Assembly (NCBI RefSeq): GCF_003259895.1
Contig: NZ_QLME01000020.1
Location: 1 to 58,764 of the forward strand
DNA from: Halanaerobium saccharolyticum
GTDB taxonomy: Bacteria > Bacillota > Halanaerobiia > Halanaerobiales > Halanaerobiaceae
Length of the DNA stretch: 58,764 nt
Reading direction: 5' to 3'
Shown: positions 1-58,764 of the stretch, in pieces
How the letters are laid out: each line of letters begins with the position of its first letter
Numbering within the stretch: the first letter of the stretch is position 1
The notes under the pieces: generated by a model
The model's input: the letters and a program-made list of their open reading frames with translations, nothing else
Database searches by the model: none
What the model was told of the DNA's origin: nothing
Program-made: the position numbers and the translations under genes

Positions 1-1
1 T

Positions 2-49
2 CCAAATGAAGCTTTTGAAGATCAACTAAAACAAATTCTATACAATTAA
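2..49 (+). CDS. C-terminal tail of an upstream gene (partial)
   Basis: An open frame enters from the left edge of the window and ends at a TAA at 47-49, giving a 15-residue tail (PNEAFEDQLKQILYN). It is rich in charged residues and could be a real C-terminus, but nothing identifies the protein. It is not in frame with the following EF-G-like remnant, so it is not obviously that gene's missing N-terminal part. This is a weak call made only because the frame is open to the edge. Confidence 0.25.
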   Translation, partial: PNEAFEDQLKQILYN

Positions 50-83
50 AATTATTACAGTTTGAAATTAGTTCAATTTAACA

Positions 84-1370
84 TTGCAATTTAAGGATTT
101 ATATTTAAAAGAAAAAATTAATAAAAAAATATTTTTGGAAGAGATAAAGAAGATGATAATAAAGCGAAAAATTTTCATAGCCGGATCTGGTTCAGCCTTA
201 AATGATCAGGGGGTAAAAGAATTTTTTGATCAACTGGCACTGCTGACTGATAGAGTTTGTTCGGCTCAGAATGGGCAGAAACTGCAGGCACTTTTATATA
301 AAATTTCTCATGATCAGGATAATAACCGTGTGTCCCATATTAAAGTTGTAAATGGTAGTTTAAAAGTGAGAGAAGAGCTAGAATATGAGATAGATCAGAA
401 ATATATAACAGAAAAAATTACAGAATTAAGGATCTATAATGGACAAGATTATCATAATGTTAATCAGGTTAAAGCGGGAGAAATAGCAGGAGTTCTAGGG
501 TTATCAAAGGTAGGAGCGGGAACTGCTTTTGGTGAATTAGATAGTTTAAAATCAGACCAGCATCAGACTGCTTTAAAATCAAAAGTAATTTATGATAAAG
601 AAGTTAACACCCGAAGCTTGCTGAAATCTTTTAAAATTCTAGATGCAGAAGATCCTTCTCTAGAGGTGGGCTGGAATTCTAAAACAGAAGAAATTCAGAT
701 CAATGTAATAGGTACAATTCAGCTTGAAATTTTAAAAAGTTTAATTAAAGAGAGGTTTAATTTTGAGAATAGAGCCAGTACAGATGATTTAAACAGGGGA
801 CTACAGAATCTGGTTAAACAACATATTTTAGAAAGAGAACATAGAGGAATTTTAACAGGAAGTCCGCTAACAGATCTAAAGATAATTTTATTAACCGGCA
901 AATCACATAATAAACATACAAGTGGTGGTGATTTTAAAGAAGCTACCTACAGAGCTTTAAGGCAGGGCTTAGAAAAGTCAAAAAATATACTTTTAGAACC
1001 TTTTTATGAGTTTAAGATCAAAATTAATTTGGATTATCTGGGAAGAGTTATTTCTGATATTGAAAAAGCAAAAGGAAGTTTTGAGCCACCTGATGTTAGT
1101 GGTGAACAGGCAGTAATCCGTGGCCAGGCTCCTGCTGCTACTTTTATGGATTATCCGCTTGAACTGAGAGCTTTTACCGGTGGTAAAGGAATTATAAATT
1201 TTAAATTTGGTGGTTATGATTTATGTCATAATAGTGAGCAGATCATTAAGGAAAGTAATTATAATAAGAATAAAGATGGAGAGTATTCTTCTTCCTCAAT
1301 TTTTTGCAGCAGAGGAAAAGGTTATACCGTTCCCTGGGATCAGGCTGAATCAAAAATGCACTGTTTATAA
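84..1370 (+). pseudogene. TetM/EF-G-like translation factor GTPase, decayed remnant
   Basis: The protein resembles domains II-V of the EF-G-like family annotated as Tet(M)-type ribosomal protection factors. Family-typical stretches are SALNDQGVKEFFDQL (end of the G domain), ILTGSPLTDLKI, HTSGGDFKEATYRALRQGL and the C-terminal FKFGGYDLCHN. Two things are wrong. The GTP-binding domain with its P-loop is absent: the only upstream start is a TTG at 84, with an in-frame TAG at 69-71. At about residues 225-232 the sequence runs from KERFNFE straight into RASTDDLNRGLQNLV, whereas family members have some 40-50 residues there (the YKET...EPLRHYAEVHL region, from memory). A GTPase without a G domain cannot work as a translocase or release factor, so I call this a pseudogene. 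The reading frame is otherwise open and ends cleanly, so a recent origin, or a missing part upstream of the window, remains possible. Confidence 0.7.
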
Positions 1371-1413
1371 ATGATTAAGTTAGATTTAAAATTTTTAAGT
1401 GGAGGAATAGATA

Positions 1414-2181
1414 ATGAATGAAACAATAAAACTGATAAATAAAAGAGCTTCTTTGCGTAAATATGCTGATAAAGAGATTAGTCAGCAAGACAAAGATACT
1501 ATAATTAATAGTGCTTTAAGGGCTCCTACGGCTGGTAACATGATGCTTTACTCAATAATTGTAATTGAGGACCAGGAAAAAAAGAAGCTGCTGAGTAAAA
1601 GCTGTGATCATCAACCTTTTATTGCAAAGGCTCCGCTGGTTATGGTGTTTTTGGCAGATTATCAGCGCTGGTATGATTATTATAACTTATCTGCGGTTAA
1701 GGAATTTTGTTTAAGAGAAGATATTAATTATAGTAGTCCAAGCGAGGCTGACTTGATGTTGGCCTGCAGTGATGCCTTAATTGCTGCTCAAAATTCTGTT
1801 ATTGCAGCAGAATCACTGGGGATTGGTTCCTGTTATATTGGTGATATTATGGAGAATTATGAAAAACATCAGGAAATTTTATCTCTGCCGGAATTTGTTT
1901 TTCCTATTTCGATGCTGGTAATGGGGCATTATCCAGAAAAAAGGCCTGGAATCAAATCTCGTTTTGATAAAAAGTATTTAGTTTTTGAAAATGAATATAG
2001 ATCTTTGAATGAGGAAGAGTTAGACAATATGTTTGCTGAACGGAGTCAAAAATTTAACCCTGATAACTCATTTAATGCAGATAATTATGGTCAGCTAATG
2101 TATGCCAGGAAAACTGGAGCCGGATTCAGCAAAGAAATGGCCCGTTCTGTCCGAACTATGTTAAAAAAATGGCAGAAATAG
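1414..2181 (+). CDS. nitroreductase family protein (NfsA/FRP-like)
   Basis: This is a 255-residue FMN-dependent nitroreductase-type protein, predicted to be cytoplasmic and to reduce nitro- or quinone-like substrates with NAD(P)H. It shows the usual N-terminal signature (INKRASLRKYADKEIS, then LRAPTAGNMMLYSIIVI), the Arg and Ser of which bind FMN phosphate in the family. A second signature is SVIAAESLGIGSCYIGDIMEN, and VMGHYPEKRP follows near the end of the core. The C-terminal 60 residues resemble the NfsA/FRP extension. The ATG at 1414 follows a GGAGG ribosome site. The gene is monocistronic: a hairpin follows 15 bp after the stop. The substrate cannot be read from sequence. Confidence 0.85.
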   Translation: MNETIKLINKRASLRKYADKEISQQDKDTIINSALRAPTAGNMMLYSIIVIEDQEKKKLLSKSCDHQPFIAKAPLVMVFLADYQRWYDYYNLSAVKEFCLREDINYSSPSEADLMLACSDALIAAQNSVIAAESLGIGSCYIGDIMENYEKHQEILSLPEFVFPISMLVMGHYPEKRPGIKSRFDKKYLVFENEYRSLNEEELDNMFAERSQKFNPDNSFNADNYGQLMYARKTGAGFSKEMARSVRTMLKKWQK

Positions 2182-2188
2182 AAAAACC

Positions 2189-2227
2189 CCCAAGAAACCT
2201 GCACTACCAGGGTAAACTTAGGGGTAA
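2189..2227 (+). terminator. hairpin after nitroreductase gene
   Basis: The arms ACCCCCAAG and CTTAGGGGT pair with one mismatch around a 20-base loop. The 3' arm lies between the nitroreductase stop and a tRNA-Leu on the opposite strand, so the hairpin may serve both directions. The T-run is short, so efficiency is uncertain. Confidence 0.5.
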
Positions 2228-2248
2228 ATTATCGTATTAAATTTAAAA

Positions 2249-2336
2249 TGGTGCCGAGGGCGGGATTCGAACCCGCACGGTCTATTAGACCACTAGCCCC
2301 TCAAGCTAGCGCGTCTGCCAGTTCCGCCACCTCGGC
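2249..2336 (-). tRNA. tRNA-Leu (anticodon GAG)
   Basis: Read on the minus strand the gene begins GCCGAGG, has a D-arm, an anticodon stem CTAGC/GCTAG with loop TTGAGGG (anticodon GAG), a long variable arm typical of class II tRNAs, a GTTCGAATC T-loop and an encoded ACCA end. It pairs with codons CUC and CUU. It stands apart from the main tRNA cluster and has its own promoter. Confidence 0.95.
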
Positions 2337-2349
2337 ATCACAATTATAA

Positions 2350-2377
2350 ATTATACCATAAAAATTTACTTTGTCAA
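2350..2377 (-). promoter_or_regulatory. promoter for tRNA-Leu(GAG)
   Basis: On the minus strand TTGACA (2372-2377) and TATAAT (2350-2355) are separated by 16 bases. The -10 box lies 13 bases upstream of the tRNA. Both hexamers match the vegetative sigma consensus exactly. Confidence 0.75.
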
Positions 2378-2519
2378 TAAAAATCAGCAAATAAGTTTGG
2401 TAGATAAAAAATAAATAAAATTTAGATTTTTTAAAATAGACAAAGAAATTTCTTTCATGCAGGAATTGAGCCTATAATCACGAATATTATGAATATAAGG
2501 GAATAGGGAGGCAATAACA

Positions 2520-4028
2520 TTGGCAGAAAAAAATACACAAGATAATCAAAAATCAAAAAAGAAACATAAATGGATAGGAGTTTTTCTGATAGCACTACTC
2601 TTATTATTTATTGGACTGGCTGGTTATTACTTAGAAAGAGATTTAGAACCAGTACCAGATAATCAGGTTGAGGAAAATGAAGTTATGGAGCCGAGTAAAG
2701 ATAGTATTGATGAAGAGCCGGCTATGAATGGTGAAGAAGGCGAAACCCAGGTAACTGAAGAAACAGCTCCTACTGAAGAAAGTACAGATAGTGCTAAAAA
2801 AATAGAAACTGGAACAGAAACTGAAAAAGTTACTGAAAGTGAAGATACAGCGGCTACTTCAGATAGAGAAACCGAAAAAGATGAGGGGGATACAGAAAAG
2901 CCAGCCGAACAGACTGAAGAAAGTGATGCTCCTCCTGCAGAAGATGAAGATATAGTTGAAACTGAAACTGCGATAGAGTCTGAAAGTGATACAGCTGATG
3001 AAATAACTGATACCGGGAAAACCTCTGCTGTAGAGAGTGAAGAAGCAGTAAGAGATACTGCAGCAGAAGATGGTTCAGTGGAGACTGAAGAAAAAACAGC
3101 TAATGGTGATCAGAGTCAGAAAGCAACTCCAGAAACAGAGGATTCAATCCGATCAGATATTGAGCCGGAGAGTGAGGATGCTGTTGAAGAGGATGAGGCA
3201 GAAATAACTGCTGAGTCTGAGCCGGAAGAGGATACTGCTCAGGATAGAGAAGATCAGGTAGAAAGGGACGAGCAGTTAGAAGGAGACGCTGGAGTAGAGA
3301 GAGATGAACAGCTAGAAGACGAGACTCAGGATGATTTTGCTCGAGAATTGGAAGATCCATCTCTGCTGGATCGAATTTTATCTATTCTGGGATTATCAGA
3401 AAGCGATTTTACTCAGGATTTAAATATATTATTTGTTGGACTTGACAGTGAAGAAAGTGTAGCAATAGGTACTGTAGAAGCTGATTCAATAATGCTTGCT
3501 AAGTTAAGACCGGAGTTAAATCAACTGCAGATAGAACATATTGATGAAGATACTATCTATCAGGGTCAGTTATTAAGAAAATATCATAACGGTGATATTT
3601 CAACGGCTGTGGAAGATATTGCCGAAACTGAAATTGATTATTATGTTTATCTTAAGTACCAGGGTTTTGAGAAGGTAATAGACGAATTAGGTGGAGTACA
3701 AATATCACTTGAGGAAGAAATAGTAGTGCCTGGCCTGGGGCTTAATTTAAAAGAAGGTGATAATCTATTATCTGGAAAAGAAGCCTTAAATTTTGTTCGC
3801 TGGAGGAGTTCTGATTCCATGGATAGATTTGAGAGACAGAAATTATTAATTAATTCTGTAATCTCAAAGCTGAAATCTAATAATATATTATTTAATGTTA
3901 AAGAACTTTATAATACGATAGTTGAAAGTTATAATTCTATAGAAACAGACATCAACCCTGTACTGGCAGCGGAAATTTTTAATTATGTTAGAGAAAATGA
4001 CGAATTAAAGCTAGAGTTTATTGAATAG
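2520..4028 (+). CDS. LytR-CpsA-Psr (LCP) family protein with long acidic linker
   Basis: This 502-residue protein has a short basic cytoplasmic tail and one membrane segment (about 18-38). A linker of some 240 residues (about 42-285) follows, made almost wholly of Glu, Asp, Thr, Ser and Ala. The extracytoplasmic LCP domain lies at about 300-460. LCP proteins ligate teichoic acids or capsule to peptidoglycan using polyprenyl-phosphate precursors. Domain landmarks are LNILFVGLD, EADSIMLAKL, EIDYYVYLKYQGFEKVIDELGG and RWRSSDSMDRFERQ. The catalytic block is odd: where active members read roughly IPRDT, this one has HIDEDT, so the key Arg is missing. It may be a non-catalytic LCP relative. The TTG start at 2520 follows GGGAGG and no better start is visible. 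No partner gene adjoins it: a tRNA lies upstream and the tRNA cluster downstream. Confidence 0.75.
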   Translation: MAEKNTQDNQKSKKKHKWIGVFLIALLLLFIGLAGYYLERDLEPVPDNQVEENEVMEPSKDSIDEEPAMNGEEGETQVTEETAPTEESTDSAKKIETGTETEKVTESEDTAATSDRETEKDEGDTEKPAEQTEESDAPPAEDEDIVETETAIESESDTADEITDTGKTSAVESEEAVRDTAAEDGSVETEEKTANGDQSQKATPETEDSIRSDIEPESEDAVEEDEAEITAESEPEEDTAQDREDQVERDEQLEGDAGVERDEQLEDETQDDFARELEDPSLLDRILSILGLSESDFTQDLNILFVGLDSEESVAIGTVEADSIMLAKLRPELNQLQIEHIDEDTIYQGQLLRKYHNGDISTAVEDIAETEIDYYVYLKYQGFEKVIDELGGVQISLEEEIVVPGLGLNLKEGDNLLSGKEALNFVRWRSSDSMDRFERQKLLINSVISKLKSNNILFNVKELYNTIVESYNSIETDINPVLAAEIFNYVRENDELKLEFIE

Positions 4029-4140
4029 AATAGAAAAAATAAGCTTTTGAGAAAAAATTATCTACAGTCGATTTTTTAAGTATTTAGTAGTATATTTAAC
4101 ATAAAATAATTTAATTACTGATAACAGTCTATATTGAATT

Positions 4141-4169
4141 TTGACTTAAAGTAGCTTTTTATATATACT
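4141..4169 (+). promoter_or_regulatory. promoter for tRNA cluster
   Basis: TTGACT (4141-4146) and TATACT (4164-4169) are spaced by exactly 17 bases, about 45 bases ahead of tRNA-Val(TAC). Confidence 0.65.
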
Positions 4170-4213
4170 AGTTATTGCTGATGCGGTAATTAAGCTTTTT
4201 GATTACTGCTGAT

Positions 4214-4289
4214 GGGCGAATAGCTCAGTTGGGAGAGCACCTGCCTTACAAGCAGGGGGTCACAGGTTCGAGCCCTGTTTCGCCCACCA
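4214..4289 (+). tRNA. tRNA-Val (anticodon TAC)
   Basis: A full cloverleaf runs from GGGCGAA to TTCGCCC plus ACCA. The anticodon loop is CTTACAA, giving TAC, which reads GUA/GUG and wobbling Val codons. It is first of a five-gene run with short AT-rich spacers. Confidence 0.96.
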
Positions 4290-4368
4290 TTTTTATTTGC
4301 AAATATAATAAAAGAAGTTTTGTTTGAAGTCTTATTCTGACTTCTTACTTTCTACTTCTTACCAACGC

Positions 4369-4445
4369 GGAGGTGTAGCGTAGCGGTTTAACGCGCCGGC
4401 CTGTCAAGCCGGAGATCGCGGGTTCAAATCCCGTCTCCTCCGCCA
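4369..4445 (+). tRNA. tRNA-Asp (anticodon GTC)
   Basis: Acceptor GGAGGTG pairs with CTCCTCC apart from one T-T mismatch at the sixth pair. The D-stem is GCGT/ACGC, the anticodon stem CCGGC/GCCGG with loop CTGTCAA, and the discriminator G is followed by encoded CCA. Confidence 0.95.
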
Positions 4446-4449
4446 TTTT

Positions 4450-4525
4450 GGTGGGATAGCTCAGTCGGTAGAGCAGTGGATTGAAAATCCACGTGTCGAC
4501 AGTTCGATTCTGTCTCCCACCACCA
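4450..4525 (+). tRNA. tRNA-Phe (anticodon GAA)
   Basis: Acceptor GGTGGGA pairs with TCCCACC, the anticodon loop is TGAAAAT (GAA), and ACCA is encoded. It starts 4 bases after tRNA-Asp, so the two are clearly cotranscribed. Confidence 0.96.
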
Positions 4526-4531
4526 CTTTTT

Positions 4532-4606
4532 GCGGGAATAGCTCAGTGGTAGAGCATCACGTTGCCAACGTGAGGGTCGCGAGTTCAAATCTCGTTTCCC
4601 GCTCCA
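4532..4606 (+). tRNA. tRNA-Gly (anticodon GCC)
   Basis: Acceptor GCGGGAA pairs with TTCCCGC, the anticodon stem CACGT/ACGTG closes loop TGCCA (anticodon GCC), and TCCA ends the gene. It lies 6 bases after tRNA-Phe. Confidence 0.95.
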
Positions 4607-4621
4607 TTTTATTTGCAGCCT

Positions 4622-4696
4622 GGCGGCATAGCCAAGTGGTAAGGCAGAGGACTGCAAATCCTTTATTCGACGGTTCAAATCCGTCTGCCGCCTCCA
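4622..4696 (+). tRNA. tRNA-Cys (anticodon GCA)
   Basis: Acceptor GGCGGCA pairs with TGCCGCC, the anticodon loop is CTGCAAA within AGGA/TCCT (anticodon GCA), the discriminator is T and CCA is encoded. It is last of the first tRNA run. Confidence 0.95.
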
Positions 4697-4712
4697 ATTC
4701 ATTATTACTGAT

Positions 4713-4735
4713 ATAACAGAGATCTTAGCTGTTAT
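4713..4735 (+). terminator. possible terminator of first tRNA run
   Basis: ATAACAG and CTGTTAT form a perfect 7-bp stem around a 9-base loop. A run of seven Ts follows about 15 bases later rather than directly, so this may be a processing hairpin instead of a true terminator. Confidence 0.35.
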
Positions 4736-4853
4736 TCAAATCACTATTTTTTTATTTATTTGAAAAAAAGGTGCCGGATTTGGTGCCATTTTATTATTTT
4801 AAAAGCATTAAATGAAAGTTTATTAACAATTTAAATAATTTAAAATAATTATC

Positions 4854-4882
4854 TTGACAAATTTAAAAACCATTGATATAAT
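4854..4882 (+). promoter_or_regulatory. consensus promoter for tRNA-Leu/Val/Leu run
   Basis: TTGACA (4854-4859) and TATAAT (4877-4882) are both perfect and 17 bases apart. Transcription should begin near 4889, about 26 bases before tRNA-Leu(TAA). This is one of the strongest promoters in the window. Confidence 0.85.
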
Positions 4883-4914
4883 ACAAAATGTCGCAAGTTG
4901 AATATTACATATTT

Positions 4915-5003
4915 GCCGGGGTGGCGGAATTGGCAGACGCATCGGACTTAAAATCCGGTGGGAATTTATTCCCGTGTCGGTTCGAGCCCGACCCCCGGCA
5001 CCA
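4915..5003 (+). tRNA. tRNA-Leu (anticodon TAA), copy 1
   Basis: This class II tRNA has acceptor GCCGGGG/CCCCGGC, anticodon loop CTTAAAA (anticodon TAA), long variable arm and encoded ACCA. It is identical along its full 89 bases to the copy at 5157-5245. A TTTTTT run follows directly. Confidence 0.96.
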
Positions 5004-5065
5004 CTTTTTTGCTTGCACATTTTTCATTTTAAGGGTGAGTTTAAAGTGCTAACTTAATATTTTAA

Positions 5066-5142
5066 GTTGGTATAGCTCAGTTGGTCAGAGCGCTACGTTG
5101 ACATCGTAGAGGCCAGTGGTTCGAATCCACTTACCAACACCA
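5066..5142 (+). tRNA. tRNA-Val (anticodon GAC)
   Basis: Acceptor GTTGGTA pairs with TACCAAC, the anticodon stem CTACG/CGTAG closes loop TTGACAT (anticodon GAC), and ACCA is encoded. It lies between two identical tRNA-Leu(TAA) genes and complements the Val(TAC) gene at 4214. Confidence 0.95.
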
Positions 5143-5156
5143 TTTTAATAATATTT

Positions 5157-5245
5157 GCCGGGGTGGCGGAATTGGCAGACGCATCGGACTTAAAATCCGG
5201 TGGGAATTTATTCCCGTGTCGGTTCGAGCCCGACCCCCGGCACCA
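5157..5245 (+). tRNA. tRNA-Leu (anticodon TAA), copy 2
   Basis: Identical to the copy at 4915-5003. The match extends a few bases on each side (ATATTT before, CTTTTT after), consistent with a recent local duplication or gene conversion. Confidence 0.96.
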
Positions 5246-5316
5246 CTTTTTCCACAATTTTGTGGAATTTTCTGTTTTAAATAGTAGATTATAAAAAATA
5301 GAAAATATTTTTTGAT

Positions 5317-5345
5317 TTGACTTTTTAAGTTTTTAGGAATATAAT
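5317..5345 (+). promoter_or_regulatory. promoter for thrS T-box leader
   Basis: TTGACT (5317-5322) and TATAAT (5340-5345) with 17-base spacing place the start of the thrS leader RNA near 5352. Confidence 0.8.
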
Positions 5346-5351
5346 AATAAA

Positions 5352-5633
5352 AAATAAAGAAAATAAATGCCCTGATAGGGAAGAGTAAATTTATTTGTGA
5401 GTAAAAAGAGAATTGTGCCGGCGGCTGAAAGCACATAACTTATCATTAAATTGAAAACCACCCTGGAGCAGGTAGAAGGAATTAAGTATTTCTATCCGGT
5501 TAAGCCGTTATCTTATTAAGGGAATAATGATTTTAACTATTCTATTATTAATCTAGAATAGAGATAATTATTATTAACTAGAGTGGAACCGCGCAATCCG
5601 TCGTCTCTATAATGAGATGAGGGATTTTTTTAA
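5352..5633 (+). promoter_or_regulatory. T-box riboswitch (threonine, specifier ACC)
   Basis: The leader senses uncharged tRNA-Thr and controls readthrough into thrS. The conserved T-box AGTGGAACCGCG lies at 5582-5593. The specifier codon is readable: ACC at 5457-5459, directly followed by ACCCTGGAGC, the same arrangement as the Phe leader at 10150. Upstream is a stem I apical segment (GGCGGCTGAAAG, near 5430). The terminator hairpin at 5596-5631 ends in T6 and competes with the antiterminator that contains the T-box. The leader fills the gap between the tRNA run and thrS. Confidence 0.92.
5596..5631 (+). terminator. attenuator terminator of thrS T-box
   Basis: CCGTCGTCTC and GAGATGAGGG form an imperfect stem around a short AT loop, followed by a run of seven Ts. 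It is the regulated terminator of the T-box leader. Confidence 0.75.
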
Positions 5634-5672
5634 TTTTATAAAAGATTATCAGACCTATAAGGAGGATGTTAA

Positions 5673-7601
5673 ATGGAAAAAGTTAAAGTAACACTGCCCG
5701 ATGGTTCGGTTAAGGAATATGATGTTGGAACAACAGTAGAAGAAGTTGCTTATTCTATTGGCAGTGGTTTAGGGAGAGATGCCATAGCTGGTGTTGTTAA
5801 TGGTAAAGAAGTGGATGCTTATTATCCAATTGAAGAGGATGTTGAACTTTCTATTATTACTATTGATAGTGATGAGGCCCTGGATATCATTCGTCACACT
5901 ACTTCACATGTGATGGCCCAGGCGGTAAAAAGACTTTATGAAAATGTACAGGTTGCAATTGGACCTACAATAGAAGAGGGTTTTTATTATGATTTTAATT
6001 TAGAAGAAAATTTTAATGAAGATTCTTTGCTAGAAATTGAAACTGAGATGGAAAAAATTATCGAGGAAGATATAGAAATACAAAGGAAAGAACTTCCACG
6101 TCAAGAAGCAATTGAATTAATGGAAAAGAGAAATGAAAAATATAAGCTAGAATTAATTGAGGAACTGGATGATCAGATGATCAGCCTCTATTTTCAGGGA
6201 GATTATGTAGATCTCTGTCGGGGTCCCCACCTTCCTTCTACTGGTTATGTAAAGGCTTTTAAACTGCTTAATGTAGCTGGAGCCTACTGGCGCGGTGATG
6301 AGGATAATGAAATGCTGCAGCGGATTTATGGTACTGCTTTTGCCAGCGAAAAAGATTTAGAGAAATATCTGCACAGAGTAGAAGAAGCTAAAAAACGTGA
6401 TCACAGAAAACTCGGTAAGGAACTTGATCTTTTCAGCATGCAGGATGAAGGAAGAGGTTTTCCTTTTTTCCATCCCAAAGGGATGGCTCTCAGAAACGAA
6501 TTAATTGATTTTTGGAAAGAAGAGCACCGCAAGGCTGGATATGAAGAAATTAAAACTCCTATTATTTTGGATGAGTCCCTCTGGCATCAATCAGGACACT
6601 GGGACCACTATCAGGATAATATGTATTTTACTGAAATTGATGGAGAAACTCATGCTGTTAAACCAATGAATTGTCCAGGTGGAATTTTAGTTTACAAAGA
6701 TTCGATGCACAGTTATCGTGAGCTTCCAATTAGAATGGCTGAACTGGGTCTCGTACATCGTCATGAAATGTCAGGAGCTCTCCACGGATTAATGAGGGTT
6801 AGAAGCTTTACTCAGGATGATGCTCATATTTACTGTCTTCCGACTCAAATTGAAGAAGAATTAAGCGGAGTTATTAAGCTAGTTGATAAAATCTACAGTG
6901 CCTTTGGTTTTAACTATAATGTTGAGTTAAGTACTAAACCCGATAAAGCAATGGGAGATGAAGCACTCTGGGATAAGGCAACTGACGCTCTGCGTAATGC
7001 TATAGAAAAAAATGGACTGGATTATGAAGTCAACGAAGGTGATGGGGCTTTTTATGGTCCTAAAATTGACTTTCATTTAGAAGACAGTCTCGGTAGAACC
7101 TGGCAGTGTGGAACAATCCAGCTTGACTTCCAGATGCCGGAGCGCTTTGATTTAAGTTATATCGGACAGGATGGAGATGAACACCGACCGGTAATGATTC
7201 ACCGTGCAATTTATGGTAGTATTGAACGTTTTATTGGAATTTTAATTGAACACTTTGCAGGTGCTTTTCCAACCTGGATGGCCCCGGTACAGGTAGAAGT
7301 TATTCCTGTTTCTGATGATCAGATCGATTATGCACTTAAAGTTAAAGAAGATCTAAAAGAAGAAAATATTAGAGTGAAGGTTGACAGCCGTTCAGAGCAG
7401 GTAGGTTATAAAATACGAGATGCTCAGGTTAAACAGGTACCATATATGTTAATTGTTGGTGGACGTGAAGAAGAAAATGGAACTGTGTCTGTAAGGGATA
7501 GACGTGCAGGTGACTTAGGAACAAGTGATTTAGATGAATTTAAAACTAATATTTTAGCAGAAATTGAAGCAAAAGAAATTAATACAGAAGATGTCGAATA
7601 G
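5673..7601 (+). CDS. thrS: threonine--tRNA ligase
   Basis: This 642-residue class II synthetase charges tRNA-Thr in the cytoplasm. Domains in order are an N-terminal TGS domain (about 1-62), the editing/SAD domain with HTTSH (about 75-79) and YVDLCRGPH, a catalytic core and a C-terminal anticodon-binding domain (about 540-635). The core has MNCPGG, motif 2 around RHEMSGALHGLMRVR, and motif 3 around RPVMIHRAIYGSIERFIGIL. The zinc ligands expected in the family (Cys of MNCPGG and downstream His residues) are present. The ATG at 5673 follows AAGGAGG. Length is normal. The gene is expressed from the T-box leader and ended by a hairpin, so it is a single-gene transcription unit. Confidence 0.98.
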   Translation: MEKVKVTLPDGSVKEYDVGTTVEEVAYSIGSGLGRDAIAGVVNGKEVDAYYPIEEDVELSIITIDSDEALDIIRHTTSHVMAQAVKRLYENVQVAIGPTIEEGFYYDFNLEENFNEDSLLEIETEMEKIIEEDIEIQRKELPRQEAIELMEKRNEKYKLELIEELDDQMISLYFQGDYVDLCRGPHLPSTGYVKAFKLLNVAGAYWRGDEDNEMLQRIYGTAFASEKDLEKYLHRVEEAKKRDHRKLGKELDLFSMQDEGRGFPFFHPKGMALRNELIDFWKEEHRKAGYEEIKTPIILDESLWHQSGHWDHYQDNMYFTEIDGETHAVKPMNCPGGILVYKDSMHSYRELPIRMAELGLVHRHEMSGALHGLMRVRSFTQDDAHIYCLPTQIEEELSGVIKLVDKIYSAFGFNYNVELSTKPDKAMGDEALWDKATDALRNAIEKNGLDYEVNEGDGAFYGPKIDFHLEDSLGRTWQCGTIQLDFQMPERFDLSYIGQDGDEHRPVMIHRAIYGSIERFIGILIEHFAGAFPTWMAPVQVEVIPVSDDQIDYALKVKEDLKEENIRVKVDSRSEQVGYKIRDAQVKQVPYMLIVGGREEENGTVSVRDRRAGDLGTSDLDEFKTNILAEIEAKEINTEDVE

Positions 7602-7614
7602 ATTTTTGTTAATT

Positions 7615-7648
7615 AACTTTTCTCCAGCTTATTCTGGAGGAAAGTTTT
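7615..7648 (+). terminator. terminator after thrS
   Basis: AACTTTTCTCCAG and CTGGAGGAAAGTT pair along 13 bases with one wobble around a 6-base loop. Only TT follows, but the stem is strong and precedes a new consensus promoter. Confidence 0.6.
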
Positions 7649-7658
7649 GAAATGTTTC

Positions 7659-7687
7659 TTGACACAGTCAGTACCCTATGCTATAAT
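7659..7687 (+). promoter_or_regulatory. consensus promoter for infC-rpmI-rplT
   Basis: TTGACA (7659-7664) and TATAAT (7682-7687) are perfect and 17 bases apart, putting the start of the infC leader near 7694. Confidence 0.85.
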
Positions 7688-7693
7688 AATTAA

Positions 7694-7860
7694 GGAAAAC
7701 AAAGTAGAAGCACCTGTTTCTCACCAGTCCTAAACTGGTTAATATCAGTTTCTCGTTTAGAATTTTAATTTCTGCGGGAGAAGTAGACTTATCTTGAGGG
7801 ATAGTCTATCTTTAGCTGATCATTGTATTTAACGGGTGGTTTCTACCACTCGTTTTTTTG
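7694..7860 (+). promoter_or_regulatory. L20-type autoregulatory leader of infC operon
   Basis: The 5' leader of infC-rpmI-rplT resembles the Firmicutes L20 leader, in which ribosomal protein L20 binds its own mRNA and causes termination. Recognisable parts are AGTAGAAGCACCTGTTTCTC near the 5' end, GCGGGAGAAGTAGA further on, and a terminator at 7832-7859 with stem CGGGTGG/CCACTCG followed by seven Ts. The terminator lies about 40 bases ahead of the infC start, so infC, rpmI and rplT would all be attenuated. The family assignment is from memory of the consensus. Confidence 0.75.
7832..7859 (+). terminator. attenuator terminator in infC leader
   Basis: ACGGGTGG and CCACTCGT form a stem around TTTCTA, followed directly by seven Ts. 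It is a textbook intrinsic terminator placed between the promoter and infC. Confidence 0.85.
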
Positions 7861-7900
7861 TTATATTGGTTGTTTTATATCACTCAGGAGGTGCATAAAT

Positions 7901-8419
7901 ATCGTTAATGATTTAAGAGTTAATGATCGCATTAGAGCAAGAGAGGTTCGTCTGATCGATCAAGAAGGAGAGCAAATTGGTATCAAGTCGCTGGATGATG
8001 CATTGGATAGAGCCGCAGAACAGGGTTTGGACTTAGTAGAAGTTGCTCCACAGGCTAATCCACCTGTATGCAGAATTATGGATTATGGTAAGTACAAGTA
8101 TGAGCAGGCTAAAAAAGAAAAAGAAGCCAAAAAGAACCAGAATGTAATGAATGTTAAAGAGGTTCAGATGGGTGTTAAAATTGAAGACCATGATTTTAAT
8201 GTTAAATTAAAGCAGGCTCGTAGATTCCTCAATGATAAGGATAAAGTTAAGGTAAGAATTCGCTTTAGAGGAAGAGAAATGATGCATAAAGAATTAGGAT
8301 ATGATCTGATGGATCGCCTAATTGAACAGACTAAAGATATTGGTAAGGTAGAAAGCAAACCCAAAATGGAAGGTAGAAATATGATGATGTTTCTAACTCC
8401 CGAAAGTGATAAACAGTAG
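7901..8419 (+). CDS. infC: translation initiation factor IF-3 (AUC start)
   Basis: IF-3 binds the 30S subunit and checks initiator tRNA and start codon. From 7901 the protein is 172 residues, normal for the family, and starts VNDLRVNDRIRAREVRLID; the C-domain holds KVRIRFRGREMMHKELG. I choose an ATC start at 7901 because AGGAGG lies at 7886-7891 with ideal 9-base spacing and the conserved N-terminus begins exactly there. The only upstream standard start in frame, a TTG at 7823, sits inside the leader terminator and would add 26 unlike residues. Rare AUU/AUC/AUA starts are known for infC and let IF-3 repress its own translation. rpmI and rplT follow, the standard operon order. Confidence 0.93.
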   Translation: MVNDLRVNDRIRAREVRLIDQEGEQIGIKSLDDALDRAAEQGLDLVEVAPQANPPVCRIMDYGKYKYEQAKKEKEAKKNQNVMNVKEVQMGVKIEDHDFNVKLKQARRFLNDKDKVKVRIRFRGREMMHKELGYDLMDRLIEQTKDIGKVESKPKMEGRNMMMFLTPESDKQ

Positions 8420-8516
8420 TCAATTAAACAACTTAGAATTCACTTTAATAACTGGTTTTAATACGGAGTTATTTTAGAATGAATTTTTGATTATTACAGT
8501 ATTAGGAGGTTAAATC

Positions 8517-8711
8517 ATGCCAAAGCAGAAAACACATAAAGGAATTGCTAAAAGAGTTAAGACTACCGCTAACGGTAAGCTTAAGCATCACAAAGGATTT
8601 CACAGTCATATTTTAACTAAGAAATCTGGAAATAGAAAAAGACAATTACGTAAAGCTAAATTATTAAGCAAAAGTTATCAGAAGAAATATAAGAAATTAT
8701 TACATGGATAA
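8517..8711 (+). CDS. rpmI: 50S ribosomal protein L35
   Basis: A 64-residue, very basic protein starting [20 protein letters not shown] and ending in [17 protein letters not shown], as L35 does. It is a structural protein of the large ribosomal subunit. The ATG follows TTAGGAGG. It lies between infC and rplT in the usual order and should share the L20-controlled transcript. Confidence 0.97.
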
Positions 8712-8776
8712 ACAGCAATAATAAAATAAGATAAAAAATAATATATGTTAAAATTTTGGAAGGAGTGTCATTTAAG

Positions 8777-9136
8777 ATGCCACGTGTAAAAAGAGGAAAT
8801 AAGGCGCGCAAGCGTAGAAAAAAAGTTCTAAAGATGGCTAAGGGATATTTTGGTTCCCGCAGTAAGTTATATCGTCCTGCAAATCAGGCGGTAATGAAGT
8901 CTTTACATTATGCTTATAGAGATAGAAGAAATAAAAAGAGAGAATTTAGAAAGCTCTGGATTACAAGAATTAATGCTGCAGCTAGAAATGAAGGTCTTTC
9001 TTACAGCCGTTTCATTAATGGTTTGAGACAGGCTGATGTAGAAATTGATCGTAAAATGTTAGCTGACTTAGCAGTTAATGATTCTGATGGATTTGCTGAT
9101 TTAGTAGATCTGGCAAAAGAAAAATTAGGAAACTAA
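8777..9136 (+). CDS. rplT: 50S ribosomal protein L20
   Basis: A 119-residue basic protein with the canonical start [19 protein letters not shown] and the core [24 protein letters not shown]20 is an early 23S rRNA assembly protein and, in Firmicutes, the repressor of its own operon. An in-frame upstream ATG at 8756 would add seven residues (MEGVSFK) that are not part of L20; the AAGGAG at 8760-8765 lies inside that extension and serves the ATG at 8777. Four bases separate its stop from the next gene. Confidence 0.97.
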
Positions 9137-9140
9137 TTAA

Positions 9141-9944
9141 ATGAATATAATCAGCAGTTCTCAAAATGATAAAGTTAAACATCTAAATAAGCTTTACCGC
9201 AGCAGAAATAGACGTCAGGAAGGTGTCTTTATTCTGGAGGGGAAAAGGCTTATTGAGGCTGCATTGGCAGGAGGAGCGGATTTTAAACAGGTCTTTCTCA
9301 CTCCTGCTTTTTTTAAATCAGCTGCAAATGATAATTTACTGGCTGCTTTAAAATTAAAGGCAGAATTTATCTATATTGAAGAAGAACTTTTAAAAGAAAC
9401 TGCTTCTACAGTTAATCCACAGGGAATCCTGGCGGTAGTAAATGAATCTGTTTTTAAAGGTGATGATTTTTATCAGCAGACCGAAAAAATATTACTTTTA
9501 GATAGGATTCAGGATCCCGGGAATATGGGAACTATGATCAGAACTGCTGTTGCAGCAGGTTTTGATGGTATTATTGCTCTCAAGGGTTCAGTAGATATTT
9601 ATAATCAAAAAGTTATTAGAGCCACCATGGGTGGGATTTTTTCGATAGCGATCAGACAAAAGTTGAGTCAAAAAGATTTTCTGGAAGAAATTAAAAATGA
9701 GGCAGCAGAATACGAACTGCTGGCAGCAGATATAGAGGCTGAAGAATATCATTTTGAGCATCAGTATCAGGATAAATTGATTTTAATGATTGGAAATGAG
9801 GCAAATGGTCTGGATCAGCAATTATTAGAATCTGCTACTGCAAAAATAAAAATTCCGCTGGCTGGAGAAATTGAATCTTTAAATGCGGCAGTTGCAGTAT
9901 CGGTAATTTCTTTTGAAATACTTTCTCAGCAGTTAAAAAGATAA
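9141..9944 (+). CDS. TrmH/SpoU-family RNA 2'-O-methyltransferase
   Basis: This 267-residue protein is a SPOUT-class methyltransferase. The N-terminal part (about 1-100) is the SpoU substrate-binding domain (NKLYRSRNRRQEGVFILEGKRLIEAAL). The catalytic knot holds motif 1 LLLLDRIQDPGNMGTMIRTA, motif 2 LMIGNEANGL and motif 3 IPLAGEIESLNAAVAVSV. It should methylate a ribose in rRNA or tRNA using S-adenosylmethionine, but the position cannot be read from sequence. It starts 4 bases after rplT and is probably cotranscribed; a relative (ysgA) is linked to the same genes in Bacillus. Confidence 0.92.
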   Translation: MNIISSSQNDKVKHLNKLYRSRNRRQEGVFILEGKRLIEAALAGGADFKQVFLTPAFFKSAANDNLLAALKLKAEFIYIEEELLKETASTVNPQGILAVVNESVFKGDDFYQQTEKILLLDRIQDPGNMGTMIRTAVAAGFDGIIALKGSVDIYNQKVIRATMGGIFSIAIRQKLSQKDFLEEIKNEAAEYELLAADIEAEEYHFEHQYQDKLILMIGNEANGLDQQLLESATAKIKIPLAGEIESLNAAVAVSVISFEILSQQLKR

Positions 9945-10009
9945 TGATTTAAGCTGATACTGCTGCTATTTTAATTTAAATTTGAAACAGAAATTTTTAA
10001 CTTTTATTC

Positions 10010-10038
10010 TTGTGAGAATATTTTTTCTATGGTATAAT
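10010..10038 (+). promoter_or_regulatory. promoter for pheST T-box leader
   Basis: TTGTGA (10010-10015) and TATAAT (10033-10038) are 17 bases apart and sit just ahead of the T-box leader. Confidence 0.7.
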
Positions 10039-10044
10039 CAAAAA

Positions 10045-10292
10045 AGAATAGTATATTTAATGGCTGAGAAGGAGAGAGTAACTAGAGATGATACTGGTAG
10101 AGATTAACTGCAGCAGCTGAAAGCAGTTAAATTATCAAATTTAGCGAAGTTCACTCTGGAGCTGAGGACTGAATTAAGTAGGTTTTTCCGGAAGCTAATG
10201 GCTTTCGTTAACAAAAGAAAGTGATTCCACATTTAGGTGGGATAATCAGGGTGGTAACACGGTATCTCGTCCCTTCAGGGCGGGATTTTTTT
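10045..10292 (+). promoter_or_regulatory. T-box riboswitch (phenylalanine, specifier TTC)
   Basis: The leader controls pheS-pheT by sensing uncharged tRNA-Phe. The T-box core AGGGTGGTAACACGG lies at 10248-10262. The specifier codon TTC at 10150-10152 is followed by ACTCTGGAGC, matching the layout of the Thr leader. The stem I apical region (GCAGCTGAAAGC) is near 10115. A terminator at 10264-10292 ends in seven Ts. The tRNA that would bind, tRNA-Phe(GAA), is encoded in this window at 4450. Confidence 0.93.
10264..10292 (+). terminator. attenuator terminator of pheST T-box
   Basis: CTCGTCCC and GGGCGGGA pair around TTCA, followed by a T-run. It is mutually exclusive with the antiterminator holding the T-box at 10248-10262. 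Confidence 0.85.
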
Positions 10293-10341
10293 ATTTTTAG
10301 AATAAAAAATTTAACATATATATAACATGGAGGTGTTAGTT

Positions 10342-11367
10342 TTGGATCTACTAGATGATCTAAAAAAGATTGAAAATGAAGCAGAAGAAGAATTAAAAGA
10401 AGTTGAAAGTCTTGACCAATTAGAAGAACTGAGAATAAAGTATTTAGGTAAAAAAGGGGCTGTCCAGTCTGTTTTCTCCAAAATGGGAAAAATTGAGGCG
10501 GAACAGCGGCCTATTGTAGGAAAAGAAGCAAATATATTAAAAAATAAAATTCAGAACTGGCTGGGGGAACATAAAGAAAGATTGGAAAAGCAAGCGGCTC
10601 AAAAACGTTTTGAAGCAGAAAAAATTGATGTTACTCTTCCTGGCGGCCGGGTAGAAGCGGGACGTTCTCACCCCTTATCTTTAGTAACTAAAGAATTAGA
10701 AGATATTTTTATTGGTCTGGGTTTTGAAATTGCCGAGGGACCTGAAGTAGAGAGTGAATATTACAACTTTGAAGCTCTAAATATTCCAGCACACCATCCG
10801 GCCCGTGATCTGCAGGATACTTTATATATTGATGATCACTATTTACTGCGAACTCATACATCACCGGTCCAGGTAAGAACTATGGAAGCACAGGAGCCTC
10901 CGGTTAGAATAATTGCTCCAGGCAGAGTTTATCGTTCTGACGAACTGGATGCATCTCATTCTCCTATTTTCCATCAGACAGAGGGTTTAGTTATTGACAA
11001 AGATATTTCTTTTAGTGATTTAAAAGGAACAATTGAGTTAATTGTAGAAGCTTTATTTGGAAAAGATAGAGATGTGAGATTTCGTCCCAGTTATTTTCCT
11101 TTTACAGAACCGAGTGCTGAGGTAGATGTTTCCTGTATTGTCTGCGGCGGAGAAGGATGTCCTTTGTGTTCCAGGACTGGCTGGCTGGAGATTATGGGGT
11201 CAGGAATGGTTCATCCAAATGTGCTGGAAATGTCAGGTTATGATAAGGATATTTATAGTGGTTTTGCCTTTGGAGTAGGTCTGGACCGTCTGGCTTTATT
11301 AAAATATGGAATTGATGATATTAGAGTGCTTTATGAAAATGATAAGCGGTTTTTACATCAGTTTTAA
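10342..11367 (+). CDS. pheS: phenylalanine--tRNA ligase alpha subunit
   Basis: This 341-residue catalytic subunit of the alpha2-beta2 PheRS has an N-terminal coiled coil (about 1-85), then the class II core. Recognisable parts are HPARDLQDTLY, LRTHTSPVQVRTM (motif 2 region), FHQTEGLVID, a cysteine-rich turn (CIVCGGEGCPLC) and motif 3 FGVGLDRLALLKYGI. I place the start at the TTG at 10342: GGAGGTG at 10329-10335 is then six bases upstream, whereas an ATG at 10327 would overlap its own ribosome site. It is the first gene of the T-box-controlled pheST operon. Confidence 0.96.
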   Translation: MDLLDDLKKIENEAEEELKEVESLDQLEELRIKYLGKKGAVQSVFSKMGKIEAEQRPIVGKEANILKNKIQNWLGEHKERLEKQAAQKRFEAEKIDVTLPGGRVEAGRSHPLSLVTKELEDIFIGLGFEIAEGPEVESEYYNFEALNIPAHHPARDLQDTLYIDDHYLLRTHTSPVQVRTMEAQEPPVRIIAPGRVYRSDELDASHSPIFHQTEGLVIDKDISFSDLKGTIELIVEALFGKDRDVRFRPSYFPFTEPSAEVDVSCIVCGGEGCPLCSRTGWLEIMGSGMVHPNVLEMSGYDKDIYSGFAFGVGLDRLALLKYGIDDIRVLYENDKRFLHQF

Positions 11368-11475
11368 ATTAAATTATAAAATTAATTATAAATTGTGAAT
11401 AACATTTTAATTATTTAAGGGATTTATGCAGCTTTGAACACGCTGTTAATTTTAAAATTAGAAAGGATGATAATT

Positions 11476-13908
11476 TTGCAGATATCATATAACTGGTTAA
11501 AGAAATATATTGATATAAATTTTACTCCTGACGATCTTTCGGAAAAGCTGACTATGGCTGGTCTGGAAGTTGAGGGAGTTGAGTACTTAGGAGAAGGTTT
11601 AGATGATATAATTATTGCCAGGATTGAAGAGATTAAAGAACATCCTGATGCAGATAAACTTGTGATCTGTCTGGTTAAAACTGGATCAGATAAAGAACTA
11701 ATTCCTGTTGTTACAGGAGCTCCCAATGTTGAAGTAGGACAGATGGTTCCATTTGCGAAAGTAGGATCAACTCTTCCTGGTGGAATGAAGATTGAAGAAG
11801 TTAAATTAAGAGGCGAACTTTCTCAGGGAATGATCTGTTCTAAAGACGAGCTTGGGCTGCAGGAAGAAAGAGCTGAAGGAATTATGGTCCTGGATGATGA
11901 TGCTCCTCTGGGCGGCAGTTTTCTTAAGTATAAGCGACTGGATGATTATGTATTTAAGCTTGATTTAACACCTAACTATGCCCGCTGTCTGGGAATGATT
12001 GGTGTAGCTCGTGAGATCAAGTCTTTATATGCTCAGGAGAAGACTTTAAACACTCCTCCAATCTCATTCGAGGAGGCTGAAGAATTAGGAAATATTAATG
12101 ATTATGCGCAAGTAGAAATAGAGGACCCGGATTTATGTCCCCGTTATACTGCCCGTCTGGTTAAAAATGTTAAAATCAAAGAATCGCCGGAATGGATCCA
12201 GCGCCGACTTAAAGCAGCCGGGATCAGACCGATCAATAATGTAGTTGATATTTCGAACTTTGTTTTAATGGAATATAATCAGCCACTTCATACTTTTGAT
12301 TTTAATAAAATTAAAGATGGTAAAATTATTGTCCGCCGGGCTGATGCAGAAGAAAAAATGTTGACCCTGGATGAGGAAGAAAGAGTATTGGATGATGAAA
12401 TGCTTGTTATTTCTGATCCAGAAAAAGCAGTTGCTGTTGGTGGAGTTATGGGGGGAGCCAATACTGAGGTAACTGAGGAAACTACCGATGTCTTAATTGA
12501 ATCTGCCTATTTTAATCCGGTTAGCATTCGCAAAACTGCCAAGAAATTGGGAATGCATTCAGATTCTTCCCACCGTTTCGAAAGAGGTGTGGATATAGAA
12601 AAGGTGATAGAAGCCAACAACCGGGCCTGTCAGATGCTTGCTAAATGTGATGGAGCCAGAGTGGTTCCTGGCGTAATTGATAATTATCCTTTAAAATATG
12701 AACCAGCTGTGATTACTCTAGCTGCTAAAAGAGTTAATGAGCTATTAGGAATTAATTTAGAAGCTGCTGAAGTTAAAGAAAGTCTTGAGCGTTTGGGTTT
12801 TGAGGTTGAGCCAACTGCTAATGCTGATGAGTTTGAGGTTACTGTTCCCTCCTATAGAACTGATGTGGAGCAGGGAGCTGATTTAGTTGAGGAAATCGCC
12901 CGGGTTTATGGCTATAATAGAATTCCTTCTACCAGACCGACTTCTAAACAGAGAGGTAAAAGGTCTTCCAAACAAAAATTTGAAGCGAGAGTTAAAAAAT
13001 TGCTGCAGGCAGGTGGGCTGGATGAAGTAATTACCTATAGTCTACAGGATAAAAAAAGTTATCAGGACTTAAATTTAACTCAATTTGAAGACTATGCAAA
13101 ATTTGTAAGCATCAAAAATCCGCTGAGTGAGGCCTTTGGAATTTTAAGAACTACTTTGCTGCCGGGAATAATTGATGTTCTCTCTTCTAATGCCCGCCGT
13201 CAGGGTTCAGAAATGGCTGTCTTTGAAACCGGAACAGTATTTAGAAACAGAGGGGGCAGTAATCGTCCTGAAGAGCTAAATAAACTCGGAGGAGGAATCT
13301 TTGGACAGAGTAATAACCTCTGGCAGCAGGGAGCTCCTAACTTCTTTGCCTTAAAAGGGGTGCTGGAAATGTTATTTGATAGAGTCCAGCTGGAAAAGTA
13401 CAGCTTCATTGCTGATAATGACAATCGAGATTTTCTGCATCCAGGCCGCAGAGCTGAGATTAAGTATGATCAAACTCAGACTTTTGGCTTTATTGGAGAA
13501 ATCCACCCAGAACTTGCAGATCAGAATAATTTACCTGCCGGAACAACTGTTTTTGAGTTGGATCTGGATTTTCTGTTTGAAATCACTGCAGAAAAATCTT
13601 ATCAATATCATAAATTAGTTAAATATCCTGTGCTGGCAAGAGATCTGGCAATTGTAATGGCAGAGGATGTTGCAGTTGGTGATATCCATCAGGCAATCAG
13701 AGAAAAAGGTGGTTCAATGCTTAAAGGTCTGGAGCTTTTTGATATATATCAAGGAGATCAGATTGAGGCTGGTTATCAGAGTGCTGCTTTTGAATTAAAA
13801 TTCCAGGCAGAGGATAGAACTTTAACCGATCAGGAGGTTAATGAGCGTTTTAATCAGATAGTAAATCATCTCAAAGAAGAATATTCCGCAGAAATTAGAG
13901 GAAATTAA
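11476..13908 (+). CDS. pheT: phenylalanine--tRNA ligase beta subunit
   Basis: The 810-residue beta subunit starts MQISYNWLKKYIDINF. It has the OB-fold tRNA-binding domain (about 40-150, HPDADKLVICLV), the B3/B4 editing region, the B5 domain (about 400-475), a core resembling the alpha subunit, and the ferredoxin-like anticodon-binding domain at the C-terminus (KYPVLARDLAIVMAE onward). The TTG at 11476 follows AAAGGA at 11463-11468 at good distance and gives the family's usual N-terminus; longer in-frame starts (11434, 11467) add residues unlike the family. It follows pheS by 108 bases with no terminator between. Confidence 0.96.
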   Translation: MQISYNWLKKYIDINFTPDDLSEKLTMAGLEVEGVEYLGEGLDDIIIARIEEIKEHPDADKLVICLVKTGSDKELIPVVTGAPNVEVGQMVPFAKVGSTLPGGMKIEEVKLRGELSQGMICSKDELGLQEERAEGIMVLDDDAPLGGSFLKYKRLDDYVFKLDLTPNYARCLGMIGVAREIKSLYAQEKTLNTPPISFEEAEELGNINDYAQVEIEDPDLCPRYTARLVKNVKIKESPEWIQRRLKAAGIRPINNVVDISNFVLMEYNQPLHTFDFNKIKDGKIIVRRADAEEKMLTLDEEERVLDDEMLVISDPEKAVAVGGVMGGANTEVTEETTDVLIESAYFNPVSIRKTAKKLGMHSDSSHRFERGVDIEKVIEANNRACQMLAKCDGARVVPGVIDNYPLKYEPAVITLAAKRVNELLGINLEAAEVKESLERLGFEVEPTANADEFEVTVPSYRTDVEQGADLVEEIARVYGYNRIPSTRPTSKQRGKRSSKQKFEARVKKLLQAGGLDEVITYSLQDKKSYQDLNLTQFEDYAKFVSIKNPLSEAFGILRTTLLPGIIDVLSSNARRQGSEMAVFETGTVFRNRGGSNRPEELNKLGGGIFGQSNNLWQQGAPNFFALKGVLEMLFDRVQLEKYSFIADNDNRDFLHPGRRAEIKYDQTQTFGFIGEIHPELADQNNLPAGTTVFELDLDFLFEITAEKSYQYHKLVKYPVLARDLAIVMAEDVAVGDIHQAIREKGGSMLKGLELFDIYQGDQIEAGYQSAAFELKFQAEDRTLTDQEVNERFNQIVNHLKEEYSAEIRGN

Positions 13909-13980
13909 ATTTTCAGGCAGGAATTTCGACTTTTGTAATGAATATAATAAAGTAGACTACTATAGTTGGAGATGTTGCTA

Positions 13981-14331
13981 ATGATAGAGGAAAAAAATCA
14001 AGATAAGAAAAAATTCAAATTAAATATTTTGGGTGATCAATTTACTGTGACTGGAGATTTCAGTGAGGATTATATAAATAAACTTGCTGATCATGTGGAA
14101 AAAACAGGTCAAGAGATAAAAAATGCTTATCCTAAATTGCCCTTTAGACGTTTATCACATTTGACAATGATTAATCTGGCTGATGAATATTTTAAACTGC
14201 GCAGTCAGTGTGTTGATTTAAGTAAAGAAAAAGAGAGACTTAAAGAGGCAAATCAAAGCTTACATCAGGAGTTAAAAAAACTGCGTCAGGAGAATGAGGA
14301 ATTAAATACTCTACTCGAGGAGGTAGATTAA
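13981..14331 (+). CDS. zapA: cell division protein ZapA
   Basis: About 116 residues. The N-terminal half matches ZapA (KFKLNILGDQFTVTGDFSEDYINKLADHV), which crosslinks FtsZ filaments; the rest is a coiled coil from about residue 75 on (LSKEKERLKEANQSLHQELK). I place the start at the ATG at 13981, nine bases after TTGGAG; a TTG at 13966 and an ATG at 13972 are alternatives. The stop TAA is directly followed by the cvpA start, so translation is coupled. The order pheT-zapA-cvpA-polX-mutS2 is the one found in Bacillus. Confidence 0.88.
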   Translation: MIEEKNQDKKKFKLNILGDQFTVTGDFSEDYINKLADHVEKTGQEIKNAYPKLPFRRLSHLTMINLADEYFKLRSQCVDLSKEKERLKEANQSLHQELKKLRQENEELNTLLEEVD

Positions 14332-14823
14332 TTGGATATCATAAATTTCCTCGATGTTATAATTTTAGTAATTATACTCTTTTTTGCCTTTAATGGGTTT
14401 AGAAGAGGATTTATAGATCAGACAAGTACAATATTGGGACTGCTGGCTGCATTATTTGTAGCAGTCAGGCAGTATCAGTATTTTACCCAGTTTTTAGAGC
14501 CTTATCTGGATTTATCTATTTCCCTACTGCAGTTTATTTCTTTTGCAGTAATCTTTATTGTAGTAAATATTGTGATCCATGTTTTAGGAATTACACTTAA
14601 AAAAATTGTGGATTCTATTTTTCTACAGCCAGTAGATCGTGCCTTAGGGTTTTTGTTAGGCTTAGTAAAAGGTGGAATTATCATTTATTTGCTAGTTTTA
14701 ATTCTGGCCCAAATTCCCTATCAAAAAATAAATGATGTTTTAAATAATTCTTTTCTGGCAAGCAGAATTATCGAAGCATCACCATTAATCCAATCAAAGA
14801 TTGAAGAAATTTTTCGGCCATGA
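14332..14823 (+). CDS. CvpA family membrane protein
   Basis: A 163-residue integral membrane protein with four hydrophobic segments (about 5-20, 28-45, 62-85, 103-125). It has the CvpA signature FNGFRRGFIDQTSTILGLLAA near the N-terminus. The E. coli namesake affects colicin V production; the role in Firmicutes is not settled. The TTG start at 14332 touches the zapA stop and uses a GAGGAGG within the end of zapA. A hairpin overlaps its stop codon. Confidence 0.85.
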   Translation: MDIINFLDVIILVIILFFAFNGFRRGFIDQTSTILGLLAALFVAVRQYQYFTQFLEPYLDLSISLLQFISFAVIFIVVNIVIHVLGITLKKIVDSIFLQPVDRALGFLLGLVKGGIIIYLLVLILAQIPYQKINDVLNNSFLASRIIEASPLIQSKIEEIFRP

Positions 14824-14840
14824 GATATTCATGGCCTTTT
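14816..14840 (+). terminator. terminator at end of cvpA
   Basis: GGCCATGA and TCATGGCC form a perfect 8-bp stem around GATAT, followed by TTTT. The stem overlaps the cvpA TGA at 14821-14823. Termination may be partial, since polX follows closely. Confidence 0.6.
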
Positions 14841-14886
14841 GGCGTCTTAAATGAAATTAAAGATCTTAATAGAAAGAGGTGTTACA

Positions 14887-16623
14887 ATGCAGGAAATGAG
14901 CAATAAAGAAATTGCTAAAATCCTAACAGAGTTTGCTGATTTACTGGCAATTAAAGGTGAGAATGATTTTAAAATAAGAGCTTATACAAATGCTGCCCGT
15001 AAAATTGAATCCTATCCTGATGATATTTTTGAGCTGGCAGAAAAAGATAAACTTAAAGAAATAAACGGAATTGGCAGTGGTATTGCTGAGTCAATTACAG
15101 AACTGCTGCAGGATGGAATAATAGAGGAAATGGAAGCAATCAAAGCTGAACTTCCACCTGGTGTTATCGAGATGACCGATATTCAGGGTCTGGGACCAAA
15201 AACTGCTCATCGTTTTTATTATGAATTGGAGATTGAAGATTTAATTTCACTGGAGAAAGCTCTTAAAGAGGGCAAAGTTCAGGAACTTAAAGGTTTTGGT
15301 AAAAAGTCGGAAGAAAAATTATTAAAGGCTTTAAAGAATCATGAAAAATATGTAGATAAAATAAATCTGGCTAAGGCTTTAAAAACAGCTGGAGAGATAA
15401 TAGAAACAATTAAAACTGAACTTGAGCCCGATCTTTTTGAGGAAATTGAAATCTGCGGCAGCAGCAGAAGAGCAAAAGAACTGACGGGGGACCTTGATAT
15501 TTTGATAGCTACAGCAAAACCAGAAGAACTTTCTCAAAAGCTAAAAAATTTAAATTTTACTGCTGAAGTTATTGGTGCAGGAGAGACTAAAGTCAGTATT
15601 AGAACTGAGCAGGGAGTTCAGACAGATTTTCGTCTGGTAAGTAAGGAAGAATTCCCCTCTGCTCTTCATTATTTTACCGGTTCTAAGGCCCACAATGTCA
15701 GGATGAGGCAGCTGGCCAAAGAGCATAATTTAAAATTAAGTGAATATGGACTTTTTCGAGATGATGACAGCAAAGAAAAAATTGAATCTGAGGCAGATAT
15801 ATTTAAGATTCTGGGGCTGGATTATATTATTCCTGAACTAAGAGAGGATCAGGGAGAGATAGAAGCTGCTCAGAAAGGAGAACTGCCGGATAGTATTGAA
15901 TTAGAAGATATAAAAGGTGATCTACATCTTCATTCTCGTTATAGTGATGGTGCTTTTTCAATCAGGGAGATGGCAGAGGCGGCTAAAGAACGAGGTTATA
16001 AATATATTGCCGTAACTGATCATTCTCAGTCTTTAACAGTAGCCAGTGGGATGTCAACAGAAGAGTTAAAAAAACAGCTCCAGGAAATTGATGAGCTAAA
16101 TCAGGATTTTGAAGATTTCCGGATTTTTAAAGGTGTAGAGGTTGATATTCTTAAAAATGGTGATTTAGATTTTGAAGATAAGTTATTACAAGAATTGGAT
16201 TTTGTTATTGCATCTGTACACAGTTATTTTAATCTGGAAGAAGCGGAAATGACAGAGCGAATTATCAGGGCAGTTAAAAATCCTTATGTTAAACTAATAG
16301 GACATCCCAGAGGTAGGATGCTTGAGGGAAGAGAGGCCTATGCAGTTGACTTAGAAAAAGTCATTAAAGCTGCTGCAGAGAATAATACCGTTCTGGAAAT
16401 CAATGCTTCTCCTCAACGGCTGGATCTGGATGCAGAATGGGCACGGAAAGTTAAAAAAGCTGGTGCTAAAATTTCGATTAATACTGATGCTCATCATTAC
16501 AAAGAGTACAGTGATATGGAACTGGGAGTTGCGACTGCCCGCCGTGGCTGGCTGGAAAAAGGAGACGTAATTAATACTTTTACTGTAAATGAACTGAATG
16601 AGTTTTTTAAATTAAAAAAGTAA
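14887..16623 (+). CDS. polX: DNA polymerase/3'-5' exonuclease PolX
   Basis: This 578-residue bacterial X-family polymerase is a base-excision or gap-filling enzyme. It has helix-hairpin-helix motifs near residues 55-65 (INGIGSGIAESI) and 90-110 (IQGLGPKTAHRFY). The nucleotidyltransferase motif GSSRRAKELTGDLDILIA lies at about 192. A C-terminal PHP domain carries metal-ligand clusters DLHLHSRYSDGA (about 345), VTDHSQSL, EVDIL, VIASVHSY, GHPRG and NTDAHHY; the PHP domain gives nuclease activity in the family. The ATG at 14887 follows AGAGGTG; an upstream in-frame ATG at 14851 lacks a good site. mutS2 follows, a repair pair common in Firmicutes. Confidence 0.95.
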   Translation: MQEMSNKEIAKILTEFADLLAIKGENDFKIRAYTNAARKIESYPDDIFELAEKDKLKEINGIGSGIAESITELLQDGIIEEMEAIKAELPPGVIEMTDIQGLGPKTAHRFYYELEIEDLISLEKALKEGKVQELKGFGKKSEEKLLKALKNHEKYVDKINLAKALKTAGEIIETIKTELEPDLFEEIEICGSSRRAKELTGDLDILIATAKPEELSQKLKNLNFTAEVIGAGETKVSIRTEQGVQTDFRLVSKEEFPSALHYFTGSKAHNVRMRQLAKEHNLKLSEYGLFRDDDSKEKIESEADIFKILGLDYIIPELREDQGEIEAAQKGELPDSIELEDIKGDLHLHSRYSDGAFSIREMAEAAKERGYKYIAVTDHSQSLTVASGMSTEELKKQLQEIDELNQDFEDFRIFKGVEVDILKNGDLDFEDKLLQELDFVIASVHSYFNLEEAEMTERIIRAVKNPYVKLIGHPRGRMLEGREAYAVDLEKVIKAAAENNTVLEINASPQRLDLDAEWARKVKKAGAKISINTDAHHYKEYSDMELGVATARRGWLEKGDVINTFTVNELNEFFKLKK

Positions 16624-16725
16624 TAACAGGTTAGATTGATTTAGAAAATTGATTAATTTTAAGAAAGTGTTTTGTTTAATCTGTAATAAAAAGCGTAATA
16701 AAATTAAATTCCGGAGGTATTTAAG

Positions 16726-19101
16726 TTGAGAGAACACAGTCTGGAAGTATTGGAATATAAAAAAATAATAAAAATGACTGCCGAGAGAGCGGCAACTAAA
16801 ATAGGGAAAGAAATTGTAAATAATTTAGAACCTGTAAGTAACAGCGATTATATTAAGCAAAGGCTGTCAGAAGTTACTGCCTTAAAATCAATGATGGACG
16901 AGTTTTCTACTCCACCTTTTGGTGGGGTGAGGGATATCAGAGATGATTTGAAAAAAGCAGCTAAAGGATCAGTACTCTCTACAGATGCTATCAGCAGAGT
17001 CAGGAGCACCCTCAGAGGGGTTTCAGAGCTAAAGCGTTATCTGGACGATATAGAGTCTAATTTGGATCCCCGGATAGTTGAAAGGGAATATCAAATAATT
17101 TATGATCTATGTGCGGATTTACAGAGCAGACCGGCTCTGGCCCGGGAGATTGATCGCTGTATTAATGAATATGGTGAGGTTGCAGATGATGCAAGTGCGA
17201 AATTAAAGTCTCTACGTTCAAAAATGGATTCTATAGAAAATTCTATTCGCGATAAACTGGACTCAATTATAAAAAGTAAACACTATGAGGATATGCTGCA
17301 GGAAAATATTGTAACAAGAAGAGAAAATCGTTATGTGGTGCCCGTGAAACAGGAACAGCGCAACAATTTTGATGGGATTGTGCACGGACAGTCTGCCAGT
17401 GGTTTAACTCTCTTTATGGAGCCAATGTCAGTAGTTAGATTAAACAATGAACTGCGAGAGGTTAGAGCTAAAGAGAGCGCAGAAATCCAGCGTATCTTAC
17501 AGATGCTCAGTTCAAAAATAGCTCAGTCTGAAGACATAATCAAAAAAGATTTAATGATTATCAGCAGGCTGGATAGTATTGCAGCTGCTGCTAAATTCAG
17601 TCTTGATTTTGAATGTAATGCACCTGAAATTAACGACCAGGGTCTGATAGAACTAAAGCAGGCTCGCCATCCCCTGTTAAAAGAAGATCCGGTACCAATT
17701 GATCTTAAACTGGGAGATGATATCTCAACTCTGGTAATTACAGGACCGAACACTGGAGGTAAGACTGTCTCCCTTAAAACCGTTGGTTTATTAACTCTGA
17801 TGACTCAGAGTGGTCTGCACATCCCCGCTGCAGCTAATTCTACGGTATCAGTGTTCAAAAAGATATTTGCCGATATTGGGGATGAACAGAGTATTGAACA
17901 GAGTTTGAGTACTTTTTCTTCTCACATGACCAGGATTAGAGAGTTTCTGGCAGAATCAGATAATTCTACTCTGGTTTTAATGGATGAACTTGGAGTTGGT
18001 ACAGATCCGGAAGAAGGTGCTGCTTTAGGAATTTCAATTTTAGAAAAACTGCAGCAGAAAAATGCAGTTACAATTGCTACTACTCATTATAGTCAGTTAA
18101 AAAGTTATGCTTATACTACTGATGAGGTAGAAAATGCTTCAGTTGAATTTGATATTGAAACTTTAAAGCCCACCTATAAATTAATAATGGGGGTTCCAGG
18201 TGGTTCTAATGCCTTTGAAATTGCTCTCAAACTGGGAATTCCGAGAGAAATAATTGATCGAGCCAGAACTCTTTTAAGTGATGAAGAAATTAAAGTTGAA
18301 GATATTATCAATGAGTTAAATCAGGAAAGAAATCGTTATCAAAAACTGCGGCAGGAAATGGAAGAATTCCGCAACCGTGAAAAAGAGTTAAAAGAAAAAT
18401 ATGAGAGAATGATTGAGGAACAGCGGCAGAAACACGAAGAAGAGATGAAGGCTGCTCGTGAGGAAGCAGAAGAAATTGTGGAGAAAACTAAAAAAGAAGC
18501 CCGTAGAATTATCTCTAACTTAAAAGAAAAAGATTTTACTAAGCGTTCGGAAGTTGATCGAGCTCAGACTTCTGCTAATCAAAATTTAAAAGAATTAAGT
18601 CAGATTTTAGAAACAGAAAATGAAAAAGAGAAAGAAAAAGTTTCGGCAGCTGACTTTAAGGTTGGAGATCAGGTAAGAGTGCGCAGTATTGGTCGCAAAG
18701 GTGAGATTACTTCTATTGATCGAGATAAAAAGGAAGCTCAGATTCAGGCTGGAATTATGCAGGTTACTGCTTCCTTAACTGATCTTGTCAAGGTTGACAT
18801 TCCGGAGGAGAATGAAGAAAAACAGCTTAAAAATTACAGAGTCCAGAAATCACAGCATGTTTCTCCAAAACTTGATCTCCGGGGAGAAAGATATGATGCA
18901 GCTCAACATAAGGTTGATAAATATTTAGATGATGCTTTTCTAGCTGGCTTAAATGAAGTAGAAATTGTTCATGGTAAAGGAACGGGAGCTCTGCGTCAGG
19001 CTGTGGAAGAAGTTTTAGAAAAGAATTCTCATGTTAAAGATTACCGACTTGGTAGACAAAAAGAAGGTGGAATGGGAGTTACAATAGTAAAGGTTCAGTA
19101 A
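16726..19101 (+). CDS. mutS2: endonuclease MutS2
   Basis: This 791-residue MutS paralogue lacks the mismatch-recognition domain. It acts on branched DNA and, in Bacillus, on collided ribosomes. It has a MutS core and ATPase with Walker A GPNTGGKT at about 340-347 and Walker B around LVLMDELGVGTDPEEG. A coiled coil spans about 520-640 (ELKEKYERMIEEQRQKHEEE). A KOW-like segment follows, and then the C-terminal Smr nuclease domain (LDLRGERYDAAQ at about 718, VEIVHGKGTGALRQAV). The TTG start follows CCGGAGG at good distance. A strong hairpin follows the gene. Confidence 0.96.
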   Translation: MREHSLEVLEYKKIIKMTAERAATKIGKEIVNNLEPVSNSDYIKQRLSEVTALKSMMDEFSTPPFGGVRDIRDDLKKAAKGSVLSTDAISRVRSTLRGVSELKRYLDDIESNLDPRIVEREYQIIYDLCADLQSRPALAREIDRCINEYGEVADDASAKLKSLRSKMDSIENSIRDKLDSIIKSKHYEDMLQENIVTRRENRYVVPVKQEQRNNFDGIVHGQSASGLTLFMEPMSVVRLNNELREVRAKESAEIQRILQMLSSKIAQSEDIIKKDLMIISRLDSIAAAAKFSLDFECNAPEINDQGLIELKQARHPLLKEDPVPIDLKLGDDISTLVITGPNTGGKTVSLKTVGLLTLMTQSGLHIPAAANSTVSVFKKIFADIGDEQSIEQSLSTFSSHMTRIREFLAESDNSTLVLMDELGVGTDPEEGAALGISILEKLQQKNAVTIATTHYSQLKSYAYTTDEVENASVEFDIETLKPTYKLIMGVPGGSNAFEIALKLGIPREIIDRARTLLSDEEIKVEDIINELNQERNRYQKLRQEMEEFRNREKELKEKYERMIEEQRQKHEEEMKAAREEAEEIVEKTKKEARRIISNLKEKDFTKRSEVDRAQTSANQNLKELSQILETENEKEKEKVSAADFKVGDQVRVRSIGRKGEITSIDRDKKEAQIQAGIMQVTASLTDLVKVDIPEENEEKQLKNYRVQKSQHVSPKLDLRGERYDAAQHKVDKYLDDAFLAGLNEVEIVHGKGTGALRQAVEEVLEKNSHVKDYRLGRQKEGGMGVTIVKVQ

Positions 19102-19155
19102 AAAATGAGTTTGATTTAAAATAGACAGCAGATTAATCAAAATATTTGAGATATA

Positions 19156-19196
19156 AAAAGGGATTTCTCCACTTTTAAATGGAGAAATCCCTTTTT
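19156..19196. terminator. bidirectional terminator between mutS2 and PBP gene
   Basis: AAAGGGATTTCTCCA and TGGAGAAATCCCTTT pair perfectly around a 7-8 base AT loop, with an A-run on one side and a T-run on the other. It lies between two convergent genes, so it can end both transcripts. Confidence 0.9.
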
Positions 19197-19246
19197 AATA
19201 TATATTTAATTTAATATTATTATTTTAAGAGTATAACTATTTTAAT

Positions 19247-21664
19247 TTAATCATTACCGAAGATATCAAATAGACTTCTGATAGAATCCTCTGACTCCTC
19301 AGAACTGTCATCTGAATCAGATTCTGTACTGGTATCTGCATCTTCAGTCAGCGGCTGACTGGCAGGATGCAAATTACAAATTCTATTTGGCTTATTTTCA
19401 TAACGCGGATTACCATTTCTCTGCACCTTGGGAATTCCGTATTCATGATCAATCTGCTGTACAGGTTCTCCTGCTTCAATTGTATAAGTTCCTCTTACCA
19501 GATCTTCTGAGCTTTTACTGGAGTTAACCTCTCTAAATGTTTTCTGTGTTGGTCCGATTCTAATTCCTGAATCAGAAATGTAATGTCTTTCTTCCACCTG
19601 ATCAGCCGGACAATTTTCTGTTGCCAGCAGACCACTTTGACGGTCAACACGAACAGTTTTTACAGGTCCATGTAGACTTTCCCTTTCAGTTGGTTCAGTA
19701 CCATTAATATAGGGCAGCACATCAATTCTTGGTGAATATTGATTTGAAAGCAGTCCTGTATAAGGATCAACATCCACTTCAATTATATTATCTGGCTTCT
19801 GGAAATTGATAACTGGCATATCTTTTACTGCTTCTCTCATATAATCTCCCCAGATTTGGGCTGCTTCCCCACTCCCCACTGTTTTAACATCATACTCCAT
19901 TGAGCGATTTGTATCTTCACCAATCCAGACACTTGTTGCAATCTGAGAAGTAAAACCTACAAACCAGGCATCAGTATAGTCATTTGTGGTACCAGTTTTA
20001 CCACCGACATCGCGGTTCATTTGAGCTCTGCGCCCGGTTCCATTGTCAACAACACTCTTTAACATAGAAGTAATTAAGTAACTATTGTCTTCTGACATAA
20101 CCATTTTACTTTCCGGCTGGGCTTCATAAATTAAATTATCGTGTTTATCATAAACTTCAGTTATAGCATGCGGTTCGGTATAAATACCCTTATTGGCAAA
20201 TACACTGTAAGCAGAAGCCATTTCTATTGGAGTAACTCCCCGGTTTAAACCTCCAAGTGCAAGTGAATAATGATCATTAAGCCCATCATTTTTAGTAAAG
20301 GTTGAAATACCAAGGCGTTCTGTAAAATCAATTACACTCTTAACTCCAACATCCTGAATTAATTTTACTGCTGCTACATTGACCGAATTAGTCAGAGCGG
20401 TATTTAAATTGATTAAGCCTCTGTAGCGGTCTCCATAATTTCGAGGCCAGATGCTTAATTTATCACCTTTGCCAGTCTCGGAAGCAAGCATTGGTAAATC
20501 GTTAATTACAGTACCAGTTGTATAATCTCCCTCAATTAAGGCAGTAGAGTAGACAAAGGGCTTAAAAGCAGAACCCGGCTGTCTTACAGCCTGATAAGCC
20601 CGATTAAATTGATCAGTTCCACGTCCCCCAATCATTGCTCTGATTGCACCGCTATTAACATCTAAACTGACCAGTGAGAGCTGGGGTTGTAAATTTTCGC
20701 TCTGACTGCTCTGAAAGGAAGGAATAAATCCATTTTCAATCTTATTATTTATAGTTTCTTCTGCTAAATCCTGCATTTCTGGATTTAATGTGGTATGAAC
20801 CTTTAATCCCCCACTGTAGACCATGGAAGCTCCAAAACGATTAATTAGCTGATCCCTGACATAAAGGGTAAAATAATGAGCTGAATTATCTTCACTTTCC
20901 TCTACAGTATCCAGATTCAACTCGGCATTTTTGGCCTGATCTCTTTCCGCTTCCGTAATATATCCCAGTTCGTACATCCTATCTAAAACTACATTTCTTC
21001 TCCTAATTGCACGTTCTGGATAACGAAGGGGGGTATAATTATTTGGAGACTGGGGTAAACCAGCAATTAATGCTGATTCTGCCAGAGTCAGATCTTCAAC
21101 ACTTTTACCAAAATACTGCAGAGAAGCTGTTTCAACTCCATAAGCACTGTGACCTAAAAAGATTTCATTTAAATACATTTCTAAAATCTCAGATTTGGTA
21201 TATAAGCGTTCAAACTGAATGGCCAGATATGCTTCCTGAATTTTTCGCAGATAATTTTTATCTAAAGTTAAAAAAGCATTTCTTGCTAGCTGCTGGGTTA
21301 TTGTACTTGCCCCCTGATCAAGTAAATCTCCTTTCATAATATTATTTATCATGGCCCGCCCAATTCCCCAGAAATCAATACCGTGGTGCACATAAAATTT
21401 AGTATCTTCAATAGCTACAATTGCGTTTTTTAGATCTTCCGGCATTCTTTCCAGGGGAACATAAACTCTATTTTCCTTAAATAATTTTGTTAAAAGCTCA
21501 CCGTCAGCATCGTAAATTAAAGTTGCTTCACTTGAACCTTTATAATCTGTGATATCAGGAGTATCCTGAATTATCCAGGTGACAGCACCTAAGATAGCGC
21601 CTGTTCCCAGGGCAAAAATTAATAAAAAAGTTATTAAAAATATTGCCTTTGTTCTTTTCTTCAT
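19247..21664 (-). CDS. penicillin-binding protein 1A family (class A PBP)
   Basis: This 805-residue bifunctional peptidoglycan synthase is anchored by one N-terminal membrane segment (about 7-30). The glycosyltransferase 51 domain (about 55-230) shows IEDTKFYVHHGIDFWGIGRA and QGASTITQQLARN. The transpeptidase domain has the serine motif RQPGSAFKPF, the middle motif SVN in LTNSVNVAAVK, and KTGT in VGGKTGTTNDYTDAWF. The C-terminus is a Ser/Asp/Glu-rich tail. I start at the ATG at 21662-21664, which follows GGGAGG; an upstream in-frame start would place that ribosome site within the coding region. It is divergent from tyrS. Confidence 0.94.
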   Translation of the reverse strand: MKKRTKAIFLITFLLIFALGTGAILGAVTWIIQDTPDITDYKGSSEATLIYDADGELLTKLFKENRVYVPLERMPEDLKNAIVAIEDTKFYVHHGIDFWGIGRAMINNIMKGDLLDQGASTITQQLARNAFLTLDKNYLRKIQEAYLAIQFERLYTKSEILEMYLNEIFLGHSAYGVETASLQYFGKSVEDLTLAESALIAGLPQSPNNYTPLRYPERAIRRRNVVLDRMYELGYITEAERDQAKNAELNLDTVEESEDNSAHYFTLYVRDQLINRFGASMVYSGGLKVHTTLNPEMQDLAEETINNKIENGFIPSFQSSQSENLQPQLSLVSLDVNSGAIRAMIGGRGTDQFNRAYQAVRQPGSAFKPFVYSTALIEGDYTTGTVINDLPMLASETGKGDKLSIWPRNYGDRYRGLINLNTALTNSVNVAAVKLIQDVGVKSVIDFTERLGISTFTKNDGLNDHYSLALGGLNRGVTPIEMASAYSVFANKGIYTEPHAITEVYDKHDNLIYEAQPESKMVMSEDNSYLITSMLKSVVDNGTGRRAQMNRDVGGKTGTTNDYTDAWFVGFTSQIATSVWIGEDTNRSMEYDVKTVGSGEAAQIWGDYMREAVKDMPVINFQKPDNIIEVDVDPYTGLLSNQYSPRIDVLPYINGTEPTERESLHGPVKTVRVDRQSGLLATENCPADQVEERHYISDSGIRIGPTQKTFREVNSSKSSEDLVRGTYTIEAGEPVQQIDHEYGIPKVQRNGNPRYENKPNRICNLHPASQPLTEDADTSTESDSDDSSEESEDSIRSLFDIFGND

Positions 21665-21688
21665 TACTTTACCTCCCGTCAATAAAAT

Positions 21689-21694
21689 ATTATA
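21689..21694 (-). promoter_or_regulatory. extended -10 promoter for PBP gene
   Basis: On the minus strand TGTTATAAT gives a TG-extended -10 box 24 bases upstream of the PBP start. No good -35 is present, as is usual for extended -10 promoters. A 12-bp palindrome lies in the spacer region (21700-21711). Confidence 0.5.
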
Positions 21695-21721
21695 ACATAA
21701 AACAGCTGTTTATGGTACCCC

Positions 21722-21750
21722 TTGTTACTAATTAATCTATCTGTTATAAT
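21722..21750 (+). promoter_or_regulatory. promoter for tyrS
   Basis: TTGTTA (21722-21727) and TATAAT (21745-21750) are separated by 17 bases. The transcript would start near 21757, leaving a leader of about 57 bases that holds a hairpin and a possible short ORF. Confidence 0.75.
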
Positions 21751-21779
21751 TAAATGACAAAGGATACAGGAGGTGAAGT

Positions 21780-21813
21780 ACCTGTTGCCTACAGCAAGGG
21801 ACAGGTGTTTTTT
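21780..21813 (+). promoter_or_regulatory. hairpin in tyrS leader overlapping its ribosome site
   Basis: ACCTGT (21780-21785) pairs with ACAGGT (21801-21806), with further weaker pairs inside, and a run of six Ts (21808-21813) abuts the tyrS ATG. The 3' arm contains AGGTG (21803-21807), the only plausible tyrS ribosome site, six bases from the ATG. The hairpin could act as a terminator or hide the ribosome site. A strong AGGAGGTG at 21768-21775 precedes it. Confidence 0.5.
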
Positions 21814-23034
21814 ATGGAAATTAAGGAACAGATAAAGATATTAAAAAGAGGGATAAGTGATCTTATCTCTGAGGAAGATCTTAAAGAAAAATTGGTGGAA
21901 GCAGAAAAAGAAGGAAGACCTTTAAAGGTTAAGCTTGGACTTGATCCATCAGCCCCGGATATTCATCTGGGACATACAGTGGTACTTCGCAAGTTAAAGC
22001 AGTTTCAGGATTTGGGGCACGAAGTTTATTTAATTATTGGTGATTTCACCGGAATGATTGGAGATCCAACCGGTAAATCCGAGACCAGAAATCAGCTGAC
22101 CAGAGAAGAAGTTTTAGAAAATGCCCGTACATACCAGGAACAGTTTTCTAAAGTGCTGGATCCCGAAAAGACCAGAGTGGTTTTTAATGGGGACTGGTTA
22201 AGTGAAATGGATTTTGCTGATGTTTTAGAATTATCTGCTCATTATACTGTGGCGAGAATGCTGGAGCGTGATGATTTTTCTAAACGTTATAATTCCGGAA
22301 AGCCAATTGGAATTCACGAATTTTTCTATCCCTTAATGCAGGGATATGATTCTGTAGCAATTGAAGCCGATGTAGAATTAGGCGGAACAGATCAGCGTTT
22401 CAATTTGTTAGTTGGGCGTAAATTACAGCAGGAGTATGGTCAGGATGCCCAGGTAGTTTTAATGATGCCTTTACTTGAAGGTTTAGATGGTGTCAATAAA
22501 ATGAGTAAGAGTTTAAATAACTATATCGGTGTTTATGATCAACCAGCTGATATGTTTGGTAAAGTAATGTCAATTCCAGATGATATGATCCTCCGTTATT
22601 TTGAACTTTTAACTGATGTTTCAATTGAGCGTTTAAATGAAATGAAGGAAAAACTGGATCGCGATGATTTTAATCCAATGGAGTTAAAAAAAGAACTGGC
22701 GCATGAGATTGTAACAGAGTATCACAGTGAAGAAGATGCAGTTGAAGCCCGCCAGGAATTTGAAAGTGTATTCTCCAAGGGTAATCTACCAGAAGATATT
22801 CCGGTAATTGAGATTTCAGAATCAGATTTAGAAAATGGTGAACTCTGGATAGTGAAGCTGGTAGCTGCAACTGGACTTGTTGATTCCAACAGTCAGGCCC
22901 GGCGGATGATTAAACAGGGTGCGGTTAGTATTAATGATGAGAAATATGAAAAAATTAATCTGGATATTGAGGTTGAGGATGGAATGATTATTCAGATTGG
23001 TAAACGCCGCTTCGCTAAAATTAAATTAGTTTAG
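21814..23034 (+). CDS. tyrS: tyrosine--tRNA ligase
   Basis: This 406-residue class I synthetase charges tRNA-Tyr. The HIGH-type motif is HLGH in [19 protein letters not shown] (about residue 49). KMSKS appears in [11 protein letters not shown] at about 230. The C-terminal S4-like RNA-binding domain follows ([21 protein letters not shown]). It resembles the TyrZ-type subgroup. The ATG at 21814 gives the usual N-terminus; an in-frame ATG at 21754 lies at or before the predicted transcription start, so it cannot be used from this promoter. No T-box is seen here, unlike thrS and pheST; instead the leader has a hairpin and a possible upstream ORF. Confidence 0.95.
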
Positions 23035-23046
23035 ACAGCAGCTGAA

Positions 23047-23323
23047 ATTTATTTTTCTGCTTACTTTAAAGTATAGATATTTTAAGAATCTAAAAATCAA
23101 ATTGAACTCCAGATCAATTTTTAATAAACTAAGATTCGTATTTGCAGCTAAATCAGCTTTCCTTCCCGAAGGAACGTCCTGTTCCTCGGTCAGCTCAGAG
23201 CATCCATGCTCTTCGAACTGATTTAGCCTTAATATTCATCAAGTTTATTTTTAAAAATTGCTAAAGTCATTAAATTTGATTTTTAGATTTGAAAATTATA
23301 TTTTTAAAAGCAGAAAAATAAAT
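23047..23323. repeat. large imperfect palindrome 1 (MITE-like or structured RNA)
   Basis: The outer arms ATTTATTTTTCTGCTT (23047-23062) and its exact complement (23308-23323) are 16-base perfect matches. Inside them TCTAAAAATCAAATT (23089-23103) pairs perfectly with 23273-23287, CAATTTTTA..ATAAACT (from about 23115) pairs with 23241-23259, and GCTAAATCAG (23147-23156) pairs with 23218-23227. The GC-richer centre (23157-23217) holds smaller hairpins CCTTC/GAAGG, GAAC/GTTC and AGAGC/GCTCT. No protein-coding frame fills it. This accounts for most of the tyrS-alaS gap. Confidence 0.7.
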
Positions 23324-23436
23324 CCATCTTTTAATAACCAATTAAATTTTAACTCAGCAGTTATTAGAAGGTCAGCTGCATTAGTTATTAGGAAAAGAAT
23401 ATAAACTTAAACAACAAGGATTAGGATAAATTTTTA

Positions 23437-23615
23437 CTTTCTCTCAGATATTTTAAATCGGAACAGCTTTGAATAGAATTAATTATGAAATAGATTGTTC
23501 AATGTCTGACTGAGCCCTGTTTGTTATTTTAATTATTACCAGGGCGAAGGAGTTAGAACAATCCATAATTAATTCTTAATGAAAAGCGTTGTGGAGATTA
23601 ATATCTGAGAGAAAG
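23437..23615. repeat. large imperfect palindrome 2, upstream of alaS
   Basis: CTTTCTCTCAGATATT (23437-23452) is the exact complement of 23600-23615. Inside it AGAATTAATTATG (23475-23487) pairs with 23564-23576, GATTGTTC (23493-23500) with 23556-23563, and GCCCTG (23514-23519) with 23540-23545. The structure ends 28 bases before the alaS start codon. No T-box sequence was seen. It could be the alaS leader RNA, or a mobile palindrome like its neighbour. Confidence 0.65.
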
Positions 23616-23643
23616 AAATAAATTTATAGAGAGGAAGGTTTAA

Positions 23644-26280
23644 ATGATTAAAAGTGGAGATGAAATAAGACAGGCTTATCTTGATTTTTTTAAATCAAAG
23701 GGACATTTGATTTTAGATAGTGCACCTCTGGTTCCTAAAAATGATCCAAGTCTGTTGTGGATAAATGCAGGGATGGCTCCCTTTAAGCCATATTTTGACG
23801 GCAGTCTTGAGCCACCTAAAAATCGTATTGCTACCAGTCAGAAGTGTATCCGTACAAATGATATAGAAAATGTGGGTAAAACAGCACGCCATCATACCTA
23901 TTTTGAAATGCTTGGTAACTTTTCTTTTGGGGATTACTTCAAAGAAGAGGCAATTACCTGGGGTTGGGAATTTGTAACGGAAGTACTGGAACTGGACGAA
24001 GATAAGCTCTGGATTACAATTTATGAGGAAGACGAAGAAGCCTTTAAAATCTGGCATGACCAGGTTGGTCTGCCGGAAGCAAGAATTGTCAGAATGGGTA
24101 AAAAAGAAAACTTCTGGCAGATTGGAACTGGCCCCTGTGGCCCCTGTTCTGAAATTCATTATGATCGGGGAGTAGAAGCCGGTGATAGTGAAGAAGATGT
24201 GCTTGGTGGTGAAGGTGATAGATATTTAGAAATTTGGAATCTTGTCTTTACTCAGTACAATTATACTGAAGCCGGAGAATACAGAGAACTACCCAATAAA
24301 AATATAGATACCGGGATGGGCCTGGAACGAGTTGCTTCCATTTTACAGGAGACGGAAACCAATTTTGAAACAGATTTGATTAAACCGATTATTGATCAGG
24401 TAGTAAAAATGACAGGGATTTCCTATCGGCAAGATGAAGAAAGTGTAACAGCACATAGAGTTATTGCTGATCATATCCGTTCAGCTTCGGTTGCTATTTC
24501 TGATGGAGCTTTACCTTCTAATGAGGGTCGTGGTTATGTAATTCGGCGTCTGATTAGAAGAGCTGCCCGTTATGGACGTAAACTTGGTTTTGAAAAACCA
24601 TTTTTATATAAATTAGTAGAAAAAACAGCTGAGATAGTAAAGGGAGTAGCACCTGATCTCAAAAAACAGCTGGCCCATGTTAAAAATGTTTTGAAATCTG
24701 AGGAAGAAAGTTTCTTAAAAACTTTAGAACAGGGCTTAAATATGCTAGAAGATATGTTAAGAGAACTTAAAGCAGAAAATAAAACTGTTCTGGCAGGTAA
24801 AGAGGCTTTTCGTTTATACGATACCTATGGTTTTCCACTTGATTTAACTGAAGATATTGCCGCTGAAGCCGGAATTAAGGTTGACGAAAAAGGATTTGAA
24901 AAAGAAATGGAAGCTCAGCGTAAACGGGCTAGAGAAGCCAGAGAGGAAACTTCTTTCAGCAGTGGTGAGGTAGAAAAACTTTATGCAGAATTTAAAGATC
25001 AGATTGAAGAGGATAATTTTACCGGCTATCATTCTTTAAAAGAAAAAACTAAAGTTATAGGTCTGCTTAAGGATAATCAGAAAGTCAAAGAGCTTGTGGA
25101 AGGTGAAGAAGGAGATCTTATACTTGCTAAAACTCCATTTTATGCAGAAAGTGGAGGTCAGATTGGTGATGAGGGTATAATTAAGAATGATAATTTTGAA
25201 GTGGAAGTTAAAAATACAATTAAAAAAGCAGAAGTTTTTGTACATCAAGTTGAGGTAAAGGATGGTCGAATAGAAGTTGGAGCTGAGGTAGAGGCAGTTG
25301 TTTATCACAACAGACGCCAGGCAACAGCAAGACATCACTCAGCTACTCATCTGCTGCACAAAGCTTTAAAAGAGGTTTTAGGTGAACATGTAAATCAGTC
25401 TGGATCTCTGGTGGCTCCGGATCGACTGCGTTTTGACTTCACACATTTTTCTGCGCTGACTGAGGAAGAATTAGAAACAATTGAAAGAAAAGTAAATCAG
25501 GCGGTAATGGAAAATTATAATGTCGAAACTGAAGTTAAGGGAATTGATGAAGCTAAAGAAATGGGAGCAACTGCTCTCTTTGGAGAAAAATATGGAGAAG
25601 AAGTAAGAGTTGTCAAAATGGGTGATTTTAGTCTGGAATTATGTGGGGGAACTCATGTGGAGGCAACTGGAGATATTGGGGTTTTTAAAATTATTTCTGA
25701 AAGTGGAATTGCAGCTGGAGTCAGAAGAATAGAAGCTGTGACTGGGGAATATGCTCTGGATTATTTTAATTCTAAGCTGGAACTTTTAAAGCAGACGGCA
25801 GCTGAGTTAAAAACTGAACCGGATAACCTCTTACAGCGGGTAAAACAGCTTCAGAAAGAGCAGAAAGATTTAGAAAAAGAATTAGAAGCATTAAAACAGA
25901 AACTGGCAGGTTCTAAAAAGGATGAACTTATCGATCAACTGCAGCAAATTGAAGGTGTTAATCTGCTGACAGCAGAACTTGAAGATCTTGATAATTCAGC
26001 TTTGAGAAACTTAAATGATCAGCTTAAAGATAAAGTTGATTCGGCTGTAATTGTTCTGGCCAGCAAAGGTAATAATAAAGTAATCTTTGTTGCTTCTGTG
26101 ACTGAAGATTTAATTGCAAAAGGATTTAAAGCTGGAGATATTATTTCAAAAGTTGCCAGAATTGCCGGAGGTGGTGGTGGTGGACGTCCTGATATGGCCC
26201 AGGCAGGAGGTTCAAAACCGGATAAAACTTCTGAAGCACTGGCAGAAGTAGAAAAAATTGTAAGAGAAATTGCAGGTTAA
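23644..26280 (+). CDS. alaS: alanine--tRNA ligase
   Basis: This 878-residue class II synthetase has a catalytic core (about 1-450, starting with DFFKSKGHLILDSAPLVP). The editing domain has HHSATHLLH at about 564 and CGGTHV at about 666, the zinc-coordinating set that hydrolyses mischarged Ser/Gly-tRNA. A coiled coil (about 715-760) leads to the C-Ala (DHHA1) domain ending in GGGGGGRPDMAQAGG. The ATG follows GAGAGGAAGG. It begins a gene order (alaS-ireB-ruvX-DUF1292-mltG) shared with Bacillus, interrupted here after ireB. Confidence 0.97.
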   Translation: MIKSGDEIRQAYLDFFKSKGHLILDSAPLVPKNDPSLLWINAGMAPFKPYFDGSLEPPKNRIATSQKCIRTNDIENVGKTARHHTYFEMLGNFSFGDYFKEEAITWGWEFVTEVLELDEDKLWITIYEEDEEAFKIWHDQVGLPEARIVRMGKKENFWQIGTGPCGPCSEIHYDRGVEAGDSEEDVLGGEGDRYLEIWNLVFTQYNYTEAGEYRELPNKNIDTGMGLERVASILQETETNFETDLIKPIIDQVVKMTGISYRQDEESVTAHRVIADHIRSASVAISDGALPSNEGRGYVIRRLIRRAARYGRKLGFEKPFLYKLVEKTAEIVKGVAPDLKKQLAHVKNVLKSEEESFLKTLEQGLNMLEDMLRELKAENKTVLAGKEAFRLYDTYGFPLDLTEDIAAEAGIKVDEKGFEKEMEAQRKRAREAREETSFSSGEVEKLYAEFKDQIEEDNFTGYHSLKEKTKVIGLLKDNQKVKELVEGEEGDLILAKTPFYAESGGQIGDEGIIKNDNFEVEVKNTIKKAEVFVHQVEVKDGRIEVGAEVEAVVYHNRRQATARHHSATHLLHKALKEVLGEHVNQSGSLVAPDRLRFDFTHFSALTEEELETIERKVNQAVMENYNVETEVKGIDEAKEMGATALFGEKYGEEVRVVKMGDFSLELCGGTHVEATGDIGVFKIISESGIAAGVRRIEAVTGEYALDYFNSKLELLKQTAAELKTEPDNLLQRVKQLQKEQKDLEKELEALKQKLAGSKKDELIDQLQQIEGVNLLTAELEDLDNSALRNLNDQLKDKVDSAVIVLASKGNNKVIFVASVTEDLIAKGFKAGDIISKVARIAGGGGGGRPDMAQAGGSKPDKTSEALAEVEKIVREIAG

Positions 26281-26397
26281 TTGAATAAAAGCTTAAAACT
26301 TAATTCAATGAGGAAAAATCACTGATAAAAACAAGGAATTTAAAGCTGACTGCAGAAATAATAAAATAGGGCAAATTTAAATACGGGATGTGATAAT

Positions 26398-26658
26398 ATG
26401 GCCGCAGAAGATTTTAATGATAAAACGATGCGATTTAAGATTAATAAAGAAGAATTAAGTGAAGCAGCATTTGTTCTCAATAAGGTGTCTAAGGCCCTGG
26501 AAGAAAAAGGGTATAATCCAATTAATCAAATTGTTGGCTACTTACTTTCTGGTGATCCTGCTTATATAACAAGTTATAAAGACGCCCGGACAATGATTAG
26601 AACTATTGAGCGAGATGAAATAATTGAAGAATTACTGCGCAGTTATCTCAATAACTAG
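26398..26658 (+). CDS. ireB: IreB family regulatory phosphoprotein (UPF0297)
   Basis: An 86-residue protein matching the UPF0297/DUF965 family along its whole length ([12 protein letters not shown] near the N-terminus, [23 protein letters not shown] in the middle, [12 protein letters not shown] at the end). In Enterococcus the homologue IreB is phosphorylated by the PASTA kinase IreK on N-terminal threonines and modulates cephalosporin tolerance; a Thr (T10) is in the matching place here. It lies next to alaS as in most Firmicutes. A strong terminator follows instead of the usual ruvX gene. Confidence 0.92.
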
Positions 26659-26673
26659 CAGCCTCTGTTTTAA

Positions 26674-26707
26674 AGCAGCTGATATTTTATCAGCTGCTAT
26701 TTTTTTG
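26674..26707 (+). terminator. terminator after ireB
   Basis: AGCAGCTGAT and ATCAGCTGCT are perfect 10-bp arms around ATTTT, followed by A and seven Ts. It ends the alaS-ireB unit. Confidence 0.9.
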
Positions 26708-26827
26708 CTCTAAATATCAAAAAATGTAGAATTTACTTTGAGGAAAACAATAAATGTCTTGTTATTAATCTTTTTTTTATATAAGATTTGTTTAGAATCA
26801 ATTAAATAAATTTAGGAGGAATTTTTA

Positions 26828-28102
26828 ATGAGATATGCAGTGATTGGGACTGGTTCCCGCTCAGCGATGTATTATGAAGCATTAGTTGAAAATGAAAAAA
26901 TTGCAGCAGAAAATGAACTGGTTGCTTTACTTGACTTAAATCAGACAAGAATGGACTATGTTAACGAAAGATTGGGATTGGATCTACCCACTTATCAGCC
27001 GCATCAGTTTGAAGAAATGATTGAAAAAGAAAATATTGAAGGAATTGTAGTTACCACTAAAGATTCACATCATCATGAATATATTATCAAAGGTTTAAAA
27101 AATGATCTTAAAGTGATCACAGAAAAACCAATGACCACAAATGAAGAGAAAAATCAGGCTATACTGGATACTATGGAAGAAACAGGGAATGATTTAACAG
27201 TTACTTTTAACTATCGTTATTCTCCTTATCGTTCTAAAGTTAAGGAAATGCTGCAGGAGGGAGTAATTGGTGAAGTTACAATGGTCGAATTTCACTGGTA
27301 TCTTGATACCACCCATGGTGCAGATTATTACCGCCGCTGGCACGGAGAAAAAAGAAATTCCGGTTCTCTCTGGGTACATAAGGCAACTCACCACTTTGAT
27401 TTAGTTAACTGGTGGCTGGATTCTGCCCCCGAAGAAGTTTTTGCTTTTGGTGATAAAAGATTTTATCAACCCGAAACTTTTCCTTACAGAATGAGATGTA
27501 AGGATTGTGATGCTACAGATGACTGTAAATTTGTGCTGGATATGAGTTCTTCTGATAAACTTACAGCGCTTTATCTGGATGCAGAGCATGAAGATGGTTA
27601 TTTTAGAGATCGCTGTGTATTCTCGCCAGAAATAAATATCTGGGATACAAGGGCTCTTACAGTAAGATATCAGAACCGGGCTCTATTAAGTTATTCACTC
27701 AACAATTATGCACCTTATGAAGGCTATAAGGTTGCTTTTATTGGAACCAAAGGTAGAATTGAACAGGATGTTGTAGAGGCTTCCTATATTAGTGGTCATG
27801 ATGGAGAGTTAGAAAGACAAACTCCAGACAATAATATCCGGCTGGAAGTTTTCCCACTCTTTGAAGAATCATATACACTTGATGTTGAAGTAGAAGAAGG
27901 CGGTCATGGTGGAGGAGATAAGCGTTTATTAGAAGATATTTTCCTCGAAAATCCGGAAGCAGATCCTTTAGGACGCCAGGCCGGAGGCTATGATGGTGCC
28001 ATGTCAATCTTAACCGGTATTGCAGCCAGACGCTCAATCGAAAAAGACCAGCCAATTAAAATTAAAAATCTGGTTGAATTTCCTTCAGCATTAAATAAAT
28101 AA
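26828..28102 (+). CDS. Gfo/Idh/MocA family oxidoreductase
   Basis: This 424-residue protein has an N-terminal Rossmann fold (MRYAVIGTGSRSAMY, the glycine-rich NAD(P)-binding turn) and the family motif EKPMTTNEE at about 98. A C-terminal substrate domain follows. WHGEKRNSGSLWVHKATHHFDLVNWWLDS holds the likely active-site His/Lys region (given only as far as the pattern shows). An unusual cysteine cluster, RCKDCDATDDC plus a later DRC (about 222-262), suggests a metal site. Such enzymes oxidise or reduce sugars and polyols. The AraC regulator just downstream, on the opposite strand, likely controls it. The pair interrupts the conserved ireB-ruvX order, so it was probably acquired. Confidence 0.88.
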   Translation: MRYAVIGTGSRSAMYYEALVENEKIAAENELVALLDLNQTRMDYVNERLGLDLPTYQPHQFEEMIEKENIEGIVVTTKDSHHHEYIIKGLKNDLKVITEKPMTTNEEKNQAILDTMEETGNDLTVTFNYRYSPYRSKVKEMLQEGVIGEVTMVEFHWYLDTTHGADYYRRWHGEKRNSGSLWVHKATHHFDLVNWWLDSAPEEVFAFGDKRFYQPETFPYRMRCKDCDATDDCKFVLDMSSSDKLTALYLDAEHEDGYFRDRCVFSPEINIWDTRALTVRYQNRALLSYSLNNYAPYEGYKVAFIGTKGRIEQDVVEASYISGHDGELERQTPDNNIRLEVFPLFEESYTLDVEVEEGGHGGGDKRLLEDIFLENPEADPLGRQAGGYDGAMSILTGIAARRSIEKDQPIKIKNLVEFPSALNK

Positions 28103-28145
28103 TTCTCAATTGATAATTTAAAGTTAACTCCTTATTAAATATAAT

Positions 28146-28179
28146 TAAGGCTTCTGATTAATTTCAGGAGCCTTAAAAA
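28146..28179. terminator. terminator between oxidoreductase and AraC genes
   Basis: TTAAGGCTTCTGA and TCAGGAGCCTTAA pair with one mismatch around a short AT loop, with As on one side and AAAAA on the other. It lies between convergent genes. Confidence 0.65.
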
Positions 28180-28221
28180 TTATCTGGACAAAAATTAGGA
28201 GTGATAATAAATTCCAGTTTA

Positions 28222-29055
28222 TTATATTTCTTTAACTTTTCGGTATTCAAGCGGTGATAAATCTGTAAATTCTTTAAAAATCCTGCCGAAGTGAGTTATA
28301 TTGTTAAAACCAACCTCAGTTGCAATTTCTGTTACAGACAGATTACTCTGCTGCAGCAGTTTGCTGGCTTCCTTAATCCTGATATTATTTTTATACTCCA
28401 CAAAATTAAAACCTGTAACTTCTTTAAAAGCCCGACTTAAATAGGCTGAGCTGTAATTAAATTTGGAAGCAAGTTCACTTAAAGTTAATGATTTTTGATA
28501 ATTTTGACTTATATAGGCTGCTATTTTAGATATGTTTTTATGTTTTTGATCTGGATAATCAAGGTTTTTGGAAGCTGATTTCAAAGATATTCTTTTTATA
28601 AAAATTAAAATTTCAACGATCATCATCTTGATATATAATTTGTTTTCAGGTGTGTTAGTTTTCTTGTTTTCTGCAGTTAGCTTAAACAGTTCTTCTTCCA
28701 GCCAGAGCTGCTGTTCGGGATTGAGACTTAAAACATTTTCTTTTTTCTTGAAAATTTTAAATAATTCTGCTGCTTCCATTTCTGGTGCCAGAGATGAAAA
28801 GAAATTCTGATCAAACTGAATTAAAATTCTTTCATGTTCAGGATTTTCCTGATCAATAGTACTTGTTTTATGTAAAATATTTTTATTGATTAAAACAAGA
28901 TCTCCTTTTTTGACATGATAACTCCGCTGATTAATAAAATAATTGCGCTCACCTTTTAAAAGGTAGTAAATTTCAAATTGATTATGGTAATGACGCTGTT
29001 CCATATTGAAAGGTTCCGCGTCTCTTTTTACATGGGTAATAATTGTTTTATTCAT
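28222..29055 (-). CDS. AraC family transcriptional regulator
   Basis: This 277-residue regulator has an N-terminal cupin-like sensor (about 15-90, FEIYYLLKGERNYFINQRSY and VKKGDLVLINKNILHK) and a C-terminal pair of helix-turn-helix motifs (about 175-275: LTLSELASKFNYSSAYLSRA and SVTEIATEVGFNNITHFGRI). Such proteins usually activate carbohydrate genes when sugar binds the cupin. It is convergent with the Gfo/Idh/MocA gene and divergent from ruvX. The ATG follows TCTGGAGG. The ligand is unknown. Confidence 0.92.
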   Translation of the reverse strand: MNKTIITHVKRDAEPFNMEQRHYHNQFEIYYLLKGERNYFINQRSYHVKKGDLVLINKNILHKTSTIDQENPEHERILIQFDQNFFSSLAPEMEAAELFKIFKKKENVLSLNPEQQLWLEEELFKLTAENKKTNTPENKLYIKMMIVEILIFIKRISLKSASKNLDYPDQKHKNISKIAAYISQNYQKSLTLSELASKFNYSSAYLSRAFKEVTGFNFVEYKNNIRIKEASKLLQQSNLSVTEIATEVGFNNITHFGRIFKEFTDLSPLEYRKVKEI

Positions 29056-29114
29056 AATTTGCCTCCAGAGTTAAATTAAAATTGACTAAATTACTTATAA
29101 TTGAACTCATAAAT

Positions 29115-29143
29115 TTGCTTATTTACTAAAATGATTATATAAT
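29115..29143 (+). promoter_or_regulatory. promoter for ruvX
   Basis: TTGCTT (29115-29120) and TATAAT (29138-29143) with 17-base spacing, about 35 bases ahead of the ruvX start. It restores expression to the part of the block cut off from alaS. Confidence 0.65.
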
Positions 29144-29178
29144 ATTTTATTGAAGAAAGAAAATTGGAGGCAAAAGAT

Positions 29179-29586
29179 TTGAGAATTTTAGCTTTAGATT
29201 ATGGTAATAAAAGAGTAGGAGTAGCAGTAAGCGATGCTCTTGGCTGGACAGCACAGCCGCTGGCAACTCTTGAGATGCACGGCCATCAGGAATTACTGGC
29301 AGAAATAAAAGAATACATAGATAAATATGAGGTGGAAGAGATTGTAGTGGGAATGCCCTATAATATGGATGGTACAATGGGTAAAAGGGCAGAAATAACT
29401 CAGGCTTTCATTAATTTTTTAAGAAATAATCTTGAGCTTCCTATTCAGATTCAGGATGAACGATTGACAACAAGTCAGGCAAAAAATATACTGCTGGAGG
29501 CTGATGTCAGCCGAAAAGGAAGAAAAAAAGTGATAGACAAGCTGGCTGCTTCTTTAATTCTACAGTCTTATCTTGACTCACAGTAA
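29179..29586 (+). CDS. ruvX: Holliday junction resolvase-like RuvX (YqgF)
   Basis: A 135-residue RNase H-fold protein with the expected motifs LALDYGNKRVGVAVSD at the N-terminus, VVGMPYNMDGTMGKRA in the middle, then QDERLTTSQA and KVIDKLAASLIL at the end; the conserved acidic residues are all present. The family acts in Holliday junction resolution or 16S rRNA 5' processing. I start at the TTG at 29179 because GGAGG at 29166-29170 then has good spacing; a TTG at 29164 overlaps that site. Confidence 0.93.
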   Translation: MRILALDYGNKRVGVAVSDALGWTAQPLATLEMHGHQELLAEIKEYIDKYEVEEIVVGMPYNMDGTMGKRAEITQAFINFLRNNLELPIQIQDERLTTSQAKNILLEADVSRKGRKKVIDKLAASLILQSYLDSQ

Positions 29587-29596
29587 AAAATTATAG

Positions 29597-29632
29597 GTAC
29601 CAGGTATAAATCAATTGATTTGTACCTGGTAC
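29597..29632. repeat. 36-base near-perfect palindrome after ruvX
   Basis: GTACCAGGTATAAATCA (29597-29613) pairs with TGATTTGTACCTGGTAC (29616-29632) with a single G-U wobble and a 2-base centre. No T-run follows, so it is not a plain terminator. It lies between ruvX and the DUF1292 gene and could be an mRNA-processing hairpin. Confidence 0.65.
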
Positions 29633-29673
29633 AGAGGAATTAATTCACAAACTAAGAAAATGGAAGGGGTAAT

Positions 29674-29943
29674 ATGATGAGTAATGGCAAGTTTTGGATT
29701 GATGAAGACGAAAAGGAACTGGTTTTATCTGATGGAACAGGGGAGAGCCGCTTTATTATAGAAGATGATCTGGTGATCGACGGCGTAAAATACTTAATCA
29801 TTGTTGATGCCAGAGCGGGAGAAAATGCTGATGCAACAGTAGTTAAAATTATCAATGAAGGGGAAGAAGAAATTATTATTCCTGTTGAAGAAAAAGAAGA
29901 ATTCGAAAAAGTTCAGGCTGCATATCTAGAAGATATGGAATAA
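29674..29943 (+). CDS. DUF1292 family protein (YrzB-like)
   Basis: A small acidic protein of 89 residues (88 if the second ATG at 29677 is used). Its beta-rich pattern (FIIEDDLVIDGVKYLIIVDA, then IIIPVEEKEEFEKVQAAYLE) fits DUF1292, a family of unknown function. It occupies the same place as yrzB in Bacillus, between ruvX and mltG. A GGAAGGGG site precedes the start. Confidence 0.85.
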   Translation: MMSNGKFWIDEDEKELVLSDGTGESRFIIEDDLVIDGVKYLIIVDARAGENADATVVKIINEGEEEIIIPVEEKEEFEKVQAAYLEDME

Positions 29944-30016
29944 AACAACCTGATTTTTGAAAACTGTCTCTACAATTTTTAATTAATCAATCAATTTAAA
30001 TTATGAGAGGAAGATT

Positions 30017-31036
30017 TTGAAGTTGAAAAGAACAGCTTTTATATTTTTGATCTTTATTATAATACTCAGCTTTTCACTGAGGGCTTATTCTTTAATTGAG
30101 CCAATAAATCCTGTTGATCCAAGAGATATTATGGTAGAAATAGAACAGGGGATGAGCGGCAGAGCAATTGCAAATCTGCTGGAGGAAGAGGAAGTTATCA
30201 AATCCTCTACTATGTTTTATTTGCTGCTCCGATTTAAACAGGTAGATAATCTTCGGGCAGGTTATTACCGCTTTTCAACTTCAAATACTCCTCTAGAAAT
30301 CATCGATAAATTGCAGCGGGGAGAAGAAGAGCAATTTAAAGTTACTATTCCGGAGGGTTTTACTTTTGAAGAAATTTTAAATAGATTTTCCGCTTTAGAA
30401 ATGCCGGAATATGAGCGAGAAATATTGAAAAACGAAATTAATAGGGAACTTTCAAAAATAGAGATAGAAAGAAATTTTGAAACAGAAGAGTCTGGGTCGG
30501 GAAAATTTTATCCTGCAGAAGGTTTTATTATTCCTGACACTTATAATTTTCCAATGAGCTATGATGAACAGGATATAGCAGAGTCATTAATCAATTACTT
30601 TATAGCTCAGAGACAGCCAGTTTTAAAAAAAGCAGCAGAGGATAATAGTTATTCTGCTTACGAGCTTTTAATAATCTCTTCTTTAATTGAAGAAGAAGGC
30701 AGATTAGATTCAGAGAATAAATTGATAGCTTCAGTAATCTATAATCGTTTAGATCGTGGAATGCCTCTGCAGTTGGATGCAACAGTTCAGTATGCTCTAC
30801 CAGAAAGAACCGAACGAGTGCTCTATTCTGATCTAGAAATTGAATCTCCTTATAATACTTATTTAATCAGAGAACTGCCTCCTACACCAATAGCAAATCC
30901 GGGTGATCGGGCTGTTGAAGCAGCAATTAACCCTGATCAAAGTGATTATTTATTCTATTTTGCTCGTGAGGATGGCAGTCATGTTTTTACAGAAAGCTAT
31001 GAGGAGCATCTCCAAAAACAGCGAGAGTTAAATTAA
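30017..31036 (+). CDS. mltG: endolytic peptidoglycan transglycosylase MltG
   Basis: This 339-residue protein has an N-terminal membrane anchor (about 8-25), a LysM-like segment (about 37-100, IEQGMSGRAIANLLEEEEVI) and a YceG catalytic domain. The hallmarks are EGFIIPDTYNFP, then LLIISSLIEEEGRLDSENKL with the likely catalytic Glu, and VIYNRLDRGMPLQLDATVQYAL. The family cuts nascent glycan strands near the membrane and counterbalances class A PBPs. The TTG at 30017 follows GAGAGG by six bases. Confidence 0.93.
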   Translation: MKLKRTAFIFLIFIIILSFSLRAYSLIEPINPVDPRDIMVEIEQGMSGRAIANLLEEEEVIKSSTMFYLLLRFKQVDNLRAGYYRFSTSNTPLEIIDKLQRGEEEQFKVTIPEGFTFEEILNRFSALEMPEYEREILKNEINRELSKIEIERNFETEESGSGKFYPAEGFIIPDTYNFPMSYDEQDIAESLINYFIAQRQPVLKKAAEDNSYSAYELLIISSLIEEEGRLDSENKLIASVIYNRLDRGMPLQLDATVQYALPERTERVLYSDLEIESPYNTYLIRELPPTPIANPGDRAVEAAINPDQSDYLFYFAREDGSHVFTESYEEHLQKQRELN

Positions 31037-31098
31037 TTAAGATTTAGGGATTTATTAATTTGAATATAATTATCTATTAAGCATAAAGGAAGTAGATT

Positions 31099-31743
31099 AT
31101 GAAGATCACTAATATTAACAGCAAATTTTCTAAAAGCAAATATATAGACCAGCAATTTGCTGAAATTGAAAAACACTGCAAAGAAATTCATATTCCAATC
31201 ATTGATCGAGATGCAGCTGATTTATTAAAATTACAGTTGAAACTAAAAAAACCACATAAAATTTTAGAAATAGGTACCGCACATGGGTTTTCTACACTTT
31301 TACTGGCAAAATACAGCCCGGAAATGTCTGAGATTACAGCAGTAGAATTGGATCCTGAGCGGGCCCAGAAGGCTAAGAAAAATTTTTCGAAATTTAATTA
31401 TCAGGAAAAAATTGACTTAAAGGTTGGAGATGCCTTTGATGTTTTGCTCTATTTAAAAAAAGATTATGATTTTATTTTTCTTGATGCTGCCAAGGGGCAG
31501 TATTTTTATCTTTTTGAATATTTAATGGAGCTTTTAGCCCCGGGAGGACTTCTAATTTCGGATAATGTACTATATAAAGGCAAGATACTTGCAGAAGCCG
31601 AACCAGAACATAAGATTAGAACAATAGTCACTAACTTAAAAAAATATTTAAAATTAATTATGAACCATCCAGAACTTGATTCAACGATAGTTACAGCAGG
31701 TGATGGGATGGCGATTAGCAGGAGGAAAGATATAAATGAATAA
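31099..31743 (+). CDS. SAM-dependent O-methyltransferase (YrrM-like)
   Basis: This 214-residue protein belongs to the catechol O-methyltransferase-like family (methyltransferase 3). It has the SAM-binding turn KILEIGTAHGFSTLLLA, the ribose-binding acid in ITAVELDPERAQ, and the metal-binding pair in DFIFLDAAKGQYF and LISDNVLY. In Bacillus the orthologue YrrM has the same position; the E. coli-type tRNA 5-hydroxyuridine methyltransferase TrmR is such a protein, and the U32 neighbour supports that role, which is inference. Its end overlaps the next gene by 8 bases. Confidence 0.88.
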   Translation: MKITNINSKFSKSKYIDQQFAEIEKHCKEIHIPIIDRDAADLLKLQLKLKKPHKILEIGTAHGFSTLLLAKYSPEMSEITAVELDPERAQKAKKNFSKFNYQEKIDLKVGDAFDVLLYLKKDYDFIFLDAAKGQYFYLFEYLMELLAPGGLLISDNVLYKGKILAEAEPEHKIRTIVTNLKKYLKLIMNHPELDSTIVTAGDGMAISRRKDINE

Positions 31744-32965
31744 AGTAGAATTACTGGCACCAGCAGGAAGTTTAGAAAAATTAAAAACGGCCATTTTATT
31801 TGGTGCTGATGCTGTATATTGTGGAGGTTTAAACTTTGGTTTAAGAGCCGGAGCTGATAACTTTACTGTCGAGGAGCTCAAAGACGGAATTGAATTTGCC
31901 CATCAACGGAATAGAAAAGTATATATGACCCTTAATATGATTCCTCACAACAGGGAACTGGCTCAACTTCCAGAATATATAGAAAAAATAAAAATACTCA
32001 ATTTAGATGCTCTTATAATTTCTGATCCAGGTGTTTTTGCTTTTGTCAAAAAAGAAATGCCGGAGATGGAGATTCATATTAGTACTCAGGCCAATAATGT
32101 TAACTGGGCTTCTGCTCTTTTCTGGGCAGAACAGGGAGCTGAACGGATAATTCTAGCTCGAGAATTAAGTAGAGATGAAATCAAAGAAATTGCAGACAAA
32201 ACAGAGGGAAAAATAGAACTAGAATACTTTGTTCATGGGGCAATGTGTATCTCTTATTCTGGACGCTGTCTGCTCAGCAATTATTTTGTGGGCCGGGATG
32301 CTAATAAAGGAGACTGTGCTCAGTCCTGCCGCTGGAAATATCATCTGGTAGAAGAAAAAAGGCCCGGTGAGTATTATCCAATTGAAGAAAATGATCAGGG
32401 AACCTTTATTATGAACTCCAGAGATTTAAATCTGGCTGAAGAAATTCCAGAACTAATAGAGCTGGGTTTAAGCAGTTTAAAAATAGAGGGCAGAATGAAA
32501 AGTGTTCATTATGCTGCCACAGTTGTTAATACATATCGTCAGCTAATAGATCAATATTATGAAGCCCCCGAAAATTTTGAAGTTGAGCCGGAGCTTTTAG
32601 AAGAGCTTAGAAAAATAAGCCACCGCGATTATACCAAAGGTTTTTATTATGGAAAACCTGGAGCCGAAGGTCAGAGATACGAAAGTTCTTCCTATTTAAG
32701 AACTTATGATTTTATGGGAGTTATTAGGGATTATGATTCCACTCAAGCAGAAGCAGTTGTGGAGGTTAGAAACAAGATTTTTAAAGGTGATCAACTTGAA
32801 TTAGTAGTTCCCGGTCAAAAATCATTTACGATCACTGCTGATTATCTTTTAAATGAAGAAGGCGAAGAAATTGAGGCTGCTCCTCATCCTAAACAGTTAA
32901 TTAGAATTCCTTTTGCTTCAGGAGTTCCTGCGGGTTCTTTGCTGAGGCGTCAGAAGGAGAATTAA
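31736..32965 (+). CDS. U32 family peptidase (tRNA hydroxylation-type)
   Basis: This 409-residue protein carries the U32 signature, seen here as ELEYFVHGAMCISYSGRCLL followed by GDCAQSCRWKYHL with four likely metal-ligand cysteines. It starts ELLAPAGSLEKLKTAILFGADAVY, typical of the family. Members of this group (TrhP/YrrN-YrrO) install 5-hydroxyuridine in tRNA with an O-methyltransferase partner. The upstream gene is that methyltransferase, overlapping by 8 bases, so a shared role in tRNA wobble modification is likely. Bacillus has two U32 genes here; this genome shows one. Confidence 0.9.
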   Translation: MNKVELLAPAGSLEKLKTAILFGADAVYCGGLNFGLRAGADNFTVEELKDGIEFAHQRNRKVYMTLNMIPHNRELAQLPEYIEKIKILNLDALIISDPGVFAFVKKEMPEMEIHISTQANNVNWASALFWAEQGAERIILARELSRDEIKEIADKTEGKIELEYFVHGAMCISYSGRCLLSNYFVGRDANKGDCAQSCRWKYHLVEEKRPGEYYPIEENDQGTFIMNSRDLNLAEEIPELIELGLSSLKIEGRMKSVHYAATVVNTYRQLIDQYYEAPENFEVEPELLEELRKISHRDYTKGFYYGKPGAEGQRYESSSYLRTYDFMGVIRDYDSTQAEAVVEVRNKIFKGDQLELVVPGQKSFTITADYLLNEEGEEIEAAPHPKQLIRIPFASGVPAGSLLRRQKEN

Positions 32966-32966
32966 G

Positions 32967-33194
32967 ATGAAAAACACTCTAAAACTTAGGTATGAAGTTG
33001 ATCTAAAGCAAATTAATTATATAGATATGATAATTAAAGCTTACGAGGGAATTGGTACTGTTAACGTGGATCATGATAATCCAGGAGAGATCTGGATTGA
33101 TGTTACAAAAGGAACTAAAGCTGAAGTTAAAGAAATAATGGCTGACCTTGGTAATCAATTTGAGATTCAATTTTTATCGGAAGAAAACTATTAA
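32967..33194 (+). CDS. DUF4911 family protein
   Basis: A 75-residue protein with alternating beta and alpha pattern (TLKLRYEVDLKQINYIDMII, then GEIWIDVTKGTKAEVKEIM) matching what I recall of DUF4911, a small family often found after U32 genes. Function unknown. It starts one base after the U32 stop with AGAAGGAG upstream, so it is translationally linked. Confidence 0.7.
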   Translation: MKNTLKLRYEVDLKQINYIDMIIKAYEGIGTVNVDHDNPGEIWIDVTKGTKAEVKEIMADLGNQFEIQFLSEENY

Positions 33195-33229
33195 ATTTAA
33201 CTAGCTTTTAAATATTAAAATGAATTAAG

Positions 33230-33272
33230 CAAAACCCTCCGTTATTGTGCTGACGGAGGGTTTTGCTATTTT
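33230..33272. terminator. bidirectional terminator
   Basis: GCAAAACCCTCCGT and ACGGAGGGTTTTGC form a perfect 14-bp stem, with Ts following on the plus strand. It separates the convergent U32 operon and chemoreceptor gene. Confidence 0.92.
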
Positions 33273-33289
33273 TATATTCTTTAATTTGA

Positions 33290-35020
33290 CTACACTTTAA
33301 AAGTTCTGACATTGTTCATTAAATTTTCAGCCATCATTGCCAGATTGGTAGAACTTTCTACTATTTCTTTAATTGATTGTTCCTGTTCCGAACTGGCGGC
33401 TGCAACTTCTTCGGCGTTATGTGCTGATTCCTGGCTAACTGCAGCTATTTCTGTAATAGCCTGCTTAACAAAGTCACTGTTGTTATCCATTTCTTTAGCT
33501 TCTTCAGTGATTATTTTAATATAATTGGTTAGCTGGCTCATTGCCTTGTTAATTTCAGTAAATGAGTCATCAGTAGATTTAATAACAGCAACACTATTTT
33601 CAACCGACTGATTAGTTTCGTCAATTTCTGAAACTGCTGCCTGTACTCCATTTTGAATTTGATTAATTAGGCTGGCAATTTGTTCAGTTGCCTGGGAAGA
33701 CTCTTCAGCTAAATTTCTAATCTCATCGGCAACAACACTAAATCCTCTTCCAGCTTCCCCGGCTCTTGCTGCTTCGATTGCAGCATTTAAAGCCAGCAGA
33801 TTTGTCTGGGAAGAGATGCCGCTAATTAATTTAATGATATTCCCTATTTTTTCGGAGAGTTCCCCCAGCTGATGTATTTTTTCAGTGACAGTAATTGTTT
33901 TATTTTTAACCTCAGCAACTTGATTAATTGATTTATTAATAGATTGATTACCCTGATCAAGATAATTAATTACATTACTGGCCTGCTGATTCATTTTTTC
34001 TGTATTATTTTCAACTAATTTAATTTCTTCCATTAAATTGTCAATATTATTTTTGCTTTCGTCAACCTGAGCTGACTGTTCTTCAGCCCCCGAAGCAATT
34101 TCCTGAACAGAGCGTCCAACTTCTTCAGCAGAAGCAGACATTTCTTCACTGGAAGCAGACAGTTCTTCACTTGAGGCAGACAGATTAGAAGAAATGTTTA
34201 TAACATTACCGATAATTTGAGATAATTTATTTTTCATTTCATTTAAATCGTTGAGCAGTTTACCAATCTCATCTTTGCGATTTAAATACTTGTCTTCAAT
34301 TTCTATACTCAAATTTCCACTGGCAATTGACTGCAGATATTTTTCGGCTGCTGATAGCGGTTTAGTAATACCTGTAATAATAATTAAAGCCAGCATGGTA
34401 TTGACAATAGCCAGCACAATAATAATAATTAAAATTGTTGTATATGACTGCTTAACAGTCGAGCTGGCTCTATTTTCTTCCTGTTCTGCCCCCTCAACAT
34501 AAATATCCTGAACCCTATCTAAAATACTGCGCAGGTCTGTAAAATATTGTTCTTCTTTAGAAAGTAAATTATTTGCCTGATTATAATTACCGGAGTCAAT
34601 TTCCTCCCAGATTAATTGAGTCTGGGTCAGATATTGATTATAATTATTAGCAAAAATATTTTTTAATTCTACTTCTTCCTCTGAAACAGAAGCAGTAGCA
34701 GTATAACTTTCAAAATTTGTTTTAGTCTGCTCAATATTTTCATTAAAAATAGATTTTAAACTCTCTATTCTGTTCTGATAATTTTCATTTGCAGCTTCAA
34801 TCAAAGCAACTCTTGCCTGCTGCAGGTCTCTATCAGAGCTTAAAGTACTGCTGATACTGGGTACATAATTGCTATTATAATCTGTTATTATGACTCCTAG
34901 AGTTCCAATCTGATTGTAAGCGATAATCCCAATAATTATTGTTCCTAAAATCAATAAAAAAGTAAGACCAACTAATTTAAACTTAATACTGATATTTCTT
35001 AAAAGTAAAAACTTATTCAT
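33290..35020 (-). CDS. methyl-accepting chemotaxis protein
   Basis: This 576-residue chemoreceptor has membrane segment 1 (about 14-34), a four-helix-bundle periplasmic sensor (about 35-188), membrane segment 2 (about 190-215), a HAMP domain (about 215-268) and a long cytoplasmic signalling coiled coil. The kinase-contacting tip [20 protein letters not shown] is intact at about 415. There is no C-terminal pentapeptide for CheR docking. The signal it senses is unknown. No che or flagellar genes lie nearby. It is monocistronic, with its own promoter and a palindromic leader. Confidence 0.95.
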
Positions 35021-35046
35021 TAAACCCTCTCCCTATTTTTTTATAA

Positions 35047-35112
35047 ATAATTATCATCAATCAGAATAGAATGTAATCAAATTGATAAGCTTTTTACTAA
35101 GATGATAATTAT
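35047..35112 (-). repeat. 12-bp inverted repeat in chemoreceptor leader
   Basis: ATAATTATCATC (35047-35058) and its exact complement (35101-35112) flank 42 bases. Both lie within the roughly 95-base untranslated leader of the chemoreceptor mRNA, so it can fold into a closed stem. Its function is unknown. Confidence 0.5.
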
Positions 35113-35121
35113 TCTTGTTTA

Positions 35122-35150
35122 AGTATATTTTAACCAAATATTATTGTCAA
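35122..35150 (-). promoter_or_regulatory. promoter for chemoreceptor gene
   Basis: Minus-strand TTGACA (35145-35150) and TATACT (35122-35127) are 17 bases apart. This looks like a vegetative sigma promoter, not the sigma-28 type usual for flagellar regulons. Confidence 0.75.
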
Positions 35151-35258
35151 GTAAAGTGTTTTACATTATGACTGTTTTTGTTATATTTTTTAAAAAATTT
35201 GTAATTACCATCAGTAGTGGAAACACTATTTGAGTGAAAAATTGTAAAGAATGAACAT

Positions 35259-35287
35259 TTGACAATCAGTCAGTAATTGTTTATTAT
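35259..35287 (+). promoter_or_regulatory. promoter for SleB-like gene
   Basis: TTGACA (35259-35264) and TATTAT (35282-35287) are 17 bases apart, about 115 bases ahead of the SleB-like gene. The rest of the 35151-35409 gap is AT-rich with no other clear element. Confidence 0.65.
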
Positions 35288-35409
35288 TAACTTGAGATTA
35301 AACATAATTATTAAATTAATAAGTTTATAAGAAGATTTTTGTTGGAAAAGTAAAGGGAGGAAAATTAAATTATACATTTAACTAGCAGTGAACAACAGGG
35401 AGGTAATTT

Positions 35410-36102
35410 ATGATGCTGAGCAAACGTAGAGTTCTAATCTCGGTAATGTTACTCCTTATAATGGTGACTTTTGTCAATCTCGAAGAAGCAGCAGCTCTGG
35501 ATCTGTCTGAATTTGGAAGTAGAGTAATGCGCAGAGGAGACGAAGGAATAGATGTAGCAGTATTACAGCAGAAGTTAAGGCAATTAAATTATTATAATGG
35601 AAATTTAGATGGATTATATGGAAGTGGAACAGCAGCAGCAGTGAAAAGATTTCAGAAAGATAATGGACTTCAGGTAGATGGTGTTTTTGGTGAGAGTTCT
35701 TTAGCAATAATTCCTGATTTAAAAGCGGAATTAAATTATAACATATCAAGAGATGATATAATTTTACTGGCCCGAATCATTCATGGAGAGGCCAGAGGGG
35801 AAGATTTTAAAGGTAAGGTTGCTGTTGGTTCTGTAATTTTAAATAGAATTAATAGTCAGCAGTTTCCTAACTCAATCAGAGATGTTATCCTGCAGAAGGG
35901 ACAGTTTAGCAGTTTGATGGATGGTCAGGCTAATTATTATCCTGGTGAAGAAGAACTGCAGGCAGCAAGAGCTGCATTGCTTGGCTATGATCCAACACTG
36001 GGTTCGATTTATTTTTATAACCCAGAGATAGCAACTAATACAGCCTGGATATCGAGAAGAAATTTTGTAACAAAAATTGGTGGTCATGTATTTTTAAGAT
36101 AA
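35410..36102 (+). CDS. SleB/CwlJ-family cell wall hydrolase
   Basis: This 230-residue exported protein has a signal peptide (about 1-30), a peptidoglycan-binding type 1 domain (about 42-95, GDEGIDVAVLQQKLRQLNYY, LDGLYGSGTAAAVKRFQ) and a Hydrolase_2 domain (about 115-230, LLARIIHGEARGEDFKGKVAVG, catalytic Glu in HGEARGE). This is the layout of SleB, a spore cortex lytic enzyme. No other sporulation genes are visible except the AbrB-like regulator, and its promoter looks vegetative. It may be a spore-germination enzyme or a general wall hydrolase. ATGs at 35410 and 35413 are equally placed after GGGAGG. Confidence 0.88.
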   Translation: MMLSKRRVLISVMLLLIMVTFVNLEEAAALDLSEFGSRVMRRGDEGIDVAVLQQKLRQLNYYNGNLDGLYGSGTAAAVKRFQKDNGLQVDGVFGESSLAIIPDLKAELNYNISRDDIILLARIIHGEARGEDFKGKVAVGSVILNRINSQQFPNSIRDVILQKGQFSSLMDGQANYYPGEEELQAARAALLGYDPTLGSIYFYNPEIATNTAWISRRNFVTKIGGHVFLR

Positions 36103-36156
36103 GTTTAAAGACTGTCAGAATATAAATTAATTAAATCAAAATAAAATATTATTGCA

Positions 36157-36194
36157 AAAAAAAGAATAGCACCGGTTAAGGTGCTATTCTTTTA
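36157..36194. terminator. bidirectional terminator
   Basis: AAGAATAGCACC and GGTGCTATTCTT form a perfect stem around GGTTAA, with A-runs on one side and Ts on the other, between the convergent SleB-like and AbrB-like genes. Confidence 0.92.
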
Positions 36195-36231
36195 GAAATT
36201 AATATCCAATTTTTGTTATTTGGGTAAAAAT

Positions 36232-36486
36232 TTATTTTTCTTCCTGTAATTCCTTCATGTTATCCATACATTCACCACAGATGGTTCTACCTTTATATTC
36301 GATAGTGTCATCTGCGCTGCCGCAGAAAATACATGCTGGCTCATATTTTTTGAGAATTATTTTTTCTTCATCAACGAAGATTTCCATTGGGTCTTTTTTA
36401 TTGATATTCATAGTTTTTCTGAGTTCGATTGGAATTACCATTCTACCCAAATCATCAATTTTACGGACGATACCAGTAGATTTCAT
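36232..36486 (-). CDS. AbrB/SpoVT family transcriptional regulator with zinc-ribbon tail
   Basis: An 84-residue protein. The N-terminal half is the AbrB swapped-hairpin DNA-binding domain (MKSTGIVRKIDDLGRMVIPIE, then LRKTMNI). The C-terminal half has two CxxC pairs (CIFC and CGEC) that look like a small zinc ribbon, a layout found in clostridial AbrB-type transition regulators. It likely forms dimers or tetramers and represses stationary-phase genes. It has its own promoter and precedes the Fur gene divergently. Confidence 0.92.
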   Translation of the reverse strand: MKSTGIVRKIDDLGRMVIPIELRKTMNINKKDPMEIFVDEEKIILKKYEPACIFCGSADDTIEYKGRTICGECMDNMKELQEEK

Positions 36487-36536
36487 ATTAATTCTCCTTT
36501 CATAACAAATTTCGACAAATTATTCTTGTTTATTAC

Positions 36537-36565
36537 ATTATATAATCAATTAGAGCTATAGTCAA
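36537..36565 (-). promoter_or_regulatory. promoter for AbrB-like regulator
   Basis: Minus-strand TTGACT (36560-36565) and TATAAT (36537-36542) are 17 bases apart, about 50 bases from the start codon. Confidence 0.78.
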
Positions 36566-36688
36566 TACCCAAATGTTATTTTTTAAAGTAAAAAATGGAT
36601 ATTTAATCGAAAAAATTCAAAAAACTTATTAATATTTGTTTAAATATATGATAAAATATAAATAGTCATCTAAAATGAGGTGTTTTTA

Positions 36689-37126
36689 ATGGAGAAATTA
36701 AAAGAAAAGTTTAAAAGAAAGTTAGCAGAAAACAATTATAAATTAACAAAACAGAGAGAAATTATCCTGGATACAATTCTTGAAAAAGAAAACTGGCATT
36801 TTACTGCCGAAGATCTTTTTGCAGCTGCACGAGAAAAGGATAGGGATATAGGTATGGCTACAATTTATAGAACTCTCGAATTAATGCAGAATTTAGATAT
36901 TGTGCATGTACTGGATTTTAATGATGATTCTCGCAAATATGAAATCTATTTAGAAGAAGCTCATCACCATCATTTGATCTGTAAGGGATGTGGCAAATTG
37001 ATTGAGTTTAGTGATCAAGATATCGATTATTTTGAATCAGAGCTGGAAGAAAAATATGATTTTGAAATTACTGAACATAAATTAAGATTTTATGGATATT
37101 GTAGTCAGTGTAAAGAAAGTAATTAA
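36689..37126 (+). CDS. Fur family metalloregulator
   Basis: A 145-residue regulator with an N-terminal winged helix (YKLTKQREIILDTILEKENW, then IGMATIYRTLELM) and a C-terminal dimer domain. The domain has the metal-site histidines EAHHHHLICKGCGKL and a structural zinc site made of CKGC and CSQC. Fur, Zur and PerR share this fold and the residues seen do not decide between them. The ATG at 36689 is well spaced from TGAGG; a GTG at 36680 would overlap that site. A Crp-like regulator follows. Confidence 0.93.
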   Translation: MEKLKEKFKRKLAENNYKLTKQREIILDTILEKENWHFTAEDLFAAAREKDRDIGMATIYRTLELMQNLDIVHVLDFNDDSRKYEIYLEEAHHHHLICKGCGKLIEFSDQDIDYFESELEEKYDFEITEHKLRFYGYCSQCKESN

Positions 37127-37194
37127 GAAAAAAGGAATTTTTCCATCAATGAAGAATACTATATATATAGCAATAAAGAGAGGCAGGTTGAGCT

Positions 37195-37887
37195 ATGGAA
37201 GAAACAAAACAGTGTTTAAAAGATTTAATTGTATTTCAGAATCTGGATCCAGAAGAATTAGAACTTTTATGTCAAAACTCCTACGCTAAATTATATGAAA
37301 AAGATGAGGTTATCTTTTTTGAAAATGATAGTGTAAAAAAATTATATTTTTTGGTAAACGGTAAGGTCAAACTTTCTATGCTTTCTGCAGAGGGCAAGGA
37401 AAAAGTGCTGACAATTCTGCAGGAAGGGGATATTTTTGGTGAACTTTCTCTATTTGATGAAGATCCTCATCCCTTGACTGCTGAGGTAATGGATGATGCT
37501 CGTTTGTTAATCATTCCCTGGAATGAAATGGAAAAAATGATTATTGAACGTCCTTCACTGGCGATTAAAATTATTGAAGCACTATCTAAAAAGACAAGAC
37601 TTTTAACCAGTCAGGTTAGAGAATTAGTGTTTCAGGATGCTGCTGGAAGATTGGCCAGTTTGCTATCGCGTCTGGCAGAGGATTTTGGTCGTGAAATTGA
37701 GGAGGGGACAGTTATTGATCTGGTCTTAACTCACCAGGAGATTGCTAATTTAATTGGATCCTCCAGAGTTACAGTTACTAAGCTGATCAATAAGTTTATC
37801 GATGATGGAATGATTACAATTAAAAAGAGAAAAATTATTATTACAGACTTTGAATCTCTGGGAGAAAGACTGCAGACAATTTTTTAA
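37195..37887 (+). CDS. Crp/Fnr family transcriptional regulator
   Basis: This 230-residue regulator has a cyclic-nucleotide-binding-like beta roll (about 15-125, DEVIFFENDSVKKLYFLVNG, GDIFGELSLFDEDPHP) and a C-terminal HTH (about 165-215, LTHQEIANLIGSSRVTVTKL). The effector pocket has GELSLFDEDPHPLTA where cAMP-binding Crp has GELALL...RAA, so the phosphate-binding Arg is absent and cAMP binding is unlikely. No Fnr-type cysteine cluster is seen. It follows the Fur gene by 68 bases and may be cotranscribed. Confidence 0.9.
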   Translation: MEETKQCLKDLIVFQNLDPEELELLCQNSYAKLYEKDEVIFFENDSVKKLYFLVNGKVKLSMLSAEGKEKVLTILQEGDIFGELSLFDEDPHPLTAEVMDDARLLIIPWNEMEKMIIERPSLAIKIIEALSKKTRLLTSQVRELVFQDAAGRLASLLSRLAEDFGREIEEGTVIDLVLTHQEIANLIGSSRVTVTKLINKFIDDGMITIKKRKIIITDFESLGERLQTIF

Positions 37888-37931
37888 CTTCCAGTGAAAT
37901 ATTTCTTTGTGGTCTGAAATAATACATAACC

Positions 37932-37975
37932 GACACGCTGGCGGTATCATACTGGCGTGTTTTGATTTTTTTAAT
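37932..37975 (+). terminator. terminator after Crp-like gene
   Basis: ACACGC pairs with GCGTGT around a loop with further partial pairing, followed by TTTTGATTTTTTT. It separates the regulator from aroE. Confidence 0.65.
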
Positions 37976-38007
37976 ATTTTTTAATTTAAGATTTTAGGAG
38001 GTAGAAG

Positions 38008-38910
38008 ATGAGTATTTTTATACCTAATAGCGAAACAAAATTATATGGTTTGCTGGGAAAAAGCCTGAGTCATTCTATTTCTCCATCTCTACATAATAAC
38101 GGTTTTAGAGATTTAGGGATTAATGCAATTTATTTGATGCTGGAGACTAAGGATCAGGATCTGGAAGAATATATTAATTCTCTAAAAAATTTAGGCTTTG
38201 ACGGCTGGAATGTAACTATCCCTCATAAAGAAAGTATTATACCATATTTAAATGGATTTTCATCACTGGCTCGCGCTTCAGGTGCTGTTAATACTGTTTT
38301 AAATAGAAAAGGAAGACTAACTGGTTATAATACTGATGTTATTGGATTTCAGCGTCAGGTTGAGGAATCAGGTATTAAAGTTAAGGACAAAAGAGCTGTG
38401 GTCATTGGTGCTGGTGGAGCTGCCAGAGCAGTCATTGCAGCTATGGTTCAGCTTGATCTGGCAGATGTTACTATTATTAATCGGACAGTAGAAAATGCGG
38501 AAGAACTGGCCAAACTTTTTAGAGAAGAAAATTCTAAGCAAAACTTTGATTTCTGCAGTCTGGATGAGCAGGAATATGCAGAACCCTTAAAAGCAGCAGA
38601 TCTGGTGGTTGATACAACTCCGGTAGGAATGTATAGTAATAATATTGAAAATATAGTAATCAATCCTGATTACCTGCATGAAGACCAGCTGGTAATAGAT
38701 TTAGTTTATAACCCGCTTAAAACAAAAATTTTAAAAGAAGCAGAAAAAAGAGGGGCCCAGACTGGTAATGGGCTGCCAACTTTGATTTATCAGGCTGAGG
38801 CGTCTTTTAAACTCTGGACACAGGAGATGCCGAAAAAGAAAAAGTGGTATCAGATAGCAGAAGCAGCTGTGCAGGATATAGAAGCCAGGCATGAGGAAGA
38901 AGAAAACTAA
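38008..38910 (+). CDS. aroE: shikimate dehydrogenase
   Basis: A 300-residue enzyme reducing 3-dehydroshikimate to shikimate with NADPH in aromatic amino acid synthesis. It has the substrate motifs SLSHSISPSLHN and NVTIPHKES (catalytic Lys), SGAVNTV and YNTDVIGF, the NADP-binding turn VIGAGGAARAV with NRTVENAEEL, and the closing GNGLPTLIYQAEASFKLW. No other aro genes adjoin it. It precedes the GEMM riboswitch by 36 bases without a visible terminator. Confidence 0.94.
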   Translation: MSIFIPNSETKLYGLLGKSLSHSISPSLHNNGFRDLGINAIYLMLETKDQDLEEYINSLKNLGFDGWNVTIPHKESIIPYLNGFSSLARASGAVNTVLNRKGRLTGYNTDVIGFQRQVEESGIKVKDKRAVVIGAGGAARAVIAAMVQLDLADVTIINRTVENAEELAKLFREENSKQNFDFCSLDEQEYAEPLKAADLVVDTTPVGMYSNNIENIVINPDYLHEDQLVIDLVYNPLKTKILKEAEKRGAQTGNGLPTLIYQAEASFKLWTQEMPKKKKWYQIAEAAVQDIEARHEEEEN

Positions 38911-38946
38911 ATTGAAGAGTAAAATTAAATAAATAACCTATTAAAC

Positions 38947-39031
38947 TACAATCGCAAAGCAGTTGAAAGGCTGTGACGCAAAGACATAAATCTAAGGGGG
39001 AGACCTATGATTGTTATGTTTGCCTCAGGTG
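38947..39031 (+). promoter_or_regulatory. cyclic di-GMP-I (GEMM-I) riboswitch
   Basis: The aptamer matches the GEMM-I consensus as I recall it. GCAAAGC-NNNN-GAAA-NNNN and the invariant GACGCAAAG form the P2 arm with its GAAA tetraloop (38953-38983). ACATAA (38984-38989) pairs with TTATGT (39014-39019) to form P3, and the aptamer closes with TTGCC. A terminator hairpin follows at 39035-39069. The riboswitch therefore sits as a transcription attenuator in front of the type IV pilus operon. Most GEMM-I RNAs bind c-di-GMP; some variants prefer 3',3'-cGAMP, and I cannot exclude that by eye. Confidence 0.88.
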
Positions 39032-39034
39032 GAA

Positions 39035-39069
39035 AATTGCCAGTGTTTTAATCATAATGGCAATTTTTT
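39035..39069 (+). terminator. expression-platform terminator of GEMM riboswitch
   Basis: AATTGCCA and TGGCAATT pair perfectly (8 bp) around a 15-base loop, followed by a T-run. It begins just after the aptamer, as in riboswitches that control transcription termination. Confidence 0.88.
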
Positions 39070-39197
39070 GCATTATAAGCTTAGATTAAGCAAATAGTAT
39101 AATTAGAATAAAGCAGGAATCATTATTCTTTTAGCGAATCATATTATATTAATACTAAATAATGACAAATTTCGGTAATGATAGTGGAGGTGAGGAA

Positions 39198-40898
39198 ATG
39201 ACAGCAAAAAACAGAAAAAAATTAGGAGAACTATTAGTAGATCATGAATATATAAGCAGAGAACAGCTTCAGGAAGCTCTAGATAGATCGAAAAATTCAG
39301 ATAAAAAACTTGGGGAAATTTTAGTTGATCTGGGTTATGTGAAGGAAGAAGATTTGATAGAAGTTTTAGAATTTCAGCGGGGCATTCCCCATGCCGATCT
39401 TGATAAATATTTCTTTGATCCTTCTCTAGCAGAGCTAATACCTGAAAATATAGCCAGACGTTATTTAGCCGTTCCCATTGAAAAGAATAATCAGGGCAAA
39501 TTAAAAGTAGTGATGGCTGATCCAACTGATTTAATTGCAATAGATGATATAGAAATGTTGAGTAATCTGAGTGTTGATCCTCTGTATGGTGCGCCCAGGC
39601 AAATCCGTTCGGCAATTGACAGACTTTATGGGAATGATGATATCGATATTTCTAATATTTTCGAAGATTTTAATCTTGAGGGAATCAAAGATGTTTCGGA
39701 TAATCAAAATGAACAGATTTACGAAGAAGAAGAGCTCCGGGAAATGGTCGATGAAGCACCAATTATTAAACTTGCCAATTATATCATCAGTAAAGCCTAT
39801 CAAAAGGGAGCCAGTGATATTCATATTGAACCTGAGGATGATAAAATTAGGGTTCGTTTTAGAATAGATGGAGTTTTAAAAAAGGAAATGACAGCTCCTA
39901 AATCTTCACATCGGGCTTTAGTTTCCAGAATTAAAATTATAGCTAATCTGGATATTACGGAGCAACGAGTTCCTCAGGATGGAAGAATCAAAATGATTTT
40001 TAAGGGTGAAAAGCTTGATATGCGAGTTTCTACCCTGCCGACAATTAAAGGAGAAAAGATAGTTATTCGGCTTTTAGCCCAGAACACTAATCTTCTTGAT
40101 TTAGACAATTTAGGTTTAACTGATTATAATAGAAAAAAATTGGGGGAGTTAATAAAAAAACCAAACGGAGTTTTATTATTAACAGGACCTACAGGTAGTG
40201 GTAAATCAACTACACTCTTTGCAGCTCTAAATGAACTTAACAGTCCCCAGATTAATATGGTCACTATAGAGGATCCGGTTGAGTATCAAATTGCTGGTAT
40301 TAATCAGGTACAGGCAAAAGAAAAATCAGGCCTAACCTTTGCTAAAACCTTACGCTCGATTTTAAGGCAGGACCCAGATATCATAATGATTGGTGAGATG
40401 CGGGACCAGGAAACAGCTGAAATTGCTGTTCGATCTGCTTTAACAGGACATCTTGTTTTCAGTACTCTCCATACAAATGATGCTGTAAGTTCTATCACCC
40501 GATTAACTGATATAGGTTTAGCGCCATATCTGGTTGCAGCTTCTTTAAATGGAGTTGTTGCTCAGAGGCTTGTACGCAGGCTTTGTCCTTACTGTAAGGA
40601 AAAGAGAAAATTAGAAACAACAGAATTAAAATTTTTGGATAATCCAGATTTTGAAGTAGCATATTTTGCGGTTGGCTGTGAAAAATGTAATAATACCGGT
40701 TATGATGGTCGACTTGCAATTCAGGAAATCTTTGAAGTTGATAGTCAGGTTAAGGAAATGATCAGTAATAATCTTTCCAGAGAAAAAATTAGTGAATATG
40801 CTAAGAATAAGGGAATGATCACTTTAAAAGAAGATGGAATTGTAAAAATTAAAGCTGGAGAAACTGATGTTTCAGAACTTGAGAGAATAATATATTAA
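39198..40898 (+). CDS. pilB: type IV pilus extension ATPase PilB with MshEN domain
   Basis: This 566-residue hexameric ATPase drives pilin polymerisation. Residues about 8-145 form an MshEN (T2SSE_N) domain. Its two tandem motifs are KLGELLVDHEYISREQLQEA and KLGEILVDLGYVKEEDL with a later FQRGIP; the family consensus is RLGxxLxxxG...L..AL..Q, and this domain binds c-di-GMP in MshE. The first Arg of each motif is Lys here, and the first motif ends in Ser where the consensus has Gln. The ATPase core has Walker A GPTGSGKST (about 331), Walker B MIGEMRDQETAEIA and HTNDA. A four-cysteine zinc site (CPYC about 464, CEKC about 494) follows. The ATG at 39198 follows GGAGGTGAGGA; an upstream ATG at 39162 lacks a site. 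Confidence 0.95.
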   Translation: MTAKNRKKLGELLVDHEYISREQLQEALDRSKNSDKKLGEILVDLGYVKEEDLIEVLEFQRGIPHADLDKYFFDPSLAELIPENIARRYLAVPIEKNNQGKLKVVMADPTDLIAIDDIEMLSNLSVDPLYGAPRQIRSAIDRLYGNDDIDISNIFEDFNLEGIKDVSDNQNEQIYEEEELREMVDEAPIIKLANYIISKAYQKGASDIHIEPEDDKIRVRFRIDGVLKKEMTAPKSSHRALVSRIKIIANLDITEQRVPQDGRIKMIFKGEKLDMRVSTLPTIKGEKIVIRLLAQNTNLLDLDNLGLTDYNRKKLGELIKKPNGVLLLTGPTGSGKSTTLFAALNELNSPQINMVTIEDPVEYQIAGINQVQAKEKSGLTFAKTLRSILRQDPDIIMIGEMRDQETAEIAVRSALTGHLVFSTLHTNDAVSSITRLTDIGLAPYLVAASLNGVVAQRLVRRLCPYCKEKRKLETTELKFLDNPDFEVAYFAVGCEKCNNTGYDGRLAIQEIFEVDSQVKEMISNNLSREKISEYAKNKGMITLKEDGIVKIKAGETDVSELERIIY

Positions 40899-40921
40899 AG
40901 CTAGATTGAGGAGTGATCTGA

Positions 40922-41983
40922 TTGGAATTTGAAGAATTATTAAAAATAGTATCTCAGGATGATCAGATTTCTGATCTCCATTTAACTGTTTTTTCGCCAC
41001 CATATATTCGAAAAAACGGGAAATTAAGACCTTATGAAAAATATGATGGAGAATTAAGTGTCGAAGATACTGAAAAATTAGCTAAAGAAATGATGAATGA
41101 AAAACAATATAAAGAGTTTAAGGAAAAGGGAGAATTAGATTTTTCCTATAGAATCCCGGGCACATCTAGATTTAGAGTTAACGCCTATCATCAAAGAGGT
41201 AGTGTGGGAATAGCACTGCGGATTATTCCGAGTGAGGTACCTTCAATTGATGAGATGGGTTTACCAGAGGTTTTCAAAAAACTTGCCGGCCAGAGAATGG
41301 GCTTGATCTTAAGTACTGGTCCTACTGGAAGTGGTAAATCGACTACTCAGGCAGCAATTATAAACGAAATAAATCAAAATAGACAGGCCCATGTAATGAC
41401 CCTGGAAGACCCAATTGAGTATTTGCATAAGCATAATCAGAGTCTGGTTCATCAGCGTGAAGTGGGTAGTGATACAGATAATTTCAAGAGAGGTTTACGG
41501 GCCTGCTTGCGTCAGGATCCGGATGTGATTCTGGTTGGAGAAATGAGAGACTTAGAAACGATTCAGATTGCACTGGAGGCAGCAGAAACAGGACATTTAG
41601 TTCTGGCAACACTGCACACTAATAGTGCTCCAGCTACCATTGACCGGATTATTGATGTTTTTCCTGCAACTCAGCAGGATCAGATTAAAATCCAGCTGGC
41701 TTCAGTCCTCAGTGCGGTTATTGCGCAGCAGTTAATACCGACTAAAGATCAGAGCGGTCGGGTGGCTGCTTTTGAGATTATGATGGCTACTTCAGCCATT
41801 AGAAATATTATCCGAGAGGGTAAAACAAATCAGATTTATTCTGCTATTCAGACAGGTGGCCGCTACAATATGGTTACTATGGATAATTCGCTTTTAAAAT
41901 TATATCAGCGGGGAAAAATATCTCAAGAATCAGTCTTACACCACTGTAATGATATAAAATATGTGAATGAAAAATTACGTTAA
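40922..41983 (+). CDS. pilT: type IV pilus retraction ATPase PilT
   Basis: This 353-residue hexameric ATPase disassembles pili and powers twitching. It has Walker A STGPTGSGKSTTQA (about 137), HVMTLEDPIEYLH (Asp box), Walker B ILVGEMRDLETIQIALEAAE, the His box in HLVLATLHTN, and the PilT-specific C-terminal AIRNIIREGKTNQIYSAIQT. The TTG start at 40922 follows GAGGAG. It lies 24 bases after pilB and shares its transcript. Confidence 0.96.
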   Translation: MEFEELLKIVSQDDQISDLHLTVFSPPYIRKNGKLRPYEKYDGELSVEDTEKLAKEMMNEKQYKEFKEKGELDFSYRIPGTSRFRVNAYHQRGSVGIALRIIPSEVPSIDEMGLPEVFKKLAGQRMGLILSTGPTGSGKSTTQAAIINEINQNRQAHVMTLEDPIEYLHKHNQSLVHQREVGSDTDNFKRGLRACLRQDPDVILVGEMRDLETIQIALEAAETGHLVLATLHTNSAPATIDRIIDVFPATQQDQIKIQLASVLSAVIAQQLIPTKDQSGRVAAFEIMMATSAIRNIIREGKTNQIYSAIQTGGRYNMVTMDNSLLKLYQRGKISQESVLHHCNDIKYVNEKLR

Positions 41984-42013
41984 ATTTAAGTAAAGAGATA
42001 AGGGAGGTGCAAA

Positions 42014-43261
42014 ATGGCACAACTTTATAGTTATAAAGCTCGCGGTCAGTCCGGTCAGATCTTAAATGGCAGTATCGAAGCAGCCAGCAAAAAAGAGGTG
42101 GCAAAAGAGCTTCGGGATAAAAATTTACATGCTGTTTCCATTCAGGAGATCGAAGCTAAAGAAAAGCAGAAAAAAGACTCTAAATTTTCGCTGGCTATGG
42201 ATATTTCAGAGATAAATATCTTTGGTGGTGGCTATAAGATTGCGGAGTTGGCTAATTTTGCGCAGAGGCTTTCTGTTTTGATTGCTGCAGGAATCCCTCT
42301 GGTCAGATCGCTGAGTATTATTAAAAACCAGTCAAATATAAAACATGAAAAGGAGATGCTGGGCAAACTATTATCCAATGTAGAGGCAGGAGAAACTCTG
42401 TCTTATGCTTTACAGGAGCATCCTAAATATTTTCCTAAATTATTTGTCCATTTGATCAAAGCAGGAGAAACTGGTGGAGTTCTAGATGAAGTATTATCAG
42501 AATTAGTAGAATATTACCGCAAACGTGATAAAATTAATAAAGAAGTTAAGTCAGCATTATATTATCCGATAACTATAGTTATTGTAGCTATAGTAGCTGT
42601 CTTTATCCTGATGGGCTTTGTACTTCCCAATATTTTAGATATGCTGGTAAACTTTGGTGGAGAAATTCCGCTGCCAACTCAAATCTTAATTTTTGTCAGC
42701 AATATTATTTCTTCTTACTGGTGGGCAATCTTAATTGCTGCAGCTGGAGCAGGTTTTTTACTGAATTCTTATTTTAAAACTCCCAAAGGTAAATTAAGAA
42801 AAGATAAGTTTATGTTAAAAATACCTGTTATTGGTGATTTAATCAGAAAAGTTGTTATTGCCAGATTTGCCAGCACATTAGCTCTCTTAATTAAAAGTGG
42901 AGTTAATATCATAAATGCGCTGCCGGTAATCGAAGAAGTTGTAGAAAATGAAGTCTTTGCAGATATACTATTAGAAACCAGATTGAGAGTTAGAGAGGGT
43001 TCAACACTTTCGGAACCAATTAAGCAGAGTGGAGAGTTTCCACCAATGGTGGTTCAGATGCTCAAAGTTGGAGAAGAGAGTGGTAATATAGAGGATATGT
43101 TAAATAAGATTTCTAATTATTATGACATGGAAGTTGAAAATGCAATTGAGGGAAGTATCTCCTTAATTGAACCGGTTATGATAATTGTTTTAGCTGTAAT
43201 TGTTGGTGGAATTGTAGCTTCGGTTATCTTACCGCTGTTCAGTATTTACAGCAGTTTTTAA
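42014..43261 (+). CDS. pilC: type IV pilus inner-membrane platform protein PilC
   Basis: A 415-residue GspF/PilC protein with two repeats of the T2SSF domain (about 75-200 and 275-400), each ending in membrane segments (about 178-203, 227-250, 385-410). LANFAQRLSVLIAAGIPLVR and ARFASTLALLIKSGVNIINA are the two matching family motifs. It links the cytoplasmic motors to the pilus. It follows pilT by 30 bases and has GGGAGGTG upstream. Confidence 0.95.
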   Translation: MAQLYSYKARGQSGQILNGSIEAASKKEVAKELRDKNLHAVSIQEIEAKEKQKKDSKFSLAMDISEINIFGGGYKIAELANFAQRLSVLIAAGIPLVRSLSIIKNQSNIKHEKEMLGKLLSNVEAGETLSYALQEHPKYFPKLFVHLIKAGETGGVLDEVLSELVEYYRKRDKINKEVKSALYYPITIVIVAIVAVFILMGFVLPNILDMLVNFGGEIPLPTQILIFVSNIISSYWWAILIAAAGAGFLLNSYFKTPKGKLRKDKFMLKIPVIGDLIRKVVIARFASTLALLIKSGVNIINALPVIEEVVENEVFADILLETRLRVREGSTLSEPIKQSGEFPPMVVQMLKVGEESGNIEDMLNKISNYYDMEVENAIEGSISLIEPVMIIVLAVIVGGIVASVILPLFSIYSSF

Positions 43262-43306
43262 ATCAGAGTATTATTTAGCGAAAACTAATTTATGTAGCTC
43301 ACTTAA

Positions 43307-43335
43307 TTGTTTTTTATTTTTTGTAATGCAATAAT
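43307..43335 (+). promoter_or_regulatory. possible promoter for pilin gene
   Basis: TTGTTT (43307-43312) and AATAAT (43330-43335) are 17 bases apart in the 188-base gap before the major pilin gene. The match is weak, but a separate pilin promoter is common because pilin is needed in large excess. Confidence 0.3.
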
Positions 43336-43449
43336 TGAACAATACGAAAAATAGTTGTTGAATTTTGAGGAGGTGGTGCTTAAAACAAAAAAGATTGTCA
43401 TTGAAAGATTTTTATTAAATTTTTAAAATTATATGAGGAGGAAGAAAAT

Positions 43450-43872
43450 ATGAAAAAAATAAGAAATATTTTTAGTGGAAATGAAGGTTTTACTTTAATT
43501 GAATTGTTGATTGTTATTGTGATTTTAGGTGTGCTGGCAGCGATAGCAGTGCCAAACTTAGCTGGTTTGACTGATACCGCTGATGAAGCTGCGGTTAAAG
43601 CCAATATGCGGACTCTAATGACAGAGTTAGAAGCTCAAAAGGCTCAGGATTATGATTTTTCAACATTAAATACTAATGATGTTGCAGGATTGGCAGGTAC
43701 TGGCGACTTTGCTGGAGCTGAAGCACTGGCTGATCAGGAAGTAAGTTTTGGTACTGAAACAGTTACTGTAGCTGAAGGGGATTTAACAACTTATACAATT
43801 ACTACAGATGAAGATTACGAGGATGGAGAAATAACAATTAGTGATGGTGCATTAACTCAGACTCAGGAATAG
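43450..43872 (+). CDS. pilA: type IV major pilin (prepilin)
   Basis: This 140-residue prepilin has a short leader ending in Gly, then GFTLIELLIVIVILGVLAAI, the class III signal with Glu at +5. The prepilin peptidase encoded downstream would cut between G and F. The rest is short and rich in Ala, Thr, Asp and Glu (TVAEGDLTTYTITTDED), with no cysteine pair for a D-region disulfide. The ATG follows AGGAGGA. Its position after pilB-pilT-pilC and the stem-loop after it suggest it is the main pilus subunit, set for high expression. It is acidic, as expected for a salt-tolerant host. Confidence 0.92.
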   Translation: MKKIRNIFSGNEGFTLIELLIVIVILGVLAAIAVPNLAGLTDTADEAAVKANMRTLMTELEAQKAQDYDFSTLNTNDVAGLAGTGDFAGAEALADQEVSFGTETVTVAEGDLTTYTITTDEDYEDGEITISDGALTQTQE

Positions 43873-43895
43873 ATGTTTACTAGGTGATTTTAGTC

Positions 43896-43942
43896 GGGAG
43901 GTTAAGAAAAAAATAAATATTTTAATAAAATCTTGGCCTCCT
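43896..43942 (+). terminator. stem-loop after major pilin
   Basis: GGAGGTTAAGA (43897-43907) pairs with TCTTGGCCTCC (43931-43941) over 11 pairs including two G-U, around a 23-base AT loop. No T-run follows directly, so it may act as a partial terminator or an mRNA stabiliser that raises pilin yield over downstream genes. The rest of the gap up to 44228 is AT-rich with no other clear signal. Confidence 0.5.
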
Positions 43943-44228
43943 GAGTTATATTAATAAAATTTTTAGAGAAAATTAAGATTGAAATTTATATTTACAAGTA
44001 TAAAATCTATTGAGTAGGAAAATTTTTTAAGGAGAATGAAAATATTTAAAATTTGAATTTTACAGAAAGTATATTGATATTAATTGGAAACTAAATTATT
44101 TATAGTCGGGAGAAAATTTGATAAAAAAAGCTTTAATATTTAATTGTTTGAAATTAAAATTATATAGATTTAAAGGTTATTTAAGCTTGGGTTTGGGATA
44201 AAAATAGTGAGTGATTGGACGTGAAATT

Positions 44229-44972
44229 ATGCTGATAGTTTTTTTTCTGATAGGTTTAGTAATCGGCAGTTTTCTAAATGTAGTAATTTATAGATTACCT
44301 GAAGGTAAATCAATTATTTATCCACCATCTCATTGTTCGGATTGTGGACAAAAGTTAAGCCCACTGGAACTAATTCCAGTTTTAAGTTATATTTTTTTAA
44401 GAGGTAAATGCAAAACATGTGGAACAGATATTTCAATCCGATATCCTATTATTGAATTATTAACCGGAATTATATTTATTATTAATTATTTTTGTTTTTC
44501 TGATTTGATTATCTTGGCTGCAGGTTTGATATTTTCTTCTTTATTAATTGTTTTAACTATGATTGATTTTGATCATCAAATATTACCTGATAAATTGACA
44601 TTAGGTGGACTTATAGTAGGATTATTATTTAGTTTTTTTAGATCTGATATATCTGTAATTTATTCTTTAGCGGGGATAATGGCAGCCGGAGGTTTATTAT
44701 TTTTAATAGCTTATCTAAGTAAAGGTGGTATGGGTGGAGGAGATATTAAAATGATGGCAATGGTTGGCAGTTTTACTGGGCCAATAATTGCTGTTAGTGC
44801 AATTTTTTTAGGAGCTTTAATTGCCTTGGTTGCCCATCTACCTGGTGTTATTTCTGGGGAAACTGGTATGAAAACTAAATTACCTTTTGGACCATTTTTA
44901 GCTGTGGCTTCTTTAATACTCTGGTTTTATTCAGAGGAACTATTTGCTATGTATTTATCACTTATTCTTTAA
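44229..44972 (+). CDS. pilD: prepilin peptidase PilD
   Basis: A 247-residue membrane aspartyl peptidase that cleaves and N-methylates prepilins. It starts MLIVFFLIGLVIGSFLNVVI and has the zinc-binding CSDC...CKTC loop of bifunctional PilD. The catalytic Asp motifs are TMIDFDHQILPD and GGMGGGDIKMMAM. About six to eight membrane segments are predicted. I choose the ATG at 44229; a GTG at 44211 would add six residues. Neither has a strong ribosome site. It processes the five or more prepilin-like proteins around it. Confidence 0.94.
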   Translation: MLIVFFLIGLVIGSFLNVVIYRLPEGKSIIYPPSHCSDCGQKLSPLELIPVLSYIFLRGKCKTCGTDISIRYPIIELLTGIIFIINYFCFSDLIILAAGLIFSSLLIVLTMIDFDHQILPDKLTLGGLIVGLLFSFFRSDISVIYSLAGIMAAGGLLFLIAYLSKGGMGGGDIKMMAMVGSFTGPIIAVSAIFLGALIALVAHLPGVISGETGMKTKLPFGPFLAVASLILWFYSEELFAMYLSLIL

Positions 44973-44989
44973 TGAGAGGAGAAGCCTAA

Positions 44990-45487
44990 ATGAAGATTTT
45001 AAAAAATAATCAAGGATTTACATTAGTAGAAGTTATATTAGCTTTTACAATAATAATTCTCTTAATTACAACATTTGCTGGTGCTGTTCTTGTTGGATTG
45101 AGAAGTGAAAGAACTACAAGAAATATAGATCTGGCTTCTTCAATGTCTGCAAGCATATTTGATTATTTAGCTAATTCTAAAAATCTAAAAAATATTATAA
45201 ATTCAGGTGGAGTTGATTTAAGCAGTGGAAGTTATTCAAATGATATAAGAGGTTTTATAGAAGGTGATTTAGATACTGTTTCGCCATCTGTAATTAAAGA
45301 TCAACTGTCAGATATTTTTGATGATTATTTAGATAATAATAGATTTAATTATTTAGAAAAGTCAGAAATAGAAATTTCTGATTCAGAAATTATTGATGAT
45401 TTATATAATATTAAATTAACTATTTTTTGGGCGGAAGAAGAGGGAGAAGGGACATACGAAATCGAAACAATGATGGGTGCTGATTAA
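44990..45487 (+). CDS. minor pilin (PilV/GspI-like)
   Basis: A 165-residue prepilin-like protein with cleavage site and helix NNQGFTLVEVILAFTIIILL (Glu at +5 present). The remainder is acidic and unlike named families. It follows pilD by 17 bases with GAGAGGAG upstream. Minor pilins of this kind prime pilus assembly at the tip; the exact class cannot be fixed from sequence alone. Confidence 0.82.
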   Translation: MKILKNNQGFTLVEVILAFTIIILLITTFAGAVLVGLRSERTTRNIDLASSMSASIFDYLANSKNLKNIINSGGVDLSSGSYSNDIRGFIEGDLDTVSPSVIKDQLSDIFDDYLDNNRFNYLEKSEIEISDSEIIDDLYNIKLTIFWAEEEGEGTYEIETMMGAD

Positions 45488-45488
45488 A

Positions 45489-46262
45489 ATGAAAAATAAT
45501 AGAGGCTTTACTTTAGTTGAAGTGCTAATTACCTTTACAATTTTGATAATTGTTCTGACTTTGATGGGCACTATTTTAGTTCAGTCATTCGATATTTTTA
45601 GAGATAGTACAGAACGGGTTAGTAACAATCGTTTAACTCAGATTATGATTGAAGATATTAGTCAAAATATTAGAGAGTCTAAATATTTTGATTTTACAAC
45701 TACTGATTCCTGGAAGTTTTGGTATGATGAGATTAATGGTGATACTGAAAAAGCAGATTTTGAAATCTCAAAAAATAATAATGAATTTGAATTGAAAAAG
45801 AAAGAAACTGAAGATAGTAATTTAAAAATAGAAAGAGTCCTAGAAAATGTACTAGAATTTAAATTAAAAAATTATGTAAGTGAGAAAATTATTCTTTATA
45901 AAATGGACAAAGATGGAACTGGTAATATCGAATTTAAAAATGGAAACACAATAGGTTTTGAAGATGACAAATTGAAATTCACTGATGATATTAAAATAGA
46001 ATATGTAGATAGTAGTGGTACTAATCAAGAAAAAAATATTACAGGCGGGACCGAAATAAGGCTTATTGAAGGTAATGAGATAAGATTGGAAGATAACACA
46101 AAAATACATCGAGATAATGTCAGGAAAATTATAGTTGATGGTACAGAAATAAATTTTAATAATAATGCATTTGAATTTAAAATAAGGATAGATTTAGGAA
46201 ATAATAATGTTATTGAAGAGTTAAAAACTGTGTATCCTCGTAACTTGAGTTTTTGGAGGTGA
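45489..46262 (+). CDS. minor pilin (PilW/GspJ-like)
   Basis: A 257-residue prepilin-like protein starting MKNNRGFTLVEVLITFTILI, with Glu at +5. A middle stretch of about 100 residues (about 125-225) is unusually polar and repetitive (TGNIEFKNGNTIGFEDDKLK, then similar short beta-like units), which may be an inserted surface domain. The ATG at 45489 overlaps nothing useful upstream except the end of the previous gene (its stop is at 45487). It is the third prepilin-like gene of the operon. Confidence 0.82.
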   Translation: MKNNRGFTLVEVLITFTILIIVLTLMGTILVQSFDIFRDSTERVSNNRLTQIMIEDISQNIRESKYFDFTTTDSWKFWYDEINGDTEKADFEISKNNNEFELKKKETEDSNLKIERVLENVLEFKLKNYVSEKIILYKMDKDGTGNIEFKNGNTIGFEDDKLKFTDDIKIEYVDSSGTNQEKNITGGTEIRLIEGNEIRLEDNTKIHRDNVRKIIVDGTEINFNNNAFEFKIRIDLGNNNVIEELKTVYPRNLSFWR

Positions 46263-46267
46263 TCATT

Positions 46268-47965
46268 ATGAAAAAAATTATTAAAAATAATGAAGGTATA
46301 GCTTTAGTAATGGTTATTTTATTATTAGCTTTGGTTGGAAGTTTAGCTACCACTATGATGCTTATGTACTCTTCCAATATAGATTTGGTACAGGATGCAA
46401 CTGCACGAAGCCAGGCATTTTATGCAGCTGAAGGAGGAGTGAATTATCTTGATTTAAAATTGAATGAGTTTTATCAAGATAATATTGCTGGTATAGGTTT
46501 TTTCTCAGCTGAAAAAATTTATGAAAAGCTGCAGGATTTAGAAAGTCAATTTGAAGATGATAATCTTAGAGTTGCAGGTTATGATATTAGTATTGAATTT
46601 AATCCTGCTCCAAATTATGAAGAGTCGAATATATATATTTATAAAATAACAGCTGATAATGGAAGTGAAAGTGAAACTATTACTGTTGAATATCTAATAG
46701 AACATTTAATAGATTACTTTAAATATTCTAGGTTTGCAAATAAAGTAAATATCGAGGACTCTTATATTGGATATGAATTTTCTTGGAATCGTCGACCTCG
46801 ATATTATAATGATAATAATATAGATGATCACGCATTTGGAACTGCAGAAGTTTCATATAGTAAATGGTCTAACAAATCTTCTTATTTTGAGGGAGAGTTA
46901 GTAGTTCATAATAATAAAGTTTATATTAGTAAAAATGATTACTCATCTAATGAGGCAGTAGAACCAGGTGAAAATAATTGGCAGAACAATTGGCGAATTG
47001 ATAATTTTTTTAAAGCATGGGACACTAATAAGTCTTATAAAGCAAGAGAAAAAGTTATTTATGATAATGAAATTTATACCAGTAAAATTAATGATAATTT
47101 AACTGAACCAGATCTAGATAATTTTAATAGTAATTATTGGGAAATAAATGACCCAGATTTAGCAAAACAGGATTTTTCAGCTAGTAAAGTTGATTATAGT
47201 CAAATGGCATTACCTAGTCCTGATGATTATGATTATCAAGAAAAAATAATAGAAGCATTCAAACAAAAGCTTAAAGATAAAGGAGGATATACTTATAAAG
47301 ACCTAGAGCCTGATACAAACAAATACCCTCAATATGATCCTAATGAGAGATATTCTTTAGATGATATGATGATTTACGATAATAAAGTATATAAAGCAGT
47401 TAGAAGAGATGATAATTATAATTCAGCTGTTTGGAAAGAACAATCTGCTTCACAATTGTTTTTAGATGATACTGATTCTAATTTTACTGAAGGTAATTAT
47501 GTTTATATAAAAGGTGATTTTGATCCTAGTTATGAAGAAATAAAATATTTTAATAAAACAGATGAAGTAATTCATATTTTAGTAGAGGGAAAAATTAGCC
47601 CACAAGCAAATGTTTCTTTACGAAATAATGCTAATATTATTTTTTATACTACTTCAGATAGTGTTTCTTTTGAAAATGGTTATATTACAATGCCATCAAA
47701 CTCAGATATTAATTTAGCTTATTTTGCTCCTTTTGCCACTTATACAAGTAATGGTTTTTTCGGTGGATATGCTTCTTCAATGATTTTTAATGAAATTAAT
47801 TTAAAAAATGAAAAAATAACATCTGTTGAAACTTATAGTGAAAACAACCCATTACGCGGAGGAATAGATCCAGATATTGCAAAGTTAACTAGAGCTCATG
47901 GTGATCCGGACTATGAAATTGATAAAACCGGACCTAGTAGAGTATATTGGTCTGTAATGCGATAA
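46268..47965 (+). CDS. PilX-like minor pilin with three CBM5/12-like repeats
   Basis: This 565-residue protein begins MKKIIKNNEGIALVMVILLL, a PilX/GspK-type signal in which Glu at +5 is replaced by Met, then has FYAAEGGVNYLDLKL, the block common to PilX proteins. In the middle are three repeats with the pattern W/Y-x-N-x-x-Y...V-x-Y-x-N-x-x-Y...W at about 197-244, 247-293 and 353-392. Examples are KVIYDNEIYTSK and MMIYDNKVYKAV, which look like chitin/cellulose-binding CBM5/12 modules. It would sit at or near the pilus tip. The ATG at 46268 follows GGAGGTGATC exactly. It is the largest prepilin in the operon. Confidence 0.85.
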   Translation: MKKIIKNNEGIALVMVILLLALVGSLATTMMLMYSSNIDLVQDATARSQAFYAAEGGVNYLDLKLNEFYQDNIAGIGFFSAEKIYEKLQDLESQFEDDNLRVAGYDISIEFNPAPNYEESNIYIYKITADNGSESETITVEYLIEHLIDYFKYSRFANKVNIEDSYIGYEFSWNRRPRYYNDNNIDDHAFGTAEVSYSKWSNKSSYFEGELVVHNNKVYISKNDYSSNEAVEPGENNWQNNWRIDNFFKAWDTNKSYKAREKVIYDNEIYTSKINDNLTEPDLDNFNSNYWEINDPDLAKQDFSASKVDYSQMALPSPDDYDYQEKIIEAFKQKLKDKGGYTYKDLEPDTNKYPQYDPNERYSLDDMMIYDNKVYKAVRRDDNYNSAVWKEQSASQLFLDDTDSNFTEGNYVYIKGDFDPSYEEIKYFNKTDEVIHILVEGKISPQANVSLRNNANIIFYTTSDSVSFENGYITMPSNSDINLAYFAPFATYTSNGFFGGYASSMIFNEINLKNEKITSVETYSENNPLRGGIDPDIAKLTRAHGDPDYEIDKTGPSRVYWSVMR

Positions 47966-47989
47966 ATAAAATAGAAAGGAGATGAGCAT

Positions 47990-49081
47990 ATGGCAGTAAG
48001 CCCATTATCATTAATCAGAGGAATAAAATACACAAGCATTGATTTTGGTCATAACAGCATCAAATATTTAAACAGCAGAGTAAAAAACGATAAGTTTAAA
48101 TTACTTGCTTCTGGACGCAGAGAACTTCCAGCAGGTACAATATCTGATGGTAAAGTAGTTGATACTCATCTTTTAACAAAAATTATAGCAGATATTTTTA
48201 ACGAAAAAAATATGGACCCTGGAGTTTTAATGCTTACTCCTGCTTCCGGACAGGAATTTGTCAGAAACATCAAAATGCCAGTAATGCCGCGAGAGGAACT
48301 AAAAGAAGCATTAATCTGGGAGGTTCAGGATTTCCTGGATTTAGAAGCAGAAAAGATTGCTTTAGATTATATTATTTTAAACGAAATGGAAGGCCAATAT
48401 GAGCTACTGGTAACAGGTATCTCTAAAGATATTTTAAATGGTTATTTAGAGATTTTTGAAAATAATATGTTAAAAGTTAAAGTTTTTAATTTAGAAGATA
48501 TGGCATTAATATCATTATTAACTAAAAAAAATAAATTAGAAAGCCCATCATTAATTTTGGATATTGGAGCCAGCAGTTCTAAGATTTTAATTGCAGCAAA
48601 AAACAAGTTATTTTTAAGCAGAGAAGTAGATACTTCTGGTAATAATTTCAGCAACTTATTTTTAAATGAAGAAATCAATCATGAAGAAGCTGAAATTGAA
48701 AAAAAGAAGTTTAAATTTTTTCCCGGGCAGGCAGGAGAAGAAAATCTTGACTTAATGCTTTCAGATATTAATACTCCCAATACACTTCAGAAAAAGGTTA
48801 AAGATCTTGCAGACGAGATAATTTTTGAGGTGAATCGTTCTCTAGAATATCATAACGAAAGACACTCAGAAAATACAGTAGATGATATTTATTTAACTGG
48901 TGGAGGATTACTTTTAAATGGATTAGTTGATTACTTTAAAGAAGAGATAGATAATAAAATATTTGTTATTGATCCTCTAAAAGATTTTCAAATAAAAGAA
49001 AATTCTAATCAAATAAATAAGCACTTTTTAGCTACTGCTGCTGGTACTATTATGAGTGAGGTGATGCATAATGAGAGTTAA
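47990..49081 (+). CDS. pilM: type IV pilus assembly protein PilM
   Basis: This 363-residue cytoplasmic actin-like ATPase links the motor complex to PilN. It shows TSIDFGHNSIKYLNSR at the N-terminus, the second phosphate loop LILDIGASSSKILIA and the adenosine motif DIYLTGGGLLLNGLVDYF. The ATG follows AAAGGAGATG. Its end overlaps pilN by 11 bases. Confidence 0.93.
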   Translation: MAVSPLSLIRGIKYTSIDFGHNSIKYLNSRVKNDKFKLLASGRRELPAGTISDGKVVDTHLLTKIIADIFNEKNMDPGVLMLTPASGQEFVRNIKMPVMPREELKEALIWEVQDFLDLEAEKIALDYIILNEMEGQYELLVTGISKDILNGYLEIFENNMLKVKVFNLEDMALISLLTKKNKLESPSLILDIGASSSKILIAAKNKLFLSREVDTSGNNFSNLFLNEEINHEEAEIEKKKFKFFPGQAGEENLDLMLSDINTPNTLQKKVKDLADEIIFEVNRSLEYHNERHSENTVDDIYLTGGGLLLNGLVDYFKEEIDNKIFVIDPLKDFQIKENSNQINKHFLATAAGTIMSEVMHNES

Positions 49082-49598
49082 TCTCCTGGAAAAAGATGAA
49101 GGTTTAAAAATTCAGTGGCTGGAAATTGTAGTGGTTTTAATTATTATTTTTACTTTTGCAGCACCTGCTTTTAATTATTATCTTAATTATGTAGAAGTAA
49201 AAAATTTAGAGCAGCGTCAAAGTAATTGGGAAACTAGACTGCAGGCTTTAAGACCGGAAGAAGATCGTTATTACCAACTGGAGGAAGAGATAGCCAATTT
49301 TAGTCTTCCAGAAAGGGTAGAACTCGAAAAATACACAGTGTCGCCTTTTTTCTTAGAATTTTCTGAAATAATTGGTAATGATATTAATTTTAATAACTTA
49401 GATTACAGCAGTGGTCAGATAAATATTACTGGTAATGCAGAAGATCTTAGATCTTTATTAGATTTTAGTTCTCGTATTTTTAATTCAGAAGTTTTTTCTA
49501 TTATTTCCTTAGAGAGATTTCAGAATAATGAGCAGTTAGAATTTAATCTGGTAGTAGAACTTGATAATAGGGAGAGAGGGGTGATTTATAATGAGTAA
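49071..49598 (+). CDS. pilN: type IV pilus assembly protein PilN
   Basis: A 175-residue protein with the conserved N-terminal MRVNLLEKDEG that docks in PilM, one membrane segment (about 19-40) and a coiled coil then a ferredoxin-like periplasmic domain. It overlaps pilM upstream and pilO downstream (8 bases), so the three are made together. Confidence 0.9.
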   Translation: MRVNLLEKDEGLKIQWLEIVVVLIIIFTFAAPAFNYYLNYVEVKNLEQRQSNWETRLQALRPEEDRYYQLEEEIANFSLPERVELEKYTVSPFFLEFSEIIGNDINFNNLDYSSGQINITGNAEDLRSLLDFSSRIFNSEVFSIISLERFQNNEQLEFNLVVELDNRERGVIYNE

Positions 49599-50139
49599 TT
49601 TATCCAGAAGAGAGAAAATACTGCTTTTTATTTTATTTGTAACAGTAGTATTTTTTGCTTATTATTATCTGCTCTATCAACCTATTCAGGCGGAACAGCA
49701 GAATTTAGAAAATCAAATAGCTAATACTCAGAGCGAATATACAACTGTTCTCTCGCGAGTTAATCAAATTGAAGATTTAGAAAGAGAATTGGCAAATTTA
49801 AAGAGGGAAAGAGAAGAGCGGCTGGAAGTTGTGGTCAGGGAAGCAGAAGAGATTCTGGCAGCTATTGATTTTTTTGCAAGAGAAAGTGATGTTGAGATTA
49901 GAAGTTATCAAAAAGGAGATGCTGAAAATGGCTATCCCTTTACTTTTAATCTGGAAGGTGAATATTTTGAATTATTATCCTTTTTAAAAATGCTTGATAA
50001 CTGGGATTATCGTTTAGTTGTAGAGAACCTATCTGCTAATAACATTCAGCAGGGAGAAAATTTAATAGGGGTAACTCTTAATTTATTTTATCACCAATCA
50101 GATGAATTAAGAGATTTTATAGAAAGAGCTGCGGGGTGA
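49591..50139 (+). CDS. pilO: type IV pilus assembly protein PilO
   Basis: A 182-residue bitopic protein with a membrane segment at about 10-28 (ILLFILFVTVVFFAYYYLLY), a coiled coil (about 33-80) and a ferredoxin-like domain. FYHQ near the end and LEGEYFELLSFLKMLDNW match PilO proteins. It partners with PilN in the periplasm and bridges to the secretin via PilP. Confidence 0.9.
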   Translation: MSNLSRREKILLFILFVTVVFFAYYYLLYQPIQAEQQNLENQIANTQSEYTTVLSRVNQIEDLERELANLKREREERLEVVVREAEEILAAIDFFARESDVEIRSYQKGDAENGYPFTFNLEGEYFELLSFLKMLDNWDYRLVVENLSANNIQQGENLIGVTLNLFYHQSDELRDFIERAAG

Positions 50140-50143
50140 TTAA

Positions 50144-50584
50144 ATGAAGCACTTAAAATTGTTACTTTTTATAGTATTATTTATTACACTTAATAGCACT
50201 GCCTTTGCTTTAAACCTTGATGTGGATAATGATTTAAATAATTTTGCTAAGGAAAATTTAGTGAATGAAAATCTAACTCAAAATTTAAATAACCCATTTT
50301 TTCTAAAAGAGGAGGAAGTTGAATTACAAACTCCTCCACCAAATATGGCTGAAAATAATCTTGAGATTAGTGAAGAAATTGAGGAAGTAGATGCTGATCC
50401 TGAAATCACAATAAATGGTGTTATATCAGCTTCTAATTCGAGATTGGCTTTACTTATTAGCTATCAGCAGGAAAAACACCTGCTTGAAATTGGAGAGAGT
50501 CTTGATGGTTATAAATTAACAGCTTATCAGAATGGAGAAGCTACATTTATAAATGAGGGAAGAGAAATTATAGTTTTATATTAA
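50144..50584 (+). CDS. PilP/GspC-like pilus lipoprotein-type protein
   Basis: This 146-residue exported protein has a signal peptide (about 1-22, no lipobox Cys) and a disordered acidic middle. A C-terminal homology-region domain follows (ITINGVISASNSRLALLISY, LLEIGESLDGYKL), as in PilP and GspC, which bind the secretin N0 domain. It lies between pilO and the secretin, which is where PilP is encoded. Low overall similarity keeps this at moderate confidence. Confidence 0.72.
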   Translation: MKHLKLLLFIVLFITLNSTAFALNLDVDNDLNNFAKENLVNENLTQNLNNPFFLKEEEVELQTPPPNMAENNLEISEEIEEVDADPEITINGVISASNSRLALLISYQQEKHLLEIGESLDGYKLTAYQNGEATFINEGREIIVLY

Positions 50585-50616
50585 ATTCTAGATGATATTG
50601 ATTGGAGGCAAGGTTA

Positions 50617-52491
50617 ATGATAAAAACAAAAAAAGTTTTAATATTATTTTTATTGATCATGATTTTTTTCTCAGCAGCAGCTGCTGCCGGACCCCAGGAT
50701 AAAATAGAAAATTTAAATTTTAAAAACACAGATATTGTTGATGTTTTGAGGGCAATTGCAGAAGTGGCAGATGTTAATTTAATTACTGACAGTGAAATTT
50801 CTGGAAACATAACAGTTAATTTAAAGGATATTACTTTTGAAAAAGCTTTAGATTTAATTACTGAAACCAGGGCAATCAGCTATAAGTGGGATGATAATAC
50901 TGTAGTGGTAGCCTCACCTGAGAGACTGGATAGTATTTATGCTAATATTGTGACTGAATTTGTAGAAGTTGATTCCAGTGACTTTGATAACATAGGTACT
51001 ATGGTCAGAGAACTTTTCCCGGAAACACAGATTACTTTAGATCCTACCCGCAGACAGTTTATATTAAAGGGAGAAGAGGAGAATATTGAAGAAATCAGGG
51101 AAATGATAAATCGGTTAGACTCTGCTAGAACTTTGGAAGAAATTGAAAGTAGAGAGAGAACACAGGAATTTGAAGAAAAAGAAATTGAAATTTATAGTGA
51201 AAGTTATAGCGTTTTAAATTCAGAGTTAGAAGATCTGCACTCCAAATTAAGAACTGTTAATTCAAACTTGACTTATAAGATTAACCCTTTAACAGAAACA
51301 ATTACAATAAGTGGAGAAAAATTTCTAGTTAAAGAAGCTATCTCCATGGCCCAGACCTATGATCAGAGTTTAGAGCCGGAAACAAGAAATATTAGAGTTG
51401 ATTATGTGGATACTGAACAGATAACTGAGATAGTTGGTAAATTTTATCCTGAGATTCAGCTTCATGTTAATGCCAAGCGTAAAGAAATTATTATTAATGG
51501 ATCTAAAAATAAGCTTGATGGAGTAGCAGGATTGATTAAAGAAATAAATAGGCCTCAGTATCAGGTTGTAATTGAAACCAGAGTAGAGGAAATATCCTCA
51601 AATTTAACAAGAGAAATTGGAATGAATTATTCTGATTCAATGGGTGTAGGTATTGGTGATATTCTAATTGAACGAAACACAGATCTTGATAAAATAGAAA
51701 GTTTAACTTATAAATGGCCTGAAATTTTTAGATTGCTAGATACATCTTCTGACTCTAAAACTCTAGCCAGACCTAGTTTAATGACTCTAAATGGAGAAGA
51801 GGCTAATTTATCAATAACTGAAGAGGAACCCTATGCTATTCAAGAAGAAGAAGATGGAGAAATTACAACTACTTGGGAATATGTTGAAGCAGGAGTGAAA
51901 TTAACTTTTACCCCCTGGATTACAGAAAATGATGAAATCGAACTCAAAATTGCACCAGAAGTAAGTAGTTTTTATGAAATTAATCCAGATAGATATTCAA
52001 ATATTGATACTACACCACCTCCAGCAACTAAAACTAGAAGTGTAGAAACGACTTTACGCCTAAATAATAATGAAACATTCGTTATTGGTGGGTTGATTCA
52101 GACTGACGGAGATGGAACTATCACTAAAATACCAATTTTGGGTGATATACCAATTTTGGGTGAACTCTTTAAATCTAGATCAAAAAGCACATCTACTAAT
52201 GAATTATTAATTTTTGTTACACCAAGAATAATAAAATATGGTGAAGAAATAGATAATAGAAATATAATTAAAAATGAGAGTATAGATCTAAAAGCTCAAT
52301 TTAAAAATTCTAAAGAAAAAACACAGGAAAATAACATAAAAACAAATAATGATCAAAAAATTATTCAAGAATATCTTCAAGAAAGAAATAAAACCAGAAA
52401 AGAAATTCTCGAGTCACTAAAAGACGATAACCAGGAAAAGGAATATCAGGAATTAACCTCTGAGGAGTTAGAAGAAATTCTAAACAACTAA
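50617..52491 (+). CDS. pilQ: type IV pilus secretin PilQ
   Basis: A 624-residue outer-membrane channel. It has a signal peptide (about 1-24), an N0/STN domain (about 30-100, NFKNTDIVDVLRAIAEVADV), two secretin N-type modules, and the secretin core. The core has VVIETRVEEISSNLTREIGM, ARPSLMTLNGEEANLSI and the closing KIPILGDIPILGELFKS then NELLIFVTPRII. The last 90 residues are a polar tail. The ATG at 50617 is 8 bases after GGAGG. A secretin implies an outer membrane, a key clue to the organism. A terminator follows. Confidence 0.94.
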   Translation: MIKTKKVLILFLLIMIFFSAAAAAGPQDKIENLNFKNTDIVDVLRAIAEVADVNLITDSEISGNITVNLKDITFEKALDLITETRAISYKWDDNTVVVASPERLDSIYANIVTEFVEVDSSDFDNIGTMVRELFPETQITLDPTRRQFILKGEEENIEEIREMINRLDSARTLEEIESRERTQEFEEKEIEIYSESYSVLNSELEDLHSKLRTVNSNLTYKINPLTETITISGEKFLVKEAISMAQTYDQSLEPETRNIRVDYVDTEQITEIVGKFYPEIQLHVNAKRKEIIINGSKNKLDGVAGLIKEINRPQYQVVIETRVEEISSNLTREIGMNYSDSMGVGIGDILIERNTDLDKIESLTYKWPEIFRLLDTSSDSKTLARPSLMTLNGEEANLSITEEEPYAIQEEEDGEITTTWEYVEAGVKLTFTPWITENDEIELKIAPEVSSFYEINPDRYSNIDTTPPPATKTRSVETTLRLNNNETFVIGGLIQTDGDGTITKIPILGDIPILGELFKSRSKSTSTNELLIFVTPRIIKYGEEIDNRNIIKNESIDLKAQFKNSKEKTQENNIKTNNDQKIIQEYLQERNKTRKEILESLKDDNQEKEYQELTSEELEEILNN

Positions 52492-52495
52492 ATTT

Positions 52496-52519
52496 TAGAG
52501 GCTGATTTTTCAGCCTCTA
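52496..52519 (+). terminator. terminator at end of pil operon
   Basis: TAGAGGCTG and CAGCCTCTA form a perfect 9-bp stem around ATTTTT, followed by TTC only. It probably ends or weakens the main pilus transcript ahead of the EAL-HDOD gene. Confidence 0.7.
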
Positions 52520-52548
52520 TTCAATAATATTATCACAAGGGTGAGTTT

Positions 52549-53766
52549 ATGGCTGCAGTAGTAGCAAGACAACCAATATTGGATAAAAATAAAGATGTAT
52601 TTGCCTATGAATTATTATTTAGAGGTGGAGATCCTACTTCAGATAACTTTGATGGCGATAAAGCAACTGCCCGGGTAATTTCGAGTGCACTGGAATCAAT
52701 AGGTTTTAAAAAACTAACTGAAGGCAAACCTGCTTTTATTAATTTTACAGATAAATTATTAAAGCAGGGAATACCGGATCTATTAGCACCTGGAAATGTT
52801 TATCTGGAGATTCTCGAAGATATAAAAGTTGATGATCATCTATTATATGCTCTTAAAACTTATAAAGAAATGGGATTTAAAATAGTACTTGATGATTTTA
52901 TTTTTTCGGAAAATCTAATTTCTTTAGTTGAATTAGCGGATTTTATAAAGATAGATTTCTTAGCTATTAGAGGTTCTGCAAGAAAAAATATAATTGAAAC
53001 CTGTCAAAAATACAATTCTAACCTTAAGTTTCTGGGAGAAAAAATTGAAACTCATGCAGATTATATTATGGCGGTCAATCTGGGATATGATTATTTTCAG
53101 GGTTATTTCTTCACTAAACCTGAAATTATTCAGACCAGGGAAAGTAACTCTTATGAATTTAGTTTTTTCAAAATGATGGAAGAACTAAATAAAGAGGAGC
53201 CTGAATTTAAAACTTTAGAAGAAATAGTTAAGTCTGATTTTTCAATGTCTTACAGTTTGTTGAGAATTATTAATTCAGCGCATTTTGGTTATGATGTTAA
53301 ATCAATCAGGCAGGCTATAGTATTACTTGGTGTTGATAAATTAAGAAAATGGAGTTTACTTTATTTTCTTAAGGGTTTAAATAGCAATAAGCCTGATATT
53401 TTGTTTAAAACAGCAGTATTACGAGCAAATTTTGCAGAATCATTATCTAAATATTTTTGTGATGATAAGTCCAGTAATCTTTTTGTTTTAGGATTATTAT
53501 CGGTTATAGATGGTTATTTAGATAGAGATATTAAAGATATTTTAGAAGAAATTTCTCTTTTTGGGGAATTTAAACAGGCATTAATCAGTAGAGAAGGTAA
53601 GTTAGGTGACCTGCTGAGTTTGATTGAATCCTTCGAAAAGCTAAATTTAAAGCAGTGCCAGCAATATTTAGCTAAATATTCTTTAGACTATAATACTTTT
53701 TCTCGTAAATATATTAATTCTCTGGAGAAAACTGAAGAAATAATTAACGCTTTTGAGAACTACTAA
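52549..53766 (+). CDS. EAL-HDOD domain protein (YuxH-like)
   Basis: A 405-residue protein with an N-terminal EAL domain (about 1-200) and a C-terminal HDOD domain (about 205-390). The EAL motif is YELLFRG rather than EAL/EVL, and other metal ligands are only partly kept (INFTDK, LEILED, DDF, IKIDFL), as in YuxH/CdgJ proteins, which lack phosphodiesterase activity and act as c-di-GMP or protein-interaction switches. HDOD shows SFSMSYSLLRIINSA-type spacing (DFSMSYSLLRIINSAHFGYD). It follows pilQ by 57 bases. In Vibrio, CdgJ relatives affect pilus or flagellar motility, so a role with these pili is likely. Confidence 0.88.
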   Translation: MAAVVARQPILDKNKDVFAYELLFRGGDPTSDNFDGDKATARVISSALESIGFKKLTEGKPAFINFTDKLLKQGIPDLLAPGNVYLEILEDIKVDDHLLYALKTYKEMGFKIVLDDFIFSENLISLVELADFIKIDFLAIRGSARKNIIETCQKYNSNLKFLGEKIETHADYIMAVNLGYDYFQGYFFTKPEIIQTRESNSYEFSFFKMMEELNKEEPEFKTLEEIVKSDFSMSYSLLRIINSAHFGYDVKSIRQAIVLLGVDKLRKWSLLYFLKGLNSNKPDILFKTAVLRANFAESLSKYFCDDKSSNLFVLGLLSVIDGYLDRDIKDILEEISLFGEFKQALISREGKLGDLLSLIESFEKLNLKQCQQYLAKYSLDYNTFSRKYINSLEKTEEIINAFENY

Positions 53767-53875
53767 ATTTTATTACCTTTAGATAAGATGAAACAGATAA
53801 TAAATTTTTGATTATTGTAACAAAGATATGTTACAATTAATCCTGATCAATCAACTATGATTTAAAGGAGATATT

Positions 53876-54967
53876 ATGAAATACAATAATCAAGATGGGG
53901 TAACCCTGGTAATGATTTTAACATTATTAGTTGTTGCTTCAATTTTAATTGGATCACTATTTACTGTAGTTAGAAGCCATATTAATACAGTTTCCAGGGA
54001 GGAAGCTAATGTAAAAGCTTTTTATAACGCTGATTCTGGAGTAGAGTTTGTAAGAGCAAGTGCCGAGGATATTAATTTTACCTCTTTGAGTGCAAATCAA
54101 AAAGAGTATTTACAATTTAATGAGGATAACAATTTGGTGTTTGATAATCCTGAATATTTTTTTGATGAAAATAATTTAGATTTAAATAACTCAAAGCTTA
54201 AATTTTCTTTAAAAGCAATAAAAAATAACGATGTTATTAATTTTACTTCAAGGGGAAGCTATCAAATTAATGGTGAGGAAATTACAAAGGATATTAATTT
54301 TGAGCTTGAATCTAACAGAGAAAATTTCAATAAACTATTCAATGTTAGGCCAGCTAGTGATGATCTAGACTTAAAAGGAAAAGCATCAAGTTTAGATGAT
54401 ATACTTCTTAATCTGTCTGAAGAAATCTATCCTGACTGGGATGACTGGCAGATTCTGAGAGATAAAGCTGATAACTGGTCTAATATAAAGAAAAATGGTA
54501 ACTGGAACACCTATACGAGTGTTATTGCTAAAACATCCGGGAATTTAAAATTGAATAATAAAGATACTTTTGTTAATTCTATAATTTTTATAGATGGAGA
54601 TCTAACTATTGGACCACAGACCGAGTGGGAAAACTCGCTTATTATTATCAATGGGAATTTAAAGGTAAATGGATTTCCTACTCACGGAATAAATAATTCA
54701 GTCTTTTTCACTTACAATACAGATACTCTGCATTTAGCTGGTAATTTTCCAGATGATATTGAACTGGGAATTGACTTCAATAATTTACCGGCTGAATTTG
54801 ATCAGGTAAAAGATAAACTGTTGATTTTTAGACTTGAAACTTTTTCTATTGAAAAAGATGATGACTCAGAGCAAGAAAATCTGTATATTATAACTATAGA
54901 GAAGTGCAGACAGGAAATTTGTGAAGAAGATGTAACCTTAAGCCAGCAGGTTCTTCGTAGAAATTGA
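53876..54967 (+). CDS. PilX-like minor pilin, second copy
   Basis: A 363-residue prepilin-like protein starting MKYNNQDGVTLVMILTLLVV, with Met at +5 instead of Glu, and FYNADSGVEFVRASAED matching the PilX/GspK block (compare FYAAEGGVNYLDL of the earlier protein). The rest resembles bacterial surface beta-helix sequences (LIIINGNLKVNGFPTHGINN), and a late pair of cysteines (KCRQEIC) occurs near the C-terminus. It has AAAGGAG upstream and a terminator after. It is set apart from the main operon by the EAL-HDOD gene and may be an alternative tip protein. Confidence 0.75.
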   Translation: MKYNNQDGVTLVMILTLLVVASILIGSLFTVVRSHINTVSREEANVKAFYNADSGVEFVRASAEDINFTSLSANQKEYLQFNEDNNLVFDNPEYFFDENNLDLNNSKLKFSLKAIKNNDVINFTSRGSYQINGEEITKDINFELESNRENFNKLFNVRPASDDLDLKGKASSLDDILLNLSEEIYPDWDDWQILRDKADNWSNIKKNGNWNTYTSVIAKTSGNLKLNNKDTFVNSIIFIDGDLTIGPQTEWENSLIIINGNLKVNGFPTHGINNSVFFTYNTDTLHLAGNFPDDIELGIDFNNLPAEFDQVKDKLLIFRLETFSIEKDDDSEQENLYIITIEKCRQEICEEDVTLSQQVLRRN

Positions 54968-55000
54968 GTATTTTAAAGTATGAATTTATATTAAATATTA

Positions 55001-55039
55001 AGAGATGCCTGCTTATTTAGTTAAAGCATCTCTTTTTTT
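55001..55039. terminator. terminator between PilX-like and LuxR-type genes
   Basis: AGAGATGC (55001-55008) and GCATCTCT (55026-55033) form a perfect 8-bp stem followed by seven Ts. It lies between convergent genes. Confidence 0.85.
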
Positions 55040-55811
55040 AATGTCTAAAAATTAAACTAACTAATTCGGTTCTGCTGTTCACCTCAGTTTTATTAAAAAT
55101 ATGACTGAGGTGTTTTTTTACTGTATTAATAGAAATAAATAAATTTTGGGCAATTTCCTGATTATTTTTACCTTCAATCAATAACTTTAACACTTCTTTT
55201 TCCCTTTCGGTTAGCTGAAATTTATGGCTTGTGTTATCTAGAACTTGGCTTCTATTTTTTTGAATTTTTATTTCTAAATTATTTATGATAATTAATTTAT
55301 TAAGCTGGTTAGAACACTGCTGGCTAATTAATTTTAGATAGAGCAAATCTTTAAGCGAAAAATCATTATCGTTCTGGTCTCGAAATAGGCTTATTGTACC
55401 CAGCAGCCGTTTTTGATGATGAATGTCAATTCCACAGGAATAATATAGATGGTTTTTACCCAGGAAATCAGTGAAATATTCTGTATTAACCCATTTAGTA
55501 TAATCCATAAGATCAGAACTCCTGCTGGGCTCTATTTTATTAAAAGCTATCTCCCGGATTGAATCAATTTTGTAATAGTAATTATTGTAAGCAGTAAGAT
55601 TCTGCTCACTTACATTAAAGCAGACCGGGCTGTTAACTATCTCTTCATTTTCATCAAAAAGGAAAAAATTAGCTGCATAAAAAGGTATCAATTCATTTAA
55701 TTTTTGCAAAAAATAATAGGAATAGTTATTTAAATTAGTGATTTTTCCTGTTTCATAAATAAACTCAAAAATATTTTCCCAGTCGATTTTATAATTGCTA
55801 TTATTTTGCAA
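55038..55811 (-). CDS. LuxR family regulator with GAF-like sensor
   Basis: This 257-residue protein has an N-terminal GAF-like domain (about 15-170, FFLFDENEEIVNSPVCFNVS, then LLGTISLFRDQNDNDFSLKD) and a C-terminal LuxR-type HTH (about 195-255, LTEREKEVLKLLIEGKNNQE, IAQNLFISINTVKKHLSHIF). No receiver domain is present, so it is an orphan sensor-regulator. It is convergent with the second PilX-like gene, and the exported-protein gene lies divergent upstream. Its signal is unknown. Confidence 0.9.
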   Translation of the reverse strand: MQNNSNYKIDWENIFEFIYETGKITNLNNYSYYFLQKLNELIPFYAANFFLFDENEEIVNSPVCFNVSEQNLTAYNNYYYKIDSIREIAFNKIEPSRSSDLMDYTKWVNTEYFTDFLGKNHLYYSCGIDIHHQKRLLGTISLFRDQNDNDFSLKDLLYLKLISQQCSNQLNKLIIINNLEIKIQKNRSQVLDNTSHKFQLTEREKEVLKLLIEGKNNQEIAQNLFISINTVKKHLSHIFNKTEVNSRTELVSLIFRH

Positions 55812-55933
55812 AATAGATCCTCCTCAATATTATACTTTTGGGTAATATAAATCATTTTCAAAAAATGTTATTCTAAATATATTATACAGGATTTTCGATA
55901 AAATTCCTGCAAAAAATTAAGGGGGAAGTATTT

Positions 55934-56512
55934 ATGAGTAGAAAAAGTTTTGTGGTGGGATTAATTTTAGTTTTTGTGTTTGTTTTCAGTAGTGGAGTTT
56001 CGGCACAATTGTCAAACTTTTATGGTTTAGATAATATGCTGATGTCCGATTGGCAGTTAGATTACATTAGGCCTTTAGATCCAGGTGAATTAAAAAAGGG
56101 GGAATTTAGATTGAGTCCTGTAATTGGCAGAATTACTGATAATTATGATCAAAATAATATTGATGGCGATTATGATGGTGACTATGATAATAGTACAATG
56201 GCTTACATAATGATTTTTGATGCAAAATTTACTGATAAATTATCTCTTCATTCAAAATTTGCTTATCAACCGTGGGAAGAATATGACTCAAGATATCTTA
56301 GTGGTAATAATGAAAGTAGATCAACAATGACTGATTTATTTTTTAATTATGAATTTAAAGAAGATAGGACAATGTTTTTTGGTTATAATAGATCTCTAAA
56401 TAAAGAAAAAGAGTATGATGAAGCAAATATATTAGAAGATGAAATAGAAAAAATTAACAATATATATTACTTAGGATTTGAAATTCGCGGTTCATTTATG
56501 GGTAAGAATTAA
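55934..56512 (+). CDS. exported beta-rich protein, likely outer-membrane
   Basis: A 192-residue protein with a clear signal peptide (about 1-24, VFVFSSGVSAQ). The rest alternates polar and aromatic residues (DKLSLHSKFAYQPWEEYDSR, TDLFFNYEFKEDRTMFFGYN) like beta strands of an outer-membrane or periplasmic barrel. A DGDYDGDYD stretch (about 76-84) looks like a calcium-binding loop. I do not recognise the family. The IS3 element begins 84 bases after its stop, and the gene ends in frame, so it is probably intact though possibly truncated. Confidence 0.7.
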   Translation: MSRKSFVVGLILVFVFVFSSGVSAQLSNFYGLDNMLMSDWQLDYIRPLDPGELKKGEFRLSPVIGRITDNYDQNNIDGDYDGDYDNSTMAYIMIFDAKFTDKLSLHSKFAYQPWEEYDSRYLSGNNESRSTMTDLFFNYEFKEDRTMFFGYNRSLNKEKEYDEANILEDEIEKINNIYYLGFEIRGSFMGKN

Positions 56513-56634
56513 TTAATTTAACTTATAAAAAAATATTTTAGCTGAGTTATCCCCTTATGGTAAATAGATTAAATTATAAAAATCTGTTCTATGAACTGAC
56601 CCTTGTCAAGTAGACAGGTAATTTAATTAAAATA

Positions 56635-57560
56635 TTATGCACATCTGGATGTATGGTTGCGATATTCTATCGGAGCCATACATCCTAATTTTTTTTGAAA
56701 TCTTCTTTCATTATAAAATTCAATATAATCAACTATTTTTTCTGCTAGATTTTCAAGAGATTTAAACTTCTTTCCATGAAACATTTCAGACTTTAGTATA
56801 CCAAAAAAGCCTTCCATAGGACCATTGTCAATACATTTTCCCACCCGTGACATACTCTGAGTCATTTCGGATTCTTCAATCTTGTTTTTAAAGACATTTC
56901 CAGTATACTGAAAACCTCTATCACTGTGAAATATTGGTTTTGCATCAGGATAAATTTCAATTGCTTTATCAAACATTTTAAATACAAGCCGGTTATTATT
57001 TCTAAAAGAAAGTTCATATGTAATAATACTATTATCATAAAGATCCATAATAGGACTTAAATAAAGCTTTCTGTTATCCCCAGGAATTGAGAACTCAGTT
57101 ACATCTGTAAGCCACTTTTCATTAGGAGAATTAGCAGTAAAATCTCTTGATAAAATATTTTCTTTTACATAATCTGGCTTTACTCTTTTTCGATTAACTT
57201 TTTTCCTTCTTATTCTAGCTTTAATTTTTAAGAGCTTCATAAGCCTATGAATATATCCTTCCGAAAATGAAAAATGGTTTAATTTATTTATGTACATTGC
57301 CATTCTTCTATATCCTAAAATGCCATCAAATGTTGAGTGATATTCTCTAATTAGTGAACATATTAATTCGTCCTGTTTTTCTTTTTAGGGTTTAATCCTA
57401 TTTTTATGTTTGTAATATGCACTTCGGGCAACACTTAAAACTTCACACAGCATAGTTACTGTGTATCTTTTATTTCTAAAAAAGTCTATTGTTTTATATT
57501 CGGCTTCCTGTCTTACTTTTGAGAGTGATATTTTTCCTCGAACTCTTCTTTTTTTTTAAG
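56635..57560 (-). pseudogene. IS3-family transposase OrfB, nonsense mutation
   Basis: The catalytic part is intact: WLTDVTEF (first Asp), FHSDRGFQYTG (second Asp) and GCIDNGPMEGFFGILKSEMF (Glu), the DDE triad of the rve integrase core. Read in the -1 frame from the A-run near 57555, OrfB continues with KTIDFFRNKRYTVTMLCEVL and RSAYYKHKNRIKP, where a TAA on the minus strand (57385-57387) interrupts it before KEKQDELI. The stop would block the full OrfAB fusion. A sequencing error or natural readthrough cannot be excluded. The residual ORF starting with MAMYINKLN at 57303 is not a gene by itself. Confidence 0.8.
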
Positions 57561-58217
57561 AACTTCAAGTTCAAATTCTCTTCTTTTTCTTAATGCTTTT
57601 TCTTTTTCTAATTCAAGCTTTAACTTTTCTATTTCAGTTAAATTACTTTCATCAACCTCAGACTTTGATTTGGGTCCACGTTTTTTATACTTAAGAGCTT
57701 CTGGTCCTTCAGCCATGTAAGCTTTCGTCCATTTATATATAAGAGCATAGGTAATTGAATACTTATTAGCTGCTCCTTTGTAGTTCATATTATTTTGGAT
57801 AACCCATTTTACTATTTCTAATCGTTCTTCATAAGTAGTTTTTCTTGATTTCAAGGTATAGACATCTCCTTTAGGATCATAATCTTTAATCTCTATACCA
57901 TTATACCATTTATTAATCCAATTTCTAACAACTGAAAAAGTAATATTATATTTAGCTGCTAGATTGGGCATTGAATATTTACCTGAAGTATATTCTTCTA
58001 TTATTGATAATTTAAATTCTTTAGTATATGACTGATTCTGCTCTGAGGTTTCAAAGGCATTATGTCCATGTTTCTTATATCTTAGATACCAACGACGCAC
58101 GGCCGACTTATCAGCCCCTATAGATCCCGCAATACTTTTAAAACTTCCCTGACCGTTATGATAATCTTTACATGCTTGAACTTTAACTTCTTTACTATAT
58201 TTAGGTTTTCTTCCCAT
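57513..58217 (-). CDS. IS3-family transposase OrfA
   Basis: This 234-residue protein is longer than usual for OrfA and has three helix-turn-helix units (about 5-55 RKPKYSKEVKVQACKDYHNG; about 62-105 TKEFKLSIIEEYTSGKYSMP; about 118-165 TTYEERLEIVKWVIQNNMNY), with a leucine-zipper-like coil at the end (ELEKEKALRKRREFELEVLK). It binds the IS ends. It terminates just past the A9G slippery site where a -1 shift enters orfB. Confidence 0.88.
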   Translation of the reverse strand: MGRKPKYSKEVKVQACKDYHNGQGSFKSIAGSIGADKSAVRRWYLRYKKHGHNAFETSEQNQSYTKEFKLSIIEEYTSGKYSMPNLAAKYNITFSVVRNWINKWYNGIEIKDYDPKGDVYTLKSRKTTYEERLEIVKWVIQNNMNYKGAANKYSITYALIYKWTKAYMAEGPEALKYKKRGPKSKSEVDESNLTEIEKLKLELEKEKALRKRREFELEVLKKKEEFEEKYHSQK

Positions 58218-58350
58218 AAAAAAATACCTCCAAGTAGATAGTCTATTTTAATTAATTAGACTGTCTACTTTGGAAGTATCATATCACTATCAGAAAGGGG
58301 ATTTTCTGTTTCGTGATAAATTTTCTGAATTTATTTTTTTGAATTTTTCC

Positions 58351-58379
58351 TTTACTGGATTTACTTTTTTTGCTATAAT
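58351..58379 (+). promoter_or_regulatory. promoter ahead of small exported protein
   Basis: TTTACT (58351-58356) and TATAAT (58374-58379) are 17 bases apart, 85 bases ahead of the small gene at 58464. Confidence 0.6.
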
Positions 58380-58463
58380 TAATACCTGCATAAATTTCTC
58401 GCTAAATATACCAAAGAAATATAGAAATTAATTAAATCAAATTGATGTTAGGAAGTTAATAAA

Positions 58464-58685
58464 ATGGGAGAAACTAATAAAATTGTAATTATAACTATTT
58501 TATTAGTTTTAATTAGCAGTTTAAATGCTTTTGCTTTTTTTAATCCTAAGGGCAAAGTTGAAAAAGTTTTAAAAAAAGAATTTAAAAACAAAATTGAAAT
58601 TGTTAAATATGAAAAGCAGTATTACTGGGATCGGATAAGAAGCAAGGGTTTTAGTACTGTTTATTTACATAAGCGAATTTCATAA
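58464..58685 (+). CDS. small exported protein of unknown function
   Basis: A 73-residue protein with an N-terminal signal peptide or membrane anchor (about 6-26, IVIITILLVLISSLNAFAFF) and a basic remainder (KVEKVLKKEFKNKIEIVKYE). I do not recognise it. TAGGAAG precedes the ATG, and a promoter lies upstream. The rest of the window (58686-58764) is AT-rich and shows nothing. Confidence 0.6.
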   Translation: MGETNKIVIITILLVLISSLNAFAFFNPKGKVEKVLKKEFKNKIEIVKYEKQYYWDRIRSKGFSTVYLHKRIS

Positions 58686-58764
58686 TACGCTTAATTTAGT
58701 TTAATTCAAAAAAATATTGTCTACGAATCATAAAAATAAGCCTTTTAACTTGAAATTATAGGTT

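Follow-up and report, generated by a model that had tools for sequence, protein, structure and literature searches.

Little is known of how anaerobic bacteria that are not pathogens select the targets to which their type IV pili attach. The tapirins of Caldicellulosiruptor are surface adhesins from a type IV pilus locus and bind plant polysaccharide; to our knowledge they have not been described as CBM5/12 proteins. In type IVa pili the tip complex is made up of the minor pilins H, I, J and K, and is capped by a subunit that lacks Glu5 (PMC10191384). The grafting of lectin-type or other modules on to tip pilins is an established adhesive strategy, and the modular pilins of Streptococcus sanguinis, with their grafted binding domains, act as adhesins (PMC8179133); CBM5/12 is not among the frequent modular-pilin architectures named in the passage of that paper on which we draw. 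PilB and PilC of S. sanguinis are large minor pilins, likely located at the pilus tip, in which an N-terminal pilin module is followed by a distal module that is not pilus-specific, a vWA domain in PilB and a lectin module in PilC (PMC8179133; PMC9934059).

Here we describe a protein of the same general design, the product of a pilX-like gene of Halanaerobium saccharolyticum, in which CBM_5_12 was found as the distal module. Members of the genus have frequently been reported from brines of oil fields and shales. The window, that is the whole stretch of DNA analysed, comprises 58,764 nucleotides of contig NZ_QLME01000020.1.

The pilX-like gene and its pilus operon

Positions 39162-52491 of the window hold a complete type IVa pilus operon, within which the pilX-like gene closes a gspI-gspJ-pilX block:

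39162 to 44972, + strand: pilB, pilT, pilC, pilA and pilD (pilC, pilA and pilD assigned by position and sequence)
44990 to 45487, + strand: GspI-like minor pilin (N_methyl)
45477 to 46262, + strand: GspJ-like minor pilin (N_methyl)
46268 to 47965, + strand: pilX-like gene, a GspK/PilX-type minor pilin with CBM5/12-fold modules, 565 aa
47990 to 52491, + strand: pilM, pilN, pilO, pilP and pilQ (pilN and pilP assigned by position; pilQ is the secretin)

The open reading frame begins with the ATG at 46268 and its stop codon ends at 47965. The parts of its product are as follows:

46268 to 46297, + strand: class III leader-like peptide MKKIIKNNEG, recognised from the sequence, with a hydrophobic helix next (helix 8-72 in the model)
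46298 to 46753, + strand: pilin module, residues 11-162, common to the non-CBM orthologues at the same locus (hhalign 99.3%, E 2e-20, residues 4-162)
46856 to 47002, + strand: R1, CBM5/12 repeat 1, residues 197-245, the best conserved of the three
46940 to 46942, + strand: Y225 of R1, invariant, at the position of ChiA1 His681
46958 to 46960, + strand: V231 of R1, at the position of ChiA1 Trp687, a key residue for chitin binding (HMMER alignment)
46979 to 46981, + strand: W238 of R1, invariant, near the third CBM5 binding aromatic (CjCBM5 Y296; placed by sequence)
47009 to 47158, + strand: R2, CBM5/12 repeat 2, residues 248-297
47324 to 47446, + strand: R3, shortened CBM5/12 repeat 3, residues 353-393, without the loop
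47447 to 47962, + strand: C-terminal domain, residues 394-565, conserved in the CBM-bearing orthologues and mostly without a confident model

The leader MKKIIKNNEG runs into the hydrophobic helix IALVMVILLLALVG, and the mature position +5 is occupied by Met instead of Glu. The GspK model (NCBIfam NF037980) matches residues 9-69 (E 3.8e-6) with 26.7 bits, short of its equivalog cut-off of 130, and PilX_N (PF14341) gives 10.8 bits, below its gathering cut-off of 25.5 (23.4 for the H. salsuginis orthologue). The initial annotation, made from the sequence alone, had described a PilX/GspK-type N-terminus and hence display on a pilus; the GspK match agrees with the former, though far under the equivalog cut-off and with PilX_N sub-threshold, and the complete operon around the gene supports the latter. 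The Met at position +5, the GspK-type N-terminus and the I-J-X gene order together favour a capping subunit. From the operon and the missing Glu5 we infer that the product is probably a large pilus subunit located at the pilus tip.

Three further features of the operon were observed. PilB (39162-40898) carries an MshE-type cyclic di-GMP-binding motif (NF053729, 73 bits), which suggests cyclic di-GMP control of pilus extension. A second PilX-like gene lies after pilQ (53876-54967) and stands alone here; in the related genome G001 it is followed by gspI- and gspJ-like genes (L040 15910-17770). Between pilA and pilD (43873-44210) the window lacks a polytopic protein of about 580 residues and a second pilin, both of which are encoded there in the relatives whose loci extend over this stretch (L040 4348-6585).

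CBM5/12 repeats and a possible sugar-binding site

Pfam CBM_5_12 (PF02839) matches the whole protein in three stretches with 35.5 bits (E 1e-8; gathering cut-off 26.2), and the three orthologues also pass this cut-off. A profile built from seven CBM5/12 sequences outside the protein's own family gave 36.1 bits; when the repeat region was shuffled 2000 times, the highest score reached was 8.6. A profile that includes the repeats found these three places only across the 3.31-Mb genome. A plain PF02839 search of the genome missed the pilX-like gene, and absence from such a search is therefore weak evidence. A first scan for related loci likewise returned nothing and a profile-based scan located the orthologues; phmmer of the whole protein against the PDB gave no matches.

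Models of the full-length protein made with AlphaFold2 from four orthologues were poor (mean pLDDT 55), and the R1-R2 model was good (mean pLDDT 79, with most blocks at 82-91). By Foldseek and VIA-align, R1 and R2 each match the CBM5/12 modules of chitin deacetylases, SgChiC and SmChiB, with Z of 6-7 and rmsd of 1.5-2.6 over about 46 residues for several such domains; among the chitin-deacetylase and chitinase CBMs, 4nz4 gave Z 7.0 (rmsd 1.5 over 46) and 4tx8 gave Z 6.5. These Z values are middling, yet the matches span nearly the whole of a small domain and agree with the independent sequence result. The R1 and R2 models also match proteins of phage tails and contractile injection systems (8fqc, 9rkv and 7b5h). 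Residues 44-154 are pilin-like in the model (6qvf, Z 5.5), and 2opd was matched over residues 48 to 565 (Z 5.9). The C-terminal domain is largely below pLDDT 50, and no tapirin or other beta-helix adhesin was prominent in the fold search of such a model. A CBM5/12 fold is thus well supported, as a prediction, for R1 and R2 and not for R3.

Much of what the initial annotation had claimed for this region stands. Its three repeats at 46856-47443 are present at the positions given above, the CBM5/12 family label is borne out by the Pfam score and the predicted fold, and the fold it proposed is that predicted for R1 and R2. The arrangement differs, however, in that only R1 and R2 form a tandem; R3 lies about 53 residues from R2 and has lost its loop, with a length of 42 aa where that of the orthologues is 55-68 aa. 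The annotation had further asked whether the aromatics of its pattern lie on one exposed face. In CBM5 the Tyr that follows the first turn and the Trp at the close belong to the hydrophobic core (Y265 and W299 of CjCBM5), and binding is by a consecutive Y-W or W-W pair with a third aromatic (PMC8449059). The Y...Y...W pattern matches the core positions, and the aromatics cited are therefore not those of the binding face.

At the position of the CBM5 aromatic pair the aligned sequences read ND in R1, IN in R2 and RR in R3, so that the pair is absent from all three repeats. The residues named for chitin binding by ChiA1 are Trp687 together with His681, Thr682, Pro689 and Pro693 (PMC2265269); the equivalent of Trp687 is V231 in R1 and Thr in R2, and is deleted in R3. 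The loop of R1 has the same length as that of ChiA1, with Y225 at the His681 position and W238 near the third aromatic, and both residues are invariant in all orthologues. Invariant columns make up 53% of R1, 25% of R2, 16% of R3 and 55% of the C-terminal domain, the most conserved part, and the loop positions of R1 that lie outside the core show no variation among orthologues as low as 51% identical overall. To judge from the alignment, the canonical chitin site is gone from the repeats and chitin binding is not supported; an altered site in R1 is possible, as is adhesion to polysaccharide by the protein. The case also shows that a CBM family label should not be taken to predict chitin binding once the binding residues are lost.

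Exchange of the gspI-gspJ-pilX block and recurrence of pilin-CBM5/12 proteins

Three-repeat orthologues were found in three other genomes, with 51-70% identity; the closest named relatives found were Halanaerobium congolense, H. salsuginis and Halanaerobium sp. MA284. In other Halanaerobium species the pilX at this place, flanked by gspJ and pilM, has nothing but the pilin module in common with the present one (residues 4-162; hhalign E 2e-20). The idea that a conserved distal domain had gained CBMs by insertion was considered and rejected, as the profile comparison with these non-CBM alleles aligns no residues beyond that module. Against the close relatives G001 and G009, pilT, pilC, pilM, pilN and pilO are 87-98% identical, whereas gspI, gspJ and pilX are only 24-33% identical; against H. 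congolense, gspI is 88%, gspJ 81% and pilX 64% identical. The replaced segment has sharp limits relative to G009, DNA similarity breaking off close to the pilD end (44957) and returning at 47969, four bases past the pilX stop (loci L041, L040 and L018):

44958 to 47968, + strand: gspI-gspJ-pilX block, replaced as a unit relative to G009

Positions 44252-46744 have 88% DNA identity to H. congolense, and stretches of the rest of the locus have 77-81%. In H. salsuginis the gspI-gspJ-pilX set is present twice, in tandem (L019 4246-9656), and the pilX of the first set, which is the other one, has DUF7305 and weak, below-cut-off matches to CBM_5_12 and CBM_5_12_2, with a YY pair. The simplest reading of these sequence comparisons is that the three genes pass as one unit from one Halanaerobium species to another, and joint exchange of gspI and gspJ with pilX is what would be expected of interacting subunits. 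The same pilus with swapped tips offers a natural experiment for binding, biofilm formation and fouling.

CBM5/12 repeats were sought with two profiles in 398 genomes sampled evenly from the phylum; both profiles contain Halanaerobium repeats, and the second also contains repeats of three of the new pilins. The first found CBM5/12 repeats in 9 genomes and the second in 15. Besides the Halanaerobium orthologues, at least four CBM5/12 proteins in this sample start with a pilin N-terminus: L045 (272 aa; N_methyl 29.5 bits, CBM_5_12 75.5 bits), L046 (512 aa; PilX-like N-terminus judged by eye), L048 (196 aa; N_methyl 34.3 bits, CBM_5_12 26.2 bits, equal to the cut-off) and L071 (327 aa; pilin N-terminus judged by eye). 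Each has one to several repeats, several of which retain a W-W, W-Y or Y-Y binding pair. The remaining CBM5/12 proteins seen were chitinases of large genomes, a phage-like protein and secreted proteins. With these four further pilins the combination is recurrent, and the differing pilin types suggest that the fusions arose independently. No described case of a pilin-CBM5 fusion was found in the open-access literature. We tentatively raise the possibility that pilins with CBM5/12 arrays are a recurrent, undescribed adhesive class in the phylum, of which the Halanaerobium member sits in an exchangeable gspI-gspJ-pilX cassette, so that one recombination could re-target the pilus of a whole species, and in which the modules may have evolved towards a new, non-chitin glycan.

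Possible function and comparison with known systems

The position of the gspI-gspJ-pilX block in a complete type IVa pilus operon makes a modular tip minor pilin the best reading. Our best explanation, to which we give about an even chance, is that the protein belongs to the tip of a retractable type IVa pilus and that its CBM5/12-fold modules contact polysaccharide, with R1 as the main contact. The N-terminal pilin module and the GspI- and GspJ-like pilins from the two genes just upstream would jointly cap the pilus, the distal modules would touch a polysaccharide surface, be it exopolysaccharide, cell envelope or a particle, and PilT retraction would then draw the cell to that surface. Contact would most likely be made by R1, at a non-canonical site in the neighbourhood of Y225, W238 and the EAVEPG loop, and R2 and the shortened R3 would be mainly extra or vestigial modules. 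Both the glycan as ligand and the identity of this candidate site are inferred from the evidence above. The superior conservation of R1, including loop residues outside the core, speaks for R1 as the contact module, and the repeated joining of CBM5/12 to pilins, several of which keep the binding pair, speaks for adhesion. Against this explanation, the canonical residues are missing, the same fold occurs in phage tails and injection systems, where it may be structural, the gene shows no co-occurrence with a depolymerising enzyme, and the full-length model is poor.

The last of these points but one derives from the polysaccharide enzymes of the genome, in which the initial annotation had suggested a search for chitinases. 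No GH18 exceeded its cut-off in the genome; a weak sub-threshold match (L031, 550 aa) looks to us, by its sequence, like a YngK-type (GH10-like) lipoprotein. GH20 was not found in the genome, GH19 gave no match there and none in the control genomes, and the PF00150 match examined is a GH1 enzyme. On the absence of GH18 over cut-off and of GH20, and with PF00150 matching a GH1, chitin use was rejected; nothing in the glycoside hydrolase content points to chitin. The genome does hold a strong GH10 xylanase (L055 1006-3045, G000:C16; 679 aa, secreted-looking, with extra domains). GH10 and the CBM pilin do not, however, co-occur over 14 family genomes, the carriers G005, G011 and G013 being without GH10 and the non-carriers G001, G004 and G009 having it, and xylan is thus not favoured as the target either.

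These results leave the chitin- or cellulose-binding pilus of the initial annotation, acting in the classical CBM5/12 mode, very improbable: the family assignment and the fold agree with it, as does the fact that the best profile matches are modules of chitin deacetylase and chitinase A1, but neither the CBM5 aromatic pair nor Trp687 (for their roles, PMC8449059 and PMC2265269) is present, and the genome has no GH18 over the cut-off and no GH20. The same losses, in all three repeats, would be expected if the modules were structural spacers or a scaffold that extends the tip without binding sugar, any adhesion then residing in the C-terminal domain. The poor conservation of R2 and R3, the truncation of R3, the 55% invariance of the C-terminal domain and the use of the fold in phage tail and injection-system baseplate proteins all fit such a role, which we nevertheless consider rather unlikely, as it leaves the invariant R1 loop residues unexplained at 51% overall identity and as other pilin CBMs retain their binding aromatics.

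A different emphasis is possible, in which the three-gene tip cassette varies mainly for phage escape or kin recognition and the CBM fold is one interchangeable tip shape without a fixed glycan ligand. The divergence of gspI, gspJ and pilX between near-identical backbone pil genes, the sharp DNA breakpoints, the duplicated tandem cassette of H. salsuginis and the distal parts that cannot be aligned between alleles are consistent with it, but exchange also fits a change of adhesive target, and we judge this to be distinctly unlikely.

The adhesive tip pilin that we prefer can be set against several known systems. With the GspK, PilK and PilX tip pilins it has in common the type of N-terminus, the missing Glu5 and the gene order I-J-K/X; it differs in its size of 565 aa, in its distal CBM5/12 modules and in failing to reach the PilX_N and GspK cut-offs. 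R1 shares with the CBM12 of Bacillus circulans ChiA1 (1ED7) the fold, the core Y/W pattern and a loop of identical length up to the EP motif, and differs in having V231 for Trp687, which is absent from R2 and R3, and Y225 for His681. The fold and the tandem arrangement of R1 and R2 recur in the chitin and COD deacetylases of Vibrio (4NZ1 and 3WX7), and the fold and core residues in the CBM5 modules of SgChiC, CjLPMO10A and SmChiB, whose Y-W or W-W pair no repeat retains. Whereas the S. sanguinis pilins carry vWA or ConA-like lectin modules, the modules here are of the CBM5/12 fold and belong to a diderm type IVa pilus with PilMNOPQ. The pilX-like protein is a CBM5/12-bearing addition to the known modular type IV pilins, and both its place in an exchangeable tip block and the recurrent pairing of pilins with CBM5/12 add to its significance.
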